Of a DNA stretch of 64,000 bases, positions 1 through 64,000 are shown piece after piece (within the stretch, counting starts at the first letter, position 1; the number at the start of each line of letters is the position of its first letter). The DNA lies in NCBI RefSeq assembly GCF_000011385.1, contig NC_005125.1:2108001-2172000 (forward strand), given 5' to 3'. The translations under genes and the position numbers were made by a program. The notes beneath the pieces were generated by a model. The model had not been told where the DNA came from and did no database searches. It saw only the letters and a program-made list of their open reading frames with translations. The DNA comes from Gloeobacter violaceus PCC 7421. Its GTDB lineage: Bacteria; Cyanobacteriota; Cyanobacteriia; Gloeobacterales; Gloeobacteraceae.

Positions 1-599
1 CCGTTGCCCATCACTACGACGCGCTTATTGGCGAACATGGACGGCTCTTTGTAATCTTTCGCGTGCAGAAGGGTGCCTTTGAAATCTGCCTCACCCGGTA
101 TATTTGGCCAGCGCGGCTCCCGAAATACACCGCTGCAAATGGCGAGGGCGTCGAACGATTCGCTCGCCGCACCCTCGGGCGTACTCACCGTCACCTTCCA
201 GTGATCGCGGCTTCGCGAAACCTTCTCGACTTGGCAATTTAGGCGTATACACTCGCGCAGTCGAAAATGGTCTACATAGCTGTTCAAGTACGCGAGAATC
301 TCGGTGTGGTGGGGGAAATCGGACATCTGCTCAGGCATCGGATAATCCGAGAAAGCCGAGAGATATTTGGAATTTTGAAAGCGAACCGATTCGAAAGTGC
401 CGCCGCTGGTTTTGCGATACACCCAAATGCCGCCGACTTGGTCGGTGCTCTCATACAGCGTCACTTGATGGCCGTCATCCCGCAGACACTTAGCCGTCAC
501 GATCCCACTTATTCCACCGCCGATGACAGCGACCTTGCAGCGCTTCACCGCGACCTTGGGAGCCGAAGATATCAACATCGAACCTGTATCAATCGCCAT
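1..599 (-). CDS. FAD-dependent monooxygenase, N-terminal part (runs off the window)
   Basis: The reverse strand reads open from an ATG at 599 to the window edge (199 codons). Near the N-terminus it has VAVIGGGISG, a Rossmann FAD-binding motif, followed by YESTDQVGGIW and a SDYPMPE stretch typical of flavin-containing (FMO-type) monooxygenases. The visible part ends at VVVMGNG, the start of the second, NADPH-binding, Gly-rich motif. Such enzymes use NADPH and O2 to oxygenate heteroatoms or carbonyl substrates; the substrate cannot be inferred. The first 25 residues lack a clear signal peptide, so it is probably cytoplasmic. It is divergent from the WD40 gene across a long spacer. Confidence 0.85.
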   Translation of the reverse strand, partial: MAIDTGSMLISSAPKVAVKRCKVAVIGGGISGIVTAKCLRDDGHQVTLYESTDQVGGIWVYRKTSGGTFESVRFQNSKYLSAFSDYPMPEQMSDFPHHTEILAYLNSYVDHFRLRECIRLNCQVEKVSRSRDHWKVTVSTPEGAASESFDALAICSGVFREPRWPNIPGEADFKGTLLHAKDYKEPSMFANKRVVVMGN

Positions 600-1290
600 G
601 GGCTCTCTCCTCAGAAAGCATTCAGCTTTCCTGGCTATAACAACTTTGACTACACCGAAACAACCACCCACCGGCCATCCAAGACGTCATTTCACCCGCA
701 AAGTCCAGGGTCGCCGGGGATGACACAGCGCCCAAGCAGCCCTCCCGGTTTCTTGCGAAAAGCCAGTCCGGTGACACGACCTCCATCGATTCGCTACCCA
801 TCTCCAACAAGGCATAGAGAGCTCTTCAAGCTGGAGAGCAATCGAGGATAGAAGTCAGATGAGAATTGCCAAATCAGCAATCACAACAAGTCAGTCCAAA
901 AGAATGAATCAACCCTATAGCTGTGCAGCTTCACTTGCGTACCAGTTCATCGGCAGCCAAACTCCAGATCGCGGAAGGGTATTGTCCCTCAAGAAGAGAG
1001 ATTTTCTACTCCTCACAAAGGGCGTGCGCATTGCAAGAAGCGACGAGGAAAATCTGCAGGGATCTGCGGCAATCACCTTTGACACGCCAAGTGTATTGGC
1101 CCATCGGATCAACAAGCTAGGAGAGATAGGCCCGTTTCGGCAACTTAAGCAAGCAACTTAACTGTCCTGAAATTTGCCCTGCGCAAACATCAGGGCGTCT
1201 AGAGCGCGAGTGTATGCGAAACAACATGAATCCCGGGTACCCTGTTGCGATACTGGAGCCCTCCTACGGCGGCACAGTGGTGAGTTGATC
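600..1290. other. Intergenic region between monooxygenase and WD40 gene
   Basis: This 690-base divergent spacer should contain the promoters of both flanking genes. It carries open frames of 60-190 codons in several frames, including 859-1161 on the forward strand, but none has recognisable domain content and no frame stands out by codon use. I found no tRNA, riboswitch or IS end. Confidence 0.5.
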
Positions 1291-4200
1291 ATGAAAACCC
1301 CTAAACGCAAACGGCAAAGGGGTGTGCTCCTCACGCCTCAGGGATACAGCCGGCTGCAGGAAGCGCGGCGGCGGCTGGAATTTCGCGGTAATTTCGGCAA
1401 CCGCTACACGCTCGATGCGATGAGCGAGCGCACCGGGCTCGCGCCGCGCACCCTCTCCAAGGTGATGAGCCGCAAAGAGGGCGTCGATCGGCAGACGCTC
1501 GAGCAATGTTTTCATACCTTTGGTCTGCAGTTGAACGAGGAAGACTATCTCAGCCTGCAGATCGGTCGCGGCCGGCGGCGCCAACCGCACGCAAAGCCGC
1601 ACATGGAATTGGAAGGGGCTCCCAATTTTGCGCAGTTCTATGGGCGTGAGCAGGAACTAGCCACGCTGAAGCAGTGGATCGTACAGGAGCGCAGCCGGTT
1701 GGTGGCGGTCCTGGGGATGGGGGGCATCGGCAAAACCTGTCTGTGCGCCGAATTGCTCCAGCAGATCCATTTGGAATTTGAATATGTGCTCTGGCGTTCT
1801 GTGCGCAATGGTCCCCTTCCGAAGGAACTGCTGGCGGATCTGGTCCGTTTTTTCTCCCATCCGCAGGAGTTGGAGTTACCGGCTTCCTTCGAAGGTCAGG
1901 TGTACAGCCTGCTGGCGCATCTGCGCAAACATCGCTGTCTGGTTGTTCTTGACAACATCGAGACGTTCATGAGCAGCGGCAGTCTCGCCGGTCGTTACCG
2001 CCCGGGTTTTGAGGAGTACGGATTTCTCTTTGGAGCGGTCGGAAGCACGGCCCACAACAGCTGCCTGGTACTCACCAGCTGCGAGCAACCCCAGGGGGTG
2101 AATTTTGTCGAAGGCAAGCGGCTGCCGGTGCGGCTGTATCGGCTCGGCGGGTTGGGATATCACGAAGGCAGACAAATCTTGTTGGAAAAGGGGCTAGCTG
2201 CACCGGAAGGCGATCCGCACTGGAAGGAACTGATTCGCTGCTACGCGGGCAATCCGCTTGCCCTCAAGATCGTCGCCTCTACCATTCGGGAGTTGTTCGA
2301 CGGCCAGGCGGCAAATTTTTTACAGCAAGGCTCCGTGGCGTTCGGCGGTATCTACGATCTGCTTGAGCAGCATTACCACCGATTATCGGATATCGAAATC
2401 GAGTGTCTTTATTGGCTTGCCGTCAATCGCGAACCGGTCCTGCTGTCGCAGCTGCAGGAGGATGTTCTGCTTCCTGTGTCGCGCTCTCGATTGCTGGAGG
2501 CTATGGAATCTTTGCGGGCCCGCTCTTTGATCGAATGCGGCGGGACACGCTTCACTTTGTTGCCGGTTGTTCTGGAGTATACAACCGACAAACTCCTCGA
2601 AGCGATCTATCGAGAACTGGTAGATGGCAAGAGCGTACTGTTTAGAAGATTCGCCATCTTGAAGGCGCAAAGCCCGGAACATGTCAAAGACGCCCAAATC
2701 CGCTTTCTGCTCAAGCCCCTGGTCGATCAGTTGCTTGCGGTATTCGGAAGCCGGCTGGCTTTAGAACATTATACGCATCGGCTGCTGGGGGAGTTGCGGC
2801 GCTCGGAGCTGCAACAGTTGGGGTATGCGGTCGGCAATCTGCTCAACATCCTCTGCCACTGCGGGATCGAGTTGGGCGGGTACGATTTTTCGACGCTGAC
2901 GGTCAGGCAGGCCGACCTGCGCGGAGCCCGCCTGTGCAATGCCAACTTTCAACAGACGAATTTCAGTCAATCCATCTTCACCGAAGCCTTGAGCACCGTT
3001 TCGTCGGTAGCCTTCAGTCCGGACGGCCAACTGCTGGCCACCAGCGAGATCAACGGCACGATCAGGCTCTGGCAGGCTGCCGACGCTCAGCAACTGGCCT
3101 ACTGCCGGGGGCATACCAGTTGGGTGTGGTCGATCGCCTTCAGCCCGGACGGGCGCGTCCTGGCCAGCGGCAGCGCCGACCGGACCGTGCGGTTGTGGGA
3201 TTATCGCACCGGACAGTGTCTCAAAGTGTTCCAGGGGCACGAGGGATGGGTGCGCTCGGTCGCCTTCCATCCGGGAGGCGGTATCCTGGCCAGCGGCAGC
3301 GAGGATGCCGCCGTCAGGTTGTGGGAGGTCGATTCGGGGCGGTGTCTGCTGACGTTGCGGGGGCACTCCGGCTGGATCCACGCGGTGCGGTTCAGCCCCA
3401 ACGGTCAGTGGCTGGCAAGCAGCAGCCAGGACGGCAAAATTCAGTTGTGGCATCCTGAATCCGGGGAGCCGCTGCAGGCGATGCAGGGACACACCGGCTG
3501 GGTGCGCTCCATTGCCTTTGCCCCGGATGGACAGACCCTCATCAGCGGCAGCGACGATCAGACCTTGCGGCTATGGGATGTCCAAAGGGGCCTCCTCCTC
3601 AAGTGTTTGCAGGGGCATACCGGCTGGGTACGCTCGGTCGATTTCAGCGCGGACGGCCGCACCCTCGCCAGCGGCAGCGACGATCAAACCGTCCGGCTGT
3701 GGGATGCGGATTCAGGCCTGTGTTTTCGGGTCATGCACGGGCACAGCAACTGGATCTCGTCGGTCGTGTTCAGTCCGGATGGGCGGTTGCTCACCAGCGG
3801 CAGTGTGGATCACTCGGTCAGGATTTGGGAGATCAGTTCGGGCCATTGTTTGCGGGTTCTCCAGGGACACGGCAGCGGTATTTGGTCGGTGGCCTTCCGG
3901 GGCGACGGCAAGACCCTGGCAAGCGGCAGCATCGATCATTCGGTCAGGCTCTGGGACTTCAGCACCAGGCAGCCGATGCGCTCACTGCAGGCCCATACCA
4001 GTTGGGTGAGGACGGTGGCCTTCAGCCCGGACGGCACGCTACTGGCCAGTAGCGGACAGGATCGCACCATCAAGCTCTGGGATCCGGATTCTGGCCGCTG
4101 TTTGAAGACTCTGCGCGGGCACACCGGTTGGGTCAATTCCCTGGCCTTCAGCCCAAACGGCGCTCTGCTCGCCAGCAGCAGCGTCGATCACTCGTTGAGG

Positions 4201-4884
4201 ATCTGGAATGTCGAGACCGGCCAGTGCCTGGGGATGCTGCAGGGACACACCAGCTGGGTGCGCTCGGTCGCCTTCCACCCGGACGGCCGCGTGCTCGCCA
4301 GTGCCAGCCAGGACAAAACGGCCCGACTGTGGGATATCGAAACCGGCCGGTGTCTCTGGACATTGCAAGGGCACACCAGCTGGGTGCGCTCGGTCGCCTT
4401 TCACCCGGACGGCCACACCCTCGCCAGCGGCAGTGACGACGGTACCGTCAAGCTCTGGGACGTGCAGACCGGCCGGTTGGCGGACAGCCTGTCGGGGCAC
4501 GGCAGTGGCGTCTGGTCGGTAGTCTTTGCCGCGGATGGCAAGCGGCTCGCCAGCGGCGGGGACGACAAGACGGTGCGGTTGTGGGACACCACCTCGATGC
4601 AGTGCACCCACGTACTGAACCGCCACGCCAGCGGTGTGCTGTGCGTCGCCATCGAAGCGGACAGCCGCATCCTCGCGAGCTCCAGTGCCGACGAAACGAT
4701 CACCCTTTGGGATTTACAAGGGGGCAACTATCTAGGAACGATGCGCATCGAAGGACCGTATACGGGGATGAACATCACCGGCGCCACGGGGTTGAGCGAA
4801 GCCCAACTGGCGACATTGAAAGCTTTGGGGGCGGTGGAACGGGACGCTGCCGCTCCGGCGACACCTTCAGGCCTGGACCGCTGA
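1291..4884 (+). CDS. STAND-type NTPase: HTH-like domain, NB-ARC and 14 WD40 repeats
   Basis: 1197 residues. Residues about 35-90 form a helical, DNA-binding-like domain (SERTGLAPRTLSKVM). NB-ARC follows, with Walker A GMGGIGKT at 142-149 and a kinase-2 strand CLVVLDN. A short pentapeptide-like stretch near 536-565 (ADLRGARLCNANF) leads into 14 WD40 repeats of exactly 42 residues (about 565-1152), enough for two seven-bladed propellers. The tail has MNITGATGLSEAQ, which recurs in cyanobacterial WD40 STAND proteins. STAND ATPases act as ligand-gated oligomerising switches in signalling, death or defence; the ligand here is unknown. I chose the ATG at 1291, before the Lys/Arg-rich MKTPKRKRQR, over the in-frame ATG at 1174 because the intervening residues look non-coding. 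The 3' end overlaps the convergent protease gene by 18 bases. Confidence 0.9.
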   Translation: MKTPKRKRQRGVLLTPQGYSRLQEARRRLEFRGNFGNRYTLDAMSERTGLAPRTLSKVMSRKEGVDRQTLEQCFHTFGLQLNEEDYLSLQIGRGRRRQPHAKPHMELEGAPNFAQFYGREQELATLKQWIVQERSRLVAVLGMGGIGKTCLCAELLQQIHLEFEYVLWRSVRNGPLPKELLADLVRFFSHPQELELPASFEGQVYSLLAHLRKHRCLVVLDNIETFMSSGSLAGRYRPGFEEYGFLFGAVGSTAHNSCLVLTSCEQPQGVNFVEGKRLPVRLYRLGGLGYHEGRQILLEKGLAAPEGDPHWKELIRCYAGNPLALKIVASTIRELFDGQAANFLQQGSVAFGGIYDLLEQHYHRLSDIEIECLYWLAVNREPVLLSQLQEDVLLPVSRSRLLEAMESLRARSLIECGGTRFTLLPVVLEYTTDKLLEAIYRELVDGKSVLFRRFAILKAQSPEHVKDAQIRFLLKPLVDQLLAVFGSRLALEHYTHRLLGELRRSELQQLGYAVGNLLNILCHCGIELGGYDFSTLTVRQADLRGARLCNANFQQTNFSQSIFTEALSTVSSVAFSPDGQLLATSEINGTIRLWQAADAQQLAYCRGHTSWVWSIAFSPDGRVLASGSADRTVRLWDYRTGQCLKVFQGHEGWVRSVAFHPGGGILASGSEDAAVRLWEVDSGRCLLTLRGHSGWIHAVRFSPNGQWLASSSQDGKIQLWHPESGEPLQAMQGHTGWVRSIAFAPDGQTLISGSDDQTLRLWDVQRGLLLKCLQGHTGWVRSVDFSADGRTLASGSDDQTVRLWDADSGLCFRVMHGHSNWISSVVFSPDGRLLTSGSVDHSVRIWEISSGHCLRVLQGHGSGIWSVAFRGDGKTLASGSIDHSVRLWDFSTRQPMRSLQAHTSWVRTVAFSPDGTLLASSGQDRTIKLWDPDSGRCLKTLRGHTGWVNSLAFSPNGALLASSSVDHSLRIWNVETGQCLGMLQGHTSWVRSVAFHPDGRVLASASQDKTARLWDIETGRCLWTLQGHTSWVRSVAFHPDGHTLASGSDDGTVKLWDVQTGRLADSLSGHGSGVWSVVFAADGKRLASGGDDKTVRLWDTTSMQCTHVLNRHASGVLCVAIEADSRILASSSADETITLWDLQGGNYLGTMRIEGPYTGMNITGATGLSEAQLATLKALGAVERDAAAPATPSGLDR
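2983..4746 (+). repeat. 14 tandem 126-bp units encoding WD40 repeats
   Basis: Units of exactly 126 bases (42 codons) run head to tail. Thirteen canonical units start at 3109 with GH-type codons (GHTSWV, GHTGWV and similar), and a first degenerate unit starts at 2983. Each carries the FSPDG, LASGS and VRLWD signatures. Several units are almost identical in DNA (for example those around 4240-4480), suggesting ongoing homogenisation or unit gain and loss. Confidence 0.9.
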
Positions 4885-5556
4885 ATCGCTGGATGCGGCA
4901 TCTTTTGTAGAATTCAGCAACTGCAAGCATCGTTCGAGGCTCTGGCCGGTGAGCATGCGCTCGGCCAGAGCGTTGTGCGTCTGGCGCTCCGCGTCCAGAA
5001 TCGCTGCTGCCCGGCGCTCGGCGCGGTTGCGCAGCGTGCGCGCGGCCACGGCTCCCGTGCGCTGGGCGGCAGCCAGCAGCAAGCCGACTTTTTGCTGGTC
5101 CTCCACCGCCCCGACCGCCTCGCTGTAGTACATCCGCTCGGCAAGCGCCCCGGCCAGCCAGGTGGCGCAGTAAGATTCGATGCCCTCGATGCCGAGCCGG
5201 GCGGGGGGGCTACCCAGTATTACACCGCCCCCGCCGCCCTGTCCCCGGCGAAACGATTCCCAGGCACCCAGGGTGTACCCTTCCACCGGAAGACCCAGGC
5301 GGTGGGCGACCAGTAAATGCCCGGCCTCGTGGCGGGCCACCCGCTCGCGCCAGCCGGGTCGGCGCTCCTGAATCAGCCCGACGAGCAATACCGACAGCCT
5401 TCCCTGCAAGAAGAACTGGTCGATGAAAAACGACCCCAGACCCACCGCCACCAGAAAGGCGGCGATGGCCGGCGAGAGGCCGAGGGCGGGACCGAGGCCC
5501 GCAAGTACAGTTACCAGGAGTGCCAGGACGGCCAGAAGACCGGTGCGATCGCCCAT
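4867..5556 (-). CDS. Stand-alone FtsH-like M41 zinc metalloprotease domain, membrane protein
   Basis: 229 residues. Two hydrophobic segments occupy about residues 8-60. HEAGH at 76-80 is the zinc-binding and catalytic motif of M41 peptidases, and GAVEDQQKV further on matches the FtsH region that supplies the third, acidic zinc ligand. The AAA+ ATPase module of FtsH is missing, so this is a protease-only relative of the kind often labelled ATP-dependent Zn protease in cyanobacteria. It probably sits in the inner membrane. It may act alone on small or unfolded membrane substrates, or assist a true FtsH; both are inferences. The gene is followed at once by DUF427 upstream on the same strand (4-base gap). 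Confidence 0.8.
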   Translation of the reverse strand: MGDRTGLLAVLALLVTVLAGLGPALGLSPAIAAFLVAVGLGSFFIDQFFLQGRLSVLLVGLIQERRPGWRERVARHEAGHLLVAHRLGLPVEGYTLGAWESFRRGQGGGGGVILGSPPARLGIEGIESYCATWLAGALAERMYYSEAVGAVEDQQKVGLLLAAAQRTGAVAARTLRNRAERRAAAILDAERQTHNALAERMLTGQSLERCLQLLNSTKDAASSDSAVQA

Positions 5557-5560
5557 CGCG

Positions 5561-5845
5561 CTAAGCCTCGACCCGGGTGCCCTTCCAGAAGGCGATGTAG
5601 CCGGTGATATGCTTGGCGGCGTCCTTGGGGGTCGGGTAGTACCAGGCGGCGTCTTTGTTCACTTTGCTGTCCACGACAACGTCGTAGTAACTGGCTACCC
5701 CTTTCCAGGGGCAGGTGGTGCGGGTGTTGGAAGGCTGGAAGTACTCTGTTTGGATCGCATCGGGCGGGAAGTAGTAGTTTCCTTCCACCACTTCGCACTT
5801 GTCGCTCTGGGCAAGTACGGTCCCATTCCAGGTTGCTTTGGGCAT
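5561..5845 (-). CDS. DUF427 domain protein
   Basis: 94 residues from MPKATWNG. It has the conserved DUF427 pattern: a short beta-rich protein with YYFPPDAI, TTCPWKG (the invariant CPWKG) and AAWYYPTPKDAA. Members are small soluble proteins of unknown biochemical role. The frame stays open upstream to a GTG at 6007, but the extra 54 residues are unlike the family, so the ATG at 5845 is preferred. It lies 4 bases upstream of the M41 protease gene and may be co-transcribed with it. Confidence 0.85.
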   Translation of the reverse strand: MPKATWNGTVLAQSDKCEVVEGNYYFPPDAIQTEYFQPSNTRTTCPWKGVASYYDVVVDSKVNKDAAWYYPTPKDAAKHITGYIAFWKGTRVEA

Positions 5846-6041
5846 AATCGGTGATTCCGGCAGCTGAGACTTCCTCTCCAGGGTAGATCGATCCGGCCGC
5901 CCCGTGCAGCCAGCTCTCAGGAATTGGAGGAATCGTCCAGCCCGATTGTGCCGTCCGACTGCGTCTCGTTCGTCAGCACATCTCCACTGAATTGTCCGCA
6001 GGCTCACACCAATCTACTGCTTAGATGCCTAGAGCCGCCTG

Positions 6042-7466
6042 TTATGGAATTTGAGAGACCGGTTCCGTTTCTTTAGTTTGTGCGGCGGTCGGCATTGGTC
6101 TTTCGGCATTGAATTTGCGAGCTCGATAGATATTGGTTGTTTCACTGGTTACATGCAAATAACCACTTGTTTTATACAGCGTGTCACTCAGACGGATTGA
6201 ACCATCCCGTGCAAAGAGCATATAAGTTACAGCCACTCCACCGTTATATGCGGGATCGCTGGTAAAGAATAAGTTTTGTTTTGCTTGCGTACTTCCGCCC
6301 GAGTTAATTACATTGAGTCGAAGCAAGTAAGTGCCTTCATCTTTCAGAAGATCTTCGATTTTTGCTCCTTTAGCCAAGGAATAAATGGCGAATTCCGTTG
6401 AACCCAAGCCACTCAGAAAAATATTGGTTGAAGCGCCGAGATCCGTTAGTTTTCGGACAAGCTGTTTGCTTTCTAGATCCGAATTATCCTTTAACTCGGT
6501 TATCTTTGAGTCAGCCATTTGCTTGTAAGCAAGTAGAATTACGAAATCTCTCAATATTCTGTCCAAATGATTCTTGCTCATTTTTTCTTTGTCAGAAAAT
6601 TCTTCGCGATAATGTGTAAGATCAAGCAGCAGCAAAGAAGGATGATACACGTTAGTACATCTGCTTTCATTGCATTGTTGAAAATCAGCAGCGAGTTGCG
6701 AGATAAGAGCCTCCCGCGCATTGTCCTCCAGGCTTATGTTAGTGGGCTTGATGGTGATATCTTGTTTAAATAATGAAAAAATATCAGCGACTGCCCGAAT
6801 GGTCGAGCTTGCTATCGAGAGTGGTAAGTCGAGATCAACTCCTCCCTCAAAAGATTTCTTATATAAGCGCTTTTTAGATCCCTTGCCCATTTCATCAAAA
6901 GATTTCTCGATCATTTTATCTGGAACAAGTGGGGAGTCGAAGATATTAGCGTATGCAGCTATGAGACTTGAACCAATTTCCCTGAGCAATTCGTAGTTAG
7001 AGAGTGATTTAACTACATCTGGGTCTTCGATAATCAGGGTCTTGACGTCGCTGGCTCGTTCCTTTATTTGTTTTCGGATAGCTTGGGCAATCAATTCCAT
7101 CGAGCTGTAGGCAAGGATAGTCGCTTCGATTTGTCCAGCATTCCCTTCTATCTCGGTTTTGCCTTCAAGAGCTTTAACATCCTTTCCAGAAGTGGGGAGA
7201 ATCGGTTTGTTCTGTGCAGAAATTGCTGCGTCAAACTGTTGAGATAGATATTCAATTTCTTTGCGACGTAAGTCGTCGCATTGATTTTTTAGCTTATTGT
7301 CAGTTCCTACTTGACTGCAAAACTCAGGAACCCTTGGGTCAGGGGATTGAGCATATACAGGCTGCTGTACAACTTTGCAAGAAAGAGCAAGTGAGGCGAA
7401 GCCCAGAACTTTGATTACTTGCTGAAGGTAAGCAGCTTTATGCGATGTAGTAGACATGACTTTCAT
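6042..7466 (-). CDS. Secreted protein of unknown function, AT-rich
   Basis: 474 residues with a probable signal peptide (hydrophobic stretch ending near PVYAQS, about residue 40). The mature part is charged and mostly helical, with two Cys pairs (FCSQ...QCDD and QCNESRC). I do not recognise a family. The gene is much richer in A and T than its neighbours and uses AT-ending codons, which points to recent acquisition. It faces away from the 7690 gene across about 220 bases. Confidence 0.6.
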   Translation of the reverse strand: MKVMSTTSHKAAYLQQVIKVLGFASLALSCKVVQQPVYAQSPDPRVPEFCSQVGTDNKLKNQCDDLRRKEIEYLSQQFDAAISAQNKPILPTSGKDVKALEGKTEIEGNAGQIEATILAYSSMELIAQAIRKQIKERASDVKTLIIEDPDVVKSLSNYELLREIGSSLIAAYANIFDSPLVPDKMIEKSFDEMGKGSKKRLYKKSFEGGVDLDLPLSIASSTIRAVADIFSLFKQDITIKPTNISLEDNAREALISQLAADFQQCNESRCTNVYHPSLLLLDLTHYREEFSDKEKMSKNHLDRILRDFVILLAYKQMADSKITELKDNSDLESKQLVRKLTDLGASTNIFLSGLGSTEFAIYSLAKGAKIEDLLKDEGTYLLRLNVINSGGSTQAKQNLFFTSDPAYNGGVAVTYMLFARDGSIRLSDTLYKTSGYLHVTSETTNIYRARKFNAERPMPTAAQTKETEPVSQIP

Positions 7467-7689
7467 CTCCAGTGTTTAAAGAAAACCTTGATGTTACTTA
7501 TGTTGGTCCAACGAAAAATATGCATGGACACTGGAGTTTCCGTGGTATCAGAGTTGTAGATATGCAGAAACTATTGCAATTTAGAAGGCTTATTTTTAAT
7601 CCGTGCCATCCGCCCGCAAGCATCGTGCCAGTTCACGCAGAGGCTGACTCCAGCGATAAAATTGCCTTGGTCCGTTTGAAAGGAAGCAG

Positions 7690-8097
7690 ATGTCCATTTA
7701 TCGAACACAAGCGCTCGGGGTGGCGGCATTGATGCTGGCAACAAGTGGGCTAGCCCTCGCCGCCGAGATGCCAATCACCGTGCTGCGCTCGCGCAGTGTG
7801 AGCACCACGAGCAAATCACGGCAACTGGTCTACGCGAGCGTACCCGCCAAGGCCACCGACGCGCAGATCGTCGATGCAGTCAAACAATACGCCCTCAAGG
7901 AGCGCAAGGCGGCGGGTATCGACGAAGTGACGGTGTTCGTAGACCTGGATCTGGCCAAAAACTGCGAAAAGATCACGACGCCCTACTTCACCATCAACGA
8001 CGCAGGCAAGGTCGAGCAAGGTTACACCGACCGGGCCGCCTACACCCGGGTTATCGAAAAACTGCGCTCCCAGGGCAGTTGCAAGGCGCTGTACTAG
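7690..8097 (+). CDS. Small exported protein of unknown function
   Basis: 135 residues. The N-terminus (VAALMLATSGLALAAE) is a signal peptide with a likely cut after AAA/AE. The mature part is about 110 residues with two Cys (KNCEK and GSCKAL) that could form a disulfide. The ATG at 7690 is preceded by an AAAGGAAG ribosome-binding site. No family recognised. It lies 64 bases ahead of the serpin on the same strand, so the two could be co-transcribed. Confidence 0.6.
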   Translation: MSIYRTQALGVAALMLATSGLALAAEMPITVLRSRSVSTTSKSRQLVYASVPAKATDAQIVDAVKQYALKERKAAGIDEVTVFVDLDLAKNCEKITTPYFTINDAGKVEQGYTDRAAYTRVIEKLRSQGSCKALY

Positions 8098-8161
8098 CGG
8101 CCGGAACTGGAACAATCGTCAAACTGAATGGGTCGAATAAGTTCTCCCCCTGTTCGGTTCA

Positions 8162-9397
8162 ATGAAAAACGATGCTCCAGGCCGGCCTTTCCGGCGCTCG
8201 ACCCTGCTGCGGTGGGGATTGGCTTTGGCTCTATTCGGTTCGGGTGTGCTGCGGGCCGGTGCCCAGGAGAAGTCGGCCGTGAAGATGCTCAGCGACGCGC
8301 AGACCCGTTTTGGTTTGCAGCTTTTTGCGGCCCTGCACAACAAAGCCGCCGACCAGAACGTCGTGATTTCTCCCTTGAGCATCGCCCTGGCGCTCACCAT
8401 GGCCTACAACGGCGCAGGCGGCTCCACCCGCACCGCCATGGCGCAAACCCTTGCCCTTGATGGACTGGACGAAGACGCCATCAACCAGGGTTCGGCGGAC
8501 CTTGCCACTGCCCTGCAAAAAACGCCCAAAACCTCCAGAGTCCTGATCGCCAACTCGCTTTGGTCCCAAAAAGGCATTACCCTGCAACCGGCCTTTATCC
8601 GTACCGCCGAGCAGTACTTTCAGGCACAGGTGGAAGCACTGAATTTTGCCGAGCCGCGCTCCGCCGAGCGCATCAACCGCTGGGTGGCCGAAAAAACCGA
8701 GAACAAAATCGATCAGATCGTCTCTCCAGGAGCGTTGCGCGACGCGCTGGTGGTGCTGATGAACGCGGTCTACTTCAAGGCGGACTGGCAGGAGGCGTTC
8801 GAAAAATCCGCCACCCGCGAGCGACCGTTCAAGCTCGGGAGCGGCTGGCAGAAGAACCATCCGCTGATGGCGAAGCAGGGCCGCTTCGATTACTACGAAA
8901 CCGACGAATTCCAGGCGGTGCGGCTGCCCTACAAAGACGATTTTCTGGGAATGTACGTCTTTTTGCCCAAGGCGGACCCGGCGGCTTTTTACCGGCAATT
9001 GACCGCCGAGAACTGGCAGCAATGGCTGGGTCCGCGTACCTTTGCCCGTCGGCCCGGAGAACTGGTCCTGCCCCGCTTTCAGGTGCGCTATGAAGCGCAA
9101 CTCAAACAAACTCTGAGCGCCCTGGGCATGGGTATTGCTTTTACCGGCCGGGCCGACTTCACGCGAATGGTTCGCGAGCCGGCTTTGATTTCCGAGGTGA
9201 TCCACAAGACCTTCGTCGATGTTAACGAGGAAGGCACCGAGGCGGCGGCGGCCACCGGCGTGATCGTGGCGCGCACCTCCGCCGTCGCCACACCACCTTT
9301 TCGGATGGTGGTTGATCGCCCGTTTTTCTTTGCCATCCAGGACAACCGCACCGGAACGCTGCTATTTGCAGGAGCAATTGCCGACCCGATGGGTTGA
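8162..9397 (+). CDS. Serpin family serine/cysteine protease inhibitor, exported
   Basis: 411 residues. It has a Tat-like or Sec signal (RRSTLLRWGLALALFGSG) and then the complete serpin fold: NVVISPLSIALALTMAYNGA, VLMNAVYFKADW, and the C-terminal PFFFAIQDNRTGTLLFAG. The reactive-loop hinge near residues 355-365 reads EEGTEAAAAT, matching the consensus of inhibitory serpins (Gly at P15, Thr at P14, then small residues), so it should be able to trap a protease as a covalent complex. P1 is probably the Arg or Thr of ARTSAV, which would favour a trypsin-like target. The target could be an endogenous periplasmic protease or one released by competitors or predators. Confidence 0.93.
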   Translation: MKNDAPGRPFRRSTLLRWGLALALFGSGVLRAGAQEKSAVKMLSDAQTRFGLQLFAALHNKAADQNVVISPLSIALALTMAYNGAGGSTRTAMAQTLALDGLDEDAINQGSADLATALQKTPKTSRVLIANSLWSQKGITLQPAFIRTAEQYFQAQVEALNFAEPRSAERINRWVAEKTENKIDQIVSPGALRDALVVLMNAVYFKADWQEAFEKSATRERPFKLGSGWQKNHPLMAKQGRFDYYETDEFQAVRLPYKDDFLGMYVFLPKADPAAFYRQLTAENWQQWLGPRTFARRPGELVLPRFQVRYEAQLKQTLSALGMGIAFTGRADFTRMVREPALISEVIHKTFVDVNEEGTEAAAATGVIVARTSAVATPPFRMVVDRPFFFAIQDNRTGTLLFAGAIADPMG

Positions 9398-9457
9398 TGC
9401 GATAAGTTGCATTGGCCTTGAAAAATCAGCGTTCAGGCTTTGGCCCTGACCTCACGT

Positions 9458-9958
9458 TTACGACTTTTCAATTCTAAAGAACAATATAGGACTCCCACGC
9501 ACAATTTTTTCTGCCATCTTCCTCATTCCGAGTCTTTGCGCTACTTTTTGCGACCCAAGGTTTCGCTGATCGCAGCTTGCTACAACATACTCATAACCAA
9601 GTTCATCAAAACAATATTCCAAGATTTTGGCTGCGGCTTCAGTAGCGTAGCCTTTTTTGAGCGCCTTAGGCAGCAGGGCATAGATTAATTGAGGCTGTTC
9701 TTCGTCAAAGAAATACCACAAACCAATAAATCCAATGGCTTCACTCTCACTATTTAACTTGATAAACCAAAGGCCAAATCTTTCTTCTTCAAAGTGCTTT
9801 TTACTCTGTTTGAGCATCTCCTCAACCTGTTGCAAAGAAAAGATTTCTTCGTCACACAAATATCTCCTCACATGTGAATCAGTGAAAATCCTATGGAGTG
9901 TGCTAAGTTCACTCTCCAAAATCGGTTTCAAAACCAACCTCTGCGTTTCAAATATCAT
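9458..9958 (-). CDS. GNAT acetyltransferase, RimJ/RimL-like
   Basis: 166 residues. The opening ETQRLVLKP, the central GFIGLWYF strand, KKGYATEAA (acetyl-CoA pyrophosphate loop) and NLGSQKVAQRLGM are the standard RimJ/RimL GNAT pattern. Acetyl-CoA is the donor; the amine acceptor is unknown. The gene is clearly AT-richer than the chromosome average and probably imported. It is the first of three GNAT sequences on this strand within 1.6 kb. Confidence 0.85.
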   Translation of the reverse strand: MIFETQRLVLKPILESELSTLHRIFTDSHVRRYLCDEEIFSLQQVEEMLKQSKKHFEEERFGLWFIKLNSESEAIGFIGLWYFFDEEQPQLIYALLPKALKKGYATEAAAKILEYCFDELGYEYVVASCDQRNLGSQKVAQRLGMRKMAEKIVRGSPILFFRIEKS

Positions 9959-10221
9959 TATGTAAGCTTCACTAACTGTTCAGTGGCCTTTTTCCAGATA
10001 GCCTTACTTTAATCATAATTGCTTCACCAACACCCTTCAAGCAACGTCTTTCAGATGACCTCACAGCAACTTAATCCTTGATCCCAACAAATGGCTTTGC
10101 TCTAGCGTTGCCACCGAGATGTGCATCAGCCCAACGGGTTTGTTGAACGTCGACGAACAACCTTTGAACGAATCGCAGAGTCTCTGTTTTCCGCTCCAAC
10201 AGAATTGTTCTACGGCGCTCA

Positions 10222-10731
10222 CTACGCAAGTTCATTAAACTCTGAATGATACTTTATTATTCCAACACAGCCCTCCAATGCACCACTTTCCAACTCCAAC
10301 ACCATAAATGTCTCATCCGGCACTGCGTACTCACACCCCAATCCCTTCTCCTTAGCTGGAGTAAACTCGAATCGCAGATAGTATGCTGGAGAACCCAGCA
10401 CAACAACAGCTTTGAAACCGAACCGAGCGCACTCTGCTAAACCATGCTGAATCAGCAATGACCCGATTCCTTTTCGCTGATAGTCAGGAAGCACTGCCAC
10501 TGGCGCCAATCCAAGAACAAGTAAATTAGCAGCACATTCTCCTGCGATCGCAACTGGACTAAAGAAAATGTGTCCAACAATTTGCTCGGATTCAACAGCA
10601 ACGAAGGAAAATGTAGACGCAACGCCTCGCAACTGATCGACTAAGTTTGCCTCACTCTCTCGCCCAAATGCCGCAACATTGAGTCTGCGAACAGCTTCTA
10701 CATCTTCTGGCTTTTCGGCTCGAACTTCCAT
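10222..10731 (-). CDS. GNAT N-acetyltransferase, YhbS-like
   Basis: 169 residues from MEVRAEKPED; an in-frame ATG at 10797 would add 22 residues that do not fit the fold. It shows EVRAEKPEDVEAV, IVGHIFFSPV, LLVLGLAPVAVLPDYQRKGIGS (the acetyl-CoA loop QRKGIG) and GSPAYYLRFEF, all typical of the YhbS branch. Substrate unknown. Composition is AT-richer than the flanks. Confidence 0.85.
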   Translation of the reverse strand: MEVRAEKPEDVEAVRRLNVAAFGRESEANLVDQLRGVASTFSFVAVESEQIVGHIFFSPVAIAGECAANLLVLGLAPVAVLPDYQRKGIGSLLIQHGLAECARFGFKAVVVLGSPAYYLRFEFTPAKEKGLGCEYAVPDETFMVLELESGALEGCVGIIKYHSEFNELA

Positions 10732-10871
10732 GATTAGTGATTGTGGCAACACACCAAAGATGCTCCTAATCAAGATAACGTAATCCTGAACACTCAACCA
10801 TTGCTTTTCAAAACACTTTCACAACCTACAACCGAAGCCGTAGAACATTGTCTCTCCGCTGGAGCGGGGAT

Positions 10872-11012
10872 TTAGGGCTCATTCTCGTGCAATGGATACA
10901 CGACGATTGTCTCTCCATCCTCGATCTCGCCGTTTGGTTTGAAGCCGAGCGAAAGGTAGAACAGCTCCGGGCCAACTGGCCCTGGCACGTAAGACGTATA
11001 GAACGAGTTGAC
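10872..11012 (-). pseudogene. C-terminal relic of a third GNAT acetyltransferase
   Basis: The last 46 codons before a stop at 10872 read SFYTSYVPGPVGPELFY, then LGFKPNGEIEDGE and VVYPL. This matches the C-terminal strand and alpha-helix of spermidine/diamine-type GNATs (FY..LGF.PTGE...GE). Upstream in this frame there is no start region or acetyl-CoA loop, so only the tail survives. It ends next to the cobalamin riboswitch. Confidence 0.6.
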
Positions 11013-11164
11013 GTCTTTGACGTCACTTGCCGCCGGCCACCTGCACCCGATCTCCGGCTTGCAGCTTTGCTGCAGCCGTCCAGCCTTTGTCCCGGAGGAA
11101 GAATTCTTAAACAACAGCGCAATAAGACGTACAATTGTCGATTGTCGGCCGGGGTCGCGACCTG

Positions 11165-11310
11165 GTGTATGCTTACAGCACAATCGAATGGCTTTGGGAG
11201 CCCGGGGGATCAGCCCGGGCTGAAAGGGGAAAGTCCGGTGCGAGTCCGGCGCTGTGCCGCAGCTGTGATGGCTTGAGAGCAAGCCTCAGTCAGAATGCCC
11301 GTCCCACAAA
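11165..11310 (+). promoter_or_regulatory. Cobalamin (B12) riboswitch
   Basis: The core GGGGAAAGTCCGGTG at 11227-11241, the GCTGTGCCGCAGCTGTGATG run at 11251-11270 and the closing CAGTCAGAATGCCCGTCC at about 11286-11304 match the cobalamin-riboswitch (B12 box) consensus in order and spacing. A GCCCGGG/CCCGGGC stem lies just upstream. It precedes the TonB receptor gene, whose start it would repress when adenosylcobalamin or another cobalamin is plentiful. The 5' limit is approximate. Confidence 0.9.
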
Positions 11311-11356
11311 AGCCGCATTCCACTCGACCCGCGTCGCACGGGGAAGGAGTATTTTT

Positions 11357-13408
11357 GTGCGTGGCATTGTCTTGGTGCCCCTGGCAGTCTGGCTATTGAC
11401 ATGGCCGGCCGGGGCGGAACGTGTGCAGGATTTTCGTCCCCAGGCCGCCCCGGGGGCAAAGGATCTGTTGGCCCAGGAGGTACCGGGGGCGCCCAGGCCA
11501 CTCGAAGGCTTCGCCGATACCCGGCTCAACCAACCGCTTTATGCCCCGTTTCGCCGCGAAGGGACGCTCAAAGAAGCGAGCCGTCCCGCCTACGTGATCA
11601 CCCGCCGGCAGATCGAAGCGCAGGGGGCACGCACGGTGCAGGAGGCGCTCCGTTACCTGCCCGGAATTCTTAGCGACGGCACCGCCGGCACGCAACTGGG
11701 AACCCTCAGCTCCCAGTTCATCCGCGGCTCCAACAGTTCCCAGGTGCTCGTGCTGCTCGACGGCAGACCGCTCAACGACCTGGGCTTCTTCGGCGGCTAC
11801 GACCTGTCGGAATTGACCACCGATACGGTGGAGCGTGTCGAGGTGGTGCCCGGCGGCGGTTCGACCCTCTACGGCTCCGACGCGGTGGGAGGAGTGATCA
11901 ACATCGTCAGCCGCGCCCCATCCGAGCGGCCGAGCACGACCCTCAAAGCCTCTGCGGGCAGCTTCGCTCTCAACGAGCAAAGCCTGCAGACCAGCGGTCG
12001 CAGCGGGGCGGTCGGTTGGCGCGTCGACTACAACCGCCTGCAGGCGAACAACAACTTTCCCTTCGAGATCGCCTCGGTGGGTTATGCCGGGACGCGCGAG
12101 AACGCCGACGTTACTTATAACAACTTCAGCGCCCGGCTGGAAGCGGATCTAAGCGAACGGACGGCACTCAGTGCAAGCGTCCTTTCGCAAAACAAAGACC
12201 TGGGGGTGCCGGGCGGGGTGCCTATCCCGATACCGGGCAGTGTCGGCCAGTTCAACACCCTCACCACCGACACCCGCCAGTTCACCAACAACTGGCTTGC
12301 GGATCTGGGTCTGCGTGCCAAGCTCGGGCTGGGCGAAGATTCGCTGCTCACCGCGAGACTCTTTGCCGATTTTCTCAACTACCGCTACGACGCACCGCTA
12401 AGCCAGGGTTCGCGCGACGAGATCCGCCGCCGCTCCTGGGGGGCGCAAGTGCAGCACACCTGGCGGGTGAGCCCCGAGCACCACCTCACCTACGGTCTGG
12501 ATTACCGCACCGTCTCGGCCTTCAACTCGACGTACCTCTATCCGCTGGCTGCCACCAACATCAACTACGACGGCCAGGTGGGCCAGGGAGCGCTCTTCGT
12601 GCGCGACGAAATCGCCCTGGGCGAAGATCTCAAGCTCAACCTCGGGCTGCGCCAGGACATCAGCGGCCTGGCCAAAGGCTCGTTCACTTCTCCCAGTGCC
12701 GGGGTGCGCTGGCAGGTGGGCGAGGACATGGCATTGCGGGCCAATTACGCCCGCAGCTTCCGCGCGCCGCTGCTGTCGGATCTCTATTTCAAGTTGCGGG
12801 GCTTTTTCACCGTCGACGGCAACCCGGACCTCAGACCCGAGCAGGGCGACAGCTACGACATCGGCATCGATCAAAAAATCGGCGAGGCCGCCCTGGTGCG
12901 CCTCACCTACTTCGCCAACACCGTGGCAGATACCATCGCCTTTACTTTTACAGGCCCCACCTCGGGTTCCTACGCCAACCTCGGCCTGGTACGCAGCACC
13001 GGCATCGAGGCGAGCATCGAGGTGCGACTGGCGCCTTCGTGGTACCTCTCAGTCAATTTCACAGGCACCGAACCGCGCATCCTCGCTGATGCCAACCCGG
13101 CCTACGTGGGCAAGGAATTGAGCTTTCGTGGGGCTGACAGCTTCAACGCCTCGCTCGCCTACGAGTCAACAGGAGGCTGGTTCGCGGGTCTGTTTGTGCA
13201 CAGCGTCGGCCGGTTTTTCACCGACAACGCCAACACCGAAGCCCTGGGCGGTTACACGACCACCGACTTGAAGCTGCGCTTGCCGCTCACCGACAACTTG
13301 AACTTTAACGCCCAAGTGAACAACCTATTCAACCAGCAGTACCAGGTCTACCCGGGCTATCCGGGCGTGGGGATCAACTTTCGCACCGGCTTGAGCTGGA
13401 CGATTTGA
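11357..13408 (+). CDS. btuB: TonB-dependent outer-membrane receptor, vitamin B12 type
   Basis: 683 residues. I chose the GTG at 11357: it follows AAGGAG by 7 bases and opens a signal peptide (VPLAVWLLTWPAGAE), whereas starts further upstream would lie inside the riboswitch. The plug domain is clear: VITRRQIEAQGARTVQEAL, FIRGSNSSQVLVLLDGRP, VERVEVVPGGGSTLYGSDAV and GGVINIVSR. A 22-strand-type barrel follows, ending in an aromatic residue cluster (GINFRTGLSWTI). Control by a cobalamin riboswitch argues for cobalamin import across the outer membrane, energised by TonB-ExbB-ExbD. Cobinamide or another corrinoid is also possible. Confidence 0.9.
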   Translation: MRGIVLVPLAVWLLTWPAGAERVQDFRPQAAPGAKDLLAQEVPGAPRPLEGFADTRLNQPLYAPFRREGTLKEASRPAYVITRRQIEAQGARTVQEALRYLPGILSDGTAGTQLGTLSSQFIRGSNSSQVLVLLDGRPLNDLGFFGGYDLSELTTDTVERVEVVPGGGSTLYGSDAVGGVINIVSRAPSERPSTTLKASAGSFALNEQSLQTSGRSGAVGWRVDYNRLQANNNFPFEIASVGYAGTRENADVTYNNFSARLEADLSERTALSASVLSQNKDLGVPGGVPIPIPGSVGQFNTLTTDTRQFTNNWLADLGLRAKLGLGEDSLLTARLFADFLNYRYDAPLSQGSRDEIRRRSWGAQVQHTWRVSPEHHLTYGLDYRTVSAFNSTYLYPLAATNINYDGQVGQGALFVRDEIALGEDLKLNLGLRQDISGLAKGSFTSPSAGVRWQVGEDMALRANYARSFRAPLLSDLYFKLRGFFTVDGNPDLRPEQGDSYDIGIDQKIGEAALVRLTYFANTVADTIAFTFTGPTSGSYANLGLVRSTGIEASIEVRLAPSWYLSVNFTGTEPRILADANPAYVGKELSFRGADSFNASLAYESTGGWFAGLFVHSVGRFFTDNANTEALGGYTTTDLKLRLPLTDNLNFNAQVNNLFNQQYQVYPGYPGVGINFRTGLSWTI

Positions 13409-13417
13409 GGAGCGACG

Positions 13418-14323
13418 ATGAGCACCGCATTTGAACGCCGCGTCCAACCGCTGGGACGCACGACCTACGAAAGCCAGCCTTCCGGCTGGACGCACGAGTA
13501 CGAAGACTTCGACAGCCGCCTCGATGTGGTCGGACCGCTGCTGTACACACTCTTTCAGGAGCGCTGGCGGGAAGTCCAACTGGGCTACGTCGTCGAAGGG
13601 GGCGTCTTCGAGCTGGAAATGCCTGCATCTCCCAAGTTGTGCGTACTCTACGACGGTTACCTGACCGTCATCAGTGAGTCGTGGCATATCCATCTGTGCG
13701 TGGCACCCTGCCTCGGCGGCCCGGAGCGCAAGACCCCACCCGAGTTGAGCGAGCGGCGGCAACTGAGCCGGGCGGCCTTCTACCGCTTTGTCGATCCCGG
13801 GGGCGAACCCAAAGGCTGGGGCATCCAGTTCTGGAATGGCTGGGGCGAAAAACTGATGAGTATCTTTTTACCCAATCCTTATCTGGGTGAGGACGACGAC
13901 CTGCTGCCGGAGGGTAAGGCCCGCTTCGAAAAACTCGGTCTCTACGACGAGTTGCGTGCCATCTACGTGCTTGGAACCCGTCCGATTCCGTTTGAAGATA
14001 ATCCCCTGACGCGCCCCTATCTGGCGGTGTGCACCTCCAGCCGCTGCAACCCGTCGCGCCGCTGGCAGCCGGTGGCCGAGGCGCTGCGCGCGGCGCTGGC
14101 CGAGGCGGGATCGCCCGTCGCGGTGATCGAAGCGCCCTGCCTGCAGGTGTGCAAACTCGGTCCAGTCGTCTACCACTCCGGCGATGACACCTGGTACACC
14201 CGCGTCACCCCGGCGGTGGCCGGACGCATCGTCCAAGAACACCTCGGCCGGGGGCAAACGCTCGCCGAGCACCGCTATCCCTGTGTCCAACACGTTGATC
14301 ACCATTCCAAGGAGCAGCTATGA
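13418..14323 (+). CDS. Uncharacterised domain fused to a thioredoxin-like 2Fe-2S ferredoxin domain
   Basis: 301 residues. The C-terminal third (about 198-290) has Cys205, Cys210, Cys241 and Cys245, the C-x4-C / C-x3-C pattern of thioredoxin-fold 2Fe-2S ferredoxins (NuoE-like). The N-terminal 190 residues include WHIHLCVAPC, a possible metal site, and KTPPELSERRQLSRAAFYR; I recognise no characterised enzyme there. The gene begins 9 bases after btuB, inside the riboswitch operon, and overlaps the next gene by 4 bases. A role in cobalamin or cobalt handling, perhaps reductive release of the corrin, is inferred from position and from the Fe-S domain. Confidence 0.8.
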   Translation: MSTAFERRVQPLGRTTYESQPSGWTHEYEDFDSRLDVVGPLLYTLFQERWREVQLGYVVEGGVFELEMPASPKLCVLYDGYLTVISESWHIHLCVAPCLGGPERKTPPELSERRQLSRAAFYRFVDPGGEPKGWGIQFWNGWGEKLMSIFLPNPYLGEDDDLLPEGKARFEKLGLYDELRAIYVLGTRPIPFEDNPLTRPYLAVCTSSRCNPSRRWQPVAEALRAALAEAGSPVAVIEAPCLQVCKLGPVVYHSGDDTWYTRVTPAVAGRIVQEHLGRGQTLAEHRYPCVQHVDHHSKEQL

Positions 14324-14901
14324 CTCTCACACATCCGAAACCGGCCGCGCCGAGTGCAAACTTTCCGCTCGCCAGGCTCTCCCGGCAGTGGCCGACGCTG
14401 CTGGTGGGCCTCGGGTGCGGCAGCAGCCTTTTCTATACCTGCACCGTGCCGCTGGTGGGCTTGGGCGTCACAGCCGGCCTGACGCTGCCGCGCTCTGTGG
14501 CGCTGCGGGTGATTGGGGCGGTCTGGCTGGCCAATCAACTCCTGGGCTACACACTGCACGCCTACCCGCGCACCCCGCAGTCCTTCGCCTGGGGTTTCAT
14601 TTTGGGTTTGGGAGCCGTCGCCGTGACGCTGGTGGCTTCCCGGGCAGTCTCCTGGCGCGGCGGGTTGCAGCGGCTGGAGGTGCCTACCGCCGCCTGGGTG
14701 ACGGTGGTGGGCTTCTGCATCTATGAAGGGCTGATCTTGCTTGCGAGCCTGGCACTCGGCGGACTGGAAAGCTTCACCCCGGCCATCGTCGGCGGTATCT
14801 TCCTCACCAATGCCCTGTGGGCTGCAGGCTTGCTGGGGCTGCACGCCCTATTCCAAAACCGTCGCCCGCCTGTGCTGCCGCCCGACTCTTGGCAACCGTG
14901 A
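14320..14901 (+). CDS. Small integral membrane protein, candidate inner-membrane cobalamin/cobalt transporter
   Basis: 193 residues with about five or six membrane segments (first near residues 25-50). Conserved-looking features are GLGCGSSLFYTCT with two Cys, WLANQLLGYTLHAYPRT, and SFAWGFILGLG. It overlaps the ferredoxin-like gene by an ATGA, so the two are translationally coupled. Its size and its place behind a riboswitch-controlled TonB receptor recall small single-gene B12 transporters of the BtuM kind, but I cannot confirm membership. A fragment of a second copy lies at 17417-17461. Confidence 0.65.
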   Translation: MTLTHPKPAAPSANFPLARLSRQWPTLLVGLGCGSSLFYTCTVPLVGLGVTAGLTLPRSVALRVIGAVWLANQLLGYTLHAYPRTPQSFAWGFILGLGAVAVTLVASRAVSWRGGLQRLEVPTAAWVTVVGFCIYEGLILLASLALGGLESFTPAIVGGIFLTNALWAAGLLGLHALFQNRRPPVLPPDSWQP

Positions 14902-14921
14902 CCTGCGGGTGTTCCGGGCGT

Positions 14922-15746
14922 TCAAGGATGGATGCTCCCGTCGGGCATCGTGGCCCCTGCCAGCAACACCTGCGCCAGATTCGCCCCTTCCAGATTCGCC
15001 CCTTCCAGATTTGCACCCTTGCAGTTCGCACTGTCCAGGTTCGCCCCGCGCAGGTCCGCCCCGCGCAGATCGGCGCCGACCAGTACAGCTTCGATCAAGT
15101 TCGCCTTGGAGAGGTTGGCTTCGCGCAAATCGGTATCGCACAGGTTGGCGTCAAATAGTTTGGCCTCTTGGCAATCCGCTCCTCTGAGGTTTACTCCCCG
15201 CAAATTGGCACTGACAAAACGTGCCTCACGCAGGATAGCTCCTTCCAGATTCGCTTCCTGCAATTTCGCTTCATCCAAACAGGCCCCCGAAAGATCGGTC
15301 CCCGCCAGGTTGGCCCGCTGCAAATGGACCCCCGTCAGCTGGGTGCTGGATAGATCTGCTCCCGGCAGTTGCCGGCCTGTGACCGGCGGCAGGTTGACAA
15401 GCTCCCAAACCGTGCGCCATTTGGGGTCCAGCTGCGTCTTCTCGTCGATGAGCATTCCTTCGAGATCGGTGTAGTGGTCGAAGGTCGCCCCGATCAGGTT
15501 CGCGCCGCGCAGGTCCGCTCCTTTGAGGAACGCACGGATGAAATGAGCACCCGGCAACTCCACGTTGCGCAAGTCTTCTTTTTCTAGATCGGCCAAAACG
15601 AAATAGCGCTCGCCCCGGGCGTAGCGCTCCAGCAACTCCTGGGCGTTGTGCACCGTTTGTTTGTCCTGGGCGGCGGCGTCTCGGTCGTGCTGCCAAGCCA
15701 GGTACAAGTCCCGAAAGATGTCCCTGAAATAGTCGACAATAAACAT
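14922..15746 (-). CDS. Pentapeptide-repeat protein
   Basis: 274 residues. A helical N-terminal part (1-55) precedes one set of A(D/N)LRG repeats (about 55-90), a non-repeat insert with a Trp (LDPKWRTVWELV), and a long run of roughly 25 pentapeptides (about 130-265: ADLSS, ANLAG, ANLEG, ADLRG). This should fold as a right-handed quadrilateral beta-helix. No signal peptide or membrane segment. It starts 18 bases after the stop of the 532-residue gene and is presumably translated from the same message. Such proteins are structural or protein-binding; an immunity or masking role is inferred only from the pairing. Confidence 0.85.
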   Translation of the reverse strand: MFIVDYFRDIFRDLYLAWQHDRDAAAQDKQTVHNAQELLERYARGERYFVLADLEKEDLRNVELPGAHFIRAFLKGADLRGANLIGATFDHYTDLEGMLIDEKTQLDPKWRTVWELVNLPPVTGRQLPGADLSSTQLTGVHLQRANLAGTDLSGACLDEAKLQEANLEGAILREARFVSANLRGVNLRGADCQEAKLFDANLCDTDLREANLSKANLIEAVLVGADLRGADLRGANLDSANCKGANLEGANLEGANLAQVLLAGATMPDGSIHP

Positions 15747-15764
15747 CTCTCTACGCCTCCTTGG

Positions 15765-17363
15765 CTAGGGTTGTGGCCGTGGAGAGCCTGTAGCTCGTTC
15801 TGCTGCGCTCTGCCCCAGTGCTGAACCGCCCAAATACCCCACCGCTCCCCCTGCCAGACCGCCCAAGGCTCCTCCGACGATCGTACCTACACCGGGCAGC
15901 ATCGTGGTGCCGAGGGTGGCGCCCAGACCGCCGCCTACCTGCGCCGCGGCCCAGCCGCCTGCCCACCCGCCTGTTATGCGGGCTCCTTCGACGACGGCAG
16001 GGTCCCACTCGCCGCTGTGCAGACCGGTGTGGATTGCACTGCCCATCGCCCAGGCATCGAGGAACACCCCACCCACCAGTGCCGCTCGGCCGAGCGGTTT
16101 CGCCTTCTCCAGGGTGCGGCCGAGGGTTTCTGCGAAGGTCCCAGCTTTGATTTCTGCATGATTTTTGATACCGAAAGCATTTTTAGAACCTTCTTGATTC
16201 CAGTGCCAGCCGACTTTGTACATTTTCTCGCCGGTGAGCGGGTCTCGTTTGATGCTTCCGCTGACCGAGTCCTGATCCGGAAATGGCCCAAAGTCCAACC
16301 GCAGACCTTTCCACTTGGTCGGATTGCCGGTCAAGGAATCTATCCGATTGATGTAAGCCTGGCCGGTCGGTTCTGGAAAACCGGATATGTCCCGAAACGA
16401 CAGGTTGAAGTTTTTGGGTTTGCCCTGCGGCTCCTCAAACTGCTTCCAAATCGGGTAGGTCAATTCCTGCACCAAACCCAGGCCGGATAAGCCCGCTTTG
16501 CCCAAGTCAGCGAACCACTCCGTGACTGACGCTTCTTCGGTACTCGCCAACTCCCCGGTATCGGTGGAATCCACCTCGACACTCAGTTGGGCCTGCAAAA
16601 CCTGCGGACTCTCATCGCCAAAACCGTCCTGCGCGTCGATAGGGACACTGTCGGCCGACCAGAAGTCCTGACCGGCCATATCGGTCTTGTCGGTGGCGGC
16701 CCACTCTGAAAATGCTTCCCAGGTAGCCGAGTCGTCACTGTCGTTTTCATCGTTGTCGAAGCCCAGTGGCGTCTCCGACACCCCACCAACCGGGAAAGCA
16801 GCGAGAGCCAACAGATCTTCACCCCCAGCGATGCTGGTTTGAGGTGATGTCCCCTCCCCGGTGTTCTCCCACGACAAAGCATTCGCTTCCCAGGCGCTTG
16901 AGACCGCTGTGGTCTCCTGGGTCAATGGCTCACCGCCGTAAGACGCCTCCGCCCAGAAATCTGCGTTGTCATCGTCGGCAGCAAAGGTTGCTCCCTCGGC
17001 AAAAGCATCGGCCACCGGGTCCTCAAAAGCCGGCTCGGCCCGGTGCGGCTCGCTCCAGGGATAAGGTTGTGGTTCCGGATGGACGCTGAGGTCGGAGTGA
17101 TCCCAGCCCTGGCTGTCCCACCGCTGCGGGATGGTCGTTGTGCCGAAGGCGGTGCCGTCGCTCGCTTGGTCGGCGTTGTCTGCTTGCGGGCTGTCGATGC
17201 TCAAGCCACCAAAATTGTCCTCCCCGTGGGTGTCGCTGAGGTCGGCAGCGGCTGCCAATAGCTCGCTATCGCCCGTGCCTGGTTCCTCTGGCGGATAGGA
17301 GTTCTCAAACCCTGCCGATTCTGCGAGGCTGGCATCATCCTGTCCATTGGCATTGATGTCCAC
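15765..17363 (-). CDS. Large acidic protein with a glycine-zipper C-terminus, possible effector
   Basis: 532 residues of three parts. Residues 1 to about 290 are very acidic, rich in Ser, Asp, Glu and Ala, and look disordered. About 295-410 is a compact region with Trp, His and Asn clusters (GWHWNQEGS, FGIKNHAEIKAG). About 420-520 is a Gly/Ala-rich membrane-like hairpin (LGATLGTTMLPGVGTIVGG, GGAVGYLGGSALGQ). No signal peptide is visible. The order disordered leader, compact domain, glycine zipper is seen in some secreted or pore-forming polymorphic toxins, but I match no named toxin family. The pentapeptide gene follows immediately. Confidence 0.6.
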   Translation of the reverse strand: MDINANGQDDASLAESAGFENSYPPEEPGTGDSELLAAAADLSDTHGEDNFGGLSIDSPQADNADQASDGTAFGTTTIPQRWDSQGWDHSDLSVHPEPQPYPWSEPHRAEPAFEDPVADAFAEGATFAADDDNADFWAEASYGGEPLTQETTAVSSAWEANALSWENTGEGTSPQTSIAGGEDLLALAAFPVGGVSETPLGFDNDENDSDDSATWEAFSEWAATDKTDMAGQDFWSADSVPIDAQDGFGDESPQVLQAQLSVEVDSTDTGELASTEEASVTEWFADLGKAGLSGLGLVQELTYPIWKQFEEPQGKPKNFNLSFRDISGFPEPTGQAYINRIDSLTGNPTKWKGLRLDFGPFPDQDSVSGSIKRDPLTGEKMYKVGWHWNQEGSKNAFGIKNHAEIKAGTFAETLGRTLEKAKPLGRAALVGGVFLDAWAMGSAIHTGLHSGEWDPAVVEGARITGGWAGGWAAAQVGGGLGATLGTTMLPGVGTIVGGALGGLAGGAVGYLGGSALGQSAAERATGSPRPQP

Positions 17364-17416
17364 AGTTCAGGCAAGGCAAGAATTGTCGGCATAATAACAA
17401 ATGCTTTGCCGGGTGG

Positions 17417-17461
17417 CAATCCCCCGTGGGCTGGAGGGTTGCTGGGGCTGCACACCGTATT
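17417..17461 (+). pseudogene. 45-bp relic of a second copy of the riboswitch-operon membrane gene
   Basis: This stretch matches 14808-14852, the 3' part of the small membrane protein gene, with about seven mismatches in 45 bases. The core GTTGCTGGGGCTGCAC corresponds to CTTGCTGGGGCTGCAC there, and both read GLLGLH in the same frame. It lies between the effector-like gene and the siderophore receptor. It is too long and too similar to be chance. Confidence 0.6.
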
Positions 17462-17467
17462 TGTGCC

Positions 17468-19627
17468 TCAAAACTGGAGCGATAGCGTGCCCAGCACCGT
17501 CAGCGGCGGGTTCGGGTAAAGGCCGAGCCCTTCGGTCGTGTAGTCTCTGGCGCTGGTGAGGTTCTTGAAATTGACCACGAGCCGGTAGTTGCTGAAGGCA
17601 TAGTATATGGCTGCATCGGCCCTCAGTACGGCGGGGATGGTAAACGAATTGGGCAGAGAAGCTTCTTTTTCACTGGCGTAGTAGAGCCCTAAACCCAAAC
17701 CCAGACCCGCCAGGCTCGATTCGCGCGCGAAGAAGTACGTCGTCCACAATGTCGCCCGGTTGACCGGCGTGTTGAATAGCCGGTCGCCTACCGGGACGAT
17801 ATCGTCGCGGCTGACGTAGGCGTCGGTCAGGGCGCAGGTGGCAATCACATTCCAGCCGGGCAAGATCCGACCGGTGATGTCCAGTTCGATACCGCGGCTT
17901 TTTTGCTCACCGGTCTGCACACCGAACAGGGGATTTTCCAGGTCGGCGCGCACCACATTCTGGCGGGTGATGTCGAAGAACGCCAGGTTGGCCGAGAGTT
18001 GGCCGGGAATGAGATCTTGCTTGACGCCGAATTCGAACTGGCGGCCGGTGGTGGGCTGCAACTGGGTGTTCCCGCGAGTACGGGTGTTGAATTGCGGAAC
18101 AAAAGCGGTTGAATAGCTGAAGTACAGCGAGGTTGTATCCCCTGGCTGCCAAACGAGCCCGGCCCGCGGCGAGAGGTTGTTCAAAAATTGCTGATTTTCG
18201 AGCAAACCGCTCAGTCGGTCACGGATGAGCGAATCGACATAGTCGTAGCGCACGCCCGCGAGCAACTTCAGATTTGGGGTGAACTCGACAAAATCTTGCA
18301 AGTAGACGCCGATATTGTCGGAGCCGGTCTCGGAGAGGGAAAACGGAACAAATTCCGTCGGCAAATCGCCGTAGACCGGGTTGTAGATGTCGATGGCGTC
18401 GAACGTCGGAGCGGCAAACACGTCGGAGCGGTAGCGGTAGCGGGACAACTCGACACCGAACAGCACATTGTGCTGGATCGAGCCGGTGGAGAACTTGCCA
18501 AAAATCTCGTTTTGCAAGGAGTAATTTTCGTTTCCTTCGTTATCCAGCAGCGGTAGACGGGGGAGCGTGCGCCTATCCGGCAGCAGAAAAAACGGAAAGG
18601 TTTGGCGGTTGTCGTATTTGACCAGGGTCATATTAAAGCCCTGCCGAAACTTCCACCCCTCGGCGAAGCGGTGTTCGAGCACGGCGGTGAGCGCGTTGGA
18701 ATCGGTCTTGCCCTGATCAAAGGCGGGCTCGCCCAAAAATCGGTTGGGGGGCAAATCCAAAAACTCGACTTCGAGCGGGAAAGCCTGTTGGAATCGGTTG
18801 TTGAAGCGCTGGTACTCGTATTCCAGGCTCAAATCCGTGCGCTCGTCAATCTTCCAGGCGAGCGCCGGGGCGACAAAGACGCTCTCGCTTTGGCCAAAAT
18901 CTTTGAACCCGGCGTCGTTCTCGTAGGCGGCGTTGAGGCGGTACGACAGCGAAGCGTTGGCCGTGAGCGGTCCGCCGAGATCAAGCGTTCCCCGGTAAAG
19001 GCTGTAGTTGCCGAAGACCAGTTCCGCCCCGGTGCGCGCAGCGGCCAGGGGCTTTTTGGTGACGACGTTGATCAGACCCGTACCGGCGCCGAAGCCGCCG
19101 CTAGAGCCGTAGAGCACCGCTGCCGGTCCTTTGAGAAATTCGACGCGCTCGACATTCGCCATCTCCCGTGGACTAATCAGGCCAAAGTCGCGAAAGCCGT
19201 TGCGCAGGTGCTCCCCGAACAAGTTGAAACCCCGCACTTGAAAGCTGGGCGTCGAAACGCCCCCAAAACCGGTGAACTGCTGCACACCTGCGACGTTGTC
19301 CGCCAGTTCGTTGATGCGCAGCACCTGCCGATCTTCGATCACCTGGCGGGGGATAACCTGGATCGACTGGGGAATGTCCCGCAGGGGCAGATCGAGCTTG
19401 GTGGCCGTGCCGGCATCTTCGATCCGGTAGCTGCGCTCGCCTGTTACAAACACCGGCTCAAGATCGGTAGGCGCGGTCGGGTCGGCCGACGGAGCGGTGG
19501 GTCTCAGCACCGGTCCGAGTTGGGCTGCACCCGGCTCGGCAGCGGGCTGAGGGTAAGCGGGCCAATCGAGTCGGATGGCGACGGCCAGCGCCAGCGCCAG
19601 ACTTCCGGTGAGCAATCTCGGTTGCAT
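17468..19627 (-). CDS. TonB-dependent siderophore receptor
   Basis: 719 residues. The signal peptide ends before residue 30. A TonB box-like EPVFVTGE stands near residue 60, followed by the plug (DIPQSIQVIPRQVIEDRQ, FQVRGFN, VERVEFLKGPAAVLYGSSG, INVVTKKPL) and a beta-barrel ending LGTLSLQF with the terminal Phe. The GGFGAGTGLINVV and DIPQSI motifs place it in the FhuA/FcuA-type ferric-siderophore group. There is no N-terminal signalling domain, so it probably does not drive an anti-sigma cascade. The Tat-exported DJ-1/PfpI gene lies 24 bases upstream on the same strand. Confidence 0.9.
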   Translation of the reverse strand: MQPRLLTGSLALALAVAIRLDWPAYPQPAAEPGAAQLGPVLRPTAPSADPTAPTDLEPVFVTGERSYRIEDAGTATKLDLPLRDIPQSIQVIPRQVIEDRQVLRINELADNVAGVQQFTGFGGVSTPSFQVRGFNLFGEHLRNGFRDFGLISPREMANVERVEFLKGPAAVLYGSSGGFGAGTGLINVVTKKPLAAARTGAELVFGNYSLYRGTLDLGGPLTANASLSYRLNAAYENDAGFKDFGQSESVFVAPALAWKIDERTDLSLEYEYQRFNNRFQQAFPLEVEFLDLPPNRFLGEPAFDQGKTDSNALTAVLEHRFAEGWKFRQGFNMTLVKYDNRQTFPFFLLPDRRTLPRLPLLDNEGNENYSLQNEIFGKFSTGSIQHNVLFGVELSRYRYRSDVFAAPTFDAIDIYNPVYGDLPTEFVPFSLSETGSDNIGVYLQDFVEFTPNLKLLAGVRYDYVDSLIRDRLSGLLENQQFLNNLSPRAGLVWQPGDTTSLYFSYSTAFVPQFNTRTRGNTQLQPTTGRQFEFGVKQDLIPGQLSANLAFFDITRQNVVRADLENPLFGVQTGEQKSRGIELDITGRILPGWNVIATCALTDAYVSRDDIVPVGDRLFNTPVNRATLWTTYFFARESSLAGLGLGLGLYYASEKEASLPNSFTIPAVLRADAAIYYAFSNYRLVVNFKNLTSARDYTTEGLGLYPNPPLTVLGTLSLQF

Positions 19628-19651
19628 CGTGCGGCGTTCTCTGCGAAGGAA

Positions 19652-20500
19652 CTATTTGACCGTTTCTCTGGCCAGGCGAATTTGCGCCCGCTGCGCGGCG
19701 GCTCTGGCCTGGGTCGTGTAGGAGGCGTAAAAGTCGCGGACGAATCGGGTCACCTGCTCGCCCGCTTTGCGCGGTGACCCGGCAGCAAAGGGCGGTTCGG
19801 GGTCGTACTCGTAGGCTAACTGGAGCGCCTTCGCGTATTCTTCCCCGCGCAGCTTCGCAGCGAGGCGCAGGCCAAAATCGATGCCGGCCGTGACCCCACC
19901 GGCGGTGATCCGGTTACGGTCTTCGACCACCCGCGCTTCCACCGGTCGCGCGCCCATTTCCGCAAGCACATCGCGCACCACCCAGTGGGAAGTCGCCCGG
20001 TAGCCCTTGAGCAAACCGGCGGCCCCCAACAACAGCGATCCGGTACACACGCTGGTCACCCAGCGGGCGCGTTCGCCCTTGCGCGCCAAAAAGTCGGTGA
20101 CGTGCGCGTCGTCCATGAGTTCCACCGTCGGCAGCGATCCACCGGGGGCAAAGAGAATATCAAGGTCGTCCGGGCATTCATCGAAGGTGGCGGTCGACTG
20201 GATCGTGATGCCGGTGTCGCTCTCGACGGGGGACTTCGACTTCCAGACCAGCTGGATGTCGGTGTGCATCATCCCGGTGAAGACCGTATGGGGACCGACC
20301 AGGTCGAGCAACGTGAAGCCCGGATAGACGAGCATGGCAATCCGCGTCGGCTGCTTGCCCGGATTGGGCATCGCGGGGGCCGCCGCCTCGCCCGCGGTGG
20401 TGCCAAGGGCGCTCAGGGCAACCGCCCCGAGCAGGGCTCGACGCGTCAGCAGGTGGTCCCGCGCAGGCAGGGCTGGAGGCTGATCAGACAGTAGGCTCAT
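19652..20500 (-). CDS. DJ-1/PfpI superfamily protein with Tat signal
   Basis: 282 residues from MSLLSDQPP. The N-terminus carries LLTRRALLGAVALSALGTT, a twin-arginine export signal, so it probably acts in the periplasm. The DJ-1 fold is shown by IAMLVYPGFTLLDLVGP, LFAPGG and the nucleophile elbow SVCTGSLLLGAAG, whose Cys is the conserved reactive residue. The nearest functional group is the isonitrile hydratase/AraC-N-like branch. An in-frame ATG at 20590 would bury the Tat signal, so 20500 is preferred. It sits just upstream of the siderophore receptor, so a role in processing a siderophore or metal complex is possible. Confidence 0.85.
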   Translation of the reverse strand: MSLLSDQPPALPARDHLLTRRALLGAVALSALGTTAGEAAAPAMPNPGKQPTRIAMLVYPGFTLLDLVGPHTVFTGMMHTDIQLVWKSKSPVESDTGITIQSTATFDECPDDLDILFAPGGSLPTVELMDDAHVTDFLARKGERARWVTSVCTGSLLLGAAGLLKGYRATSHWVVRDVLAEMGARPVEARVVEDRNRITAGGVTAGIDFGLRLAAKLRGEEYAKALQLAYEYDPEPPFAAGSPRKAGEQVTRFVRDFYASYTTQARAAAQRAQIRLARETVK

Positions 20501-20704
20501 GATTGGTACCGCGAAAGCCAGCAGCCACTGTCGTGGATGGCGGGCAGGGCTGTCAAAAGACGGGCAGTCAAACTGCTGGAGTGTCGCCAAAAAAATGGGC
20601 CTTTAGAAAAGACGACCACAACATCGGCTTTCCGGCGACCCATTGTCCACGCATAATCCTGCTGTCGAGAACCTATCGCTTCGTGCAAACCGCCCGAACG
20701 GCTG

Positions 20705-21049
20705 CTACTTTTTCCAGCCTTTGTTCGCCTGATCGAGCACGTAGGCGGTGACACTATCGATTTGATCCTGCTTTAACTTTCCATTTTTTCCGAACGCAGG
20801 CATTGCACCCTTGCCGTTGTAAAGCTGTGCCGAAATGGCAGCGGCCGTGTCCATCTTGTACTTCTTGAGATCTTCGATCTTCAAGGTTTTAGCCGGGTTG
20901 ACCGTGTTGCGTCCCCCCGCATGGCACATGGCGCAATTGGCTTTGAACACTTTCTCACCCTGGGCGAGATCGGCTGCGGCTTGCAGCGATGATGCGGCAA
21001 AGACAATACCCACAGCGCTCAACAATAAACCGCCGACAAGTTGTTTCAT
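20705..21049 (-). CDS. petJ: Cytochrome c6 (c553)
   Basis: 114 residues from MKQLVGG, with a Sec signal ending near SLQAAAD. The mature protein has CAMCH (heme c attachment and His ligand), GGRNTVNPAKTL, and AMPAFG supplying the axial Met. Size and motifs match cyanobacterial cytochrome c6, the soluble carrier between cytochrome b6f and photosystem I or terminal oxidase. The longer in-frame start at 21118 would place 23 residues ahead of the signal and is unlikely. Confidence 0.93.
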   Translation of the reverse strand: MKQLVGGLLLSAVGIVFAASSLQAAADLAQGEKVFKANCAMCHAGGRNTVNPAKTLKIEDLKKYKMDTAAAISAQLYNGKGAMPAFGKNGKLKQDQIDSVTAYVLDQANKGWKK

Positions 21050-21325
21050 GTACAGCTCGCGGAATGACTGATTTCGATTTTTATCGTAGGACCGTTGTGA
21101 AGCGAGTGCAAAAGACATCGTGTCAAACCCGCCCCTCAGCTTAAATCTTTCAGTTCAATGGCGACCGGCGGCATTAGGTGCTGGCCAGAATGCGGACAGG
21201 TCTGAGGTTTTCGAGGGATTTGGCGCCCGGCCGCGGGAGCAGTTTGACAGGTGGTCGTTTGCCGCTCGAAAGTCTCCGGCTTTAGCCTAGAGTCGTCAGG
21301 CTGCAATGGCAGCGAGGAAGCATCG

Positions 21326-21952
21326 ATGAGTAAGCATCTATTCGCCCTGGGAGCAGTTGGCTGGTTGCTGGCCGCACCGGCCCTGGCCGGCGAGCAACCG
21401 GCGGCTGTCTCTGCAATCAAAGATCTCAATGGGCAGGTGGTGGGCACAGCCACCTTCCGCCAGCAACCGGAAGGCGTTCTGGTCAATATCCAGGTGCAGG
21501 GACTACAGCCGGGCAAGCACGCCATGCACATCCACGCCGTCGGCAAGTGCGAACCGCCCGCCTTCAAGTCCGCCGGTCCCCACCTGGGCGATGCGAAGAT
21601 GGCGCCGACCTCCGGCACGCCCCACAGCCATGGTGCGAAAGGTGCCACTGCATTGAGTATGAATCACGCTCACAGTGCCGGGTCGATGGCGTCGAGCATT
21701 CCCCATAACCATGGAGCCATGCACGCCGCGATGGCCGGGGATCTGCCGGATCTGGTCGTCGGCAGCGACGGCAGCGGCAAAGCCGAAATTCTGAATGCCG
21801 AGGTGCGCCTCACCCCCGGCCGCAACTTTTTGTTGCAAAGCGAAGGAACGGCGCTGCTGATTCACGATGTCGCCGACCCCAATCAGCGCATCGCCTGCGG
21901 AGTGATCTCGAAGGCGCCGAATTCCTCCCCCGAAGCCAAGGTAAACCCGTGA
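21326..21952 (+). CDS. sodC: Cu/Zn superoxide dismutase, exported, with a His/Met-rich insert
   Basis: 208 residues with a signal peptide ending ALAGE. Metal-site motifs are AMHIH, GKCEPP, AGPHLGD and AGDLPDL, and RIACGVI near the end supplies the catalytic Arg and a disulfide Cys. It converts superoxide to H2O2 and O2 in the periplasm. Between GPHLGD and AGDLPDL there is an unusual segment rich in His and Met (SHGAKG, NHAHSAGSM, PHNHGAMHAAM), and the loop before RIACGVI is shorter than usual. The ATG at 21326 follows GAGGAAG. The next gene overlaps its stop by 4 bases. Confidence 0.92.
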   Translation: MSKHLFALGAVGWLLAAPALAGEQPAAVSAIKDLNGQVVGTATFRQQPEGVLVNIQVQGLQPGKHAMHIHAVGKCEPPAFKSAGPHLGDAKMAPTSGTPHSHGAKGATALSMNHAHSAGSMASSIPHNHGAMHAAMAGDLPDLVVGSDGSGKAEILNAEVRLTPGRNFLLQSEGTALLIHDVADPNQRIACGVISKAPNSSPEAKVNP

Positions 21953-22383
21953 ACAAACATAGACTCTGGATCCCAGCGCTGATGCTCCTCCTGGCAATGG
22001 CTGCAACCGGGCAGACCCACGAACTGAAGGCCAACAAGCAGGTGGGGGCCTTGATGCACATCCAGCCCGACGACAGCCCCCAGGCCGGGGTGGAGACGAT
22101 TGCCTGGTTCGGTCTGGTCAAGCGCGGCGGCGAGCCGGTGCGCCTTGCGGAGTGTGAGTGCGGCTTGAGCATTTACAAGGGCAAAGCCGCCGTCGGCAAA
22201 GCGATCGTCGTCCCGAGGCTGCGCGAGGGCAGAGTGGAGGGGGAGGTGGGCAGCAAAGACCGCCTGCTCGCCGACGTCACTTTTCCCCAGGCAGGCCCCT
22301 ACACGCTGGTACTCACCGGCAAGCCGAAGGAATCCGGGCGCTTTGCGCCCTTCAAGTTCAAATGGGTAGTGCGCGCCACCTGA
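21949..22383 (+). CDS. Exported protein of unknown function, co-translated with sodC
   Basis: 144 residues from a GTG that overlaps the sodC stop (GTGA). The signal peptide ends near ATGQTHE. The mature protein is about 120 residues, beta-rich in appearance, with the pair ECEC (near residue 68) that could bind copper or form a disulfide. Overall pattern (HIQPDD..., AGPYTLVLTGKP) resembles small periplasmic Ig-like or FixH/CopC-type proteins, but I cannot assign a family. Coupling to sodC suggests a role in metal supply or redox defence. Confidence 0.65.
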   Translation: MNKHRLWIPALMLLLAMAATGQTHELKANKQVGALMHIQPDDSPQAGVETIAWFGLVKRGGEPVRLAECECGLSIYKGKAAVGKAIVVPRLREGRVEGEVGSKDRLLADVTFPQAGPYTLVLTGKPKESGRFAPFKFKWVVRAT

Positions 22384-22388
22384 AAACT

Positions 22389-22637
22389 TCAGGCACCCCG
22401 CAGGCTTCTTGCCGAACCGTGGCCGGGGCACAACTCCCAGAGACGGTCGCCGAGCCGGTACCAGGTGCAAGTCTGGCCGCAGCGCGGACAGAGGGTCTGC
22501 ACCTTGACCAGGTGCAGCGGGTTATCCAGATCGAAAAAAGCTCCCCCCCCGGGACCGGGACCCTGACGGCGAGAACGGCTGGAAGGCATGGCCACCTCAA
22601 TGACCCGTCCGGACGGGTTACGTACTTGCAATGTCAA
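22389..22637 (-). CDS. Small protein with a zinc-ribbon-like Cys cluster
   Basis: 82 residues. CPRCGQTCTW followed by LCPGHG gives four Cys and a His in a ribbon-like spacing. A flexible Gly/Pro linker separates this from an N-terminal strand (LQVRNPSGRVIEVAMP). The only plausible early start is TTG at 22637; an ATG lies at 22589. It could be a small zinc-binding accessory protein. It is convergent with the sodC partner, 5 bases apart. Confidence 0.45.
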   Translation of the reverse strand: MTLQVRNPSGRVIEVAMPSSRSRRQGPGPGGGAFFDLDNPLHLVKVQTLCPRCGQTCTWYRLGDRLWELCPGHGSARSLRGA

Positions 22638-22701
22638 ACACCATACTGAAACACTCCAGGATAAAAACGATTCAAAACTTTACTCTGGGCAACGATTCGT
22701 G

Positions 22702-23226
22702 TTAATTCGTTGCGTTCTGGAGCGTTTCGGCGGCGGCGGCGCGGGCGCGGGCTTTGCGGTGGACGACATAGACCGAGCAGGGGGCGTGGTGGAGTACGTA
22801 GTGGCTGACCGAACCGAGCAGCACTTCGCTGAGGGTGGAGCGGCCCCGGCGGCCGAGGACGATGAGATCCACCTGCTGGGCGCGGGCGAGATCGCAGATC
22901 TTGCGGCCCGGATTGCCGGAGGCCTGGTGGGTTTCGACGGTCACCCCCTGGGCTTCCGCCTGCACCTGCCGTTCGTTGAGCAGCTCCAGACCGCGCCGCT
23001 CGAAGGCTTTCCAGTGCTCCAGATACTGCTTGAGCGGTTCATCGTCCAGCGACGGATACAGTTGGGAAGCGAAGGTGATGGGCAGCGAGGGGCTGCCTTC
23101 TTCGTCGTTTGAGAGCACGTGCATCAGCAAGAGGCGGGCGCCGGTGGCGCGGGCCAAATCGAGCGCCTCGCGAAAGACGGCGAAACCCGTCTCGCTCGAA
23201 TCGAAGGCAGCCAGGATTTTTTGCAT
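22702..23226 (-). CDS. Universal stress protein (UspA family)
   Basis: 174 residues from MQKILAAFDSS. It shows the UspA fold: KILAAFDSSETG at the start, LLLMHVLS, and the ATP-binding loop VLGRRGRSTLSEVLLGSVSHYVLHHAPCSVYVV (GxxGxxx9GS pattern). It therefore probably binds ATP. It follows ppsA on the same strand by 73 bases and may share its transcript. A second ATG 9 bases upstream (23235) is an alternative start. Confidence 0.9.
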   Translation of the reverse strand: MQKILAAFDSSETGFAVFREALDLARATGARLLLMHVLSNDEEGSPSLPITFASQLYPSLDDEPLKQYLEHWKAFERRGLELLNERQVQAEAQGVTVETHQASGNPGRKICDLARAQQVDLIVLGRRGRSTLSEVLLGSVSHYVLHHAPCSVYVVHRKARARAAAAETLQNATN

Positions 23227-23299
23227 AGGATCCATCCTGTAACGACAAAGGGCGGTTCCAGGCGCCAGTATCCTCCCGGGAGCGCGGTTGCGCACCCGG

Positions 23300-25741
23300 T
23301 CAGGACGGCCGGGAGAGTTCCTCCTCGACACGGGCCACCAGAAGCCGCGTCTTGAGGGCGGCGTCGGGATTGAGGCTCAGCGAGTCGATGCCCCGTTCCA
23401 CTAAGAAACGGGCAAATTCGGGGTAGTCGCTCGGAGCCTGGCCGCAGATGCCGATTTTGCGCCTGGCGGCATGGGCGCCCTCGATGGCCATCGCCACCAT
23501 CTTCCTGACCGCCGGGTGGCGCTCGTCGAACAGGCCCGCCACCCCGGCCGAGTCGCGGTCGAGACCAAGGGTGAGTTGCGTGAGGTCGTTCGAGCCGATC
23601 GAAAATCCGTCGAAGACCTGGGCAAATTCGCCCGCAAGGACGACGTTGCTCGGCAATTCGCACATCACGTAGACTTCCAGGCCGTTTTCACCGCGCACCA
23701 GGCCGTGGCTCGCCATCTCGGCAATCACCCGGCGGCCTTCTTCGGGGGTACGGCAAAAAGGCACCATCACCACGACGTTGGTAAACCCCATCTGGTCGCG
23801 CACCCATCTCAGGGCGCGGCATTCGAGGGCAAAGGCGGCGCGGTAGCGCTCGTCGTAGTAGCGCGAGGCGCCCCGCCAGCCCAGCATCGGGTTTTCTTCG
23901 AGCGGCTCGAAGTGCCGCCCGCCCAACAAGTTCGCGTACTCGTTGGACTTAAAATCCGACAGACGCACGATCACCGGCTGGGGATAAAAGGCGGCGGCGA
24001 TGGTCGCCACCCCCCGCGCCAGGTGTTCGACGAAGTACTCGGCCCGGTCGGGATAGCCCTCGGTGAGGGCGCTCAGGCGCGCTTTTTCGTCGCCCTCGGG
24101 GAGTTGCTCGAAGTGCAACAGCGCCAACGGATGCACCTGGATGTGGTTGGCGATGATAAATTCCAGCCGTGCCAGACCGACGCCGTCGTTGGGAATGGCG
24201 GCGAGGCGAAAGGCTTCCGCCGGGTTGCCGACGTTGAGCAGTATCCGGGTGTGCGGCCGGGGCAGGGCGTCGATGGCGACCTCCGTGCGCTCGTAGGGTA
24301 CTTCCCCGGCGTAGACCCGACCCTCCTCGCCCTCGCAGCAGGCGACGGTGACCGGGTCGCCGGTCTCGATGCGGCGGGTGGCCTCCCCGGTGCCGACGAT
24401 GGCCGGGATGCCCAGTTCGCGGGCGATGATCGCGGCGTGGCAGGTGCGTCCGCCCTGGTTGGTGACGATGGCGCCCGCCTTTTTCATGATCGGTTCCCAG
24501 TCCGGGTCGGTGCGGTCGGTGACCAGCACTTCGCCTTTTTCGAAAGCTTCGAGCTGACTCGGATCGCGGATCACCCGGGCGCGGCCCTGGCCGACGCCCT
24601 CCCCGACCGCGCGGCCCGTGGCGAGCACCGGGGCACTGCCCTTCAGGCGCCAGTGCACCAGGGTCTGGGCGCTTTTGTGCGACTGCACCGTCTCGGGACG
24701 GGCCTGCACGATGAACAGCTCCCCCGTGCGGCCATCTTTGGCCCATTCGATATCCATCGGGGTGTTCACCCCGCGCACCCGGCTGTAGTGCCGCTCAATG
24801 AGCACCGCCCACCGGGCCAGTTCGAGAATTTCGGCCTCTTCGAGCACAAAACCCGACCGCTCGGCGGGGGAGGTCTCGACGGTGATCGGACCGGTCTCGC
24901 TGTAGACGAGCTTGCGCTCCTTGCTGCCGGGGCGCTTGGCGAGGATGGGAAAAAATCCTCGCTCCAGCGTCGGCTTGAAGACGACGTACTCATCCGGGTT
25001 GACAGCACCCTGCACCACCAGTTCGCCCAGGCCCCAACCGGCGGCGATGTGCACAACGTTCGCAAACCCCGTCTCCGGGTCAATTGAAAACATCACCCCG
25101 GCACCCGCCAGGTCCGATCGGACCATCTTCTGGATGCACACCGAAAGGGCCACTTCGAAGTGATCGAATCCCATCAACTGCCGGTAGGAGATGGCCCGGT
25201 CGGTAAACAGCGATGCGTAACAGCGCTTGCAGGCTTCGAGTACTGCCTCCTCGCCCTGCACTCCCAGATAGGTCTCCTGCTGACCGGCAAAACTCGCCTC
25301 GGGCAAATCCTCGGCGGTGGCGCTGGAGCGCACCGCCACGTCGGTGTCCGCCCCGTAACGCCCGCACAGCTCGCCATAGCCTTCCCGGATGCGCTCCTGC
25401 AAACGCTCCGGCAGAGACGAGGCGAGCACCAGCCCGCGCGCCTGCTCGCCCACACGGCGCAACTGTTCGATATCCTCCGTGTCCAGACCCGCAAACAGGG
25501 CGCGCAACTTGGCTTCCAGGCCGTTGTGGGCAATAAATTCGCGATAGGCAAAGGCGGTGACGGCAAATCCTTCCGGCACACGAATGCCCTCGGCGCTCAA
25601 CTGGCGGAGCAGCTCACCCAAAGAGGCGTTCTTGCCCCCGACTTTGTCGATGTCGGCAAGGCCCACCTCACCCAAGCGCAACACCAGAGCCCGATCGCGA
25701 TGCAACCGGCGCTGGGAATCGTGTCGCTCAACCTGCAGCAT
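23300..25741 (-). CDS. ppsA: Phosphoenolpyruvate synthase
   Basis: 813 residues from MLQVERHDS. The ATP-binding N-terminal domain carries KVGGKNASLGEL and VRSSATAEDLPEASFAGQQ. The phosphohistidine domain has GGRTCHAAIIARELGIPA with the catalytic His. The C-terminal PEP/pyruvate barrel has GSNDLTQLTLGLDRDS and the active-site Cys of GICGQAPSDYPEF. It makes PEP from pyruvate and ATP, feeding gluconeogenesis. The N-terminus is about 20-30 residues longer than E. coli PpsA. An earlier in-frame start (25807) seems unnecessary. Confidence 0.95.
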   Translation of the reverse strand: MLQVERHDSQRRLHRDRALVLRLGEVGLADIDKVGGKNASLGELLRQLSAEGIRVPEGFAVTAFAYREFIAHNGLEAKLRALFAGLDTEDIEQLRRVGEQARGLVLASSLPERLQERIREGYGELCGRYGADTDVAVRSSATAEDLPEASFAGQQETYLGVQGEEAVLEACKRCYASLFTDRAISYRQLMGFDHFEVALSVCIQKMVRSDLAGAGVMFSIDPETGFANVVHIAAGWGLGELVVQGAVNPDEYVVFKPTLERGFFPILAKRPGSKERKLVYSETGPITVETSPAERSGFVLEEAEILELARWAVLIERHYSRVRGVNTPMDIEWAKDGRTGELFIVQARPETVQSHKSAQTLVHWRLKGSAPVLATGRAVGEGVGQGRARVIRDPSQLEAFEKGEVLVTDRTDPDWEPIMKKAGAIVTNQGGRTCHAAIIARELGIPAIVGTGEATRRIETGDPVTVACCEGEEGRVYAGEVPYERTEVAIDALPRPHTRILLNVGNPAEAFRLAAIPNDGVGLARLEFIIANHIQVHPLALLHFEQLPEGDEKARLSALTEGYPDRAEYFVEHLARGVATIAAAFYPQPVIVRLSDFKSNEYANLLGGRHFEPLEENPMLGWRGASRYYDERYRAAFALECRALRWVRDQMGFTNVVVMVPFCRTPEEGRRVIAEMASHGLVRGENGLEVYVMCELPSNVVLAGEFAQVFDGFSIGSNDLTQLTLGLDRDSAGVAGLFDERHPAVRKMVAMAIEGAHAARRKIGICGQAPSDYPEFARFLVERGIDSLSLNPDAALKTRLLVARVEEELSRPS

Positions 25742-26141
25742 GAAAATCCTCCCAAATTGACCCAAGGCGCGACGGCCACTCCACCGAACCACCGAATCGA
25801 ACAGCAAAATCTTTGTACTGCAGTCGCAAAAACAACTGAAACAACGATAGATTTTGCAGAGCCTCTATCCGATTCGGAGTAGACCCATCGGAGCCAAACC
25901 GATTTTTAAGCGTTCCCACAACGAACCGGCTGCAGACAGGAATAACGTCAGCCCGTCCTATTCCAAATATAGTCCGAATGTTCAGCCTGAACATCAAAGT
26001 ATTTTTAAGCGTCGGGCGCGGGGATCAGGTGCGCAGTCTGGATTTGCGCCTTGTGGGACTGGCAGAATGCTTGAAGATGGGCTAAGGGCGGCGGCCGGCC
26101 GGGGGCTAGACTGGGAGGGCCGTCTTGCGGACGCCGCTTCG
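25742..26141. other. Divergent promoter region with a 15-bp palindrome
   Basis: This 400-base spacer lies between ppsA and the EamA transporter and must hold both promoters. It is AT-richer than its flanks. TGTTCAGCCTGAACA at 25979-25993 is a perfect 7-1-7 palindrome, a plausible operator. The 10-mer ATTTTTAAGC occurs twice (near 25900 and 25999). No gene seen. Confidence 0.45.
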
Positions 26142-27071
26142 ATGTCTATGCACCGCAGCACCGGGCGCTGGCAGTTGGGATTGGCCCTGGCCCTGCTTAC
26201 GATGTTCCTCTGGGGGATACTGCCGATTGCTTTGAGTATCGCCCTGCAGGCGATCGATGTGTACACGCTTACCTGGGCGCGCTTTACGGCGGCGGGCGGA
26301 TTGCTGTTGGGGTTTCTGGCCGTGCGCCGCCGGTTGCCGCCTTTGGGGAAGCTCACCGCCGCCAGTTGGGGGCTTCTGGCGGCGGCGGCCGTATTTTTGG
26401 GGGGCAACTACTGGCTGTACCTTGAAGGGCTGTCTCTGACGACCGCGGCCAATGCCCAGGTGCTCATCCAGCTCGCCCCGGTGCTGTTGAGCCTGGGGGC
26501 GCTCGTCATCTTCAAAGAGCGCTACTCGCCGTTGCAGTGGACAGGTATGGGGGTGCTGGTGGCGGGCTTCGCGCTCTTTTTTCGCGAGCAGTTGCAGGGG
26601 TTGCTCAGCGGCCCGGGTGCCTACCTGACGGGCAGCGCCTTTATCCTGGCGGGAGCCGGCAGTTGGGCGATTTATGCCCTGGCCCAGAAGCAGCTGTTGC
26701 GGGTGCTGCCTTCGGCGGGGATCATGCTGATGCTCTACGGCGGCTGCGCGCTGCTGTTTACACCCTTTTCCGAGCCCGCTGTCCTGTTGGGTCTGGACAC
26801 CCTGCACACCGCCGCGCTGGTATTTTGTGCCCTCAATACTCTGGTGGCCTACGGCGCGTTTGCCGAGGCGCTCGAGCACTGGGAAGCGTCGCGGGTGAGC
26901 GCGGTCCTGGCGCTCACCCCCCTGGTCACCCTGGCAGCCGATTGGGGCTTCGCCCAACTGTGGCCGGGGCTCATCAAGCCGGACGTACTGACGAGCTTCG
27001 GAGTGTTCGGGGCGGTGCTGGTGGTGACGGGCTCGCTCGCCATGGCCCTCGGTTCTACCCGCAACCGCTGA
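26142..27071 (+). CDS. EamA/DMT family transporter
   Basis: 309 residues with ten predicted membrane helices in two homologous EamA halves (the first ends near FLGGNYWLYLEGL, the second contains GAGSWAIYALAQK and ALNTLVAYGAFAEALEHWEAS). Members usually export amino acids, metabolites or drugs. The first of two close ATGs (26142 and 26148) is used. A palindrome about 150 bases upstream may be its operator. Confidence 0.85.
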   Translation: MSMHRSTGRWQLGLALALLTMFLWGILPIALSIALQAIDVYTLTWARFTAAGGLLLGFLAVRRRLPPLGKLTAASWGLLAAAAVFLGGNYWLYLEGLSLTTAANAQVLIQLAPVLLSLGALVIFKERYSPLQWTGMGVLVAGFALFFREQLQGLLSGPGAYLTGSAFILAGAGSWAIYALAQKQLLRVLPSAGIMLMLYGGCALLFTPFSEPAVLLGLDTLHTAALVFCALNTLVAYGAFAEALEHWEASRVSAVLALTPLVTLAADWGFAQLWPGLIKPDVLTSFGVFGAVLVVTGSLAMALGSTRNR

Positions 27072-27100
27072 GCCTCCGGTCACCCTGGTAGGCTGGAGCT

Positions 27101-27592
27101 ATGCAACACCTGCCGAGCGCCCCGGCGCGCGCCGCCGCCTTTCTCGAACTGGCCCCTGAGGAACGCCGCCGGGTGCTTAAAGCATTGGGCCTGAACCGCT
27201 ACTCAAGCTTTCTGGTGCCGATGAGTTCGAGCGAGGCAAATATCGTCTGTGTCTCACGATTTTTGCGCCACCCTGAGCGGGTAAAATTTCCGGACCTGCG
27301 CGGAGTGGAACTTTCGGGGCTGGATTTGGCCGAGATCAACTGGATCCGCGGCGATCTGAGCGGCGCGGACCTGCGCGGCTGTGGGCTGGTGCGGGCGAAC
27401 TTGCTCTTCGCCCGTCTGGAAGACGCCAATTTGGGCGGCGCGGACCTGCGCGGCGCCACACTCGCCGAAACGGTCTGGACCGGGGCGACGGTGAGCGGCT
27501 GCCGCTTTGGGGCGGGGCTCGGTCTGGGGGAAGCCGCGCGCCGGGATCTGACGGCGCGTGGCGGTCTATTTGGCCTTTCGGACTTTGGCTGA
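27101..27592 (+). CDS. Pentapeptide-repeat protein with helical N-terminus
   Basis: 163 residues. Residues 1-60 are helical and charged (LAPEERRRVLKALGL). From about 62 there are roughly 14 pentapeptides (PDLRG, LDLAE, ADLRG, ANLLF, ADLRG). The tail is Gly-rich. It lies 29 bases after the EamA gene and could share its message. Function unknown; such helices usually bind a partner. Confidence 0.75.
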   Translation: MQHLPSAPARAAAFLELAPEERRRVLKALGLNRYSSFLVPMSSSEANIVCVSRFLRHPERVKFPDLRGVELSGLDLAEINWIRGDLSGADLRGCGLVRANLLFARLEDANLGGADLRGATLAETVWTGATVSGCRFGAGLGLGEAARRDLTARGGLFGLSDFG

Positions 27593-27634
27593 AGCGGCCC
27601 TACAATTTATCGTGGCCTGCTCCCGCCCGTCCCG

Positions 27635-30055
27635 ATGAAATCTGTTCTCTGGCGCCAGATCTTGCTGAGAGCCTCGCTGGGCTTGCTGGTATTGGCCGGC
27701 GCAGCGGTAGCCGGTGTCTACTATTGGCTGGCGGGCAGCCTGCCTCTGACCGCGGGCCGCGTGCGCCTGGCCGGGATCAAAGCCCCGGTCGAGATCCGGC
27801 GCGACACCGACGCCGTGCCCCATATCCGCGCCCGCAGCGAAGCGGACGCCCTGTTTGGCCTGGGCTACGTCCACGCCCAGGATCGGCTCTGGCAAATGGA
27901 ATACCAGCGCCGCATCGGCCACGGCCGCCTCGCCGAGGTGCTGGGGGAAGCGGCCCTTGAAACCGACCGGTTTTTGCGCACGGTCGGAACCGGCCGGGCG
28001 GCCAAGAGTGCCTGGCAGCGCACCCGACCGGCCACCCGCCGGCTCATCGAAGCCTACACCGCCGGGATCAACGCCTTTATCGCCACCCACCGCGGCCGGC
28101 AGTTGCCGGTGGAATTTGCCCTGTTGGGCTTCGAGCCGGAGCCCTGGAAGCCCGAGGATGTCGTGGTCTGGTCGAAGATCATGGCGCTCAATCTGGGGGG
28201 CAACTGGAGCGATGAAATTTTAAGAAGCGAACTTGCCGCCCGACTCGGCCCCGAGCGGGCCGCCCGTTTGCTGCCTGCCTACACCGCCGACGGCCCCGTC
28301 ATTCTGCCCGGCAAAGGGCAAAATGCCGCCGCTGCGGTCCCGTCTCCCGTTCCTGCGGCGTTGCGCCCGGGGGCTTTGCTCGCGCTGTCGGAGAAGATAC
28401 ACACGCTTTTGGGCGGCGAATCGCTCGCGGTCGGCAGCAACAACTGGGTGGTGGCAGGCAGCCGCACCGCCTCCGGCAAACCGATGCTTGCCAGCGACCC
28501 GCACCTGGGCCATCAGATCCCCTCGGTCTGGTACCTGGCCCACGTCGAAGGGGGAAATTTCAATGCCATCGGCGCTACCCTCCCGGGCTTGCCCGGCTTT
28601 CCGATCGGCCACAACGGCCGCATCGCCTGGGGGGTGACCAACCTCGAAGCGGACGTCCAGGATCTGTTTATCGAACAACTCGACCCTGATGGGCGCCATT
28701 ACCGGGCCAATGGTCGCCAGCGACCGCTCACGGTAATCCGCGAAGTGATCAAAGTCAAAGGGAAGCCGGCCGTGCCGATCGCGGTGCGCATCACCCGCCA
28801 CGGCCCGCTGATCAGCGATGTCGTCAAGGGGACGGCGCAACCGCTCGCCCTGCGTTGGGCCGCCCTCGACCCGGAGGACCACACCATCGAAGCCTATCTG
28901 GGGGTCAACACCGCCTCGGACTGGCGAGATTTCACCCGCGCCCTGGCCAACTTTCACGCCCCGATGCAGAACTTCGTCTACGCCGACAGAGCGGGCAACA
29001 TCGGCTACTACGCCGCCGGGGCGGTGCCGGTGCGCTCCTCCGGCGACGGGACCGCCCCGGTCCCCGGTGGGGACGACCGGTATGCCTGGCGGGGCTACAT
29101 TCCCTTCGGCGCCTTGCCCCACACCTATAATCCGCCCCGGGGTTTCGTCGCCACCGCCAACAACCGGGCGGTCTCCGGCGGCTATCCCTACGTACTCAGC
29201 ACCAACTGGGCACCTCCTTACCGGGCCGAGCGCATCGTCGAGCGGTTGGCTGCAGCCCGCAAGCTGACGGCCCGGGACATGGCCGATCTGCAGGGGGATG
29301 TGCAGTCGACTTACGCGCGCAGGCTGTTGCCGCTGCTGTTGCGCGTCGAGGGCTCCGACGCGCGCTCGCGGCAGGCCATCGCCCTGTTGCGCGGTTGGGA
29401 CGGCAGACTCACCGGCGACAGCGCCGCCGCCGCCGTATTCTGGGCCTGGCACCAGCGCATTCCCGAGGCGCTGTTTGCCGACGAATTGGGGGCGGATCTG
29501 GCCGGCAAGTATCTGCGCCTGGGCGGCATGCTGGGCAAAGTGCTTCCCGGCGCCCTGGCCGGGGAGGGCGGTTGGTGCGACGATGCGGCCACCCGTCCGC
29601 CCGAAGATTGCCGGGAGATCTTAAAGCGCGCCCTGGCGGCGGGTCTCGATGATATGGCCCGTCGCCAGGGCAGCGACAATCCGGCCGACTGGCGGTGGGA
29701 TCGGGTGCACCGGGCCGTCTTCGCCCACGCACCCTTCGACAAAGTCGAGACGCTCAAGCCGCTGTTTAGTCGCAGCATCGGAAACGACGGCGACAGCTTC
29801 ACGGTCAACGTCGCTCCGGTCAACCGCAAAGAACCGTACAACCAGTTCGTCGGCGTCTCCTACCGGCAGATCGTCGATTTTGGTGCGCTTGAAGCTTCCC
29901 GCTTCATCCACACCACCGGCCAGTCGGGGCACTTCTTGAGCGGCGACTACGCGGCCTATCTAGAGCGCTGGCGGCGGCTGGCCTATGTGCCGATGCGCTA
30001 TGAACGGAAGGCGGTCGAATCGGCGACCCGCGCCGTGCTGGTGCTGGAGCCTTGA
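27635..30055 (+). CDS. Penicillin-acylase family N-terminal serine hydrolase
   Basis: 806 residues with one N-terminal membrane anchor or signal (LLRASLGLLVLAGAAVAGVYY). Alpha-chain features are GYVHAQDRLWQMEYQRR. The autoprocessing site reads VGSNNWVVAG, where the Ser at about residue 268 becomes the N-terminal nucleophile of the beta-chain; SDPHLG, LPGLPGFPIGHN and AWGVTN follow. The beta-chain end carries HTTGQSGH. Members hydrolyse amides such as beta-lactams, acyl-homoserine lactones (PvdQ/QuiP-like) or cyclic lipopeptides. This one could be a quorum-quenching or siderophore-maturation acylase; the substrate cannot be read. Confidence 0.92.
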   Translation: MKSVLWRQILLRASLGLLVLAGAAVAGVYYWLAGSLPLTAGRVRLAGIKAPVEIRRDTDAVPHIRARSEADALFGLGYVHAQDRLWQMEYQRRIGHGRLAEVLGEAALETDRFLRTVGTGRAAKSAWQRTRPATRRLIEAYTAGINAFIATHRGRQLPVEFALLGFEPEPWKPEDVVVWSKIMALNLGGNWSDEILRSELAARLGPERAARLLPAYTADGPVILPGKGQNAAAAVPSPVPAALRPGALLALSEKIHTLLGGESLAVGSNNWVVAGSRTASGKPMLASDPHLGHQIPSVWYLAHVEGGNFNAIGATLPGLPGFPIGHNGRIAWGVTNLEADVQDLFIEQLDPDGRHYRANGRQRPLTVIREVIKVKGKPAVPIAVRITRHGPLISDVVKGTAQPLALRWAALDPEDHTIEAYLGVNTASDWRDFTRALANFHAPMQNFVYADRAGNIGYYAAGAVPVRSSGDGTAPVPGGDDRYAWRGYIPFGALPHTYNPPRGFVATANNRAVSGGYPYVLSTNWAPPYRAERIVERLAAARKLTARDMADLQGDVQSTYARRLLPLLLRVEGSDARSRQAIALLRGWDGRLTGDSAAAAVFWAWHQRIPEALFADELGADLAGKYLRLGGMLGKVLPGALAGEGGWCDDAATRPPEDCREILKRALAAGLDDMARRQGSDNPADWRWDRVHRAVFAHAPFDKVETLKPLFSRSIGNDGDSFTVNVAPVNRKEPYNQFVGVSYRQIVDFGALEASRFIHTTGQSGHFLSGDYAAYLERWRRLAYVPMRYERKAVESATRAVLVLEP

Positions 30056-30101
30056 ACTTCGGCCAAGCCGTCCCACCCACTCTCCCGTCCACCGTGCCGC
30101 T

Positions 30102-31103
30102 TCATCTAGATTCGGTATCAGTGCTTTCATCGGGTATTCGGCCCGCATTGCGAACATTGACAACCTTGCCCAACAGATCGAACCAGAAACTTGCTCCCAT
30201 GGATAGGGCAAGGCCAGTTAGAATCCATCCCGGATATCCTTGCCATTCTCCAAATTTACTCGGAAATTTACATTCTTTTCTGGTATCGCACCACCCGATG
30301 AGCGTAGAAATCCTTGCCGCCTCGAAAAACTGCGCATCAGTCTGCTTAAAGCAATCCAATTTTCCAGATTCGTTTTCCTCAAGGCACTGCGTATTTAAAG
30401 CGTCTGCGGAAGCAACCAGCGCACTGCGAACGGCCTGATCGGCATTTAGAACTTTGACAATGTACAGGGTGTCCACATTCAGCAGGATAGCTATAAGTAC
30501 TCCCAGAAAAATGGCAAATCCTCTAGCATTCCTTCGGTAGACACCGCTGACGCGTTCCATCGCCTGATTGAACCAATCTTCCACTCCTTCTTCTATTTTC
30601 TTCAGTTTTACACTTGCGTCGTCAATCTCTTCCTCGGCCCTTGCGACGATTTCCTCAATGACTATTTTCAAATTCTTGGGGAGAACAGAATTTTTGAGTC
30701 CATTTTTGAATTTTTCCAGATCTAAAGTTGTATCCTCCGCTCGATCAAGCGTCTGGATTTCAGCCAGTAAAGCTCTGGCAAAAGTTGTTCCCTGTATGTA
30801 AGAAGGCCCACTCCCGGTAAATTTGCGCACTAGTTCAGCGGGCCAGCCCCGCGATTCAAAATTCAAAGTCTTGATCAGCGGGTTATCATAGAGTTGTTTG
30901 ACCAAGCCTTCCGCATCAGAAATCTCCTGAGGCTTGACACCAGACTTTCCAGACAGAAGAGCCTGAATATAGTATTTCAAATGGTTGGCCCTCCACTGCA
31001 GTGCCGCTGCTATCAGTTCCTGAATCTGTGAAGCGAGAAGGCTAAGGATGATGTAGACGAAAATCAAGCCAATCGCAATGTCCAAGATCGCATTCATTTC
31101 CAT
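30102..31103 (-). CDS. Membrane protein of unknown function
   Basis: 333 residues. One N-terminal membrane helix (LDIAIGLIFVYIILSLLAS) is followed by a long helical, charged cytoplasmic or periplasmic region (about 40-190, including coiled-coil-like RAEEEIDDASVKLKKIEEG), then two helices (FAIFLGVLIAILLNV and GWILTGLALSMGASFWFDLLG). The last helix pattern, SMGASFWFDLLGK, recurs in a widespread uncharacterised bacterial family. AT-richer than the surrounding core genes. A second AT-rich membrane gene lies upstream. Confidence 0.7.
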   Translation of the reverse strand: MEMNAILDIAIGLIFVYIILSLLASQIQELIAAALQWRANHLKYYIQALLSGKSGVKPQEISDAEGLVKQLYDNPLIKTLNFESRGWPAELVRKFTGSGPSYIQGTTFARALLAEIQTLDRAEDTTLDLEKFKNGLKNSVLPKNLKIVIEEIVARAEEEIDDASVKLKKIEEGVEDWFNQAMERVSGVYRRNARGFAIFLGVLIAILLNVDTLYIVKVLNADQAVRSALVASADALNTQCLEENESGKLDCFKQTDAQFFEAARISTLIGWCDTRKECKFPSKFGEWQGYPGWILTGLALSMGASFWFDLLGKVVNVRNAGRIPDESTDTESR

Positions 31104-31414
31104 TATTCTCCAGGTTGATTGATTGATGATTCGCGAGTAAACTCCAAAAATGGAAGCCCTAATTGCCAGGGTTTAGGTCATTTTGTCAAGTCTTTTGGAC
31201 TGCAGTAATCTTGTTTTTCCAGTTCTTTAGCAGCCTTTGCAAATCTACCTACCCAAAAACAGTCTATGGAACTTTGCCTCAAAGAAATTGATGGTTTCCT
31301 TCTAACGAAACAGGCAAAGAGAGCAGGCCGCGCTGTGAATGAAATTGTTGCTCCAGGGCGCCGATAGAAGGTGTGTTTGCGGCTTGCCGCAGTTGATTTG
31401 CTGACCTACCGCCG
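31104..31414. other. AT-rich spacer
   Basis: 310 bases between two reverse-strand membrane genes. A 94-codon reverse frame (to 31563) overlaps the upstream gene and resembles nothing, so I treat the stretch as non-coding. No hairpin or repeat stands out. Confidence 0.4.
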
Positions 31415-31843
31415 CTAATTTTGCAAATTCCAACATTGTGTGAGCGCGAAAATATGGACTGCAAATATGAGAAGCCAAAATACAATCGGTGCAGCAGCCC
31501 CCTTGAATTTGATGCCGAAGGCGTCAAGCTCGATTGGTCCTCCGACATGTCGGAACAAAACAACCAGGCTCGCCGACAAAAGGGTGGCCAATGGAATGGC
31601 TATGGTGGCAGCGGCATGCTTGAAATAGACCCTCGTGAAATACTGTGGATAGTTATAGATGTACCATCCGACAGCTATGACCGTCGCCAAGATCCAAACA
31701 CCTATGGCGACAACGATCGAATGATGCACAAATGATTCAAAGCGGGCATTGAGTCCCAAGATTGGCTGCAAATCGATTCCGTCTTCTCGGGGCTGCAAAT
31801 CCGAGGGCGCTCGGCGCGTTTCTTCTACCGTTGGTTCGGGCAT
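31415..31843 (-). CDS. Small membrane protein of unknown function
   Basis: 142 residues from MPEPTVEETRR. Three predicted membrane segments: SIVVAIGVWILATVIAVGWY, ATIAIPLATLLSASLVVLF and APIVFWLLIFAVHIFALT. The hydrophilic N-terminus is acidic and probably cytoplasmic. Between helices 2 and 3 is FKGAAAPIVFW with GIKFKG, a short beta turn. No family recognised. It shares its AT-rich composition with the 30102-31103 gene, and the two may have arrived together. Confidence 0.55.
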   Translation of the reverse strand: MPEPTVEETRRAPSDLQPREDGIDLQPILGLNARFESFVHHSIVVAIGVWILATVIAVGWYIYNYPQYFTRVYFKHAAATIAIPLATLLSASLVVLFRHVGGPIELDAFGIKFKGAAAPIVFWLLIFAVHIFALTQCWNLQN

Positions 31844-31915
31844 AGGTGTTTCTCCAAGAACCAAGAATGCGGTGAGCGTTGCAGTTACAGAGGAGAATAG
31901 TTTTGTGCTCTATGG

Positions 31916-32734
31916 TTATGCACGTCGGTCGCCACGCGCCGCACCCGACGGATAGTCACTCTCTGCCAAACGGTTGCTCAGCTGCACGAAGCGCTCAACG
32001 CTCAAATCCTCAGCGCGGGCATCCGGACTGATATCTAGCGAGGCAAAAGCAGCGAGGAGCTTTTCCGTTTCGACCCAGCCTTTGAGACAATTTTTGAGCA
32101 TCTTGCGGCGGGTGGCGAAGGCGCGGGTGACCAGCGCGTCGAGATGGGCCGGATCGTCGGCCTGCAGGGCAAAAGGGCGCGGCGTGAGGCGAATCACCGC
32201 CGAATCGACCTTGGGCGGTGGGGTGAAGCAGTGGGACGGGACTTCAAAGAGCAGTTCGCACTCGGCCAGGTACTGCAATCGCACCGAGAGCGCGCCGTAG
32301 GTGCGGCTGCCGGGCGGGGCGGCGATGCGTTGGCCCAGTTCCTTTTGTACCAGCAACACGATGGTGCGGAAGCGCCGAATGGGCTGTGCCAGACTGCCGG
32401 TAAGCTTCGCCAGAATCGGGCCGCTGATGTTGTAGGGAATGTTGGCCACCACGACGTTCGCGGGCTCGGGCAGCGCTTCTCGCAGGATGTCTCCCTCCAC
32501 CAGCACGAAGCGCTTATCACCGCCAAACTGCCGCTGCAACTGGGCCACCGCCCGCCGGTCGATTTCGACGGCCACCACCGGGACCTGGCGCAACAGCCGA
32601 GCGGTGAGACTGCCCAGACCCGGACCAATCTCCAGCACCCGATCGCCACAGGCGAGTCCGGCGGCGGCCACGATGCGATCGAGAACCGCCCCGTCGTTGA
32701 GCCAGTGCTGACCAAAACGTTTGAGAGTGTACAT
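31916..32734 (-). CDS. rsmA: 16S rRNA dimethyladenosine transferase
   Basis: 272 residues, normal for the family. It opens FGQHWLND, then LEIGPGLGSLT (SAM motif I), VVAVEID (motif II), and VVANIPYNIS (the catalytic NIPY motif of N6-dimethyladenosine methyltransferases). It dimethylates two adjacent adenosines in the 3' loop of 16S rRNA during 30S assembly. It is divergent from minC across 115 bases. Confidence 0.96.
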   Translation of the reverse strand: MYTLKRFGQHWLNDGAVLDRIVAAAGLACGDRVLEIGPGLGSLTARLLRQVPVVAVEIDRRAVAQLQRQFGGDKRFVLVEGDILREALPEPANVVVANIPYNISGPILAKLTGSLAQPIRRFRTIVLLVQKELGQRIAAPPGSRTYGALSVRLQYLAECELLFEVPSHCFTPPPKVDSAVIRLTPRPFALQADDPAHLDALVTRAFATRRKMLKNCLKGWVETEKLLAAFASLDISPDARAEDLSVERFVQLSNRLAESDYPSGAARGDRRA

Positions 32735-32849
32735 ATCAAATCAAATCGATCCGGAATGGCCGCGAAGCACAGGCTGCGGCCCGGTAGGCGCAATATCCCG
32801 TGCTACACTAATCTGCAACCTTTGCGCCCTTGCCAGAAGCCGCCCGGCC

Positions 32850-33563
32850 ATGCAGACTCTGCCCAATTCCCTCCCCACCCAGGTTACCTTCAAGGGGACT
32901 CTCGAAGGGTTACGGCTGCTCATCCCGGTCGCTTTGCCCTGGGAAGAAGTGGTGCTGCAACTGCAGCACCGGCTCAACGCCGGGGAGCGCCTCTGGCAGG
33001 GAGGGGCGGTGGTGATTTTGGAAGTCGGCGAACGCCTGCTGGACGGCCCGCAACTGCAGGCCGTCACCGAAATGCTCACAGCCCAACAGCTGCACCTGAT
33101 GCGGGTGCGCACCGTGCGTCGCCAGACGGCGGTGGCGGCGGCGGTGGCCGGGCTGTCCGTCGAGCAGCAGGAGGCTCCTCCGGAGGAGAACCCCGACAAA
33201 CCCCCGGCCCTGCGCGGGCTGGCCGAACCGCTCTACCTGCAGACGACCCTGCGCTCGGGGATGAGCCTGGTGCATCCCGGCACGGTGATCGTGGTAGGCG
33301 ATGTCAACCCGGGTGCAGAGATCGTCGCCGACGGCGACATTCTCGTGTGGGGCACCCTCAGGGGCGTCGCCCACGCCGGTGCCCACGGCAACACGCGGGC
33401 GCTGATTTTTGCCTTGCGCCTCAGGCCCATCCAGTTGCGCATCGCCGATCGCGTGGCGCGCGCCTCCGACGAACCGCCCGCCGCCCCGCAGCCGGAGGTG
33501 GCCTACATTCAAGACAACACCATTCATATCGCTATTACAACGGAGTTTGCCCGGAGGTGGTAA
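32850..33563 (+). CDS. minC: Septum-site determining protein MinC
   Basis: 237 residues from MQTLPNSL. The N-terminal domain (1-100) inhibits FtsZ assembly. The C-terminal beta-helix (from about 130, TLRSGMSLVHPG, VVGDVNPGAEIVADGDILVWG, GVAHAGAHGN) binds MinD and dimerises. It is followed by minD after 2 bases, with GGAGGT just inside its 3' end serving the next gene, so the three min genes form one operon. Confidence 0.95.
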   Translation: MQTLPNSLPTQVTFKGTLEGLRLLIPVALPWEEVVLQLQHRLNAGERLWQGGAVVILEVGERLLDGPQLQAVTEMLTAQQLHLMRVRTVRRQTAVAAAVAGLSVEQQEAPPEENPDKPPALRGLAEPLYLQTTLRSGMSLVHPGTVIVVGDVNPGAEIVADGDILVWGTLRGVAHAGAHGNTRALIFALRLRPIQLRIADRVARASDEPPAAPQPEVAYIQDNTIHIAITTEFARRW

Positions 33564-33565
33564 AC

Positions 33566-34372
33566 ATGAGCGGCAAAGTAATCGTCATTACCTCGGGCAA
33601 GGGCGGCGTCGGCAAGACGACCTCCTCGGCCAATCTCGGGATGGCCCTCGCCTCCCGCGGCAAGTCCGTGGTGCTCATCGACGCCGACTTTGGGCTGCGC
33701 AATCTGGATCTGCTGCTGGGTCTCGAAAATCGCGTAGTCTATACTATTCTAGAAGTTCTCGAAGGCGAGTGCCGTCTGGAGCAGGCCCTCGTGCGCGACA
33801 AGCGCCAGCCGGGGCTGGCCCTGTTGCCGGCGGTTCAGCGCCGCGACAAGTCGGCGGTCACCCCCGAGCAGATGCAGGACCTCACCGGTCGCCTCGCCGA
33901 GATGTTCAACTACGTGCTCATCGACTGTCCGGCGGGCATCGAGCAGGGATTTCGCAACGCGATCTCGGGCGCCCACACGGCGATCGTGGTGACCACACCG
34001 GAGGTCTCGGCGGTGCGCGACGCGGACCGGGTGATTGGGCTATTGGGTGCGGCGGGGGTGGGCGAACCGCGGCTGGTGATCAACCGTTACCGCCCGCAAC
34101 TGGCCCAGACCAACGACTTGATGTCGGTGGACGACGTGCTGGAGATTCTGGCGGTGAAGTTGCTCGGAGTCGTCCCCGAGGACGAGCAGGTGATTACGAC
34201 CACCAACCGCGGCGAACCGATCGTGCTGTCCGCCAGTCCGCCGCCCGCGGGCCAGGCCTTTATCAACATCGCCCGCCGCCTCGAGGGTGAGGATGTGCCG
34301 TTGATGGAATTCAAGCTGCCTGCAAGCAACGGCTTTATCGCCCGCTTGCGCGCCCTATTTACCGGACGCTGA
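33566..34372 (+). CDS. minD: Septum-site determining protein MinD
   Basis: 268 residues. The deviant Walker A GKGGVGKT is at 11-18 (TSGKGGVGKTTSSANLG), with IDADFGLRNLDLLLGLENR next and IDCPAGIEQGF later. The last residues (NGFIARLRALFTGR) form the amphipathic membrane-targeting helix. This membrane-cycling ATPase recruits MinC and is released by MinE to keep division at midcell. The reading frame is open far upstream, but this ATG follows GGAGGTGG and is certain. Confidence 0.97.
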   Translation: MSGKVIVITSGKGGVGKTTSSANLGMALASRGKSVVLIDADFGLRNLDLLLGLENRVVYTILEVLEGECRLEQALVRDKRQPGLALLPAVQRRDKSAVTPEQMQDLTGRLAEMFNYVLIDCPAGIEQGFRNAISGAHTAIVVTTPEVSAVRDADRVIGLLGAAGVGEPRLVINRYRPQLAQTNDLMSVDDVLEILAVKLLGVVPEDEQVITTTNRGEPIVLSASPPPAGQAFINIARRLEGEDVPLMEFKLPASNGFIARLRALFTGR

Positions 34373-34382
34373 GGAGATTTCG

Positions 34383-34658
34383 ATGGTCTTCGATCTGCTC
34401 GAACGCCTGTTTAACCGCAACAAGACCGGCAGTGCCACCGTCGCCAAAGATCGCCTCAAGATGGTCCTGGCGGTGGATCGCACTGAAATTGCCCCCCAGA
34501 CTATCGAGCAAATCCGCAAAGAAATTCTCGATGTGATCGTGCGCTACTTCGAGATCGACGAGAATGAAAAGTTCGACGTCACCCTCGAACGGGAGCGCGG
34601 TTCGACGGCAATCATCGCAAACGTTCCGATCCGCCGCATCCGGCCTGAACATATCTAG
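34383..34658 (+). CDS. minE: Cell division topological specificity factor MinE
   Basis: 91 residues. The N-terminal FDLLERLFNRN is the membrane/MinD-contact helix, followed by SATVAKDRLKMVLAVDR, the MinD-activating segment, and a C-terminal dimerisation domain (ILDVIVRYFEIDENEKFDVTLERE). It stimulates MinD ATPase and drives pole-to-pole oscillation. RBS GAGGAG lies 10 bases after the minD stop. Confidence 0.96.
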   Translation: MVFDLLERLFNRNKTGSATVAKDRLKMVLAVDRTEIAPQTIEQIRKEILDVIVRYFEIDENEKFDVTLERERGSTAIIANVPIRRIRPEHI

Positions 34659-35058
34659 GGCGCAAACAAACGCAACATCCGGCCCGGAAAGATTCAGTTC
34701 GACTCAGCCTGGGGACGGATGAAGGGGCCTGAGTATCCAGCAACATAGAGGTACGCAGACGCGTCAAATTCCTACCAGAAATGGAAAGGATCGATCTTTC
34801 CCTCACTATTGCGATGGATACTCGGATGTTGATTTCTCAAGCCCTGCCGATTCAACGCTTTCAGGCCGCTGCGCAAGCGATCAAAGTTTCGGCGTTCAAG
34901 AACGCTTACGGCGATCCCTCAGCCGAAGCCGATCTTTCTGTGTGGCACAAACTGTACCGTTCCTGCCCATATGATGCGCGCTTTCGTGGGATAAAGACAC
35001 CCACGATCTTCGAGGCGTAGTTTGGTTTAAACGTTTCCGATGGCATCCTCCGCCAGGC
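34659..35058. other. Spacer after the min operon, with one doubtful frame
   Basis: A 79-codon forward frame (34781-35020, beginning MERIDLSLTI) is the only candidate gene; it lacks family signatures and a clear RBS. The rest shows no hairpin that is convincingly a terminator. Confidence 0.35.
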
Positions 35059-35225
35059 CTACTGCGCCTGCAGCCAGGCGCGCTTGTTGGGATTCACCTG
35101 CCAGAAGCCGTGGCCGTTCGCTTCGAGCCGACAGCCAACGATGCTGCGATAGCCCTCCGGGTTGGCTCGGTGCAACCGCTCGGCTGTGGTGGGACTGAGG
35201 GCGCAGGTTTGAGGGCCTAGTTGTG
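35059..35225 (-). pseudogene. C-terminal relic A of a ChlH/BchH-like magnesium chelatase subunit
   Basis: The reverse strand reads LSPTTAERLHRANPEGYRS, then LEANGHGFWQVNPNKRAWL and a stop at 35059. The AERL..ANPE.(Y/F)R...LEANG.GFW block is the conserved C-terminus of ChlH/BchH (and related CobN) chelatase subunits. Upstream the frame is open but unrelated, so only about 50 codons survive. A second, more complete relic lies at 36706-37180; the two differ too much to be a recent duplication. Confidence 0.55.
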
Positions 35226-35348
35226 CAACAAGTCGCTGTGAAACTTGCTTGTTCTCTGGATGCTCAACTGCCGAGTGCTGTCAATACCCTTTTCAGAGCC
35301 CAGATTAGTATAATTGTGATGTACTCATCTTCTCTGTGAGCTTACTTA

Positions 35349-36323
35349 ATGCCTAGCGAAGCTCAAAGCCTATGGCAGCAGGTAATTAATTCTGCGGTTT
35401 TAGTTGCCGTAATTACTAGCCTAACCTCCATCGTTACATCGTTAATAAACAACCAAAAAAAGAGACGAGTTCAACCAATTGACAGCAAGCTGTTTAGGGT
35501 GTTGAGTGTCAAGCAGAGATATACAGAACATCAACCGCTCACCTTTGGGGATATTTTGGCTTATGCTCTTGCAGCATCGTACGGGGTGCTGGCAGCTACA
35601 GCCCTATACATTTGGTTTTTATCTAATACAATACAGAATCTATTCGTTGTTTTACTTTTCGGTGTCCAAGCTTTCCTGATTTACACGGGTGTATCACTTT
35701 CGAAATCTCAATTAGAACCTCGAGCCGAGATCGAAGTAGAAGCAGACTTTGATGTTCTAGTTAGTAGATCTTTAGAGTCTCTTTCGGTTCTAGATGCCAA
35801 GCTGACGGTTCTAGACATAAAAAATGGAACTGTTGAAGCCAGAATTGGGCAAAATTTTCTTTCTCTTGGTCAAAAGATAAGAATTCGGTTAAACAAGACA
35901 GCTGATAAAAATTGTCGTTTAGTCGTTTACAGTTCTCTGGTAAAAGATGATCCTGAGTTAACCAAGCCCAAGGTACGGCAAAAAGGCAACTCGAATATCG
36001 TCAGCAAATTTATTCAGCAGTTTACTGGTATGTCGGGAATGGGATTCGAATCGGCCAAACTCACCCCATCTACGCCAAGCGGTCGAGAACTTACACAAGC
36101 CGCTGAGCAGAACGCACTTCCCGTTCAACACATCGTGACCAGGTTGAGCATGTCTGAACCAGAATTACTTGAGTTTGTCAAATCCAGGCAAGTGATTGTT
36201 ACCAGGCAAGATGTGCGAATCGAAGCTGATGACGATCCATATGACTGGGGGGAGACTGACCCAAAAACAATTGGTAAACCTGTGTATTTTGATCCTGAAT
36301 TAGGGCCAGTGGTCGAAGAATAA
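35349..36323 (+). CDS. Membrane protein with a candidate antitoxin-like C-terminal tail
   Basis: 324 residues. Residues 1-75 include a first hydrophobic stretch (INSAVLVAVITSLTSIVTSLI) and 74-117 two membrane helices (ALAASYGVLAATALYIWFL, LFVVLLFGVQAFLIYTG). The middle is a soluble beta-rich domain (SLGQKIRIRLNK). Residues about 265-324 form a distinct acidic tail: LSMSEPELLEFVKSRQ, RQDVRIEADDDPYDWGETD. The stop overlaps the start of the MazF-like gene by one base (TAATG). Tail position, charge and coupling suit an antitoxin of a type II pair, fused to a membrane module; this is inference. AT-rich like the neighbouring pair. Confidence 0.6.
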   Translation: MPSEAQSLWQQVINSAVLVAVITSLTSIVTSLINNQKKRRVQPIDSKLFRVLSVKQRYTEHQPLTFGDILAYALAASYGVLAATALYIWFLSNTIQNLFVVLLFGVQAFLIYTGVSLSKSQLEPRAEIEVEADFDVLVSRSLESLSVLDAKLTVLDIKNGTVEARIGQNFLSLGQKIRIRLNKTADKNCRLVVYSSLVKDDPELTKPKVRQKGNSNIVSKFIQQFTGMSGMGFESAKLTPSTPSGRELTQAAEQNALPVQHIVTRLSMSEPELLEFVKSRQVIVTRQDVRIEADDDPYDWGETDPKTIGKPVYFDPELGPVVEE

Positions 36324-36697
36324 TGAGGAGGAGACCCCTTCGCATAAGAGACATCGTAGTGGTGCAATTTCCCAAACATATGCCACGAGGGCGCGAGCAA
36401 GAAGAAGAGCGACCGGCAATTATCGTCGGTATACCATCTCAGCTGGGTGAACCCCGTTTCTCAATGTTGATAGTTGTTCCGTTAACTACCAGTCGAGAAC
36501 AAAATTGGGCTGCTGCTTGCCCAAGGCTCTACCCAAAACTTGCTGCCGGTACAGGTGGCTTACCGCGAGAATCAGTCGTTTTAATCGATCAAGTTCGCAG
36601 TGTGGATAGGCTCCGCCTTCTTCGCTTCATTGGCTCGCTGACACTCGAAGATTACGAGCCTATTTTGGCTGGATTATGTCAAATGCTCTGCCCTTAG
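36323..36697 (+). CDS. MazF/PemK-like growth inhibitor (probable toxin)
   Basis: 124 residues. The pattern IRDIVVVQFP (beta-1), RPAIIVGIPS (beta-2/3), LIVVPLTTSREQ and LPRESVVLIDQVRSVDRLRL is that of the MazF/PemK/CcdB-fold endoribonuclease family. Such toxins cut single-stranded mRNA. The start overlaps the stop of the preceding gene, as in most antitoxin-toxin pairs. The inserted loop between strands, with RGREQEEE, is longer than in MazF. Confidence 0.8.
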   Translation: MRRRPLRIRDIVVVQFPKHMPRGREQEEERPAIIVGIPSQLGEPRFSMLIVVPLTTSREQNWAAACPRLYPKLAAGTGGLPRESVVLIDQVRSVDRLRLLRFIGSLTLEDYEPILAGLCQMLCP

Positions 36698-36705
36698 ACG
36701 TAGTA

Positions 36706-37180
36706 CTACACTTTTTCTACTGCGTCCTCAGCTAAGGAATACTCCTGCTGCAGTCTCAGCATCCGCTTACCAGAAGCCATGGCCATTTGCTTCAAGCAGG
36801 CGGCCCACGACGTTGCGAAAGGCTTCCGGGTTGGCGCGGCGCAGCCGCTCGGCCATCGCTGCATCGAGAACATAAGTCTGGGCGGCCTGGTCGTAAATCC
36901 AGCCGTCGCAAAAATCGGCGATCGCTCCCCAACCGAATCAGGGCCGTGAAGCGCTAGGACATCTCGACCGCTCCCCCGGAACCCGCCGCCGCCATCTGCT
37001 CGGCCCACTTCGGGTTGAGCAACTTGCTGCAGTATTCCAAGCGCAACAGCTTCTCCAGTTCAATCGCCTCGGGGTTACGGGCGCGGCTCTCGACAAAACT
37101 GGCCCCACCGCCTTGCCCTCGGCCCGCTCGGCGACGAGTTTGAGCGCGCCGGTGTTGGCGCAGTACTCCTGGATATCGGG
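36706..37180 (-). pseudogene. Relic B of a ChlH/BchH-like magnesium chelatase subunit H
   Basis: Reading the reverse strand with frame changes gives a continuous chelatase C-terminus: IQEYCANTGALKL, ARNPEAIELEKLL, LLNPKWAEQMAAAGSGGAV, an in-frame TAG where Gln is expected (MS*RFTALI), a shift, then AIADFCDGWIYDQAA, AERLRRANPEAFRNVVGRL, EANGHGFW, another stop/shift, and MLRLQQEYSLAEDAVEKV at 36706. I count at least three frameshifts and two stops, so it is dead. The 5' part is cut off where a copper-ATPase relic begins on the other strand. Confidence 0.75.
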
Positions 37181-37925
37181 TTGAATCTTCCCGCCGTCTC
37201 CGAATTTAGCGCCATCCCCGGCCAGGGGGTACAGGCCGAGATCGGCGGCAAAGTGCTGAGGGTGGGTGGGCCGCGGCTGTTGGAAAGCGGCCGGGTGCAG
37301 GTGCCGGAGGAGCGGTCGCGGCTGGCGCACCGGTGGGGCGAGCAAGGCCAAACCGTCGTCTATCTTGTCGAAGAGGACCGGGCCCAAGCCGCCTTTCGCC
37401 CTGGCCGACGTGATGCGGCAGTAGGGCATCTGGGTGGTGATGCTCACCGGCGATAGCAACCCGGTGACCCGCTGGGTGGCGGGGGAATTGGGAATCGACA
37501 TGTACCTCGCCCAGGTTTTGCCGCAGGCCAAATCCGCGAAAGTCCGGCAACTCCAGCAAGAAGGCGCGAAAGTGGCGATGGTCGGCGACGGAGTCAACGA
37601 CGCCCCGGCTATTGCCCAAGTGGACGTGGGCATCGCCATCGGAGCGGGCACCGACGTGGCGCGCGCCACGTCGGGGATCGTGCTGGTGCGCAACGACCCG
37701 CGCGACATCGCCAGGATCGTCGCCCTTAGCAAAGCGAGCTACGGCAAAATGGTCCAGAACTTGATCTGGGCTGTAGGATACAACGCCGTCTCCCTGCCGC
37801 TCGCCGGCGGGGTGCTGGCCGGTGTGGGCTTCGTGCTGCCGGTGTGGGTAGGGGCGGTGCTGATGTCACTGAGTACGATGATTGTCGCCATCAACGCCCA
37901 GACGCTGCGCGGCTCAAAACTTTAA
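37181..37925 (+). pseudogene. Relic of a P1B-type (copper) transporting ATPase, C-terminal third
   Basis: The first part (37181-37420) reads the nucleotide-binding domain: EFSAIPGQGVQAEIGGKV, RVGGPRLLESG. After a one-base insertion, a TAG and a missing stretch, a second frame reads MLTGDSNPVTRWVAGELGID, AMVGDGVNDAPAIAQVDVG, GTDVARATSGIVLV and the last two membrane helices. The phosphorylation motif DKTGT, the A-domain and the metal-binding helices are absent. It therefore cannot transport. The family resembles CopB-type ATPases. Confidence 0.8.
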
Positions 37926-37966
37926 TTCATAAACCGAGAATCCCGAGGCTTTAGCCGTGTGAAGTG

Positions 37967-38416
37967 TCAGGTTGTTTCCTTGCCTGGCAGGAAATCCGGG
38001 TTCAGGCTTTGTTCCAGCGTAAAAGGACAAACCGTAGGAAACGCCCCGTAGGAAAAGTTAGTTTCTCGGACCGCTAGATCCAGACCGCCCTCGTAGACTG
38101 TAAGCCACGCTTCGCCAAGGTACGGCTGCAAGCTGGGATTGTCGCGCAGCAGTTCGCCAATCTCGCGGCGCTGCTCGCGGATGGTGGCAAGCCGGCTGTT
38201 GCTGCGGCCCTCGGGCTGGAACTGCCACTTGAGCAGATGTCCGAGCAGAACACCCAGCCGGTTTCGCAACTCCTGCCGCTCTTTTCTGCCCAAGGATGCA
38301 ATTTCCTCGATGAGATTGGCGACATCCAGCTGTTCCCACCGGCACTCCTTGAGCAGACCGATTTGCTGCTGCGTCCAGGCGTAGAAATCCGTTTCGTAGA
38401 GCGGGTACACGCGCAT
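37967..38416 (-). CDS. DUF29 family protein
   Basis: 149 residues. It has the DUF29 pattern: YETDFYAWTQQQIGLLKECRW, then DVANLIEEIASLGRKERQEL, LLGHLLKWQFQPE, and SLQPYLGEAW. These are helical proteins of unknown function, expanded in cyanobacteria. Start ATG at 38416. No apparent operon partner. Confidence 0.9.
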   Translation of the reverse strand: MRVYPLYETDFYAWTQQQIGLLKECRWEQLDVANLIEEIASLGRKERQELRNRLGVLLGHLLKWQFQPEGRSNSRLATIREQRREIGELLRDNPSLQPYLGEAWLTVYEGGLDLAVRETNFSYGAFPTVCPFTLEQSLNPDFLPGKETT

Positions 38417-38477
38417 TCGGGGCTTAGTGCTCCCTCAAATATACCGATGCTTGGCAGCGGCGTTTGGCACATGCACT

Positions 38478-39947
38478 CTAGACAAGGTTGGAAACTTTTA
38501 AGCTGCGCAGGGTGGCGGTTTTTTTGTGCTGGTGCTCCTGCATGCGGCAGAGGATGTCGGCGAGGGAGTGCACAGCTTCCACGATGTGGGGGCCTTTGTT
38601 GAGCATGACGCACTCGGCGCGCTGGCTCATCGCCGCGTCGGTAATCTCGGCGCGCGAGGGCAAACCCTTTTTGGCCAGTTTTTCGAGCACCTGGGTGGCC
38701 CAGACCACCGGCATGTGCCCCGCTTCACACAGCCAGAGGATTTCCTCCTGCACCTCGGCGGTGCGCTCCCAGCCGCACTCGACCGCCAGATCCCCGCGGG
38801 CAATCATCACCCCGGCCGGATAGGAGCGCATGGCAGCCAGGATCAGCCTTGGTAACTGCTCGAAGCCCCGGCGCGTTTCGATCTTGAGCAAAATGCCCAA
38901 ATGTCCTGCCCCCCGCTCGCCCAGGGCCGCCTGCAGCGCAAAGACATCCTCGGGTTCATTGGCGAAGGACATTCCGACGATGTCGGCGCGGCGGGCGACA
39001 AAATCGAGGTGCTCCAGATCCTGTTCGCTCAGCCCCCGAAGCTTCAGGCGGCTCTCGGGAAAATTGATCCCCTTGTCGGCGGCCAGGCGACTGCCTTTGT
39101 CGTCGGCCCGGGTGATCTCCAGCTGGATTTCGTCCTGCGCTACCCCGCGCACGACGCTCTCGATTTTGCCGTCGTCGAACAGCACCGCCTCGCCCACCTG
39201 CACACCGCCGTAGATCCCGCTTACCGCGCACACCACGCGCGCCGGGGAATCTTCGCAGGCAGATCGGCCCTCTTCTGCGTCGCGGCAGAGGACGAGCCCC
39301 TCACCTTTGCGGAGGGTGAGCGGTTCGGCAAGCGGTCCGGTGCGCAATTTCGGTCCGCCCAGGTCCATCAAGATCCGGCAGGCGCGCCCCACCTCCCGCT
39401 CGGCGCGGCGGATGTTGCCCACCATGCGCTCCCAGACCGTCTCGCTGTCGTGGACGCAGTTGATGCGCGCACAATTCATCCCGGCCCGGATGAGAGCGCA
39501 CAACAGCCGGTAATCGCCTTCGGCTTCGCTGGGTAGGGTGACCATGATCCGGGTGGCGCGCGTCGCGGGCCTCGGTCCCAGGAGCACCTCGGTGTGGGCG
39601 GTGAGCAGATCCCGGCCCCGGGCATAATCGTCCGCAAAAGAAACGACCTCGCCGCCGCTGCCCGCGAGTCGCTCAAGCACCTGCACCACGGCGTTCAAAC
39701 TTGCCATGGTGTGCGCCTCGGTGCGGCCCAGCGACGAGAGGCCCAGACCACTCAACTGCTCCTGAATTTCGCGCAGGTCGAACTGGCGCAGGGCGAGGTA
39801 GTCGATGAGATTGTGGGCACTGTCGGCAAAGTTGGGATGAACGTGCTGAAGGTGCTCAGCGAATTGTTGCTTGAGGCTCTCTGCGTGGGAGCGGATCGTG
39901 TCGAGCTGATCGATCAGTGCTTCGAGCTGCGGTTGAACGGCGGACAT
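38478..39947 (-). CDS. Pyruvate kinase-like protein with an N-terminal extension and no C-terminal domain
   Basis: 489 residues from MSAVQPQLEAL. About 130 N-terminal helical residues precede a pyruvate-kinase barrel: ARINCVHDS, LMDLGGPKLRTG, INFPESRLKLRG, ILLKIETRRGFEQLP (catalytic Lys), MIARGDLAVECGWE, and WATQVLEKL...PSRAEITDAAM. The protein stops after ECVMLNKGPHIVEAV, so the usual allosteric C-terminal domain is missing. It probably still binds PEP, Mg2+ and ADP, but could have shifted to another role. A conventional pyruvate kinase should exist elsewhere. Confidence 0.8.
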   Translation of the reverse strand: MSAVQPQLEALIDQLDTIRSHAESLKQQFAEHLQHVHPNFADSAHNLIDYLALRQFDLREIQEQLSGLGLSSLGRTEAHTMASLNAVVQVLERLAGSGGEVVSFADDYARGRDLLTAHTEVLLGPRPATRATRIMVTLPSEAEGDYRLLCALIRAGMNCARINCVHDSETVWERMVGNIRRAEREVGRACRILMDLGGPKLRTGPLAEPLTLRKGEGLVLCRDAEEGRSACEDSPARVVCAVSGIYGGVQVGEAVLFDDGKIESVVRGVAQDEIQLEITRADDKGSRLAADKGINFPESRLKLRGLSEQDLEHLDFVARRADIVGMSFANEPEDVFALQAALGERGAGHLGILLKIETRRGFEQLPRLILAAMRSYPAGVMIARGDLAVECGWERTAEVQEEILWLCEAGHMPVVWATQVLEKLAKKGLPSRAEITDAAMSQRAECVMLNKGPHIVEAVHSLADILCRMQEHQHKKTATLRSLKVSNLV

Positions 39948-40102
39948 CGCTCTAAACCGAATGGCCGGGTCGCTACTTTGCATGATAGCGGCAGGGGTTG
40001 CCCACCACCTGTATCCGATGGCAGTCTGTTACAGACGACCGAAACCCACCGGGGGCGCGCGGCGTCCAATCAAGCAGAAGGCACTTACGGAAGCAACTCG
40101 CT

Positions 40103-40792
40103 GTGATTCGACTCGAAAACATCGTCAAGAACTACACCCTGGGTGAGGTGGTCGTGCCGGTGCTGCGGGGCATCGAGCTGGCGATTGCCGCCGGGGAATA
40201 TACCGCGATTATGGGGGTCTCCGGCTCCGGCAAATCGACCCTGATGAACATCATCGGTTGTCTGGATCGCCCGAGCGGCGGACGCTATCTGCTCGAAGGC
40301 CGGGACGTCACCGACCTCGACGACGACGAACTGGCCGAGGTGCGCAACCGTCGCATCGGCTTTGTCTTCCAGCAGTTCAACCTGCTGCCGCGCCTGAGCG
40401 CCCTCGAAAACGTGATGCTGCCCATGGTCTACGCGGGTTACACCAAAGCGGACCGCCGCGGGCGCGCCGAGGCGGTCCTTGAGCAGGTGGGTCTGGCCGA
40501 TCGCCTGCAGAACAAACCCAGCCAACTCTCCGGCGGCCAGCAGCAGCGCGTCGCCATCGCCCGCGCCCTGGTCAACGAACCGGCCCTACTGCTGGCGGAC
40601 GAACCGACCGGCGCCCTCGACACGCGCACCAGCGAGGAGGTGATGGCCCTGCTCACCGCCCTCAACGACGGCGGGATCACGATTGTGATCGTCACCCACG
40701 AACCGGAGGTCGCCCGGCAAACCCACCGGATGATCCGCGTCCAGGACGGATTGATCATCGACGACGCGGCGGTGCTCACCGGCCAACCGTGA
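40103..40792 (+). CDS. ABC transporter ATP-binding protein, LolD/MacB type
   Basis: 229 residues from a GTG at 40103. Walker A GVSGSGKST, Q-loop FVFQQFNLLPRL, signature LSGGQQQRVAIARAL, Walker B LLLADEPTGALD, and a His switch VTHEPE. LolD/MacB/FtsE-type motifs (IIGCLDRPSGGRY, RNRRIGFVFQQFNLLPRLSA) imply a mechanotransmission or lipoprotein/peptide export ATPase. The partner permease is not adjacent: the next gene is on the opposite strand, so it must be encoded elsewhere. Confidence 0.9.
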   Translation: MIRLENIVKNYTLGEVVVPVLRGIELAIAAGEYTAIMGVSGSGKSTLMNIIGCLDRPSGGRYLLEGRDVTDLDDDELAEVRNRRIGFVFQQFNLLPRLSALENVMLPMVYAGYTKADRRGRAEAVLEQVGLADRLQNKPSQLSGGQQQRVAIARALVNEPALLLADEPTGALDTRTSEEVMALLTALNDGGITIVIVTHEPEVARQTHRMIRVQDGLIIDDAAVLTGQP

Positions 40793-40806
40793 GCGCGTCC
40801 GCACTT

Positions 40807-41841
40807 TTAGCGCGGATAAAGAGGCGGCACCGGCATGTAGGGAACCCCGGCGGGCGGATAGGGCACTCCGGCGGGTGGGTAGGGGACCCCCGCCGGCGGG
40901 TACGGGTACGGGTACGGGCTGTTGTAGCCGTACCCCGGTGGATAGACCGGTGCCGGACCGACGGGGCTCACCGGATAGATCATCGCCGGGGTGCTTGCGG
41001 CGTTGGGCACCACCGCCTGGCCGGGCAGGTGGGCGGGCGAGAGTTCCGTCTGCGGCTGGGTCATGTCCACTTCGGCCATAAATTCGACCGACAGGCTCTG
41101 TAGCGGCGAGAGATCGGCCACCAGCACGCTCGGGATGTCGCGCTCGAGAATTTCTTCTTGCTCGCCGGTCGATTGGTTGACCGCACCCTGCTGCTGCAGC
41201 GCCCCGATCAGGCCCCCCAACGCCCCGATCGCCGAACCGGCGCGGTAGGATCCCCAGGTGCCGCCGATCGCGCCAACCATACTGCCGGTGGCGCGGCCGA
41301 CGCTGCTGGTGGTCCGGCCCTGGGTCACCCCCCGCCGTTCGCGTACATAAGATTTGGTCAGATCCTTGCCGTCCTGGACCGTCTGCAGGCTGTAGGGATC
41401 TGCCCGCAGTTTGCCGGGCACCGGATCGCTCATCGCCTGCACTTTGTAGACGCGGTTTTCGATGACGAGCGTATCGAAGACAAATTGCCCCAGCTTTTCA
41501 TCAAGCCGGTTGAGCGCACCGAGCAACATCGAGCCGCTCGGCAACTTGACATCGCCCATGCGACCTGAGACCGGAATTTGCACAGCCTTACCCTCCTCGA
41601 CGGTGAGCGCTGAAATCGGCCCGCCGGCTACGAAGGTGACGATCAGATCGCCGCGGGTGCCGGCAGCGATTTTCTGCACGCCGGTGCGAAAACTGCGGAT
41701 GGACTCGCCCGTTCCTTCGGTGATGACCGGGGGTTGGGCGCGCAGCGTCGGTTGCGCCAAGACTTGAGGTGCAGCGGTGCACAGAACGATCGCCAGGGCA
41801 GCCCCCAGCCGTACCGGAAGCAGAAGAACGGTATTCGACAT
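40807..41841 (-). CDS. Exported protein with a proline-rich repeat tail
   Basis: 344 residues. A signal peptide ends near PQVLAQP. The middle (about 40-260) is beta-rich with VENRVYKVQAMS-like strands and a Gly-rich region (GRATGSMVGAIGGTWGSYRAGSAIGALGGLIGAL) that may insert in a membrane. The C-terminal 60 residues are low-complexity Pro/Tyr/Gly, including three copies of PPAGVPY. The arrangement faintly recalls VirB10/TrbI periplasmic bridges, but I see no firm family match. It converges on the ABC ATPase. Confidence 0.55.
   Translation of the reverse strand: MSNTVLLLPVRLGAALAIVLCTAAPQVLAQPTLRAQPPVITEGTGESIRSFRTGVQKIAAGTRGDLIVTFVAGGPISALTVEEGKAVQIPVSGRMGDVKLPSGSMLLGALNRLDEKLGQFVFDTLVIENRVYKVQAMSDPVPGKLRADPYSLQTVQDGKDLTKSYVRERRGVTQGRTTSSVGRATGSMVGAIGGTWGSYRAGSAIGALGGLIGALQQQGAVNQSTGEQEEILERDIPSVLVADLSPLQSLSVEFMAEVDMTQPQTELSPAHLPGQAVVPNAASTPAMIYPVSPVGPAPVYPPGYGYNSPYPYPYPPAGVPYPPAGVPYPPAGVPYMPVPPLYPR
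40841..40903 (-). repeat. Three tandem 21-bp units encoding PPAGVPY
   Basis: Units at 40841-40861, 40862-40882 and 40883-40903 each encode one heptapeptide on the reverse strand, followed by a GGGTAC hexamer repeat (to about 40918). The differences between units are mostly synonymous. The copy number is likely to vary between strains. Confidence 0.8.
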
Positions 41842-42067
41842 GACAAACTCCTTTGGCAGATCCGGAAGCTAGGACCTTCCCGGCTGCACCACAGAGGTAT
41901 CCTACCCGAGCAAGATGCCCTGACTAGTCGCCAGTAGTAAATCTTAAAATTTTGTTTTTTGTGGTAAATCTTTGGCTTGTGGTATGTGCGTCCATGCTTG
42001 CACACCTGTTGGTACAGGTTAGTGTCTGCGCCCGACAAACCGATCGGGTTCTCTACCCAAAACCTGC

Positions 42068-42850
42068 TCAAGTGGCGCTTGGATTTTTACGGCGCAGTTC
42101 CGAGCGGATGTGTCGCGCCGTTGCCTCGGGGGCTTCGAGGGGCAGCAGGTGTCCGGCGTCGGGCACCGTCACCAGACGTGCCCCGGCGATGCGGCCTACG
42201 ACTTGCTGTTCGAGCAGGCGGGGCGAGAGGACCGGGTCGGCCTCGCCGACAATCACGAGGACGGGTAGGGCGATCTTGTCCATCGAGTCGGAGAAGTCCT
42301 CGCGGCTGCCGTGCTGCAGCCAGGCCCGCCAGGCCGCCTCCGAAGTGCGCAGGTTGTCCGCGACGACTTGCTCGAACTGTGGACCTGGGAGCGGTCTGGC
42401 GGTGATTTTGCGGGCGGTCTCCTCGGCGGCGGCCCGTTCGCCGTGGGTGTCGAGCATTCGGGAGCGCTCCGCCTCGGGCATCGGTTCGGGGCTGGGCGGC
42501 GAGGGGGCAACCAGCACGAGCGATTGCAGTCCGGCCGGTTGCCTTGCGGCAAAGGCGAGGGCAATCTTGCCGCCCATCGAGTGGCCGACCAGGATGTACC
42601 GGGTAAGGGCGAGCGCCCCAACCAGCCTTTCGAGGTCGTCTGTGTAATCGCTTATCGCGTATTGGCCCGCCGCCTCCGAGGCTCCAAACCCCCTCAAGTC
42701 CGGCGTGGTGCAGCGTGCGGCGTCCGCGAGGCGCTCGATCACGGCGAGCCAGGTCTGCGACGACCCGCCGAAGTAATGCAAAAACACCAGCGCCGGCTCG
42801 CCCGCGCCCCGCTCTAGTACCTTGAGCATCGCCGCGTCCTCCGGTGCCAA
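42068..42850 (-). CDS. Alpha/beta-fold hydrolase
   Basis: 260 residues. LVFLHYFGGSSQTW (oxyanion region), LVGHSMGGKIAL with the nucleophile Ser near residue 94, GEADPVL (acid) and AGHLLPLEAPE (His) form the complete catalytic triad. Substrate not predictable. It ends the strand-coherent run with the GH1-like gene (4-base gap) and GMC oxidoreductase, and probably belongs to their operon. Confidence 0.85.
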   Translation of the reverse strand: MAPEDAAMLKVLERGAGEPALVFLHYFGGSSQTWLAVIERLADAARCTTPDLRGFGASEAAGQYAISDYTDDLERLVGALALTRYILVGHSMGGKIALAFAARQPAGLQSLVLVAPSPPSPEPMPEAERSRMLDTHGERAAAEETARKITARPLPGPQFEQVVADNLRTSEAAWRAWLQHGSREDFSDSMDKIALPVLVIVGEADPVLSPRLLEQQVVGRIAGARLVTVPDAGHLLPLEAPEATARHIRSELRRKNPSAT

Positions 42851-42854
42851 GCGC

Positions 42855-44192
42855 CTACACCTCCACCTTCAGACTGGCCGCGCGGCCGGTCACTTCGAAC
42901 AGTTCGCCGTGGGGTACGACGGTAATTTGGCCAAATTCTTCGAGCAATTGCCGGTAAGCGAGCGCCACCGGCCGTGGGCGGCGCTCCAGATCAAAAAGGC
43001 CGCAGGGATTGACGGTGCCGCGCTGCTCGGCAAGCTCGATGTCCCAATCGATCTGATCGGTAAGACTGTACCAGGTGAAACCGAGCACCGGCACGCCGTC
43101 GTGGCGCATGCGCAGGATATTCATCCACTGCTTCCAGAGCCAGCAGGGCGCTTTCTCGGCGTCGAAGACGTTGGTCTCGGTGTGCATGACCGGCTTGCGG
43201 TAGCGGTTGTAATATTCCCGGGTGATCTGGTACCAGCCCATCACGTCTTCGGCCTGGCACCTGCCGCCGTCCGGCAGCAAGATGTGCTCGTTGCGTCCGT
43301 AGTAATCGTTGCCCATCACTTGGTAGCCAGGGGGTTCACCGGCCATGAACCAGTCGTACTCGGCGCGGGTGAGGCCGTTGTCCGCCAGGTACATGCACAC
43401 GTCCGACTCCATCGGGTGAGCGTAGAGGAGGTCGAGGGCCAAAAAGCGCAGCTTGTTGGCGACGGTCACTTCCGGCGTGCGTTCGGCGCGCGCCTCGTGG
43501 GTGTATTCGGCGCTCTCGCTCTGGATGACGATGAGGTCGGGCCGCCGCTGGGCGATGCGCTGGGTGCCGAGGATGCTCGCCGCCACCAGGTGCTTGAGGG
43601 CGGTCACAAAGCCCCGGTCGCTTTTGAGCTGTTCGTTCCAGACACCGTCCCGGGCGCTGACGCGGGCGGTGACGTAGATTTCGTTGACGGGGGTGTAGTA
43701 GCGCACCCATGGGTAGCGCTCGGCGACGGCGGCGCAGTAGTCGGCAAAGTGCACGGGCAGCTCGGGGTTCTGAAAGTTGCCGAGCCAGTCGGGTACGCCG
43801 AAGTGCAGCAAGTCGAGAATCGGGGTGATTTTTAGCGCCTGCATTTCGCGCATTACCGTGTCTGGGAAGCTCCAGTCGTAGCGCCCCGGTCCGAGGTGGG
43901 TGAGGTGGTAGGGCAGGCCGTAGCGCAGGACGTTGAGCCCGAGTTCTTTGACCAGGTGCAGGTCCTTTTGCCAGTGGCGGTAGTGGCCGCACTCGGCAAG
44001 CAGGTCGCGCCGCACGCGCCCGTGTTCGATGGTCGGATAGGAGCACTCGATGCCGGTCGCAAACATGAAGTTGCGGGGGCTATCGGTCGGTAGCCCGCGG
44101 CCGTCCGCCCCGTCCGCCCCACCGTACTGATCCCCCGGATAGTCGCCGTCGCCGTAGCGCGCCCGGATGAGGTCGAGAAAACTCTGTGCCAC
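42855..44192 (-). CDS. GH1-like glycoside hydrolase
   Basis: 445 residues. A clan-A TIM barrel: FMFATGIECSYPTI, LVKELGLNVLRYGLPY, acid/base Glu171 in TPVNEIYV, GNDYYGRN, and nucleophile Glu339 in HTETN. These correspond to the NEP and ENG motifs of family 1 but are divergent. It probably cuts beta-glycosides, acting in the cytoplasm, as no signal is visible. It abuts the GMC gene with no intergenic base and precedes the alpha/beta hydrolase by 4. Confidence 0.78.
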   Translation of the reverse strand: MAQSFLDLIRARYGDGDYPGDQYGGADGADGRGLPTDSPRNFMFATGIECSYPTIEHGRVRRDLLAECGHYRHWQKDLHLVKELGLNVLRYGLPYHLTHLGPGRYDWSFPDTVMREMQALKITPILDLLHFGVPDWLGNFQNPELPVHFADYCAAVAERYPWVRYYTPVNEIYVTARVSARDGVWNEQLKSDRGFVTALKHLVAASILGTQRIAQRRPDLIVIQSESAEYTHEARAERTPEVTVANKLRFLALDLLYAHPMESDVCMYLADNGLTRAEYDWFMAGEPPGYQVMGNDYYGRNEHILLPDGGRCQAEDVMGWYQITREYYNRYRKPVMHTETNVFDAEKAPCWLWKQWMNILRMRHDGVPVLGFTWYSLTDQIDWDIELAEQRGTVNPCGLFDLERRPRPVALAYRQLLEEFGQITVVPHGELFEVTGRAASLKVEV

Positions 44193-46400
44193 TTAATACT
44201 CCCCGCGCTGGGTGCGCTCGATAAAGCGATCGGCCGTCCGCAGCGAGAGCGCCATGATCGTGAGGGCCGGGTTGACGCTCAGCGCACTCGGGAACACCGA
44301 ATTGTCGATGATGTAGAGGTTCGGTACGTCGAAGGCGCGGCCCTCCGGATCGACTACGGCCCGCTTGGGGTCGGCGCCCATCCGGCAGGTGCCGATGGTG
44401 TGGGCGTTGCGCTCGAAAGTCCAGACGGCCTGGGCCCCCGCCGCTTCCCAGATGCGGCGCATGAGCGCTTCGGCGTGGTCGCGCAGGCGCCGCTCGTTCT
44501 TGCCGTTGCTGAAGTGGATACGCGGTTTGGGCAGACCCCGCTGATCGGGTTCGTCCGACAGTTCGAGGTAGTTGTGGGCGTAGGGCAGGCACTCGCCCAG
44601 GATGTTGATGCCGGCGGTGTGGTTGTAGCCGTGCATGTGCGACTGGAGCTTCTCACCCCAGAGCCCACCCCCGCGCGCCGTCTGGGTCGCGTAGGTGACG
44701 GGCATGACGCCGATGCTCTGCAACAAGTAGCCGCCCGCAAAGTCGGCGTCCTTCGGGCGGTGGGTGTCTTCTGAAATCAGGCTGCCGGGGACGCCCTTGA
44801 AGGGCCGGGTCGCCTCCGAAAATTGGCCCCAAAGCTGCAGACCGGGGTGAGCCATAAAGTTGCGGCCGACCTCGCCGCTCTGGTTGGCGAGCCCGTTGAG
44901 CAAGAGCAGGCGCGGTGTCTCAATGGCCCCGGCCGCCAAAAAAAGGGTCCGACAGCGCTGGCGCTCCTCCCGGCCCTCCCGGACGTAGACGACGCCCGTG
45001 ACCCGGCCCGCCCGGTCGGTCTCGATGCGGGTCACAAAAGCGCCGCTTCTCACCTCGGCCCCGTGGGCCAGGGCCAGGGGAATAAACGTCACATCCATGC
45101 CCGCCTTGCCCCCCGTCGTGCAGCCCGCCTGGCAGAAGCCGCGGTTGGTGCACGGGCTGCGCCAACCCACGCCGGACTGGAAGTAGGGGGCTGAAAGGAC
45201 GGCGTTGGCGGCGGGTGAGGTGCGCAGGCCCAGGGCGGCACAGCCGCGCGCCATCAGTTGGGCGGCGGCGTTGAGCGGCATTGGGGCGAGCGGGTAGGGC
45301 GTCCGCGCCGGTCCCCACGGGTAGGGCGACGGGCCGGAGACGCCCAGGAAGCATTCCAGTTCGTCGAAATACGGTTCGAGATCCCCGTAGCCGATGGGCC
45401 AGTCCTCTCCGACACCGAAGTCGCTATAAAGCCGAAAGTCGTCGGGTTGCGGCCTCGGGACGTAGGCAGTGTAGTGCAAGGTCGAGCCGCCGACGCCGAT
45501 GCCCGAGTTGTTGCGCCCGAAGGCGAGCGGGTCCGCGCCCGCGCTCAGCCGCTCGTCGAACCAAAAAAGCTTGTTTTGCTCGCGCTCGTCGGTGGCAAAG
45601 TCCGCAGCCGGATCCCAGTGGTTTCCCGCTTCGAGGGCGACCACTTTCAGGCCGGCCTGGGCGAGTCGGGCAAGCAGCGGCGCTCCGCCGGCACCGGTGC
45701 CGACGATCACCGCGTCGACCGGTTCCTCCCGGCTCTCGCGCCGGACCGGGAGCGGGGGGCGCGCCGGTTTTCGGGGTTCGGCCGCCAGGGTCGGAATCAT
45801 CGGCGGGGAGCCGGGCGCGGGCTCCCAGCTTTCGCGCTCATCCAGGCCGATTCGCTGCCACCCGCGCGCGTCGGCCATTCCTGCGTAGCCGATTTCCGAC
45901 TGGGCGTCGGGATGGCTGTAGTAGTACTCGGTCAGTTCGGCGAGCAGCTCTTCAAAGTAGCGCCGGGCAGGCAATTTTTCCCAGGCCGTACCGGGCGCTT
46001 TTGCGGCCTGCACAGCACTCAGCACCGCGTCTTGGGAGGCGCCGTCGAGGGCGCTGAACCCGGCCCCAAACAGCAGCCGGGCACTTTCATCGAGACCGGC
46101 AAGCCCCAGCCGGTGCGCCTCGAAGTCCGGAGGCATCTCGTCGTAGCGCCAGCCGTCCCCCGTCCCGCGGGCGAGCCGCGCTTCGAGATCCTTCGCCGGG
46201 TCAATGTCTTGCCGCCGTTGCAATTGGGGAAAAAACCGGGCGGCGGTCGCCCGCAGGGTGGCAAGGGTCGCCTCGTCGAACAGGTGCACCTGGGGCTGGG
46301 CGTCCAGCCTTTGCTTCAACACTTCATTGGTCTTGGCGGTGACCAGGGGCGTGGCAAGCAGGCGGCGCACACTTTCGGGAGGATAGGAATCCGGTTGCAT
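44193..46400 (-). CDS. GMC oxidoreductase fused to a gluconate 2-dehydrogenase subunit 3-like domain
   Basis: 735 residues. Residues 1-200 resemble the small (gamma) subunit of gluconate 2-dehydrogenase, with FDEATLATLRATAARFFPQ and RRYFEELLAELTEYYYSHPD followed by EIGY. From about 228 a GMC flavoprotein begins: VDAVIVGTGAGGAPLLARL (FAD motif), EAGNHWDP, GVGGSTLHYTAYVPR, CQAGCTTGGKAGMDVT, FLAAGAIETPRLL, and the C-terminal HTIGTCRMG with the active His. It should oxidise a sugar or alcohol. Normally the two parts are separate genes, so this is a natural fusion. Confidence 0.88.
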   Translation of the reverse strand: MQPDSYPPESVRRLLATPLVTAKTNEVLKQRLDAQPQVHLFDEATLATLRATAARFFPQLQRRQDIDPAKDLEARLARGTGDGWRYDEMPPDFEAHRLGLAGLDESARLLFGAGFSALDGASQDAVLSAVQAAKAPGTAWEKLPARRYFEELLAELTEYYYSHPDAQSEIGYAGMADARGWQRIGLDERESWEPAPGSPPMIPTLAAEPRKPARPPLPVRRESREEPVDAVIVGTGAGGAPLLARLAQAGLKVVALEAGNHWDPAADFATDEREQNKLFWFDERLSAGADPLAFGRNNSGIGVGGSTLHYTAYVPRPQPDDFRLYSDFGVGEDWPIGYGDLEPYFDELECFLGVSGPSPYPWGPARTPYPLAPMPLNAAAQLMARGCAALGLRTSPAANAVLSAPYFQSGVGWRSPCTNRGFCQAGCTTGGKAGMDVTFIPLALAHGAEVRSGAFVTRIETDRAGRVTGVVYVREGREERQRCRTLFLAAGAIETPRLLLLNGLANQSGEVGRNFMAHPGLQLWGQFSEATRPFKGVPGSLISEDTHRPKDADFAGGYLLQSIGVMPVTYATQTARGGGLWGEKLQSHMHGYNHTAGINILGECLPYAHNYLELSDEPDQRGLPKPRIHFSNGKNERRLRDHAEALMRRIWEAAGAQAVWTFERNAHTIGTCRMGADPKRAVVDPEGRAFDVPNLYIIDNSVFPSALSVNPALTIMALSLRTADRFIERTQRGEY

Positions 46401-46446
46401 CGACGGCTCTCGTTTGGGTGGGCAGGTGACGGGTTCGCCGCACCCG

Positions 46447-47319
46447 TCACCCGCTGGAGAGCTTGCCGCCGGTCACTTCGAAGATGCTGCCGGTGACAAA
46501 GCTCGCGTCTTTTGAAGCCAGGAACACATAGACCGGTGCCAGTTCTTCCGGCTGTCCGGGGCGCTCCATCGCCACTTCGTGGCCGAAGTTGTCCACTTCC
46601 TCGGGGGGCATTGTCGCCGGAATGTTCGGAGTCCAGACCGGGCCGGGGGCGACGGCGTTCACCCGGATTTTGCGTTTGGCGAGGTTGAGGGCGAGGGCCT
46701 TGGTGAAGGCGTGGATCGCCCCTTTGCTCGCGCAGTAATCGATCAAGATTTCGTTACCGACCAGGCCGACGATGCTGCCGGTGTTGATGATCGCGTCCTC
46801 GGCGTTGAGATAGGGAAGGGCCGCCTGGGCCATGTGGAAGTAGCCGAAGATATTGGTCTCAAGCGTGCGGCGGAACTGTTCTTCTGTGATGTCTTCGAAG
46901 TTTTCCTGGGCCTTCTGGTAAGCGGCGTTGTTGACCAGAATATTGAGGCCGCCCAGCTTGACGACTGTTTGTTCGATGGCGCTGCGGCACTGCTGCGGGT
47001 CGCGCACGTCGCCTTTGATGAGGAGGCACTGCCGGCCCTGGGCTTCGACCAGACCGGCTGTGAGCTTGGCGTCGTCGTCGTTCTCGTTGTAGAAGATGGC
47101 GACGTGCGCCCCCTCCATCGCAAAGGCCAGGGCGACGGCGCGGCCGATACCCGAATCGCCGCCGGTGACGAGCGCCGCTTTGCCTTCGAGCTTGCCCGCC
47201 GGTTTGTAGTTTGCCAGGTCCGTGTCGGGGGCGGGCGTCATGTCCTCCTGGCTTGCCGGGTAGGGCAACTGTTGGCCCGGGATCTCGGCCGCTGTCGGAC
47301 GAAATTCTTCAGTCTCCAT
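46447..47319 (-). CDS. SDR family oxidoreductase (YghA-like)
   Basis: 290 residues. GGDSGIGRAVALAFA (NAD(P) binding), NNAAYQ (NNAG variant), a Ser in NTGSIVG, and the catalytic DYCASKGAIHAF (YxxxK). C-terminal GSIFEVTGGKLSSG. The leading 45 residues match the extended N-terminus of YghA-type glucose/aldehyde dehydrogenases. It lies 46 bases upstream of the GMC gene on the same strand and may work with it. Confidence 0.92.
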   Translation of the reverse strand: METEEFRPTAAEIPGQQLPYPASQEDMTPAPDTDLANYKPAGKLEGKAALVTGGDSGIGRAVALAFAMEGAHVAIFYNENDDDAKLTAGLVEAQGRQCLLIKGDVRDPQQCRSAIEQTVVKLGGLNILVNNAAYQKAQENFEDITEEQFRRTLETNIFGYFHMAQAALPYLNAEDAIINTGSIVGLVGNEILIDYCASKGAIHAFTKALALNLAKRKIRVNAVAPGPVWTPNIPATMPPEEVDNFGHEVAMERPGQPEELAPVYVFLASKDASFVTGSIFEVTGGKLSSG

Positions 47320-47369
47320 GTCAAACTCCGTGACGGTAAGCGACTGCCTGGCCGGGCTATGGGCCAGAG

Positions 47370-47747
47370 CTATTTCATTCTAAAGAGGATTTTGAGGGTC
47401 GATAAGCCAAACATACAGCGCCTCTGCGCCTGAGCCCGGTTCGCCATCAGCAGCGAACGGTACAGATTCAATGCAAAGCTTCGCGCCACACTCCACACTT
47501 GCACCAACGGTAAGGTCCGGATCCGACTACGGTCCTCGCCAAATGTCACGTCTTTCGGATAATGGACCTGATTCTCCACTCCCCAATGCCCACGTATCCG
47601 ACGACCTAATTCGCTCGCACTCGCTTCGATGCTCGATAGGTACCAGTGCGTCTTTACCGTGACAATCCCGCGCAACTCTCGATAGCGTTCCAGGCGAATA
47701 GAGCGAGTTCGGCCATTTCCCGAAAATAAAGGAGGAAACGCCTTCAT
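47370..47747 (-). mobile_element. ISAs1-type transposase fragment (C-terminal part)
   Basis: The frame reads LSSIEASASELGRRIRGHWG, VENQVHYPKDVTFGEDRSRI and ALNLYRSLL, the C-terminal block of ISAs1/IS4-group DDE transposases (RxHWxIEN...LDVTFxED). No N-terminal part or catalytic D residues are present; the fragment is bounded by the PaaK-like gene. The first codons overlap that gene's stop (TGATG). It is a dead remnant. Confidence 0.8.
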
Positions 47748-49228
47748 CAGCGACGTGTATAGCGGTGCTTGATGCCAACTGGGAAATACTCAGGATCTCC
47801 CGATGGCCGCAGTTCGACCTGAGGCAGTTGTGCTTTGGTAGGCACGTAGTTGGCAAATTCGCTATTGAGCCGCACCAGCTGAGCACGGATCGATTCACTT
47901 GCAGCAACACGCCTTGACTCGTCCGCTGCTTGCCCAGGTGCCATTTCTACCATCACGTGTAACTCCAGGTTGCGATCTGCATCCTCTCGAACTTGGAGGA
48001 CAAACTTGCCGCTCACCCACTCTGCAATTCCTGGTTGCTCTAGCCCGATAGATACGTTCTCTGGGTAAACATTCGCCCCATAGAATGACACTGTGAAGTC
48101 GGCTCTGCCAAATACATAGACGAATGGTAAGGGACGAACCCCTCTTTCTAGACCCACTCTTGGATCAAACCCGAAGCCACCTAGAAAGTGCAGTACCTCC
48201 TCGTAGGCCAAGATCCCCCCACTGTCTGCAATGTGATAGCGCACTAGAGGGACCCCGCCATCGGCACTAAAAATTAAAGTGCCTCCCTCAGTTTCGAAGT
48301 ATCGATGCTTCGGATCGTATTGAACGAGGGTGGGCAATCGCGACTCACCGAACAGCTGTCGAGCAGCATCGGGATGTCTAGCCAAATACTGCCGAATGCG
48401 GATGCTCAGGGGAGTTTCATTGCCCAGAACCCCTGCATCAGCGGTGCCATAGAGCGAAGCAAAGTCCAAGCTCGGCTCCGTAGAACTGATACGATGAGCG
48501 ACCAGGGATCGCCACTCCTCACTGAAAACTTCACCGGCGAATACCATCCTCACATTCAAGCTAGACCAATCAATTTCCTCAGCGATGCCTTGATCTATGA
48601 CTCCCTTCAAAAAAGGCGGATAGCCGAGTAACACCACTTGATCAAAGTTGGGCCCGAGTTCGCGCACGACCCGCAAGATCTCACTTGGTTGATTTCCTGG
48701 GGCAGCAAGAGTGATCTTGTACCCTTTGCAGGCGAGCCAGCGACAACAGGAGGCTGTATACATGCCACCCACCCAATTGCCCATAGGGAAGCAAACGACT
48801 GCCAGGGTTCGACGTTGCTCCGCGTAAAAGGTATCGTGGAAAATCTGCTCGAAGCGAACAGCTACAGCAAACTCATCGGCCACCGTTCTTGGCCAGAAGG
48901 TAGGCTGACCCGTTGAGCCTGATGAGACAGCGATCATATCGCAGCCATTTAAGTCGCCATTTCTGCACAAACTATCCATGGAGTGCAGCTTAAGGTAGTT
49001 CTTTTTGGTAATCAGAGGAAGGCGCTGGAAGTCTGCTTTACTCTTGATGCTTTCAGGATCAATGCCGTGATCCCTTAAGAAAGCCCTATATGCCGGAACT
49101 GTGGTGACAACTTGGCGGAAAAGCGCAAGGGGAGCTGTGGCTTTGCCATCTTCGAGCAATTCGTCTAGAGGGGTAGCAAGAAACGTTTCGAGAGCTGTAT
49201 TGATGCCGTTGTGCTTTCCTATTTGCAT
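47747..49228 (-). CDS. PaaK-like adenylate-forming CoA ligase homologue
   Basis: 493 residues from MQIGKHNG; AGGAG sits 7 bases before this ATG, which decides the start over 49267. The fold is that of phenylacetate-CoA ligase relatives: PLITKKNYLKLH, the AMP-binding SSGSTGQPTFWPRT, YGTADAG, and a C-terminal part with VRYHIADSG and FGRADFTVSFYGANVYPENV. It probably activates a carboxylate as acyl-AMP. The AT-richer composition and IS sequences at both ends suggest that it is imported. Confidence 0.85.
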   Translation of the reverse strand: MQIGKHNGINTALETFLATPLDELLEDGKATAPLALFRQVVTTVPAYRAFLRDHGIDPESIKSKADFQRLPLITKKNYLKLHSMDSLCRNGDLNGCDMIAVSSGSTGQPTFWPRTVADEFAVAVRFEQIFHDTFYAEQRRTLAVVCFPMGNWVGGMYTASCCRWLACKGYKITLAAPGNQPSEILRVVRELGPNFDQVVLLGYPPFLKGVIDQGIAEEIDWSSLNVRMVFAGEVFSEEWRSLVAHRISSTEPSLDFASLYGTADAGVLGNETPLSIRIRQYLARHPDAARQLFGESRLPTLVQYDPKHRYFETEGGTLIFSADGGVPLVRYHIADSGGILAYEEVLHFLGGFGFDPRVGLERGVRPLPFVYVFGRADFTVSFYGANVYPENVSIGLEQPGIAEWVSGKFVLQVREDADRNLELHVMVEMAPGQAADESRRVAASESIRAQLVRLNSEFANYVPTKAQLPQVELRPSGDPEYFPVGIKHRYTRR

Positions 49229-49302
49229 GCCTGCACTCCTCATTTTGGGTACTGTCGGATCTGTCAAGAATTTTGTGTAAATGATTTTGTCATATACGCC
49301 AA

Positions 49303-50391
49303 TTCAAAAATAAAGTGCAACGCTTGAGAGCCTTCCGTTGAGGGACTCATAGAGGTATCCTGACGTTTACCACAACAAACAGGAACCCCCATGAGCTACA
49401 GCCAGCTTACCCTACCGGAGCGTCATCGGATCTATATTCTGCGATACCAAGATTGCTTATCTTTGAGAGCCATTGGCCGGTTGCTTGGACGCCACTGCAG
49501 CACGATTGCTCGGGAATGCCAGCGCAACCAACTCGACGGGCACTATCTACCCGCAGAAGGCTGGCTGAGTGCGACGCGCAGAAAAGAGGCAAAAACCCCT
49601 TTTCTCAAAGTGTCTTCCGAGCTATTGGCCTGTATCAAGTCGGCCTTAAAACAGTTTCATAGCCCGGAACAAATTGCCGGTCGCCTAGAAGCAGAAGGTC
49701 AAGTCTTTGTCAGTCATGAGACAATTTATAAGCTGATTTATGCGGATTACGAAGGGTTAGGAGCTTGCCGCAAGTATCTGCGTCAAGGTCGGAAAGTGCG
49801 CCGCCGTCGTGGTGGAGCGAAAGACAAGCGTGGATTGATTCCAAAGCTCGTAGATATTGAGTTTTGGCCTGGGGAAGCTGAGCAAAAACAGGTGATTGGT
49901 CACTGGGGGTCGTTGGGGCAACGACCCTGGGAGGGCGATACCGTGATTGGCGCCAATCATCAGGGTGGATTGGTCACCTACGTGGACAGAGCATCGAAGT
50001 TTTTAGTGACCGGACTACTCAAAAACAAAAAGGCAGGCCCGGTCACCGCTTTGAGCATCCGGTTGCTGCAGAGCGAAGCGGCAGGGAAAGTGAAGACGAT
50101 CACGTTTGATAATGGCAAGGAGTTCAGTCGTCATCAAGAGCTCACTGGCGCGCTGGAAGCCGAGTGTTATTTTGCGAAGCCGTACCATTGTTGGGAGCGA
50201 GGATTGAACGAGCATACGAATGGATTGCTCCGCCAGTTTTTCCCAAGTCGACAAATTTTTGGACAGTCAAACCAGAGCAGGTGCAAAGGGCAATGGACTT
50301 GATCAATGACCGCCCGCGAAAAGTGCTTGGTTATCGGACACCGCGGGAGGTATTCTTAGCTCAGTCAGGTGCTGTCGCACTTCAAACTTGC
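49303..50391 (+). mobile_element. IS30-family insertion sequence
   Basis: The imperfect terminal inverted repeats lie at about 49304-49321 and 50374-50391: the left reads CAAAAATAAAGTGCAACG and the right, complemented, CAAGTTTGAAGTGCGACA (12 of 18 match, with the AAGTGC core intact). Between them is one transposase region. The target duplication is not evident. The right end interrupts the last codons of the transposase. Confidence 0.6.
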
Positions 50392-50472
50392 ATGGGCCTC
50401 TTGAAATCGGAAAACCGGGGCGAGGAGGGTCCTACTCTGCAACAATACTTGTCCTCCATCATCAGTCGTTAG
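49391..50472 (+). CDS. IS30 transposase in two overlapping frames (-1 shift at 50239-50245)
   Basis: Frame 1 (49391-50302) gives an N-terminal HTH (LTLPERHRIYILR, SLRAIGRLLGRH), EGDTVIGA and TFDNGKEF (first two catalytic Asp), and AKPYHCWERGLNEHTNGLLRQFFP. Frame 2, shifted by -1, continues the canonical IS30 ending: PKSTNFWTV, INDRPRKVLGYRTPREVF. The frames meet at T_TTC_CCA (50239-50245), a textbook slippery heptamer. Translation may therefore shift, or one T was lost from the run. The product then reads through past the expected end (VALQT then CMGLL) to a stop at 50470. Either way the right half is intact in frame 2. Confidence 0.8.
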
Positions 50473-50610
50473 GCAGAATGGTGCCGACGCAAAAAGTGGA
50501 CCCACCCGGCTCCGACACGTGCCCCACCCCTGCAACTGCAATCGAGCTGTAGGTAAATGACGAAAAGCCATCCCACGAAGCGATGCCGGGGGACGCTCTT
50601 TGAACAACCG

Positions 50611-51615
50611 TCAAAGCAAAAATCGGCCCACCCGTTCGTAGACCTCTTTGCGTTCGAGATCGAGCGGCAGGATATGGTCGGATTTGTCAAACCAGTGCAA
50701 TTGCCGGACGCGAGAGCGTACCCGGCGGTAGATATACTCGGCCCCCGAGGGGGCCACGACGCTGTCCCGGCGCGACTGCAAGATAAGTAACGGAGAGCGC
50801 ACCAGGGACAATTCCGCTTTGACCGTGCCGACAAGGGCAAGGGCGCTGCGCACGGCGCAGAGGTTGAAGGTGCGGTAGTAGGCGGCTTGTTCGGCGGCCT
50901 CGCGCATCGCCCGGTCGCGCACCGGCAGACGTCGGCGCGGCACCTGCGGCAACAGCCGGCCTACTGAGTACAGATAAGCCTCCGGCGGCAGCAGATAGAA
51001 CCAGCGGTGGCGTACGGAGACAAAGGGGCTGATCAGCACCAGTTTCGCCACCGGCCAGTGCGCCGCCAGGTGCAAAGCAAGCGGGCAGCCGGTGGAGAAG
51101 CCGACGACGCTGATGCTTGCAAACGCCCCTGCGAGTTTGCGGTAGGTGGCCTCGATGTGGCCGTACCACTCGGGCCACGTGGAGGCGGGCATGCGGCGGG
51201 CGGGTTTGTCGTGGCCGGGATAGGCCACCGCCAGCACCGAAAGCCCCTGTGCGTACAGCGATTCGGCCAGCGGCTGCATCTCGTAAGGACCACCCCCCAG
51301 CCCGTGCAGCAATAGGCACACGCGCTCGGCGGAAGCTTTGAGAAAAAAGGGCTTGTTCTCCAGCATCGGATGCATTCGGTGCGGCCGAGTTGGAACGGGC
51401 GCCGCCTCAGCATAGTCCCGCGTCGGGAGGTGCCGCAACGCACGGGCGGAGGGTTTAGTCCCCGCCCCCCGAGGCGTCGAAGCTCGCATCGAACCCGTCG
51501 AGAACGTCGAAGGCAACATCCCCACCAGGTCCAGCAAGTCGAGCATATCGACGCCTTCCTCGGTACGCAGCGCTTCGGCGGGGATGCGCCTGAGAAAGTC
51601 GGCTTCAATCGTCAT
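50611..51615 (-). CDS. Alpha/beta hydrolase, carboxylesterase/monoacylglycerol lipase type
   Basis: 334 residues from MTIEADFLR; an upstream ATG (51696) would overlap the divergent yggT start. The N-terminal 85 residues are extra and low in structure. The hydrolase core has LLLHGLGGGPYEM (oxyanion), VVGFSTGCPLAL with the nucleophile Ser, LLILQSRRDSVV (acid) and KSDHILPLD (His). This matches Est30/YvaK-type esterases. An internal start near 51309 (MLENKPFFLK) is possible and would give just the core. Confidence 0.8.
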   Translation of the reverse strand: MTIEADFLRRIPAEALRTEEGVDMLDLLDLVGMLPSTFSTGSMRASTPRGAGTKPSARALRHLPTRDYAEAAPVPTRPHRMHPMLENKPFFLKASAERVCLLLHGLGGGPYEMQPLAESLYAQGLSVLAVAYPGHDKPARRMPASTWPEWYGHIEATYRKLAGAFASISVVGFSTGCPLALHLAAHWPVAKLVLISPFVSVRHRWFYLLPPEAYLYSVGRLLPQVPRRRLPVRDRAMREAAEQAAYYRTFNLCAVRSALALVGTVKAELSLVRSPLLILQSRRDSVVAPSGAEYIYRRVRSRVRQLHWFDKSDHILPLDLERKEVYERVGRFLL

Positions 51616-51688
51616 CGCGGCACCTCGCAGCCGGATCCAGCCAAGCCTGCGGCCTAAAATAGACGGCAGAACCGGCGAGGAGACTGGC

Positions 51689-51982
51689 GTGGGCACCTGG
51701 GAAATCGTGGCGAATGCGTTGAGGCTGTTGTTCAGCCTCTATATTTTGCTGTTTTTGTTTCGGATCGTACTCACCTGGTTTCCGCAGCTCGACCTCAACC
51801 GGCCGCCCTACAACTTTGTCGCCTGGCCCACCGAACCGTTTTTGCGCCCCACGCGTAAGGTCATCCCCACCTTCGGCGGGGTGGATATGACCCCGTTTGT
51901 CTGGCTTGCCCTCGTCGCTCTCGCCCAGGAATTGCTGATCGGCCAGCAAGGTATCGTTACAATGCTCACAAGGCTGGCCTGA
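51689..51982 (+). CDS. YggT/Ycf19 family membrane protein
   Basis: 97 residues from a GTG at 51689 preceded by GAGGAG. Two membrane helices: LRLLFSLYILLFLFRIVLTW and PFVWLALVALAQELLIG, joined by FLRPTRKVIPTFGGVDMTP, the family hallmark. Members are implicated in membrane organisation, cell division or, in plastids, thylakoid/nucleoid placement. Confidence 0.92.
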   Translation: MGTWEIVANALRLLFSLYILLFLFRIVLTWFPQLDLNRPPYNFVAWPTEPFLRPTRKVIPTFGGVDMTPFVWLALVALAQELLIGQQGIVTMLTRLA

Positions 51983-52368
51983 GTCGCCAAGCAGGTGCGG
52001 CCTGTTGCATGGATTTGGCCGGTTTTGCCAGGCCGCAACCGCCCACGGATTCTCCGTGGATTCGGGCTGGTTTCGACCGCCGTCCGGCGGCGATAAGGGC
52101 GTCAAAGCTTTAATCTTGTTATCATTCTTGAAGCGGGCTCTGCGCATGACCCACCGGGGCCGGGTCGAAAACTTGATTTGCCGATTAAATTTTTGTATCC
52201 CATATTCTGGCAGCTCCCCGAGGAGTGCCGCGCCACAATTTCCCAGGCGGTTTCGTGGGGCAGGCCCCGGACAGGTTCCGGGCCTTGCCGAACGATAGTC
52301 CTAGCGCAGCTGGTCTTCGCGAGCGCTCGAACGGCGCCTTTGTACTTAAACAACAGATGGAAAGTGTT
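51983..52368 (+). other. Spacer between yggT and lpxD with two hairpins
   Basis: CCACGGA-TTC-TCCGTGG at 52043-52059 is a perfect 7-bp stem with a 3-base loop, and CCGCCG-TC-CGGCGG follows at about 52078-52091. Neither has a T-run, so factor-independent termination is doubtful. The part from about 52110 is AT-rich and may contain the lpxD promoter. No gene seen. Confidence 0.45.
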
Positions 52369-53490
52369 ATGAAATTATCGGATATTTCAGCGAAGCTCGG
52401 CTGTGCGCTTGAGGGGGATGGACAAGTCGACATCGTCGGTATAGCGGGCATCGAAGAGGCAGAAGCGGGACATTTGACCTTTCTTTCCAACCCAAAATAC
52501 AAAGCCAAGCTTCGCCACACCAAAGCGTCGGCGGCGATCGTCCCGGCCGATTTTGAGGCTTCTGCGGCATGGCCCCTGCCTTTGCTGCGGCACGCCAATC
52601 CCTATCTCACCTTTGCCCACGCGATCGAATTATTTTATTCGCCCCCGCCGGCACCCCACGGTGTCCACCCCACGGCCGTCGTCGCCCCCACGGCCGTCTG
52701 CGGCCACAACGTGCGCATCGGCGCTTCGAGCGTCATCGGCGAGGGCGTGGTTCTGGCGGACGGTGTCACCGTCTACCCCAACTGCACCATCTACCCGGGG
52801 GTGCGCATCGGCCGCAACAGCACCATCCATTCCAACTGTGTCGTGCGCGAGCACGTCGTGATTGGTGAAGACTGCATCGTCCAAAATGGAGCTGTGATCG
52901 GTGCCGATGGATTCGGTTATGCCAAACAAGCCGACGGCACCTGGTACAAAATTGTCCAGTCGGGGAGCGTCGTGCTCGAAAACCGCGTCGAGATCGGCGC
53001 CTGTACGACCGTCGACCGCGCCACCATCGGCGAGACGCGCATCAAATCCGGCAGCAAGCTCGACAACCTGGTGATGATCGGCCACGGCTCCAGTGTCGGC
53101 GAAAATACGCTGCTTTGCGGCCAGGTGGGGCTCGCGGGCAGCAGCACGGTGGGCCGCAACGTCATGCTGGCCGGTCAGGTGGGCGTGGCCGGACATCTGC
53201 ACATCGGGGACAACGTGGTCGCCACGGTCAAATCCTGCATCTGGAAATCGGTGGAGGCGAACCAGGTGCTCTACGGCAACATCCCCGCCAGCGACAGTCA
53301 CACCTGGCTTAAAGCTTCGGCCGTGTTTCGCCAATTGCCGCACATGCAAAAGTCGGTCCAGCAGATGCAAAAGCGGATCGCCGTGCTCGAAGAACCCTTC
53401 AAGACCAACGGCAAATCCGGCCAGGCCGATGCGCCGCCGAAGGTCGCCCTCGAATGCCACGGGACGACCGGCGATGCCCCCCAGGGCTGA
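52369..53490 (+). CDS. lpxD: UDP-3-O-acylglucosamine N-acyltransferase
   Basis: 373 residues from MKLSDISAKLG (ATG at 52357 is an alternative). A short N-terminal domain is followed by a long left-handed beta-helix of hexapeptides (about 100-320: VRIGASSVIGEG, VRIGRNSTIHSN, VVIGEDCIVQNGAVIG). The catalytic His is in MIGHGSSVGENT, then QVGLAGSSTVG. It transfers an acyl chain from ACP to UDP-3-O-acylglucosamine in lipid A synthesis. The 60-residue C-terminal tail with MQKSVQQMQKRIAVLE is a coiled-coil extension. It converges end-to-end with accC. Confidence 0.93.
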   Translation: MKLSDISAKLGCALEGDGQVDIVGIAGIEEAEAGHLTFLSNPKYKAKLRHTKASAAIVPADFEASAAWPLPLLRHANPYLTFAHAIELFYSPPPAPHGVHPTAVVAPTAVCGHNVRIGASSVIGEGVVLADGVTVYPNCTIYPGVRIGRNSTIHSNCVVREHVVIGEDCIVQNGAVIGADGFGYAKQADGTWYKIVQSGSVVLENRVEIGACTTVDRATIGETRIKSGSKLDNLVMIGHGSSVGENTLLCGQVGLAGSSTVGRNVMLAGQVGVAGHLHIGDNVVATVKSCIWKSVEANQVLYGNIPASDSHTWLKASAVFRQLPHMQKSVQQMQKRIAVLEEPFKTNGKSGQADAPPKVALECHGTTGDAPQG

Positions 53491-54840
<1,350 letters not shown>

Positions 54841-54882
54841 AATAGTTGCTTCTATAAAAGACCGATCCCGGCGCTCATCTTA

Positions 54883-56175
54883 TCACGCCCCTTCGCCCGC
54901 TTCGCGCTCGGCCTGTGGGGCGCTCCCGGTCAAAAGACGCACCAGGCAGGCACTGTAGCGCTCGCGCTCCACGGGGAACCACCGGCTGCCCCCGAGCAGC
55001 GCGTGCAGGAGCACAAACCCGATGAGCGGCGTGCAGTAGAGCACCGTCAGCGTCGCCGGGGGCAACCGCCGCGGGCGGCAGTGCTGCAGGAACGTGCCCA
55101 AAAGGCGAAAGCCGGGTTGCATGACCGTCCGCGTGTACAGTCTGCCCAGTTCCGGAAAACGCACCGCCTCCCTGAGCACCAGGCGCACCACCGCGTGGTA
55201 CTCCGGGTCGTCGATTTTGGCGAGGAGGGCCTCGGCCTGCCTGGCGAACACCACCGCCGTCGGCGCGTCGAACAGCCCCGGCTGCAGCAGCAAAAACGAA
55301 CGGCGGATCGTCACCCGGGCAATCAGTTCCGAGAACAGCCCCTCTTTGTCTTGAAAGTGGCTGTAAAGGGTCGGCTTGGACAGCCCCGTGTGGGCAGCGA
55401 CCATATCCATGCTCGTCCCGGTGTAGCCGTGCTCCACAAACACCGCCATCGCCGCGCGCAAGGTTTGTTCGCGCCGCTCGTCGGCCCCGGCGTCCTCCGA
55501 TGGAACGGGCTCAGGCTCGACCGGAAGGGTTGCTATCCCCGCCGCCTCCCCGACCCCGGCGCGGCCCGAGACCAGATCTGCCAGCCCATCGACAAACTCG
55601 CCGCGCTGGACCGGCGCCACCCACTGTCCCCGCAGGATCTCGCTAAATCCGACAAAGGCAAACAGCGCACAGCAGAGCAGTGTCGCTGCCGCCTCCGGAT
55701 CGCGGTCAGTCTGCAGGCAGGGGAGCAAACGGCTTTTGAGAGGCTCCAGGGCCGTGCGCACGTACAGCTCCCCCAACTGCGGAAACCGGGCCGACTCACT
55801 CAGGGCCGTCTGCAGCAAAAACACCGCCTCGGGCGTCAGCGCCATCGCCAGCCACCGCTCCATCTGCTCCTGCAGCTCGCCCTCGGCGCCCACGGCCGCC
55901 TCGGGCGCTTCCCAGTGCAGATGGACCGCACAGGCCCACTCAAAGAGCGCCACGAACAATCCTTCCTTGCTCTGGAAATGGCTGTAGAGGGTGGGTTTGG
56001 AAACGCGCGCACCGCTGGCAAGCCGGTCCATGCTGGCGCCGGCAAACCCGTGCCGGGCAAAGACCGCGAGCGCCCCGCGCAAAATCTGCTCGCGCTTGGC
56101 CCGACCCCGCCCGGCGTGGGGAGGCAGCGCCCGCTCGCGGGTCGGTTCGGCGGCAAGAGGCTCTGGATGGGGCAT
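54883..56175 (-). CDS. Double TetR-family regulator (two complete TetR units in one chain)
   Basis: 430 residues. Unit 1 has an HTH at about 28-74 (ILRGALAVFARHGFAGASMD, SKPTLYSHFQSKEGLF) and a ligand domain to about 215. Unit 2 repeats it at about 234-282 (LRAAMAVFVEHGYTGTSMD, SKPTLYSHFQDKEGLF) with its own ligand domain to 425. The two share the RFP.LG.LY.RT block. TetR proteins normally dimerise; this is effectively a covalent dimer. It is divergent from the YbhG-like gene, 134 bases away, so it most likely represses that operon, as the single-domain CecR (YbiH) does for ybhGFSR in E. coli. Confidence 0.9.
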   Translation of the reverse strand: MPHPEPLAAEPTRERALPPHAGRGRAKREQILRGALAVFARHGFAGASMDRLASGARVSKPTLYSHFQSKEGLFVALFEWACAVHLHWEAPEAAVGAEGELQEQMERWLAMALTPEAVFLLQTALSESARFPQLGELYVRTALEPLKSRLLPCLQTDRDPEAAATLLCCALFAFVGFSEILRGQWVAPVQRGEFVDGLADLVSGRAGVGEAAGIATLPVEPEPVPSEDAGADERREQTLRAAMAVFVEHGYTGTSMDMVAAHTGLSKPTLYSHFQDKEGLFSELIARVTIRRSFLLLQPGLFDAPTAVVFARQAEALLAKIDDPEYHAVVRLVLREAVRFPELGRLYTRTVMQPGFRLLGTFLQHCRPRRLPPATLTVLYCTPLIGFVLLHALLGGSRWFPVERERYSACLVRLLTGSAPQAEREAGEGA

Positions 56176-56309
56176 GGGCTCGATCCTACTACAGGCTTAT
56201 TCAACAAAAATTTTCACACCGCGCGCATCCACATCGGGAAAGCTGGCCTATGATTTTACTAAACCGTGTAGTTAAGGCCATTGTACCGCTCTCGCCGCTG
56301 GGGGAACTT

Positions 56310-57578
56310 ATGCAGCAGACGACGTCCACACCGGCTTTTGATCCAGACGGCAGTGCTGCCGCAACGGCCCAAAAAAAAGGGCCGAACCTGCGCGTACTGC
56401 TTTTGCTGGGGGGACTCCTGGCGGTGGGAGCCGGGGTCTTTTTTTGGTGGTTTGCCCTGTCGCGACCGCCCGTCGACCGGCTCGCCCTGAGCGGTCGGCT
56501 GGAAGGCTACGAGACCGACGTGGGCGCGAAGACCGCCGGTCGGGTCGACCGGGTGACGGTGCGCGAAGGGGACGCGGTGCGTCGGGGGCAGCTCATCGTC
56601 CAGCTCGACGACGCCGAAATCCAGGCCCAACTGGCGGGAGCGGTGGCGCGCATCGCCGCCGCTCGCCAGCAGCAGCGCCAGGCCCGGCTGCAAATCGACG
56701 TGCTCGAGGCGCAGGTGACCCAGGCGCAGCTGGAACTCACCCAGTCGCGCGGCGACGCCCGGGGACGCATCGCCCAGGCCGACGCCCAGGTGGCCGCCGC
56801 CCGCTCGCAACTCGCCCAGGCCGAGGCGCAGGTGAGCGAGGCCGAGGCGGACCTCAAGCTTGCCGTCGCCAACCGCAACCGCTTCGAGCAGCTGGTGCGC
56901 GAGGGTGCCACGTCCGTCCAACAGTTCGACCAGGCCCAAACCACCTTCGACGCCGCCCAGGCCACCCTCGCCGCCCGCAAGGCCGCCGTGAACGCCGCCC
57001 GCAAACAGGTGACGGCAGCAGAAGGCACCCTCACCCAGACGCGCACCACAGCCCTCAACCCGGCGGTGCGCACGGCCGGACTGGATGTGGCGCGCCGCCA
57101 ACTGGCCCAGGCGCGCTCGCAACTGCTCGCGACCGAGGAAGATGTCAAAAATGCCGAGGCCACCCGCCGCGAGCTGCTGGCCCAGATTGCCTATCTCAAT
57201 ATCACAAGTCCCATCGACGGGGTGGTCACCGCCCGCAGCGTCGAACCGGGGGCGGTGGTCACCGCCGGGAAGACGGTCCTCTCGCTGCTCGATTTTCGGA
57301 CGGTGTACCTCAGGGGCTACATCCCGGAAGGGCAGCTAGGCCGGGTGCGCGTCGGCCAAAAAGCGAGGGTGTTTCTTGATTCCGCTCCCGAGCGGCCCCT
57401 GGCGGCCCGGGTGGCCGCCGTCGATCCGCAGGCGTCCTTTACGCCGGAGAGCATCTACTTTCGCGACGAGCGGGTCCGCCAGGTTTTCGGGGTGAAGCTG
57501 CTGCTTGAAGATCCGGCGGGCTATGCCAAGCCGGGCATGCCCGCCGACGCCGAAATCTTGACGGAGGAGACGCCGTGA
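56310..57578 (+). CDS. ybhG: HlyD-type membrane fusion protein of an ABC exporter
   Basis: 422 residues from MQQTTSTPAF, preceded by GGGGGAA. One N-terminal membrane helix (VLLLLGGLLAVGAGVFFWWF). A split lipoyl/barrel-sandwich domain (GRVDRVTVREGDAVRRGQLIV and NITSPIDGVVTARSVEPGAVV) surrounds a long coiled-coil hairpin (about 120-300, heptads of AQAxV/QLAQAE), and a beta-barrel closes the chain. It bridges the inner-membrane exporter to an outer-membrane channel. Overlaps the ATPase gene by 4 bases. Confidence 0.92.
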   Translation: MQQTTSTPAFDPDGSAAATAQKKGPNLRVLLLLGGLLAVGAGVFFWWFALSRPPVDRLALSGRLEGYETDVGAKTAGRVDRVTVREGDAVRRGQLIVQLDDAEIQAQLAGAVARIAAARQQQRQARLQIDVLEAQVTQAQLELTQSRGDARGRIAQADAQVAAARSQLAQAEAQVSEAEADLKLAVANRNRFEQLVREGATSVQQFDQAQTTFDAAQATLAARKAAVNAARKQVTAAEGTLTQTRTTALNPAVRTAGLDVARRQLAQARSQLLATEEDVKNAEATRRELLAQIAYLNITSPIDGVVTARSVEPGAVVTAGKTVLSLLDFRTVYLRGYIPEGQLGRVRVGQKARVFLDSAPERPLAARVAAVDPQASFTPESIYFRDERVRQVFGVKLLLEDPAGYAKPGMPADAEILTEETP

Positions 57579-59488
57579 CTTCGCTGCAACCGGCCGAACT
57601 GTTGCAACCGGCTGCTCCCGACGCGCCCGCTATCGTCGTCCGGGGTCTGGTGAAGCGCTACAAGCAGCTTGCAGCGGTAGACGGCATCGATTTTGCCGTT
57701 CGCCGCGGCGAAGTGTTCGGCCTCATCGGGCCGGACGGCGCCGGGAAGACGACGACTTTTCAGATCCTGGCCGGGGTGATGGAACCCACTGCCGGCACCG
57801 TTTCGGTGTTTGGTCGGCCACCGCGCGACGCCCGGTTGCAAATCGGCTACATCACCCAGCCATTTTCGCTCTATCTCGATCTATCCGTCGATGAGAACCT
57901 GCGCTACAGCGCCGGGCTCAAGCAGGTGGACGAAGGGCTCTTCGAGGAGCGGCGCTCGCGCTATCTCAAGCTTGTCGATCTCGATCGCTTCGCAGACCGC
58001 CTTGCCGGGCAACTGTCCGGCGGGATGAAGCAGAAACTGGCCCTGTGCGCCGCTCTCATTCCCCAGCCGGAGATTTTGCTGCTCGATGAACCCACCACCG
58101 GCGTCGACCCGGTCTCGCGTCGGGAATTTTGGGACGTGCTCGCCGCCCTCGCCGAAGAGCAGGTAACCGTGGTGGTCGCTACCCCTTACCTTGATGAGGC
58201 CGAGCGCTGCCACCGGGTGGCCCTGATGTACGGGGGACGACTCGAGCCGCCCGATACTCCCGCCCGCCTGCGCGCCGGGCTGGGACTCTCCCGCCTGGAG
58301 GTGCACGCCGGCGACCTGCAGCGCGCCGAGCAAGCGCTGCAGACCCTCGAAGATGTCGAGGACGTACAGACTTTTGGCGACAGGCTCGATGTGCTGGTGG
58401 CGGACCCCGAGCGGGGCGAGCGGGCGGTGGCGGGTGCACTTTCGGGGCTCTCTCCGGCGGTGAGCCGCGCCGAGCCGACCCTCGAAAACGTCTTTGTGAC
58501 GCGCCTTAGGCAACGGGGTTCAGACCCGCCGTTGCTGGATTTCCCCCACCCGCTGAGCCGATCGGTTGCGGCGGAGGCGGTCGCCATCGGTGCTGACCAC
58601 CTGAGCAAGACTTTCGGGCAATTTCGGGCAGTCTACGATGTCAGCCTCGAAGTGCGGCCCGGCCAGATTTATGGGCTGTTGGGCGCCAACGGCGCGGGCA
58701 AGACGACGACCATCAAGATGCTGTGCGGGTTGTTGCCCCCCAGCACCGGCTCGGTCACCCTGGCAGGCGAGAGCGACCGACTGCGCTCCAACGAGTTGCG
58801 CAGCCGCCTGGGCTATATGAGTCAGAAGTTCACGCTCTACGACGATTTGAGCATTCTGCAAAATCTCGAATTTTACAGCGGCGTCTACGGCGTGCCCCGC
58901 CGCTTGCGTCGCGAGCGCATCGACTGGGTGATCGACATTTGCGGCTTGAGGGGCCAGGAGAATCTGGTCACCGGTCAGCTGCCGGGGGGCTGGAAGCAGC
59001 GGGTCGCCTTCGGCGCCTCGGTGATGCACCAGCCGGAGGTGCTGTTTTTGGACGAACCGACCTCGGGGGTGGACCCGCTCGCCCGGCGGCAGTTCTGGCG
59101 CCTCATCGAGATGTTCGCCCGCTCAGGCACCGCGGTGCTGGTCACCACCCACTATCTCGAGGAGGCCGAGCACTGCCACCGGCTAGGCTTCATGGTGGCA
59201 GGGGAACTGGTGATCCAGGGGACGCCGGGGGAGATCAAAGCCCGCCAGCCCGGACAACTCTACGAAGTGGTGAGCGACGACCTGCCCCGGGCGGTACGCG
59301 AGTTGCGCGCGCTGTTTGCGGAGGAGTCCTGGCGGGTGGCGCTGTTTGGCGACCGGCTGCACGTGGTGCTCGATGACGGCGACGCCCTGGAGCGGCTGCG
59401 GGCGCTGGGGCGCACCCGGGAAATCGGCTACTCGCTGGAGGACGCCTTTATCGCGATGGTCCAGCGCGCCCGCCGGGAGGCGCCATGA
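57575..59488 (+). CDS. ybhF: Fused double ATP-binding protein of an ABC exporter
   Basis: 637 residues from GTG. NBD1: GLIGPDGAGKTTTFQIL (P-loop from about 50), signature LSGGMKQKLAL, Walker B LLLDEPTTGVD. NBD2: GLLGANGAGKTTTIKML (about 367), LPGGWKQRVAFG (a modified signature), VLFLDEPTSGVD. The Asp in GPDGAG is a usual variant. The two-domain chain matches E. coli YbhF in arrangement. It powers the two permeases that follow. Overlaps ybhS-like by 4 bases. Confidence 0.93.
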   Translation: MTSLQPAELLQPAAPDAPAIVVRGLVKRYKQLAAVDGIDFAVRRGEVFGLIGPDGAGKTTTFQILAGVMEPTAGTVSVFGRPPRDARLQIGYITQPFSLYLDLSVDENLRYSAGLKQVDEGLFEERRSRYLKLVDLDRFADRLAGQLSGGMKQKLALCAALIPQPEILLLDEPTTGVDPVSRREFWDVLAALAEEQVTVVVATPYLDEAERCHRVALMYGGRLEPPDTPARLRAGLGLSRLEVHAGDLQRAEQALQTLEDVEDVQTFGDRLDVLVADPERGERAVAGALSGLSPAVSRAEPTLENVFVTRLRQRGSDPPLLDFPHPLSRSVAAEAVAIGADHLSKTFGQFRAVYDVSLEVRPGQIYGLLGANGAGKTTTIKMLCGLLPPSTGSVTLAGESDRLRSNELRSRLGYMSQKFTLYDDLSILQNLEFYSGVYGVPRRLRRERIDWVIDICGLRGQENLVTGQLPGGWKQRVAFGASVMHQPEVLFLDEPTSGVDPLARRQFWRLIEMFARSGTAVLVTTHYLEEAEHCHRLGFMVAGELVIQGTPGEIKARQPGQLYEVVSDDLPRAVRELRALFAEESWRVALFGDRLHVVLDDGDALERLRALGRTREIGYSLEDAFIAMVQRARREAP

Positions 59489-60585
59489 AACGCATCCTCT
59501 CCCAGTGCGCCAAAGAACTCACCCAGTTTCGCCGCGACCGGCTCACCGTCGCCCTCGCGGTATTGTTGCCGATGGCGACATTGTTGATATTTGGCTATGC
59601 CATCCGCCTGGAGGCCAACAACATTCCGCTGGCGGTGCAGGATCTCGATCGCTCTCCCACCAGCCGCGCCTTTGTCGAGCGCTTCTATGCCACCAATCAG
59701 TTCGCGCCGGTCGACTGGGACGGCCGGGGCAATCCCGAAGCGCTGCTCGATGCCGGGGTGGCCAGGGTGGTCGTGATTATCCCCCCGGATTTCAGCCGCC
59801 GCCTGGACGCCGGTAAGATTGCCCCCGTCCAGGCGCTCATCGACGGCACCGACGGCAACAACGCCCGGGTCATCCGCAACAGCGTGCGCTCGGTGACCAA
59901 CTTTTATTTGGGCACCCGCTCGGACACAGCCCCGGCAATTACCCTGCGCTCGCGGCTGTGGTTCAACCCGGGGCGCGAAGAGGCGCTCTACATCGTGCCG
60001 GGGGTGTTCGCGGTGGTGCTCGCCATCTGGCCGCCGCTGTTGATGGCCATCGCCATGGTGCGCGAAAAGGAACAGGGCACGATTATCCAGGTGTACGCCT
60101 CCAGCCTGAGCGCGGCCGAATTTTTGTTGGGCAAGGGGCTCGCCTACTTTCTGGTCGGGGTCGCCCAGGCGGTGGCGGTGTTTGCCCTCGGGGCGGTGCT
60201 GTTTGGCCTGCGCCTGGCGGGTGACCCGACCCCTCTGGTGGTGGGCACCGTGCTGATGATCGCGGCGAGCGTCTCTTTTGGGCTTTTTATCGGCACGCGC
60301 ACCGCCAGCCAGAGTGCGGCGGTGCAGGCGGTGGCCACCAGCGGCTTTCTCACCGCCCTGTTGCTTTCGGGGTTTATCTACCCGCTCAGCAACATTCCTT
60401 TTCCACTCTCGCTGGTGGCCAACATCGTTCCGGCCCGCTACTTTATCGAGATTACCCGCGACGCCTTTGTGCGGGGCACCGGTTGGCCGGGGGTGTGGTC
60501 CGCACCGCTGCTGCTCGCCGTGCTGGGGGGGGTGTTTTTTATGGCGAGCTTCCGCAACCTCAAACGCATGCAACTGCCGGGGTAG
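59485..60585 (+). CDS. ybhS: ABC-2 type permease (first)
   Basis: 366 residues. One N-terminal helix (LTVALAVLLPMATLLIFGYAI), a large external domain (residues 45-170, with LAVQDLDRSPTSRAFVERF), then five helices from about 175, including MVREKEQGTIIQVYASSL (coupling helix region) and TSGFLTALLLSGFIYPLSNIP. This is the ABC2_membrane fold of YbhS/YhhJ-type drug or lipid exporters. Start overlaps the ATPase stop (ATGA). Confidence 0.92.
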   Translation: MKRILSQCAKELTQFRRDRLTVALAVLLPMATLLIFGYAIRLEANNIPLAVQDLDRSPTSRAFVERFYATNQFAPVDWDGRGNPEALLDAGVARVVVIIPPDFSRRLDAGKIAPVQALIDGTDGNNARVIRNSVRSVTNFYLGTRSDTAPAITLRSRLWFNPGREEALYIVPGVFAVVLAIWPPLLMAIAMVREKEQGTIIQVYASSLSAAEFLLGKGLAYFLVGVAQAVAVFALGAVLFGLRLAGDPTPLVVGTVLMIAASVSFGLFIGTRTASQSAAVQAVATSGFLTALLLSGFIYPLSNIPFPLSLVANIVPARYFIEITRDAFVRGTGWPGVWSAPLLLAVLGGVFFMASFRNLKRMQLPG

Positions 60586-60589
60586 GGTT

Positions 60590-61711
60590 ATGAAATTTCT
60601 CGAAAGCCTGCTTGAGAGCCGTTTGTGGGCATTGATGCGCAAAGAGACTACCCAGATTCTCAAAAACCGGCAGCTGCTTTTTTTGCTGCTCTTTCCGCCC
60701 ACCGTGCAGCTGATGATCTTCGGGTTTGCCCTGAGCCCCGACGTCAAGCACCTGAAGCTCGCCGTCGCCGACTACGCGGGCACCGCCACCAGCCGCGAAC
60801 TGGTGGCCGCCTTTGCCAACAACGGCATCTTCGATGTAGCGGCAGCTCCCAGCAGCCCACAGGCGGTCGCCGAGGCGGTGCGCACCGGCCGGGTCACCGC
60901 CGCCCTGGTCATTCCGCCGGAGTTTCGGCGCGATCTGGCCCGGGGCCAGACTCCCGAGGTGCAGCTACTGATCGATGGCGTCGACGCCAACACCGCCGGT
61001 ATCGCCAATGGCTACGCAGGCCAGATCGTCCGGCAGTTCGGCTACACGCTGTCCGGCAATGTGCCTCCGGCGATCGACCCGATGGTGGCTATCCTCTACA
61101 ACCCGGGCTTACGCAGCAGCTGGTTTTTTGTGCCCGGGGTCTTGGGTCTGGTGCTCACCCTCACTTCCTCGCTGGTCTCCTCGGCCACGGTCGTGCGCGA
61201 AAAGGACGTGGGCACCCTCGAACAGCTCCTCATGACCCCTGCGGCTGCCTGGGAGATTCTGCTCGCCAAACTGGCGCCGCTCTTTGTGCTGCTGGTGGGC
61301 GAGGCGCTGCTGGCTCTGGGGATCGCCCGCCTGGTCTTTGGGGTGCCCTTTCTCGGCAACTTTTTGCTGTTCATGGTCTTCACCAGCCTCTATATCTGTG
61401 TGGGTGTCGGCATCGGCATGATGCTCGCCACCGTCGCCCGCTCCCAGACCCAGGTGGTGCTCACCTCGTTTTTCGTCAACTTGCCTCTGATCCAGCTGTC
61501 GGGCGCCATCGCTCCCATCGAGACGATGCCCGAATTTTTTCAGGTCGTCTCGCTGGTCAACCCTTTGCGCCACTACATCGCCATCGTGCGGGGAATGCTC
61601 CTCAAGGGCGTCGGCTTCGAGGTGCTCTGGCCGAACGTGCTGGTGCTGGGAGCCGCCGCCTTTTTGCTGTTGGCAATCAGCGCCAACCGCTTCCGTAAAC
61701 AACTGGAGTAG
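60590..61711 (+). CDS. ybhR: ABC-2 type permease (second)
   Basis: 373 residues from ATG at 60590, 4 bases after the first permease. Architecture as its partner: KETTQILKNRQLLFLLLF helix, external domain (LKLAVADYAGTATSREL, VTAALVIPPEFRRDL), and helices from about 180 with TVVREKDVGTLEQLLMTP and PLIQLSGAIAPIETMPEF. The pair forms the heterodimeric translocation pore. Substrates of related systems include drugs, dyes and Na+/H+; here it is unknown. Confidence 0.92.
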   Translation: MKFLESLLESRLWALMRKETTQILKNRQLLFLLLFPPTVQLMIFGFALSPDVKHLKLAVADYAGTATSRELVAAFANNGIFDVAAAPSSPQAVAEAVRTGRVTAALVIPPEFRRDLARGQTPEVQLLIDGVDANTAGIANGYAGQIVRQFGYTLSGNVPPAIDPMVAILYNPGLRSSWFFVPGVLGLVLTLTSSLVSSATVVREKDVGTLEQLLMTPAAAWEILLAKLAPLFVLLVGEALLALGIARLVFGVPFLGNFLLFMVFTSLYICVGVGIGMMLATVARSQTQVVLTSFFVNLPLIQLSGAIAPIETMPEFFQVVSLVNPLRHYIAIVRGMLLKGVGFEVLWPNVLVLGAAAFLLLAISANRFRKQLE

Positions 61712-62096
61712 GTTCGATACCGACGGGCATATTCAACAGGTCGCGTCGGTCGACTCTTCGTGGCTTATCGTGCCGACCGGCCACGGAGGAGCAGGGTGAA
61801 TGTGCTGGCTGGGCACGCGAGTCTATGGAGCGAGAGGCGGAACCCCCTTCGGGTTCCCCTCTCGCGCTCTCCAGCCTCCCCGCGTCGAGGGGGTGCCACC
61901 CCCCCGACACCCCCCGGACTTCACGGCACGGTTGAGTACGAGAATTGGCGGGTGGGATGGGTTTATTCTTCCAGGGCCTGCACGACGCGTGTCGACTGCG
62001 GCGGAGAAGTTGGCTTGTCGTTGGGCTGCAAATGTGTTGAGGAGTGAAGCGACTAAGGCTTTGCAAACTTGACGGGCAGCGGGTTTTTCCTGGCAC
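61712..62096. other. GC-rich spacer after the exporter operon with strong hairpins
   Basis: Two inverted repeats lie in tandem: 61830-61865 (GCGAGAGG...CCTCTCGC with a TTCG-containing loop, about 14 paired bases) and 61884-61908 (GTCGAGGGGG...CCCCCCCGAC). They probably cap or end the exporter transcript, or belong to a dispersed intergenic repeat. Frames through here (for example the reverse frame from 62096) show no domain. Confidence 0.5.
61830..61865 (+). terminator. Strong hairpin, candidate terminator or dispersed repeat
   Basis: A near-perfect stem: GCGAGAGG pairs with CCTCTCGC, and GGAACC with GGTTCC, around CCCTTCG. It stands 119 bases after the last exporter gene. No T-run follows. 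Confidence 0.45.
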
Positions 62097-62717
62097 CTAT
62101 TCGAGACTGCGCCAGAGGTACCAGCAGGCGATCGTGCAGTAGGGATGCCACGGCTCGGACACGGCCGCCATCTGTTTGGGTGAAGGGAGCGCTTTCAGGC
62201 TGTAGGCAAGCTGGATGGCTTTTTGGATGCCCAGGTCGCCTTCGGGGAGTACGTTGGGCCTTCCAAGGCGAAACATCAAAAACATCTGGGCGGTCCAGCG
62301 GCCGATTCCTTTGAGGCGCATCAGTTCGGCGAGGATCGCCTGGTCTTCGAGGATGTGGAGCGTCTCGATGGCGAGAGCGCCCGACTCCACCTGGGCTGCC
62401 AGGGATTTTAGATAGTTAAGTTTCTGGCGCGAGAGGCCGACGCCGCGCAGGGCCGCCGCTTCGACCGCCAGCAATTCGGCGGGCAGGGGCGGCCGGCCGT
62501 CGAACAAGTCGCACAGGCGTTTGTGGATGGTGGCGGCGGCTTTGCCGGACAGTTGCTGGTAGACGATGGCGCGCACCACCGCGTCGAAGTGAGTGCCTGC
62601 CGCCGAAGTTTGGTAGCTGCAGTCGCCCACCCGCTCGATAATCGCGGCCAGTATCGGGTCCGACCGCTTGAGGTGACCGACGGCTTCAGCAAGGAGGAGA
62701 GTGTCGCTGGTCTGCAT
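62097..62717 (-). CDS. DNA-3-methyladenine glycosylase, AlkA type
   Basis: 206 residues. It has the HhH-GPD fold: VYQQLSGKAAATIHKRL, LKGIGRWTAQMFLMF (helix-hairpin-helix) and the catalytic Asp in LPEGDLGIQKAI, ending EPWHPYCTIACWYLWR. It removes alkylated purines from DNA. The N-terminal domain of E. coli AlkA is missing, as in many short bacterial AlkA enzymes. Confidence 0.92.
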   Translation of the reverse strand: MQTSDTLLLAEAVGHLKRSDPILAAIIERVGDCSYQTSAAGTHFDAVVRAIVYQQLSGKAAATIHKRLCDLFDGRPPLPAELLAVEAAALRGVGLSRQKLNYLKSLAAQVESGALAIETLHILEDQAILAELMRLKGIGRWTAQMFLMFRLGRPNVLPEGDLGIQKAIQLAYSLKALPSPKQMAAVSEPWHPYCTIACWYLWRSLE

Positions 62718-62755
62718 GTGGACAGAGTATCACAAGGCGTCCATCCACGGCGCCG

Positions 62756-63094
62756 TTACCGCCTGTGTTCTTCTTCCTCGAACAGCCGGTCGAGTCCCCA
62801 GGCTTTGAAGGCCGATTCGCAGGCTTCTTCGAAGCGATGCACCAGGGGGCTCACGTGGGTGTCCACCTGGACCAGCGCCTCGTCGACGACCAGTTCGACT
62901 CTGTCCATGGCGCGGTCGAAGGCCTGGAACGCCTCGCCCACCCCAAGCGGATCGACGGGCAGCGGCATGACGCCGTGGGGCGGAAAAGCCCACCAGCGCC
63001 CCCCGAGGATCTGATCCGGTTCATCGACCCAGCACGGGTCGCTGTAGCCGTTTTGCCTGCACCACTCTTCGAGCCACCAGGGCACTTCATCCAT
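62756..63094 (-). CDS. Small acidic protein of unknown function
   Basis: 112 residues from MDEVPWWLEEWCRQNGYSD. Aromatic, acidic N-terminus (WWLEEW, GRWWAFPPHGVMPLPV) and a helical second half ending FEEEEHRR. No membrane segment, no known family. It overlaps the DUF2301 gene by 8 bases, so it is probably translated from its message. Confidence 0.6.
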   Translation of the reverse strand: MDEVPWWLEEWCRQNGYSDPCWVDEPDQILGGRWWAFPPHGVMPLPVDPLGVGEAFQAFDRAMDRVELVVDEALVQVDTHVSPLVHRFEEACESAFKAWGLDRLFEEEEHRR

Positions 63095-63722
63095 GGATTT
63101 CTCCCCGCACGTAGGCGTGGACGGACTTGTCGCCGATATCGTCGGGGGCGGGCACCGAGAACTTGCGCACCGCAAAGATCAACAGCGACGCGGCGCAGAC
63201 GCCGAACAGGCCCGTCTCCACAGCCGGGCTGAGGATCCCGCCCAGATGCCCGAGCAGCAACAGCGGCAGAGCGGGCACCACCAGCACCGTTTCCCACCAA
63301 CCGAAGCAGAACGATTCTTTGACGCACACACCGGTGAGGGCCGCGAAGACAAAGCCCGTGGCGATGAGCCCTACCGGTTCGCTGTAGGCGATTTGGGCCA
63401 GGGGGGTTCCGGTGTTGAGGGTGAGGACGGTACTCGCCGTCACCCCCACCGCCCACAACAGCCACAGTGCGCGGTGCAGGGCGAGCATATAAATGTGGAT
63501 CGTGGCGAGGGCCACCCCGAGGGCGGCGGCAAACACGGCGAACAGCACCGTCACCACCCACGGCGAGCCGCCGGCGAGGGCCACAGCGCCCCCCGCCGCG
63601 AAACTGACGGCCACCGCCAGCAGGGCCAGACGATAGATGAGCACACCCCGGCGGTCGGCCTCGGTGATTTCGTAGGTGCCGAAGCGGCCGGAGTAAATGT
63701 TCAAAGCAGTCTGTTGAGCCAT
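63087..63722 (-). CDS. DUF2301 family integral membrane protein
   Basis: 211 residues with about six membrane helices. The N-terminal YSGRFGTYEITEADRRGVLIYR and the later GVCVKESFCFGWWET match the DUF2301 family, which is nearly confined to cyanobacteria and plants. Function unknown. It precedes and overlaps the small acidic gene. Confidence 0.88.
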   Translation of the reverse strand: MAQQTALNIYSGRFGTYEITEADRRGVLIYRLALLAVAVSFAAGGAVALAGGSPWVVTVLFAVFAAALGVALATIHIYMLALHRALWLLWAVGVTASTVLTLNTGTPLAQIAYSEPVGLIATGFVFAALTGVCVKESFCFGWWETVLVVPALPLLLLGHLGGILSPAVETGLFGVCAASLLIFAVRKFSVPAPDDIGDKSVHAYVRGEIHG

Positions 63723-63846
63723 GGGTCGAAACCTCGCCGTACCTCAATCTTAGCGCCGCGCAGTGTTTGTCCCGTTGATCCCCCGGCTGGGAGGCATGGG
63801 GAGCGACGGATTACAATGGGTTTCGAGATCCCTGGAGCATCGCCCT

Positions 63847-64000
63847 ATGACATCCCTCTGGCGGGATATCCGGCATGAGGTGGCCGCCTGGCTCGGTTCG
63901 TTGAAACTGGCCATCGGGCTTTTTCTGGCCATCGCCGCCGCGAGCATCGCCGGCACGGTCATCCCCCAGGGCGAATCGACCGATTTTTATCGACAGAACT
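63847..64000 (+). CDS. ccs1: Cytochrome c biogenesis protein Ccs1/ResB, N-terminal part (runs off the window)
   Basis: The first 51 codons read SLKLAIGLFLAIAAASIAGT, the first membrane helix, then VIPQGESTDFY, the typical Ccs1/ResB (CcsB) start. With CcsA it exports or holds heme for ligation to periplasmic c-type cytochromes (system II), and would mature cytochrome c6 encoded elsewhere in this window. Confidence 0.9.
   Translation, partial: MTSLWRDIRHEVAAWLGSLKLAIGLFLAIAAASIAGTVIPQGESTDFYRQN

What the first reader, a model, noticed from the sequence alone, without database searches (positions are those of the whole stretch)
11165..14901. Cobalamin-riboswitch operon with two uncharacterised partners of the TonB receptor
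After btuB come a 301-residue protein ending in a C-x4-C/C-x3-C thioredoxin-like 2Fe-2S domain and a 193-residue membrane protein coupled to it by ATGA. The riboswitch predicts a role in corrin or cobalt uptake. The Fe-S protein could reduce the cobalt or free it from the corrin, and the membrane protein could be the inner-membrane permease.
Basis: partly seen in the sequence, partly recalled or inferred. Interest (0 to 1): 0.6.

Follow-up and report, generated by a model that had tools for sequence, protein, structure and literature searches.

The report
Alternative vitamin B12 uptake operon
Three genes under a vitamin-B12-sensing RNA switch look like a B12 uptake route in which one small membrane protein stands in for the usual ATP-driven importer, and an iron-sulfur protein with a heme-carrier-like fold probably receives the vitamin inside the cell.

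Summary
In detail: RF00174 riboswitch (11182-11321), BtuB-like receptor, 301-aa Fe-S protein, and a 193-aa membrane protein coupled by ATGA. Of 26 sampled cyanobacterial genomes with the Fe-S protein (Pfam DUF7676), the 20 without the membrane gene carry BtuF and the 6 with it do not: displacement of BtuFCD. The membrane family (57 loci: cyanobacteria, Proteobacteria, Verrucomicrobia) recurs with cobalamin riboswitches (32 of 57 within 4 kb upstream), TonB receptors (24), DUF7676 (21), or cob and metE genes. Its AlphaFold model most resembles ECF S-components (best Z 12.3), the fold published for BtuM, but I found no sequence link to BtuM. All 60 aligned members have Cys (40) or His (20) just before an invariant Pro in periplasmic loop 1; BtuM's Cys is in loop 3. 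No EcfT was found in 27 of 28 non-cyanobacterial genomes, so the protein probably works alone there. The Fe-S protein models as a HutX/ChuX-like domain plus a thioredoxin-like [2Fe-2S] domain: I propose a cytoplasmic corrinoid acceptor and reductant. Transport, corrinoid binding and reduction are not shown. Part of the family may already bear the annotation name BtuN, whose sequence I could not obtain.

The parts
11182..11321 (+). cobalamin riboswitch aptamer (RF00174)
   Evidence: cmscan 46.9 bits, model positions 1-189 of 189
11357..13408 (+). BtuB-like TonB-dependent receptor, 683 aa, GTG start
   Evidence: Pfam Plug 1.2e-26 and TonB_dep_Rec_b-barrel 6.6e-53; TIGR01779 193.8 bits, below its cut-off
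13418..14323 (+). 301-aa DUF7676 + [2Fe-2S] protein, proposed cytoplasmic corrinoid acceptor and reductant
   Evidence: PF24724 E 7.7e-61; profile hits on solved [2Fe-2S] domains, best E 1.7e-10; AlphaFold pLDDT 88.4
13469..13966 (+). DUF7676 domain, residues 18-183, HutX/ChuX-like in the model
   Evidence: PF24724 stretch 18-183; VIA Z 10.8 to 2hqv, 10.6 to ChuX 6u9j, 9.9 to HutX 5exv
14012..14287 (+). thioredoxin-like [2Fe-2S] domain, residues 199-290, ligands C205, C210, C241, C245
   Evidence: VIA Z 14.5 to FeSI 5abr; invariant cysteines in 16 of 16
14320..14901 (+). 193-aa membrane protein, proposed inner-membrane corrinoid permease replacing BtuFCD
   Evidence: no Pfam or NCBIfam match
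14440..14442 (+). codon of Cys41 in loop 1, candidate axial cobalt ligand
   Evidence: Cys in 40 and His in 20 of 60 aligned members

Best explanation
A cobalamin-repressed corrinoid uptake operon. The riboswitch turns the operon on when cobalamin is scarce. The BtuB-like receptor brings corrinoids across the outer membrane. The 193-aa membrane protein, which models like an ECF S-component, takes the corrinoid at its periplasmic face and carries it across the inner membrane in place of BtuFCD; I propose that the loop-1 Cys (His in a derived cyanobacterial clade) ligates the cobalt of the corrinoid. The 301-aa protein receives it in the cytoplasm in its HutX/ChuX-like domain, and its [2Fe-2S] domain passes electrons to the cobalt, which readies the corrinoid for adenosylation. 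Shown by computation: riboswitch, gene order, exclusion of BtuF/BtuC, both predicted folds, the Cys/His pattern. Inferred: transport, ligation, carrier and reductase roles.
For: RF00174 found in 22 of 25 scanned DUF7676 loci, the window included (one of 26 not scanned). BtuF: 20 of 20 genomes without and 0 of 6 with the membrane gene (1/C(26,6) = 4.3e-6, not corrected for kinship). BtuC of the operon type (over 450 bits): 10 of 10 sampled without, 0 of 6 with. The 6 genomes of 386 with a strong membrane-gene match are all among the 26 with DUF7676. Of 57 named loci: riboswitch within 4 kb upstream 32, TonB receptor 24, DUF7676 21, metE 5, at least one of these or DUF1636 46. The same trio lies on plasmids of Methylocella tundrae, with RF00174, and Gloeocapsopsis dulcis, without. 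Fresh sample: of 6 further hits in the order of Beijerinckia, all 6 lie near a cob gene, RF00174, a TonB receptor or a BtuF-like gene. 14 of 28 non-cyanobacterial genomes lack both a full FecCD permease and EcfT. Model resemblance to S-components; uncharged loops 1 and 5, positive loops 2 and 4. DUF7676 keeps H90-x-H92-x-C94 in 16 of 16 across cyanobacteria, Proteobacteria and Verrucomicrobia. Published: Anabaena btu operon with a ferredoxin-like gene between btuB2 and btuF (PMC10878165, passages).
Against: No biochemical evidence. Foldseek gave no match at E <= 0.001 for the membrane model, and VIA Z near 12 can be a mere common arrangement in helical proteins (note). 25 of 57 loci have no riboswitch within 4 kb upstream in my table, only some because the contig ends; none of the 20 His-type loci has a TonB receptor within 4 kb upstream. 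G320 has the pair without BtuB next to it and a second copy with no RF00174 in 14 kb. DUF7676 outside cyanobacteria lacks the [2Fe-2S] domain in the 11 proteins aligned, so reduction cannot be its general role. A full FecCD permease exists in 14 of 28 non-cyanobacterial genomes and a distant one in G000, so other routes remain possible.
Confidence: 0.6

Rival explanations
1. The membrane protein is a true ECF S-component that borrows a cellular EcfT/EcfA module, not a solitary carrier.
For: Fold resemblance; EcfT-type CbiQ matches in 28 of 28 cyanobacterial genomes searched; in one locus a His-type member directly follows cbiM, cbiQ and an ABC ATPase gene (L091).
Against: No CbiQ match in 27 of 28 non-cyanobacterial genomes that carry it. 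Cyanobacteria often have such modules for cobalt, nickel or other vitamins (recalled), so presence there says little.
Confidence: 0.15
2. The membrane protein handles cobalt or a corrinoid precursor, or serves another step of the cobalamin regulon, above all in the His-type clade.
For: His-type: 0 of 20 with a TonB receptor upstream, but neighbours include metE, DUF1636/CobW and cbiMNQO; some Cys-type members sit inside cobS/cobU/cobB clusters.
Against: Cys-type members, P0002 included, pair with TonB receptors in 24 of 37 loci, which points to a large substrate taken up from outside.
Confidence: 0.15
3. The operon takes up heme or another tetrapyrrole and only answers to cobalamin.
For: DUF7676 models on heme carriers HutX, ChuX, HemS, PhuS; the receptor also scores on heme-receptor models (TIGR01785 150.4 bits).
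Against: Cobalamin riboswitches in 22 of 25 scanned loci; TIGR01779 (B12) is the best receptor model; the co-resident ABC system in 20 genomes matches the arrangement shown to import cobalamin in Anabaena (PMC10878165 passages).
Confidence: 0.06
4. The membrane protein is a corrinoid trap, modifier or sensor rather than a transporter.
For: The S-component fold also occurs in receptors (PMC11109136, passages); BtuM chemically modifies its substrate (PMC6072759, parts 1-2).
Against: It replaces BtuFCD outright in 6 of 6 sampled genomes, and no signalling domain is attached.
Confidence: 0.08

Closest known systems
BtuM of Thiobacillus denitrificans (PMC6072759)
   Same: Small six-helix membrane protein, mostly in Gram-negative bacteria, found by BtuB/B12 context, S-component-like fold, essential Cys near the periplasmic surface, works without an ECF module.
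   Different: BtuM's Cys80 lies in loop 3; here the Cys or His lies in loop 1. BtuM's Cys is reported invariant; here a third of aligned members have His. No PDB chain matched the 60-sequence profile at E <= 10. I had no BtuM sequence for a direct comparison.
ECF transporter S-components (RibU, FolT, BioY, PanT, ThiT)
   Same: Top 15 VIA matches, 14 of them titled as ECF S-components or ECF transporters (4huq is titled only 'a transporter'; recalled as ECF), Z 9.3-12.3, 142-167 residues aligned.
   Different: No sequence match; no EcfT found in 27 of 28 non-cyanobacterial genomes.
Anabaena PCC 7120 btuB2-alr4030-btuFCD operon (PMC10878165)
   Same: Cobalamin riboswitch, BtuB, ferredoxin-like gene in the same order; alr4030 is taken as the DUF7676 orthologue from order only.
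   Different: BtuFCD present there; in the window the membrane gene takes its place.
HutX/ChuX/HemS heme carriers
   Same: DUF7676 model aligns over about 130 residues (Z 9.9-10.8).
   Different: 13-18% identity; no hit by sequence; fused here to a [2Fe-2S] domain and placed in a cobalamin operon.
Thioredoxin-like [2Fe-2S] ferredoxins (Aquifex, Azotobacter FeSI)
   Same: Fold (Z 13.5-14.5) and sequence (1f37 E 9.1e-9); the C-x4-C spacing is this protein's own.
   Different: Here a C-terminal domain, not a free ferredoxin.
BtuN (annotation name seen in PMC7038796 and PMC8954225, one passage each)
   Same: Named there as a corrinoid transport gene beside BtuB.
   Different: Sequence not obtained; identity with this family is open.

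Membership tests
Cobalamin riboswitch RF00174 | score over the family gathering cut-off, full-length match | tested here: met
   46.9 vs 31.5 bits, positions 1-189
BtuB | over the equivalog cut-off of TIGR01779 | tested here: not met
   193.8 vs 599.7 bits; still the best-scoring NCBIfam model. Hence 'BtuB-like'.
BtuM | sequence similarity to BtuM | tested here: inconclusive
   No PDB chain at E <= 10 with 4- and 60-sequence profiles; no direct alignment possible
BtuM | invariant Cys in loop 3 as cobalt ligand | tested here: not met
   Loop 3 (about 79-85) has no conserved Cys; conserved Tyr82-Pro83 instead; the Cys/His is in loop 1
BtuM | binds cobalamin and supports B12-dependent growth | not testable with these tools
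   needs expression
ECF S-component fold | six-helix S-component fold | tested here: met
   Top 15 of 999 chains, model pLDDT 90. Caution: Z under 13 in a helical protein, Foldseek E 0.75 at best for an S-component
ECF S-component (functional) | partner EcfT/EcfA module | tested here: inconclusive
   EcfT in 28 of 28 cyanobacterial, 1 of 28 other genomes
HutX/ChuX heme-carrier family | fold | tested here: met
   Z 9.9-10.8 over about 130 residues
HutX/ChuX heme-carrier family | sequence-family match | tested here: inconclusive
   No such Pfam family or PDB chain listed; DUF7676 is a family of its own in Pfam
HutX/ChuX heme-carrier family | binds heme | not testable with these tools
   needs protein
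Thioredoxin-like [2Fe-2S] ferredoxin | fold and four cysteines | tested here: met
   the Pfam model PF01257 itself stays under its cut-off (14.5 vs 24.8)

The most novel reading that the evidence does not exclude
A second, BtuM-like but separate family of solitary S-component-fold corrinoid importers, spread over cyanobacteria, Proteobacteria and Verrucomicrobia, that catches the cobalt of the corrinoid with a loop-1 Cys (switched once to His within cyanobacteria) and hands it to a heme-carrier fold turned corrinoid chaperone, which in cyanobacteria is fused to its own [2Fe-2S] electron donor: a bacterial counterpart of the human B12 processor CblC.
Probability: 0.35. Interest if true: 0.75.

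Novelty: new variant of a known kind. Interest (0 to 1): 0.6.

Why it matters
PMC6072759 (introduction) notes that many Gram-negative bacteria have BtuB but no BtuCDF and that the inner-membrane step is mostly unidentified. This family fills that gap in several lineages, gives a simple complementation test, and offers a natural Cys-to-His swap at a presumed cobalt ligand. It also gives a testable role to DUF7676, including the unassigned gene of the Anabaena btu operon.

Tried and rejected
Direct comparison with BtuM: not possible, no sequence at hand; no PDB chain matched by profile and BtuM did not appear among the 50 entries that VIA printed, which excludes nothing. Pfam and NCBIfam on all 60 members: only scattered single or double hits such as Bax1-I (2 members) and chlorophyll synthase (2), which I take as chance. 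Cobalt release from the corrin: no support found. Heme uptake: kept as a rival. Weak hits of the membrane profile in G195, G213, G382, G180, G290 (E 5.6e-9 to 4.5e-3) were not counted as members; a second G129 hit has six stops and a second G320 copy (L059) has no riboswitch nearby. In the mapping matches to loci I used coordinates only, and contig numbers did not match record names: several placements were plainly wrong (L098, L104 were not confirmed), so I kept only rows with a cmscan hit in the locus or its identical stretch (16 of 21 loci so scanned) or with an aptamer motif at the place; L076, L080, L083 and L105 rest on the weaker motif alone. The FecCD operon of G000 (L133) was not profile-scanned; from memory its binding protein looks heme-type. 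L092 is titled Gracilibacteria and was counted with the cyanobacteria on its gene content. The genomes of L119 and L122 were left out. Literature: ten searches gave no description of this family or of DUF7676; Perez 2016 and Vitreschak 2003 were not held, and the supplementary lists of PMC6072759 were not open.
Full report
What is there. The window lies in a 4,659,019-base single-contig genome, the size I recall for Gloeobacter violaceus PCC 7421. An RF00174 riboswitch at 11182-11321 (46.9 bits) precedes a BtuB-like TonB receptor (11357-13408), a 301-aa protein (13418-14323) and a 193-aa membrane protein (14320-14901) whose ATG overlaps the previous TGA. The next gene is on the other strand. 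Pfam places DUF7676 (PF24724, E 7.7e-61) in the first half of the 301-aa protein; the membrane protein has no Pfam or NCBIfam match.

Does it recur behind cobalamin riboswitches? Of 386 cyanobacterial genomes, 26 hold DUF7676, and 25 of these have a BtuB-like gene beside it; the exception, G320, has metE upstream instead. RF00174 was found in 22 of 25 loci scanned, the window included; L032, L033 (contig end) and L034 had none, L070 was not scanned. This is the operon type described for Anabaena PCC 7120, riboswitch - alr4027 - btuB2 - alr4030 - btuFCD, in which mutants of btuD and tonB3 take up less cobalamin and alr4030 is only said to resemble ferredoxins (PMC10878165, abstract and passages). 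That alr4030 is DUF7676 is my inference from gene order.

Displacement. The membrane profile gave 6 strong matches among the 386 genomes (E <= 1e-44 for the best copy) and 5 weak ones that I do not count. All 6 are among the 26. BtuF of the operon type occurs in 20 of 26, exactly those without the membrane gene, and in 0 of the 6 with it. Operon-type BtuC (over 450 bits) occurs in 10 of 10 sampled genomes without and 0 of 6 with; 4 of those 6 have a distant FecCD protein (97-185 bits), 2 have none at E <= 1e-10. All 6 have a B12-dependent methionine synthase domain and CobS. So where BtuFCD is missing, this gene stands in its place.

The family at large. A scan of 84,980 species genomes gave 57 loci: 27 that I group with cyanobacteria, 26 Proteobacteria and 4 Verrucomicrobia by record title. 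My table (built) has a riboswitch upstream on the same strand within 4 kb in 32 of 57, three more at 5.5-5.9 kb and one at 7.5 kb; TonB receptor within 4 kb upstream in 24; DUF7676 in 21; metE in 5; 46 of 57 have at least one of these or DUF1636. By direct cmscan of 21 of these loci or their identical stretches, 16 have the riboswitch upstream. Other neighbours include CobS, CobU, CobB, a tetrapyrrole methylase, CobW and CbiM/CbiQ. Plasmid copies: Methylocella tundrae (RF00174 - TonB receptor - DUF7676 - membrane gene), Gloeocapsopsis dulcis (same trio, no RF00174 in the stretch), Qipengyuania citrea (beside a cobalamin-binding-protein gene) and, weakly matching, Acaryochloris marina (RF00174, near metE and ribonucleotide reductase genes); 4 of 5 records were opened, and the gene is labelled hypothetical in all 5. 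A fresh sample of 199 genomes of one alphaproteobacterial order gave 7 with the gene, the centre included; the 6 others all lie near a cob gene, RF00174, a TonB receptor or a BtuF-like gene, with RF00174 upstream on the same strand in 2 of 6.

Solitary or ECF? CbiQ-type EcfT was found in 28 of 28 cyanobacterial genomes and 1 of 28 others. Full FecCD permeases occur in 14 of the 28 others; 10 have no match and 4 only partial ones under 34 bits. So 14 genomes lack both. Many are metagenome assemblies of unknown completeness.

Fold of the membrane protein. AlphaFold with 60 homologues: pLDDT 90, helices 16-38, 45-55, 58-78, 86-112, 121-146, 154-180. Foldseek found nothing at E <= 0.001; the S-components PanT and ThiT came at E 0.75-1.2 with probability about 0.85. 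VIA put ECF S-components in the top 15 rows (Z 12.3-9.3), ahead of NosY at 8.6. The tool warns that helical proteins can reach such Z by common arrangement; the uniform top list, the length and the six-helix layout make me accept the fold with that caution. Charges put loops 1, 3 and 5 outside (K+R per member 0.00, 0.63, 0.08) and loops 2 and 4 inside (2.15, 1.87). Pro44, Trp69, Asn72, Gln73 and Gly76 are invariant in 60 of 60. Just before Pro44 every member has Cys (C-x2-P, 40) or His (H-x-P, 20). The His type is one clade (support 0.996) inside the cyanobacterial part of the tree. BtuM uses Cys80 of loop 3 as cobalt ligand (PMC6072759, parts 1-2 of 5). A similar use of the loop-1 residue here is my inference.

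Fold of the Fe-S protein. AlphaFold pLDDT 88.4. Residues 199-290 match thioredoxin-like [2Fe-2S] proteins by fold (FeSI Z 14.5) and sequence (best E 1.7e-10); residues about 13-186 match HutX/ChuX-type proteins by fold only (2hqv 10.8, ChuX 10.6, HutX 9.9). Across 16 DUF7676 proteins, 11 of them single-domain from other phyla, H90, H92, C94 and the DGYLT motif are invariant. I see no signal peptide (no predictor was run). Hence the proposal of a cytoplasmic corrinoid acceptor, with the [2Fe-2S] domain as an electron donor added in cyanobacteria.

Verdict. The membrane gene is very likely the inner-membrane step of corrinoid uptake; the Fe-S protein's role is less sure. What it works like: BtuM. 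What it is: a separate family as far as I could test, with the name BtuN (PMC7038796, PMC8954225, one passage each) as a possible earlier label.

Noticed in passing
L001 (G000:C1:4373311-4376448): A second cobalamin riboswitch of the genome precedes a 342-aa multi-spanning protein that looks like an EamA/DMT permease by eye; a possible further member of the cobalamin regulon.
   Followed up: no
L003 (G000:C1:4388235-4391364): The third riboswitch precedes a 329-aa CbiX-like chelatase (by eye) with a His-rich tail.
   Followed up: no
L091 390-3882: A His-type membrane gene directly follows cbiM, cbiQ and an ABC ATPase gene behind a cobalamin riboswitch.
   Followed up: partly
L058 3442-9665: metE, a 152-aa protein without Pfam match and a TENA/Haem_oxygenas_2 protein lie between a riboswitch and the DUF7676/membrane pair; the 152-aa kind recurs by eye in L081, L087, L094 and L097.
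   Followed up: partly
L087 8549-9346, L088 8734-9720, L093 8589-9602: Methyltransferase-like genes (Methyltransf_11 shown for L087, the others by eye) follow His-type membrane genes.
   Followed up: no
L138 5956-7315, L149 3702-5085, L099: Cys-type membrane genes beside a BtuF-like binding-protein gene, with no BtuC or BtuD in the listed neighbours of L138 and L149.
   Followed up: no
L060 6400-6731 (G129:C6): A decayed second copy of the membrane gene with six stops, next to desaturase-like and methyltransferase-like genes.
   Followed up: no
window 8162-9397: A 411-aa protein that looks like a secreted serpin by eye.
   Followed up: no
window 17468-19627 (-): A second TonB receptor, siderophore type by eye.
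   Followed up: no
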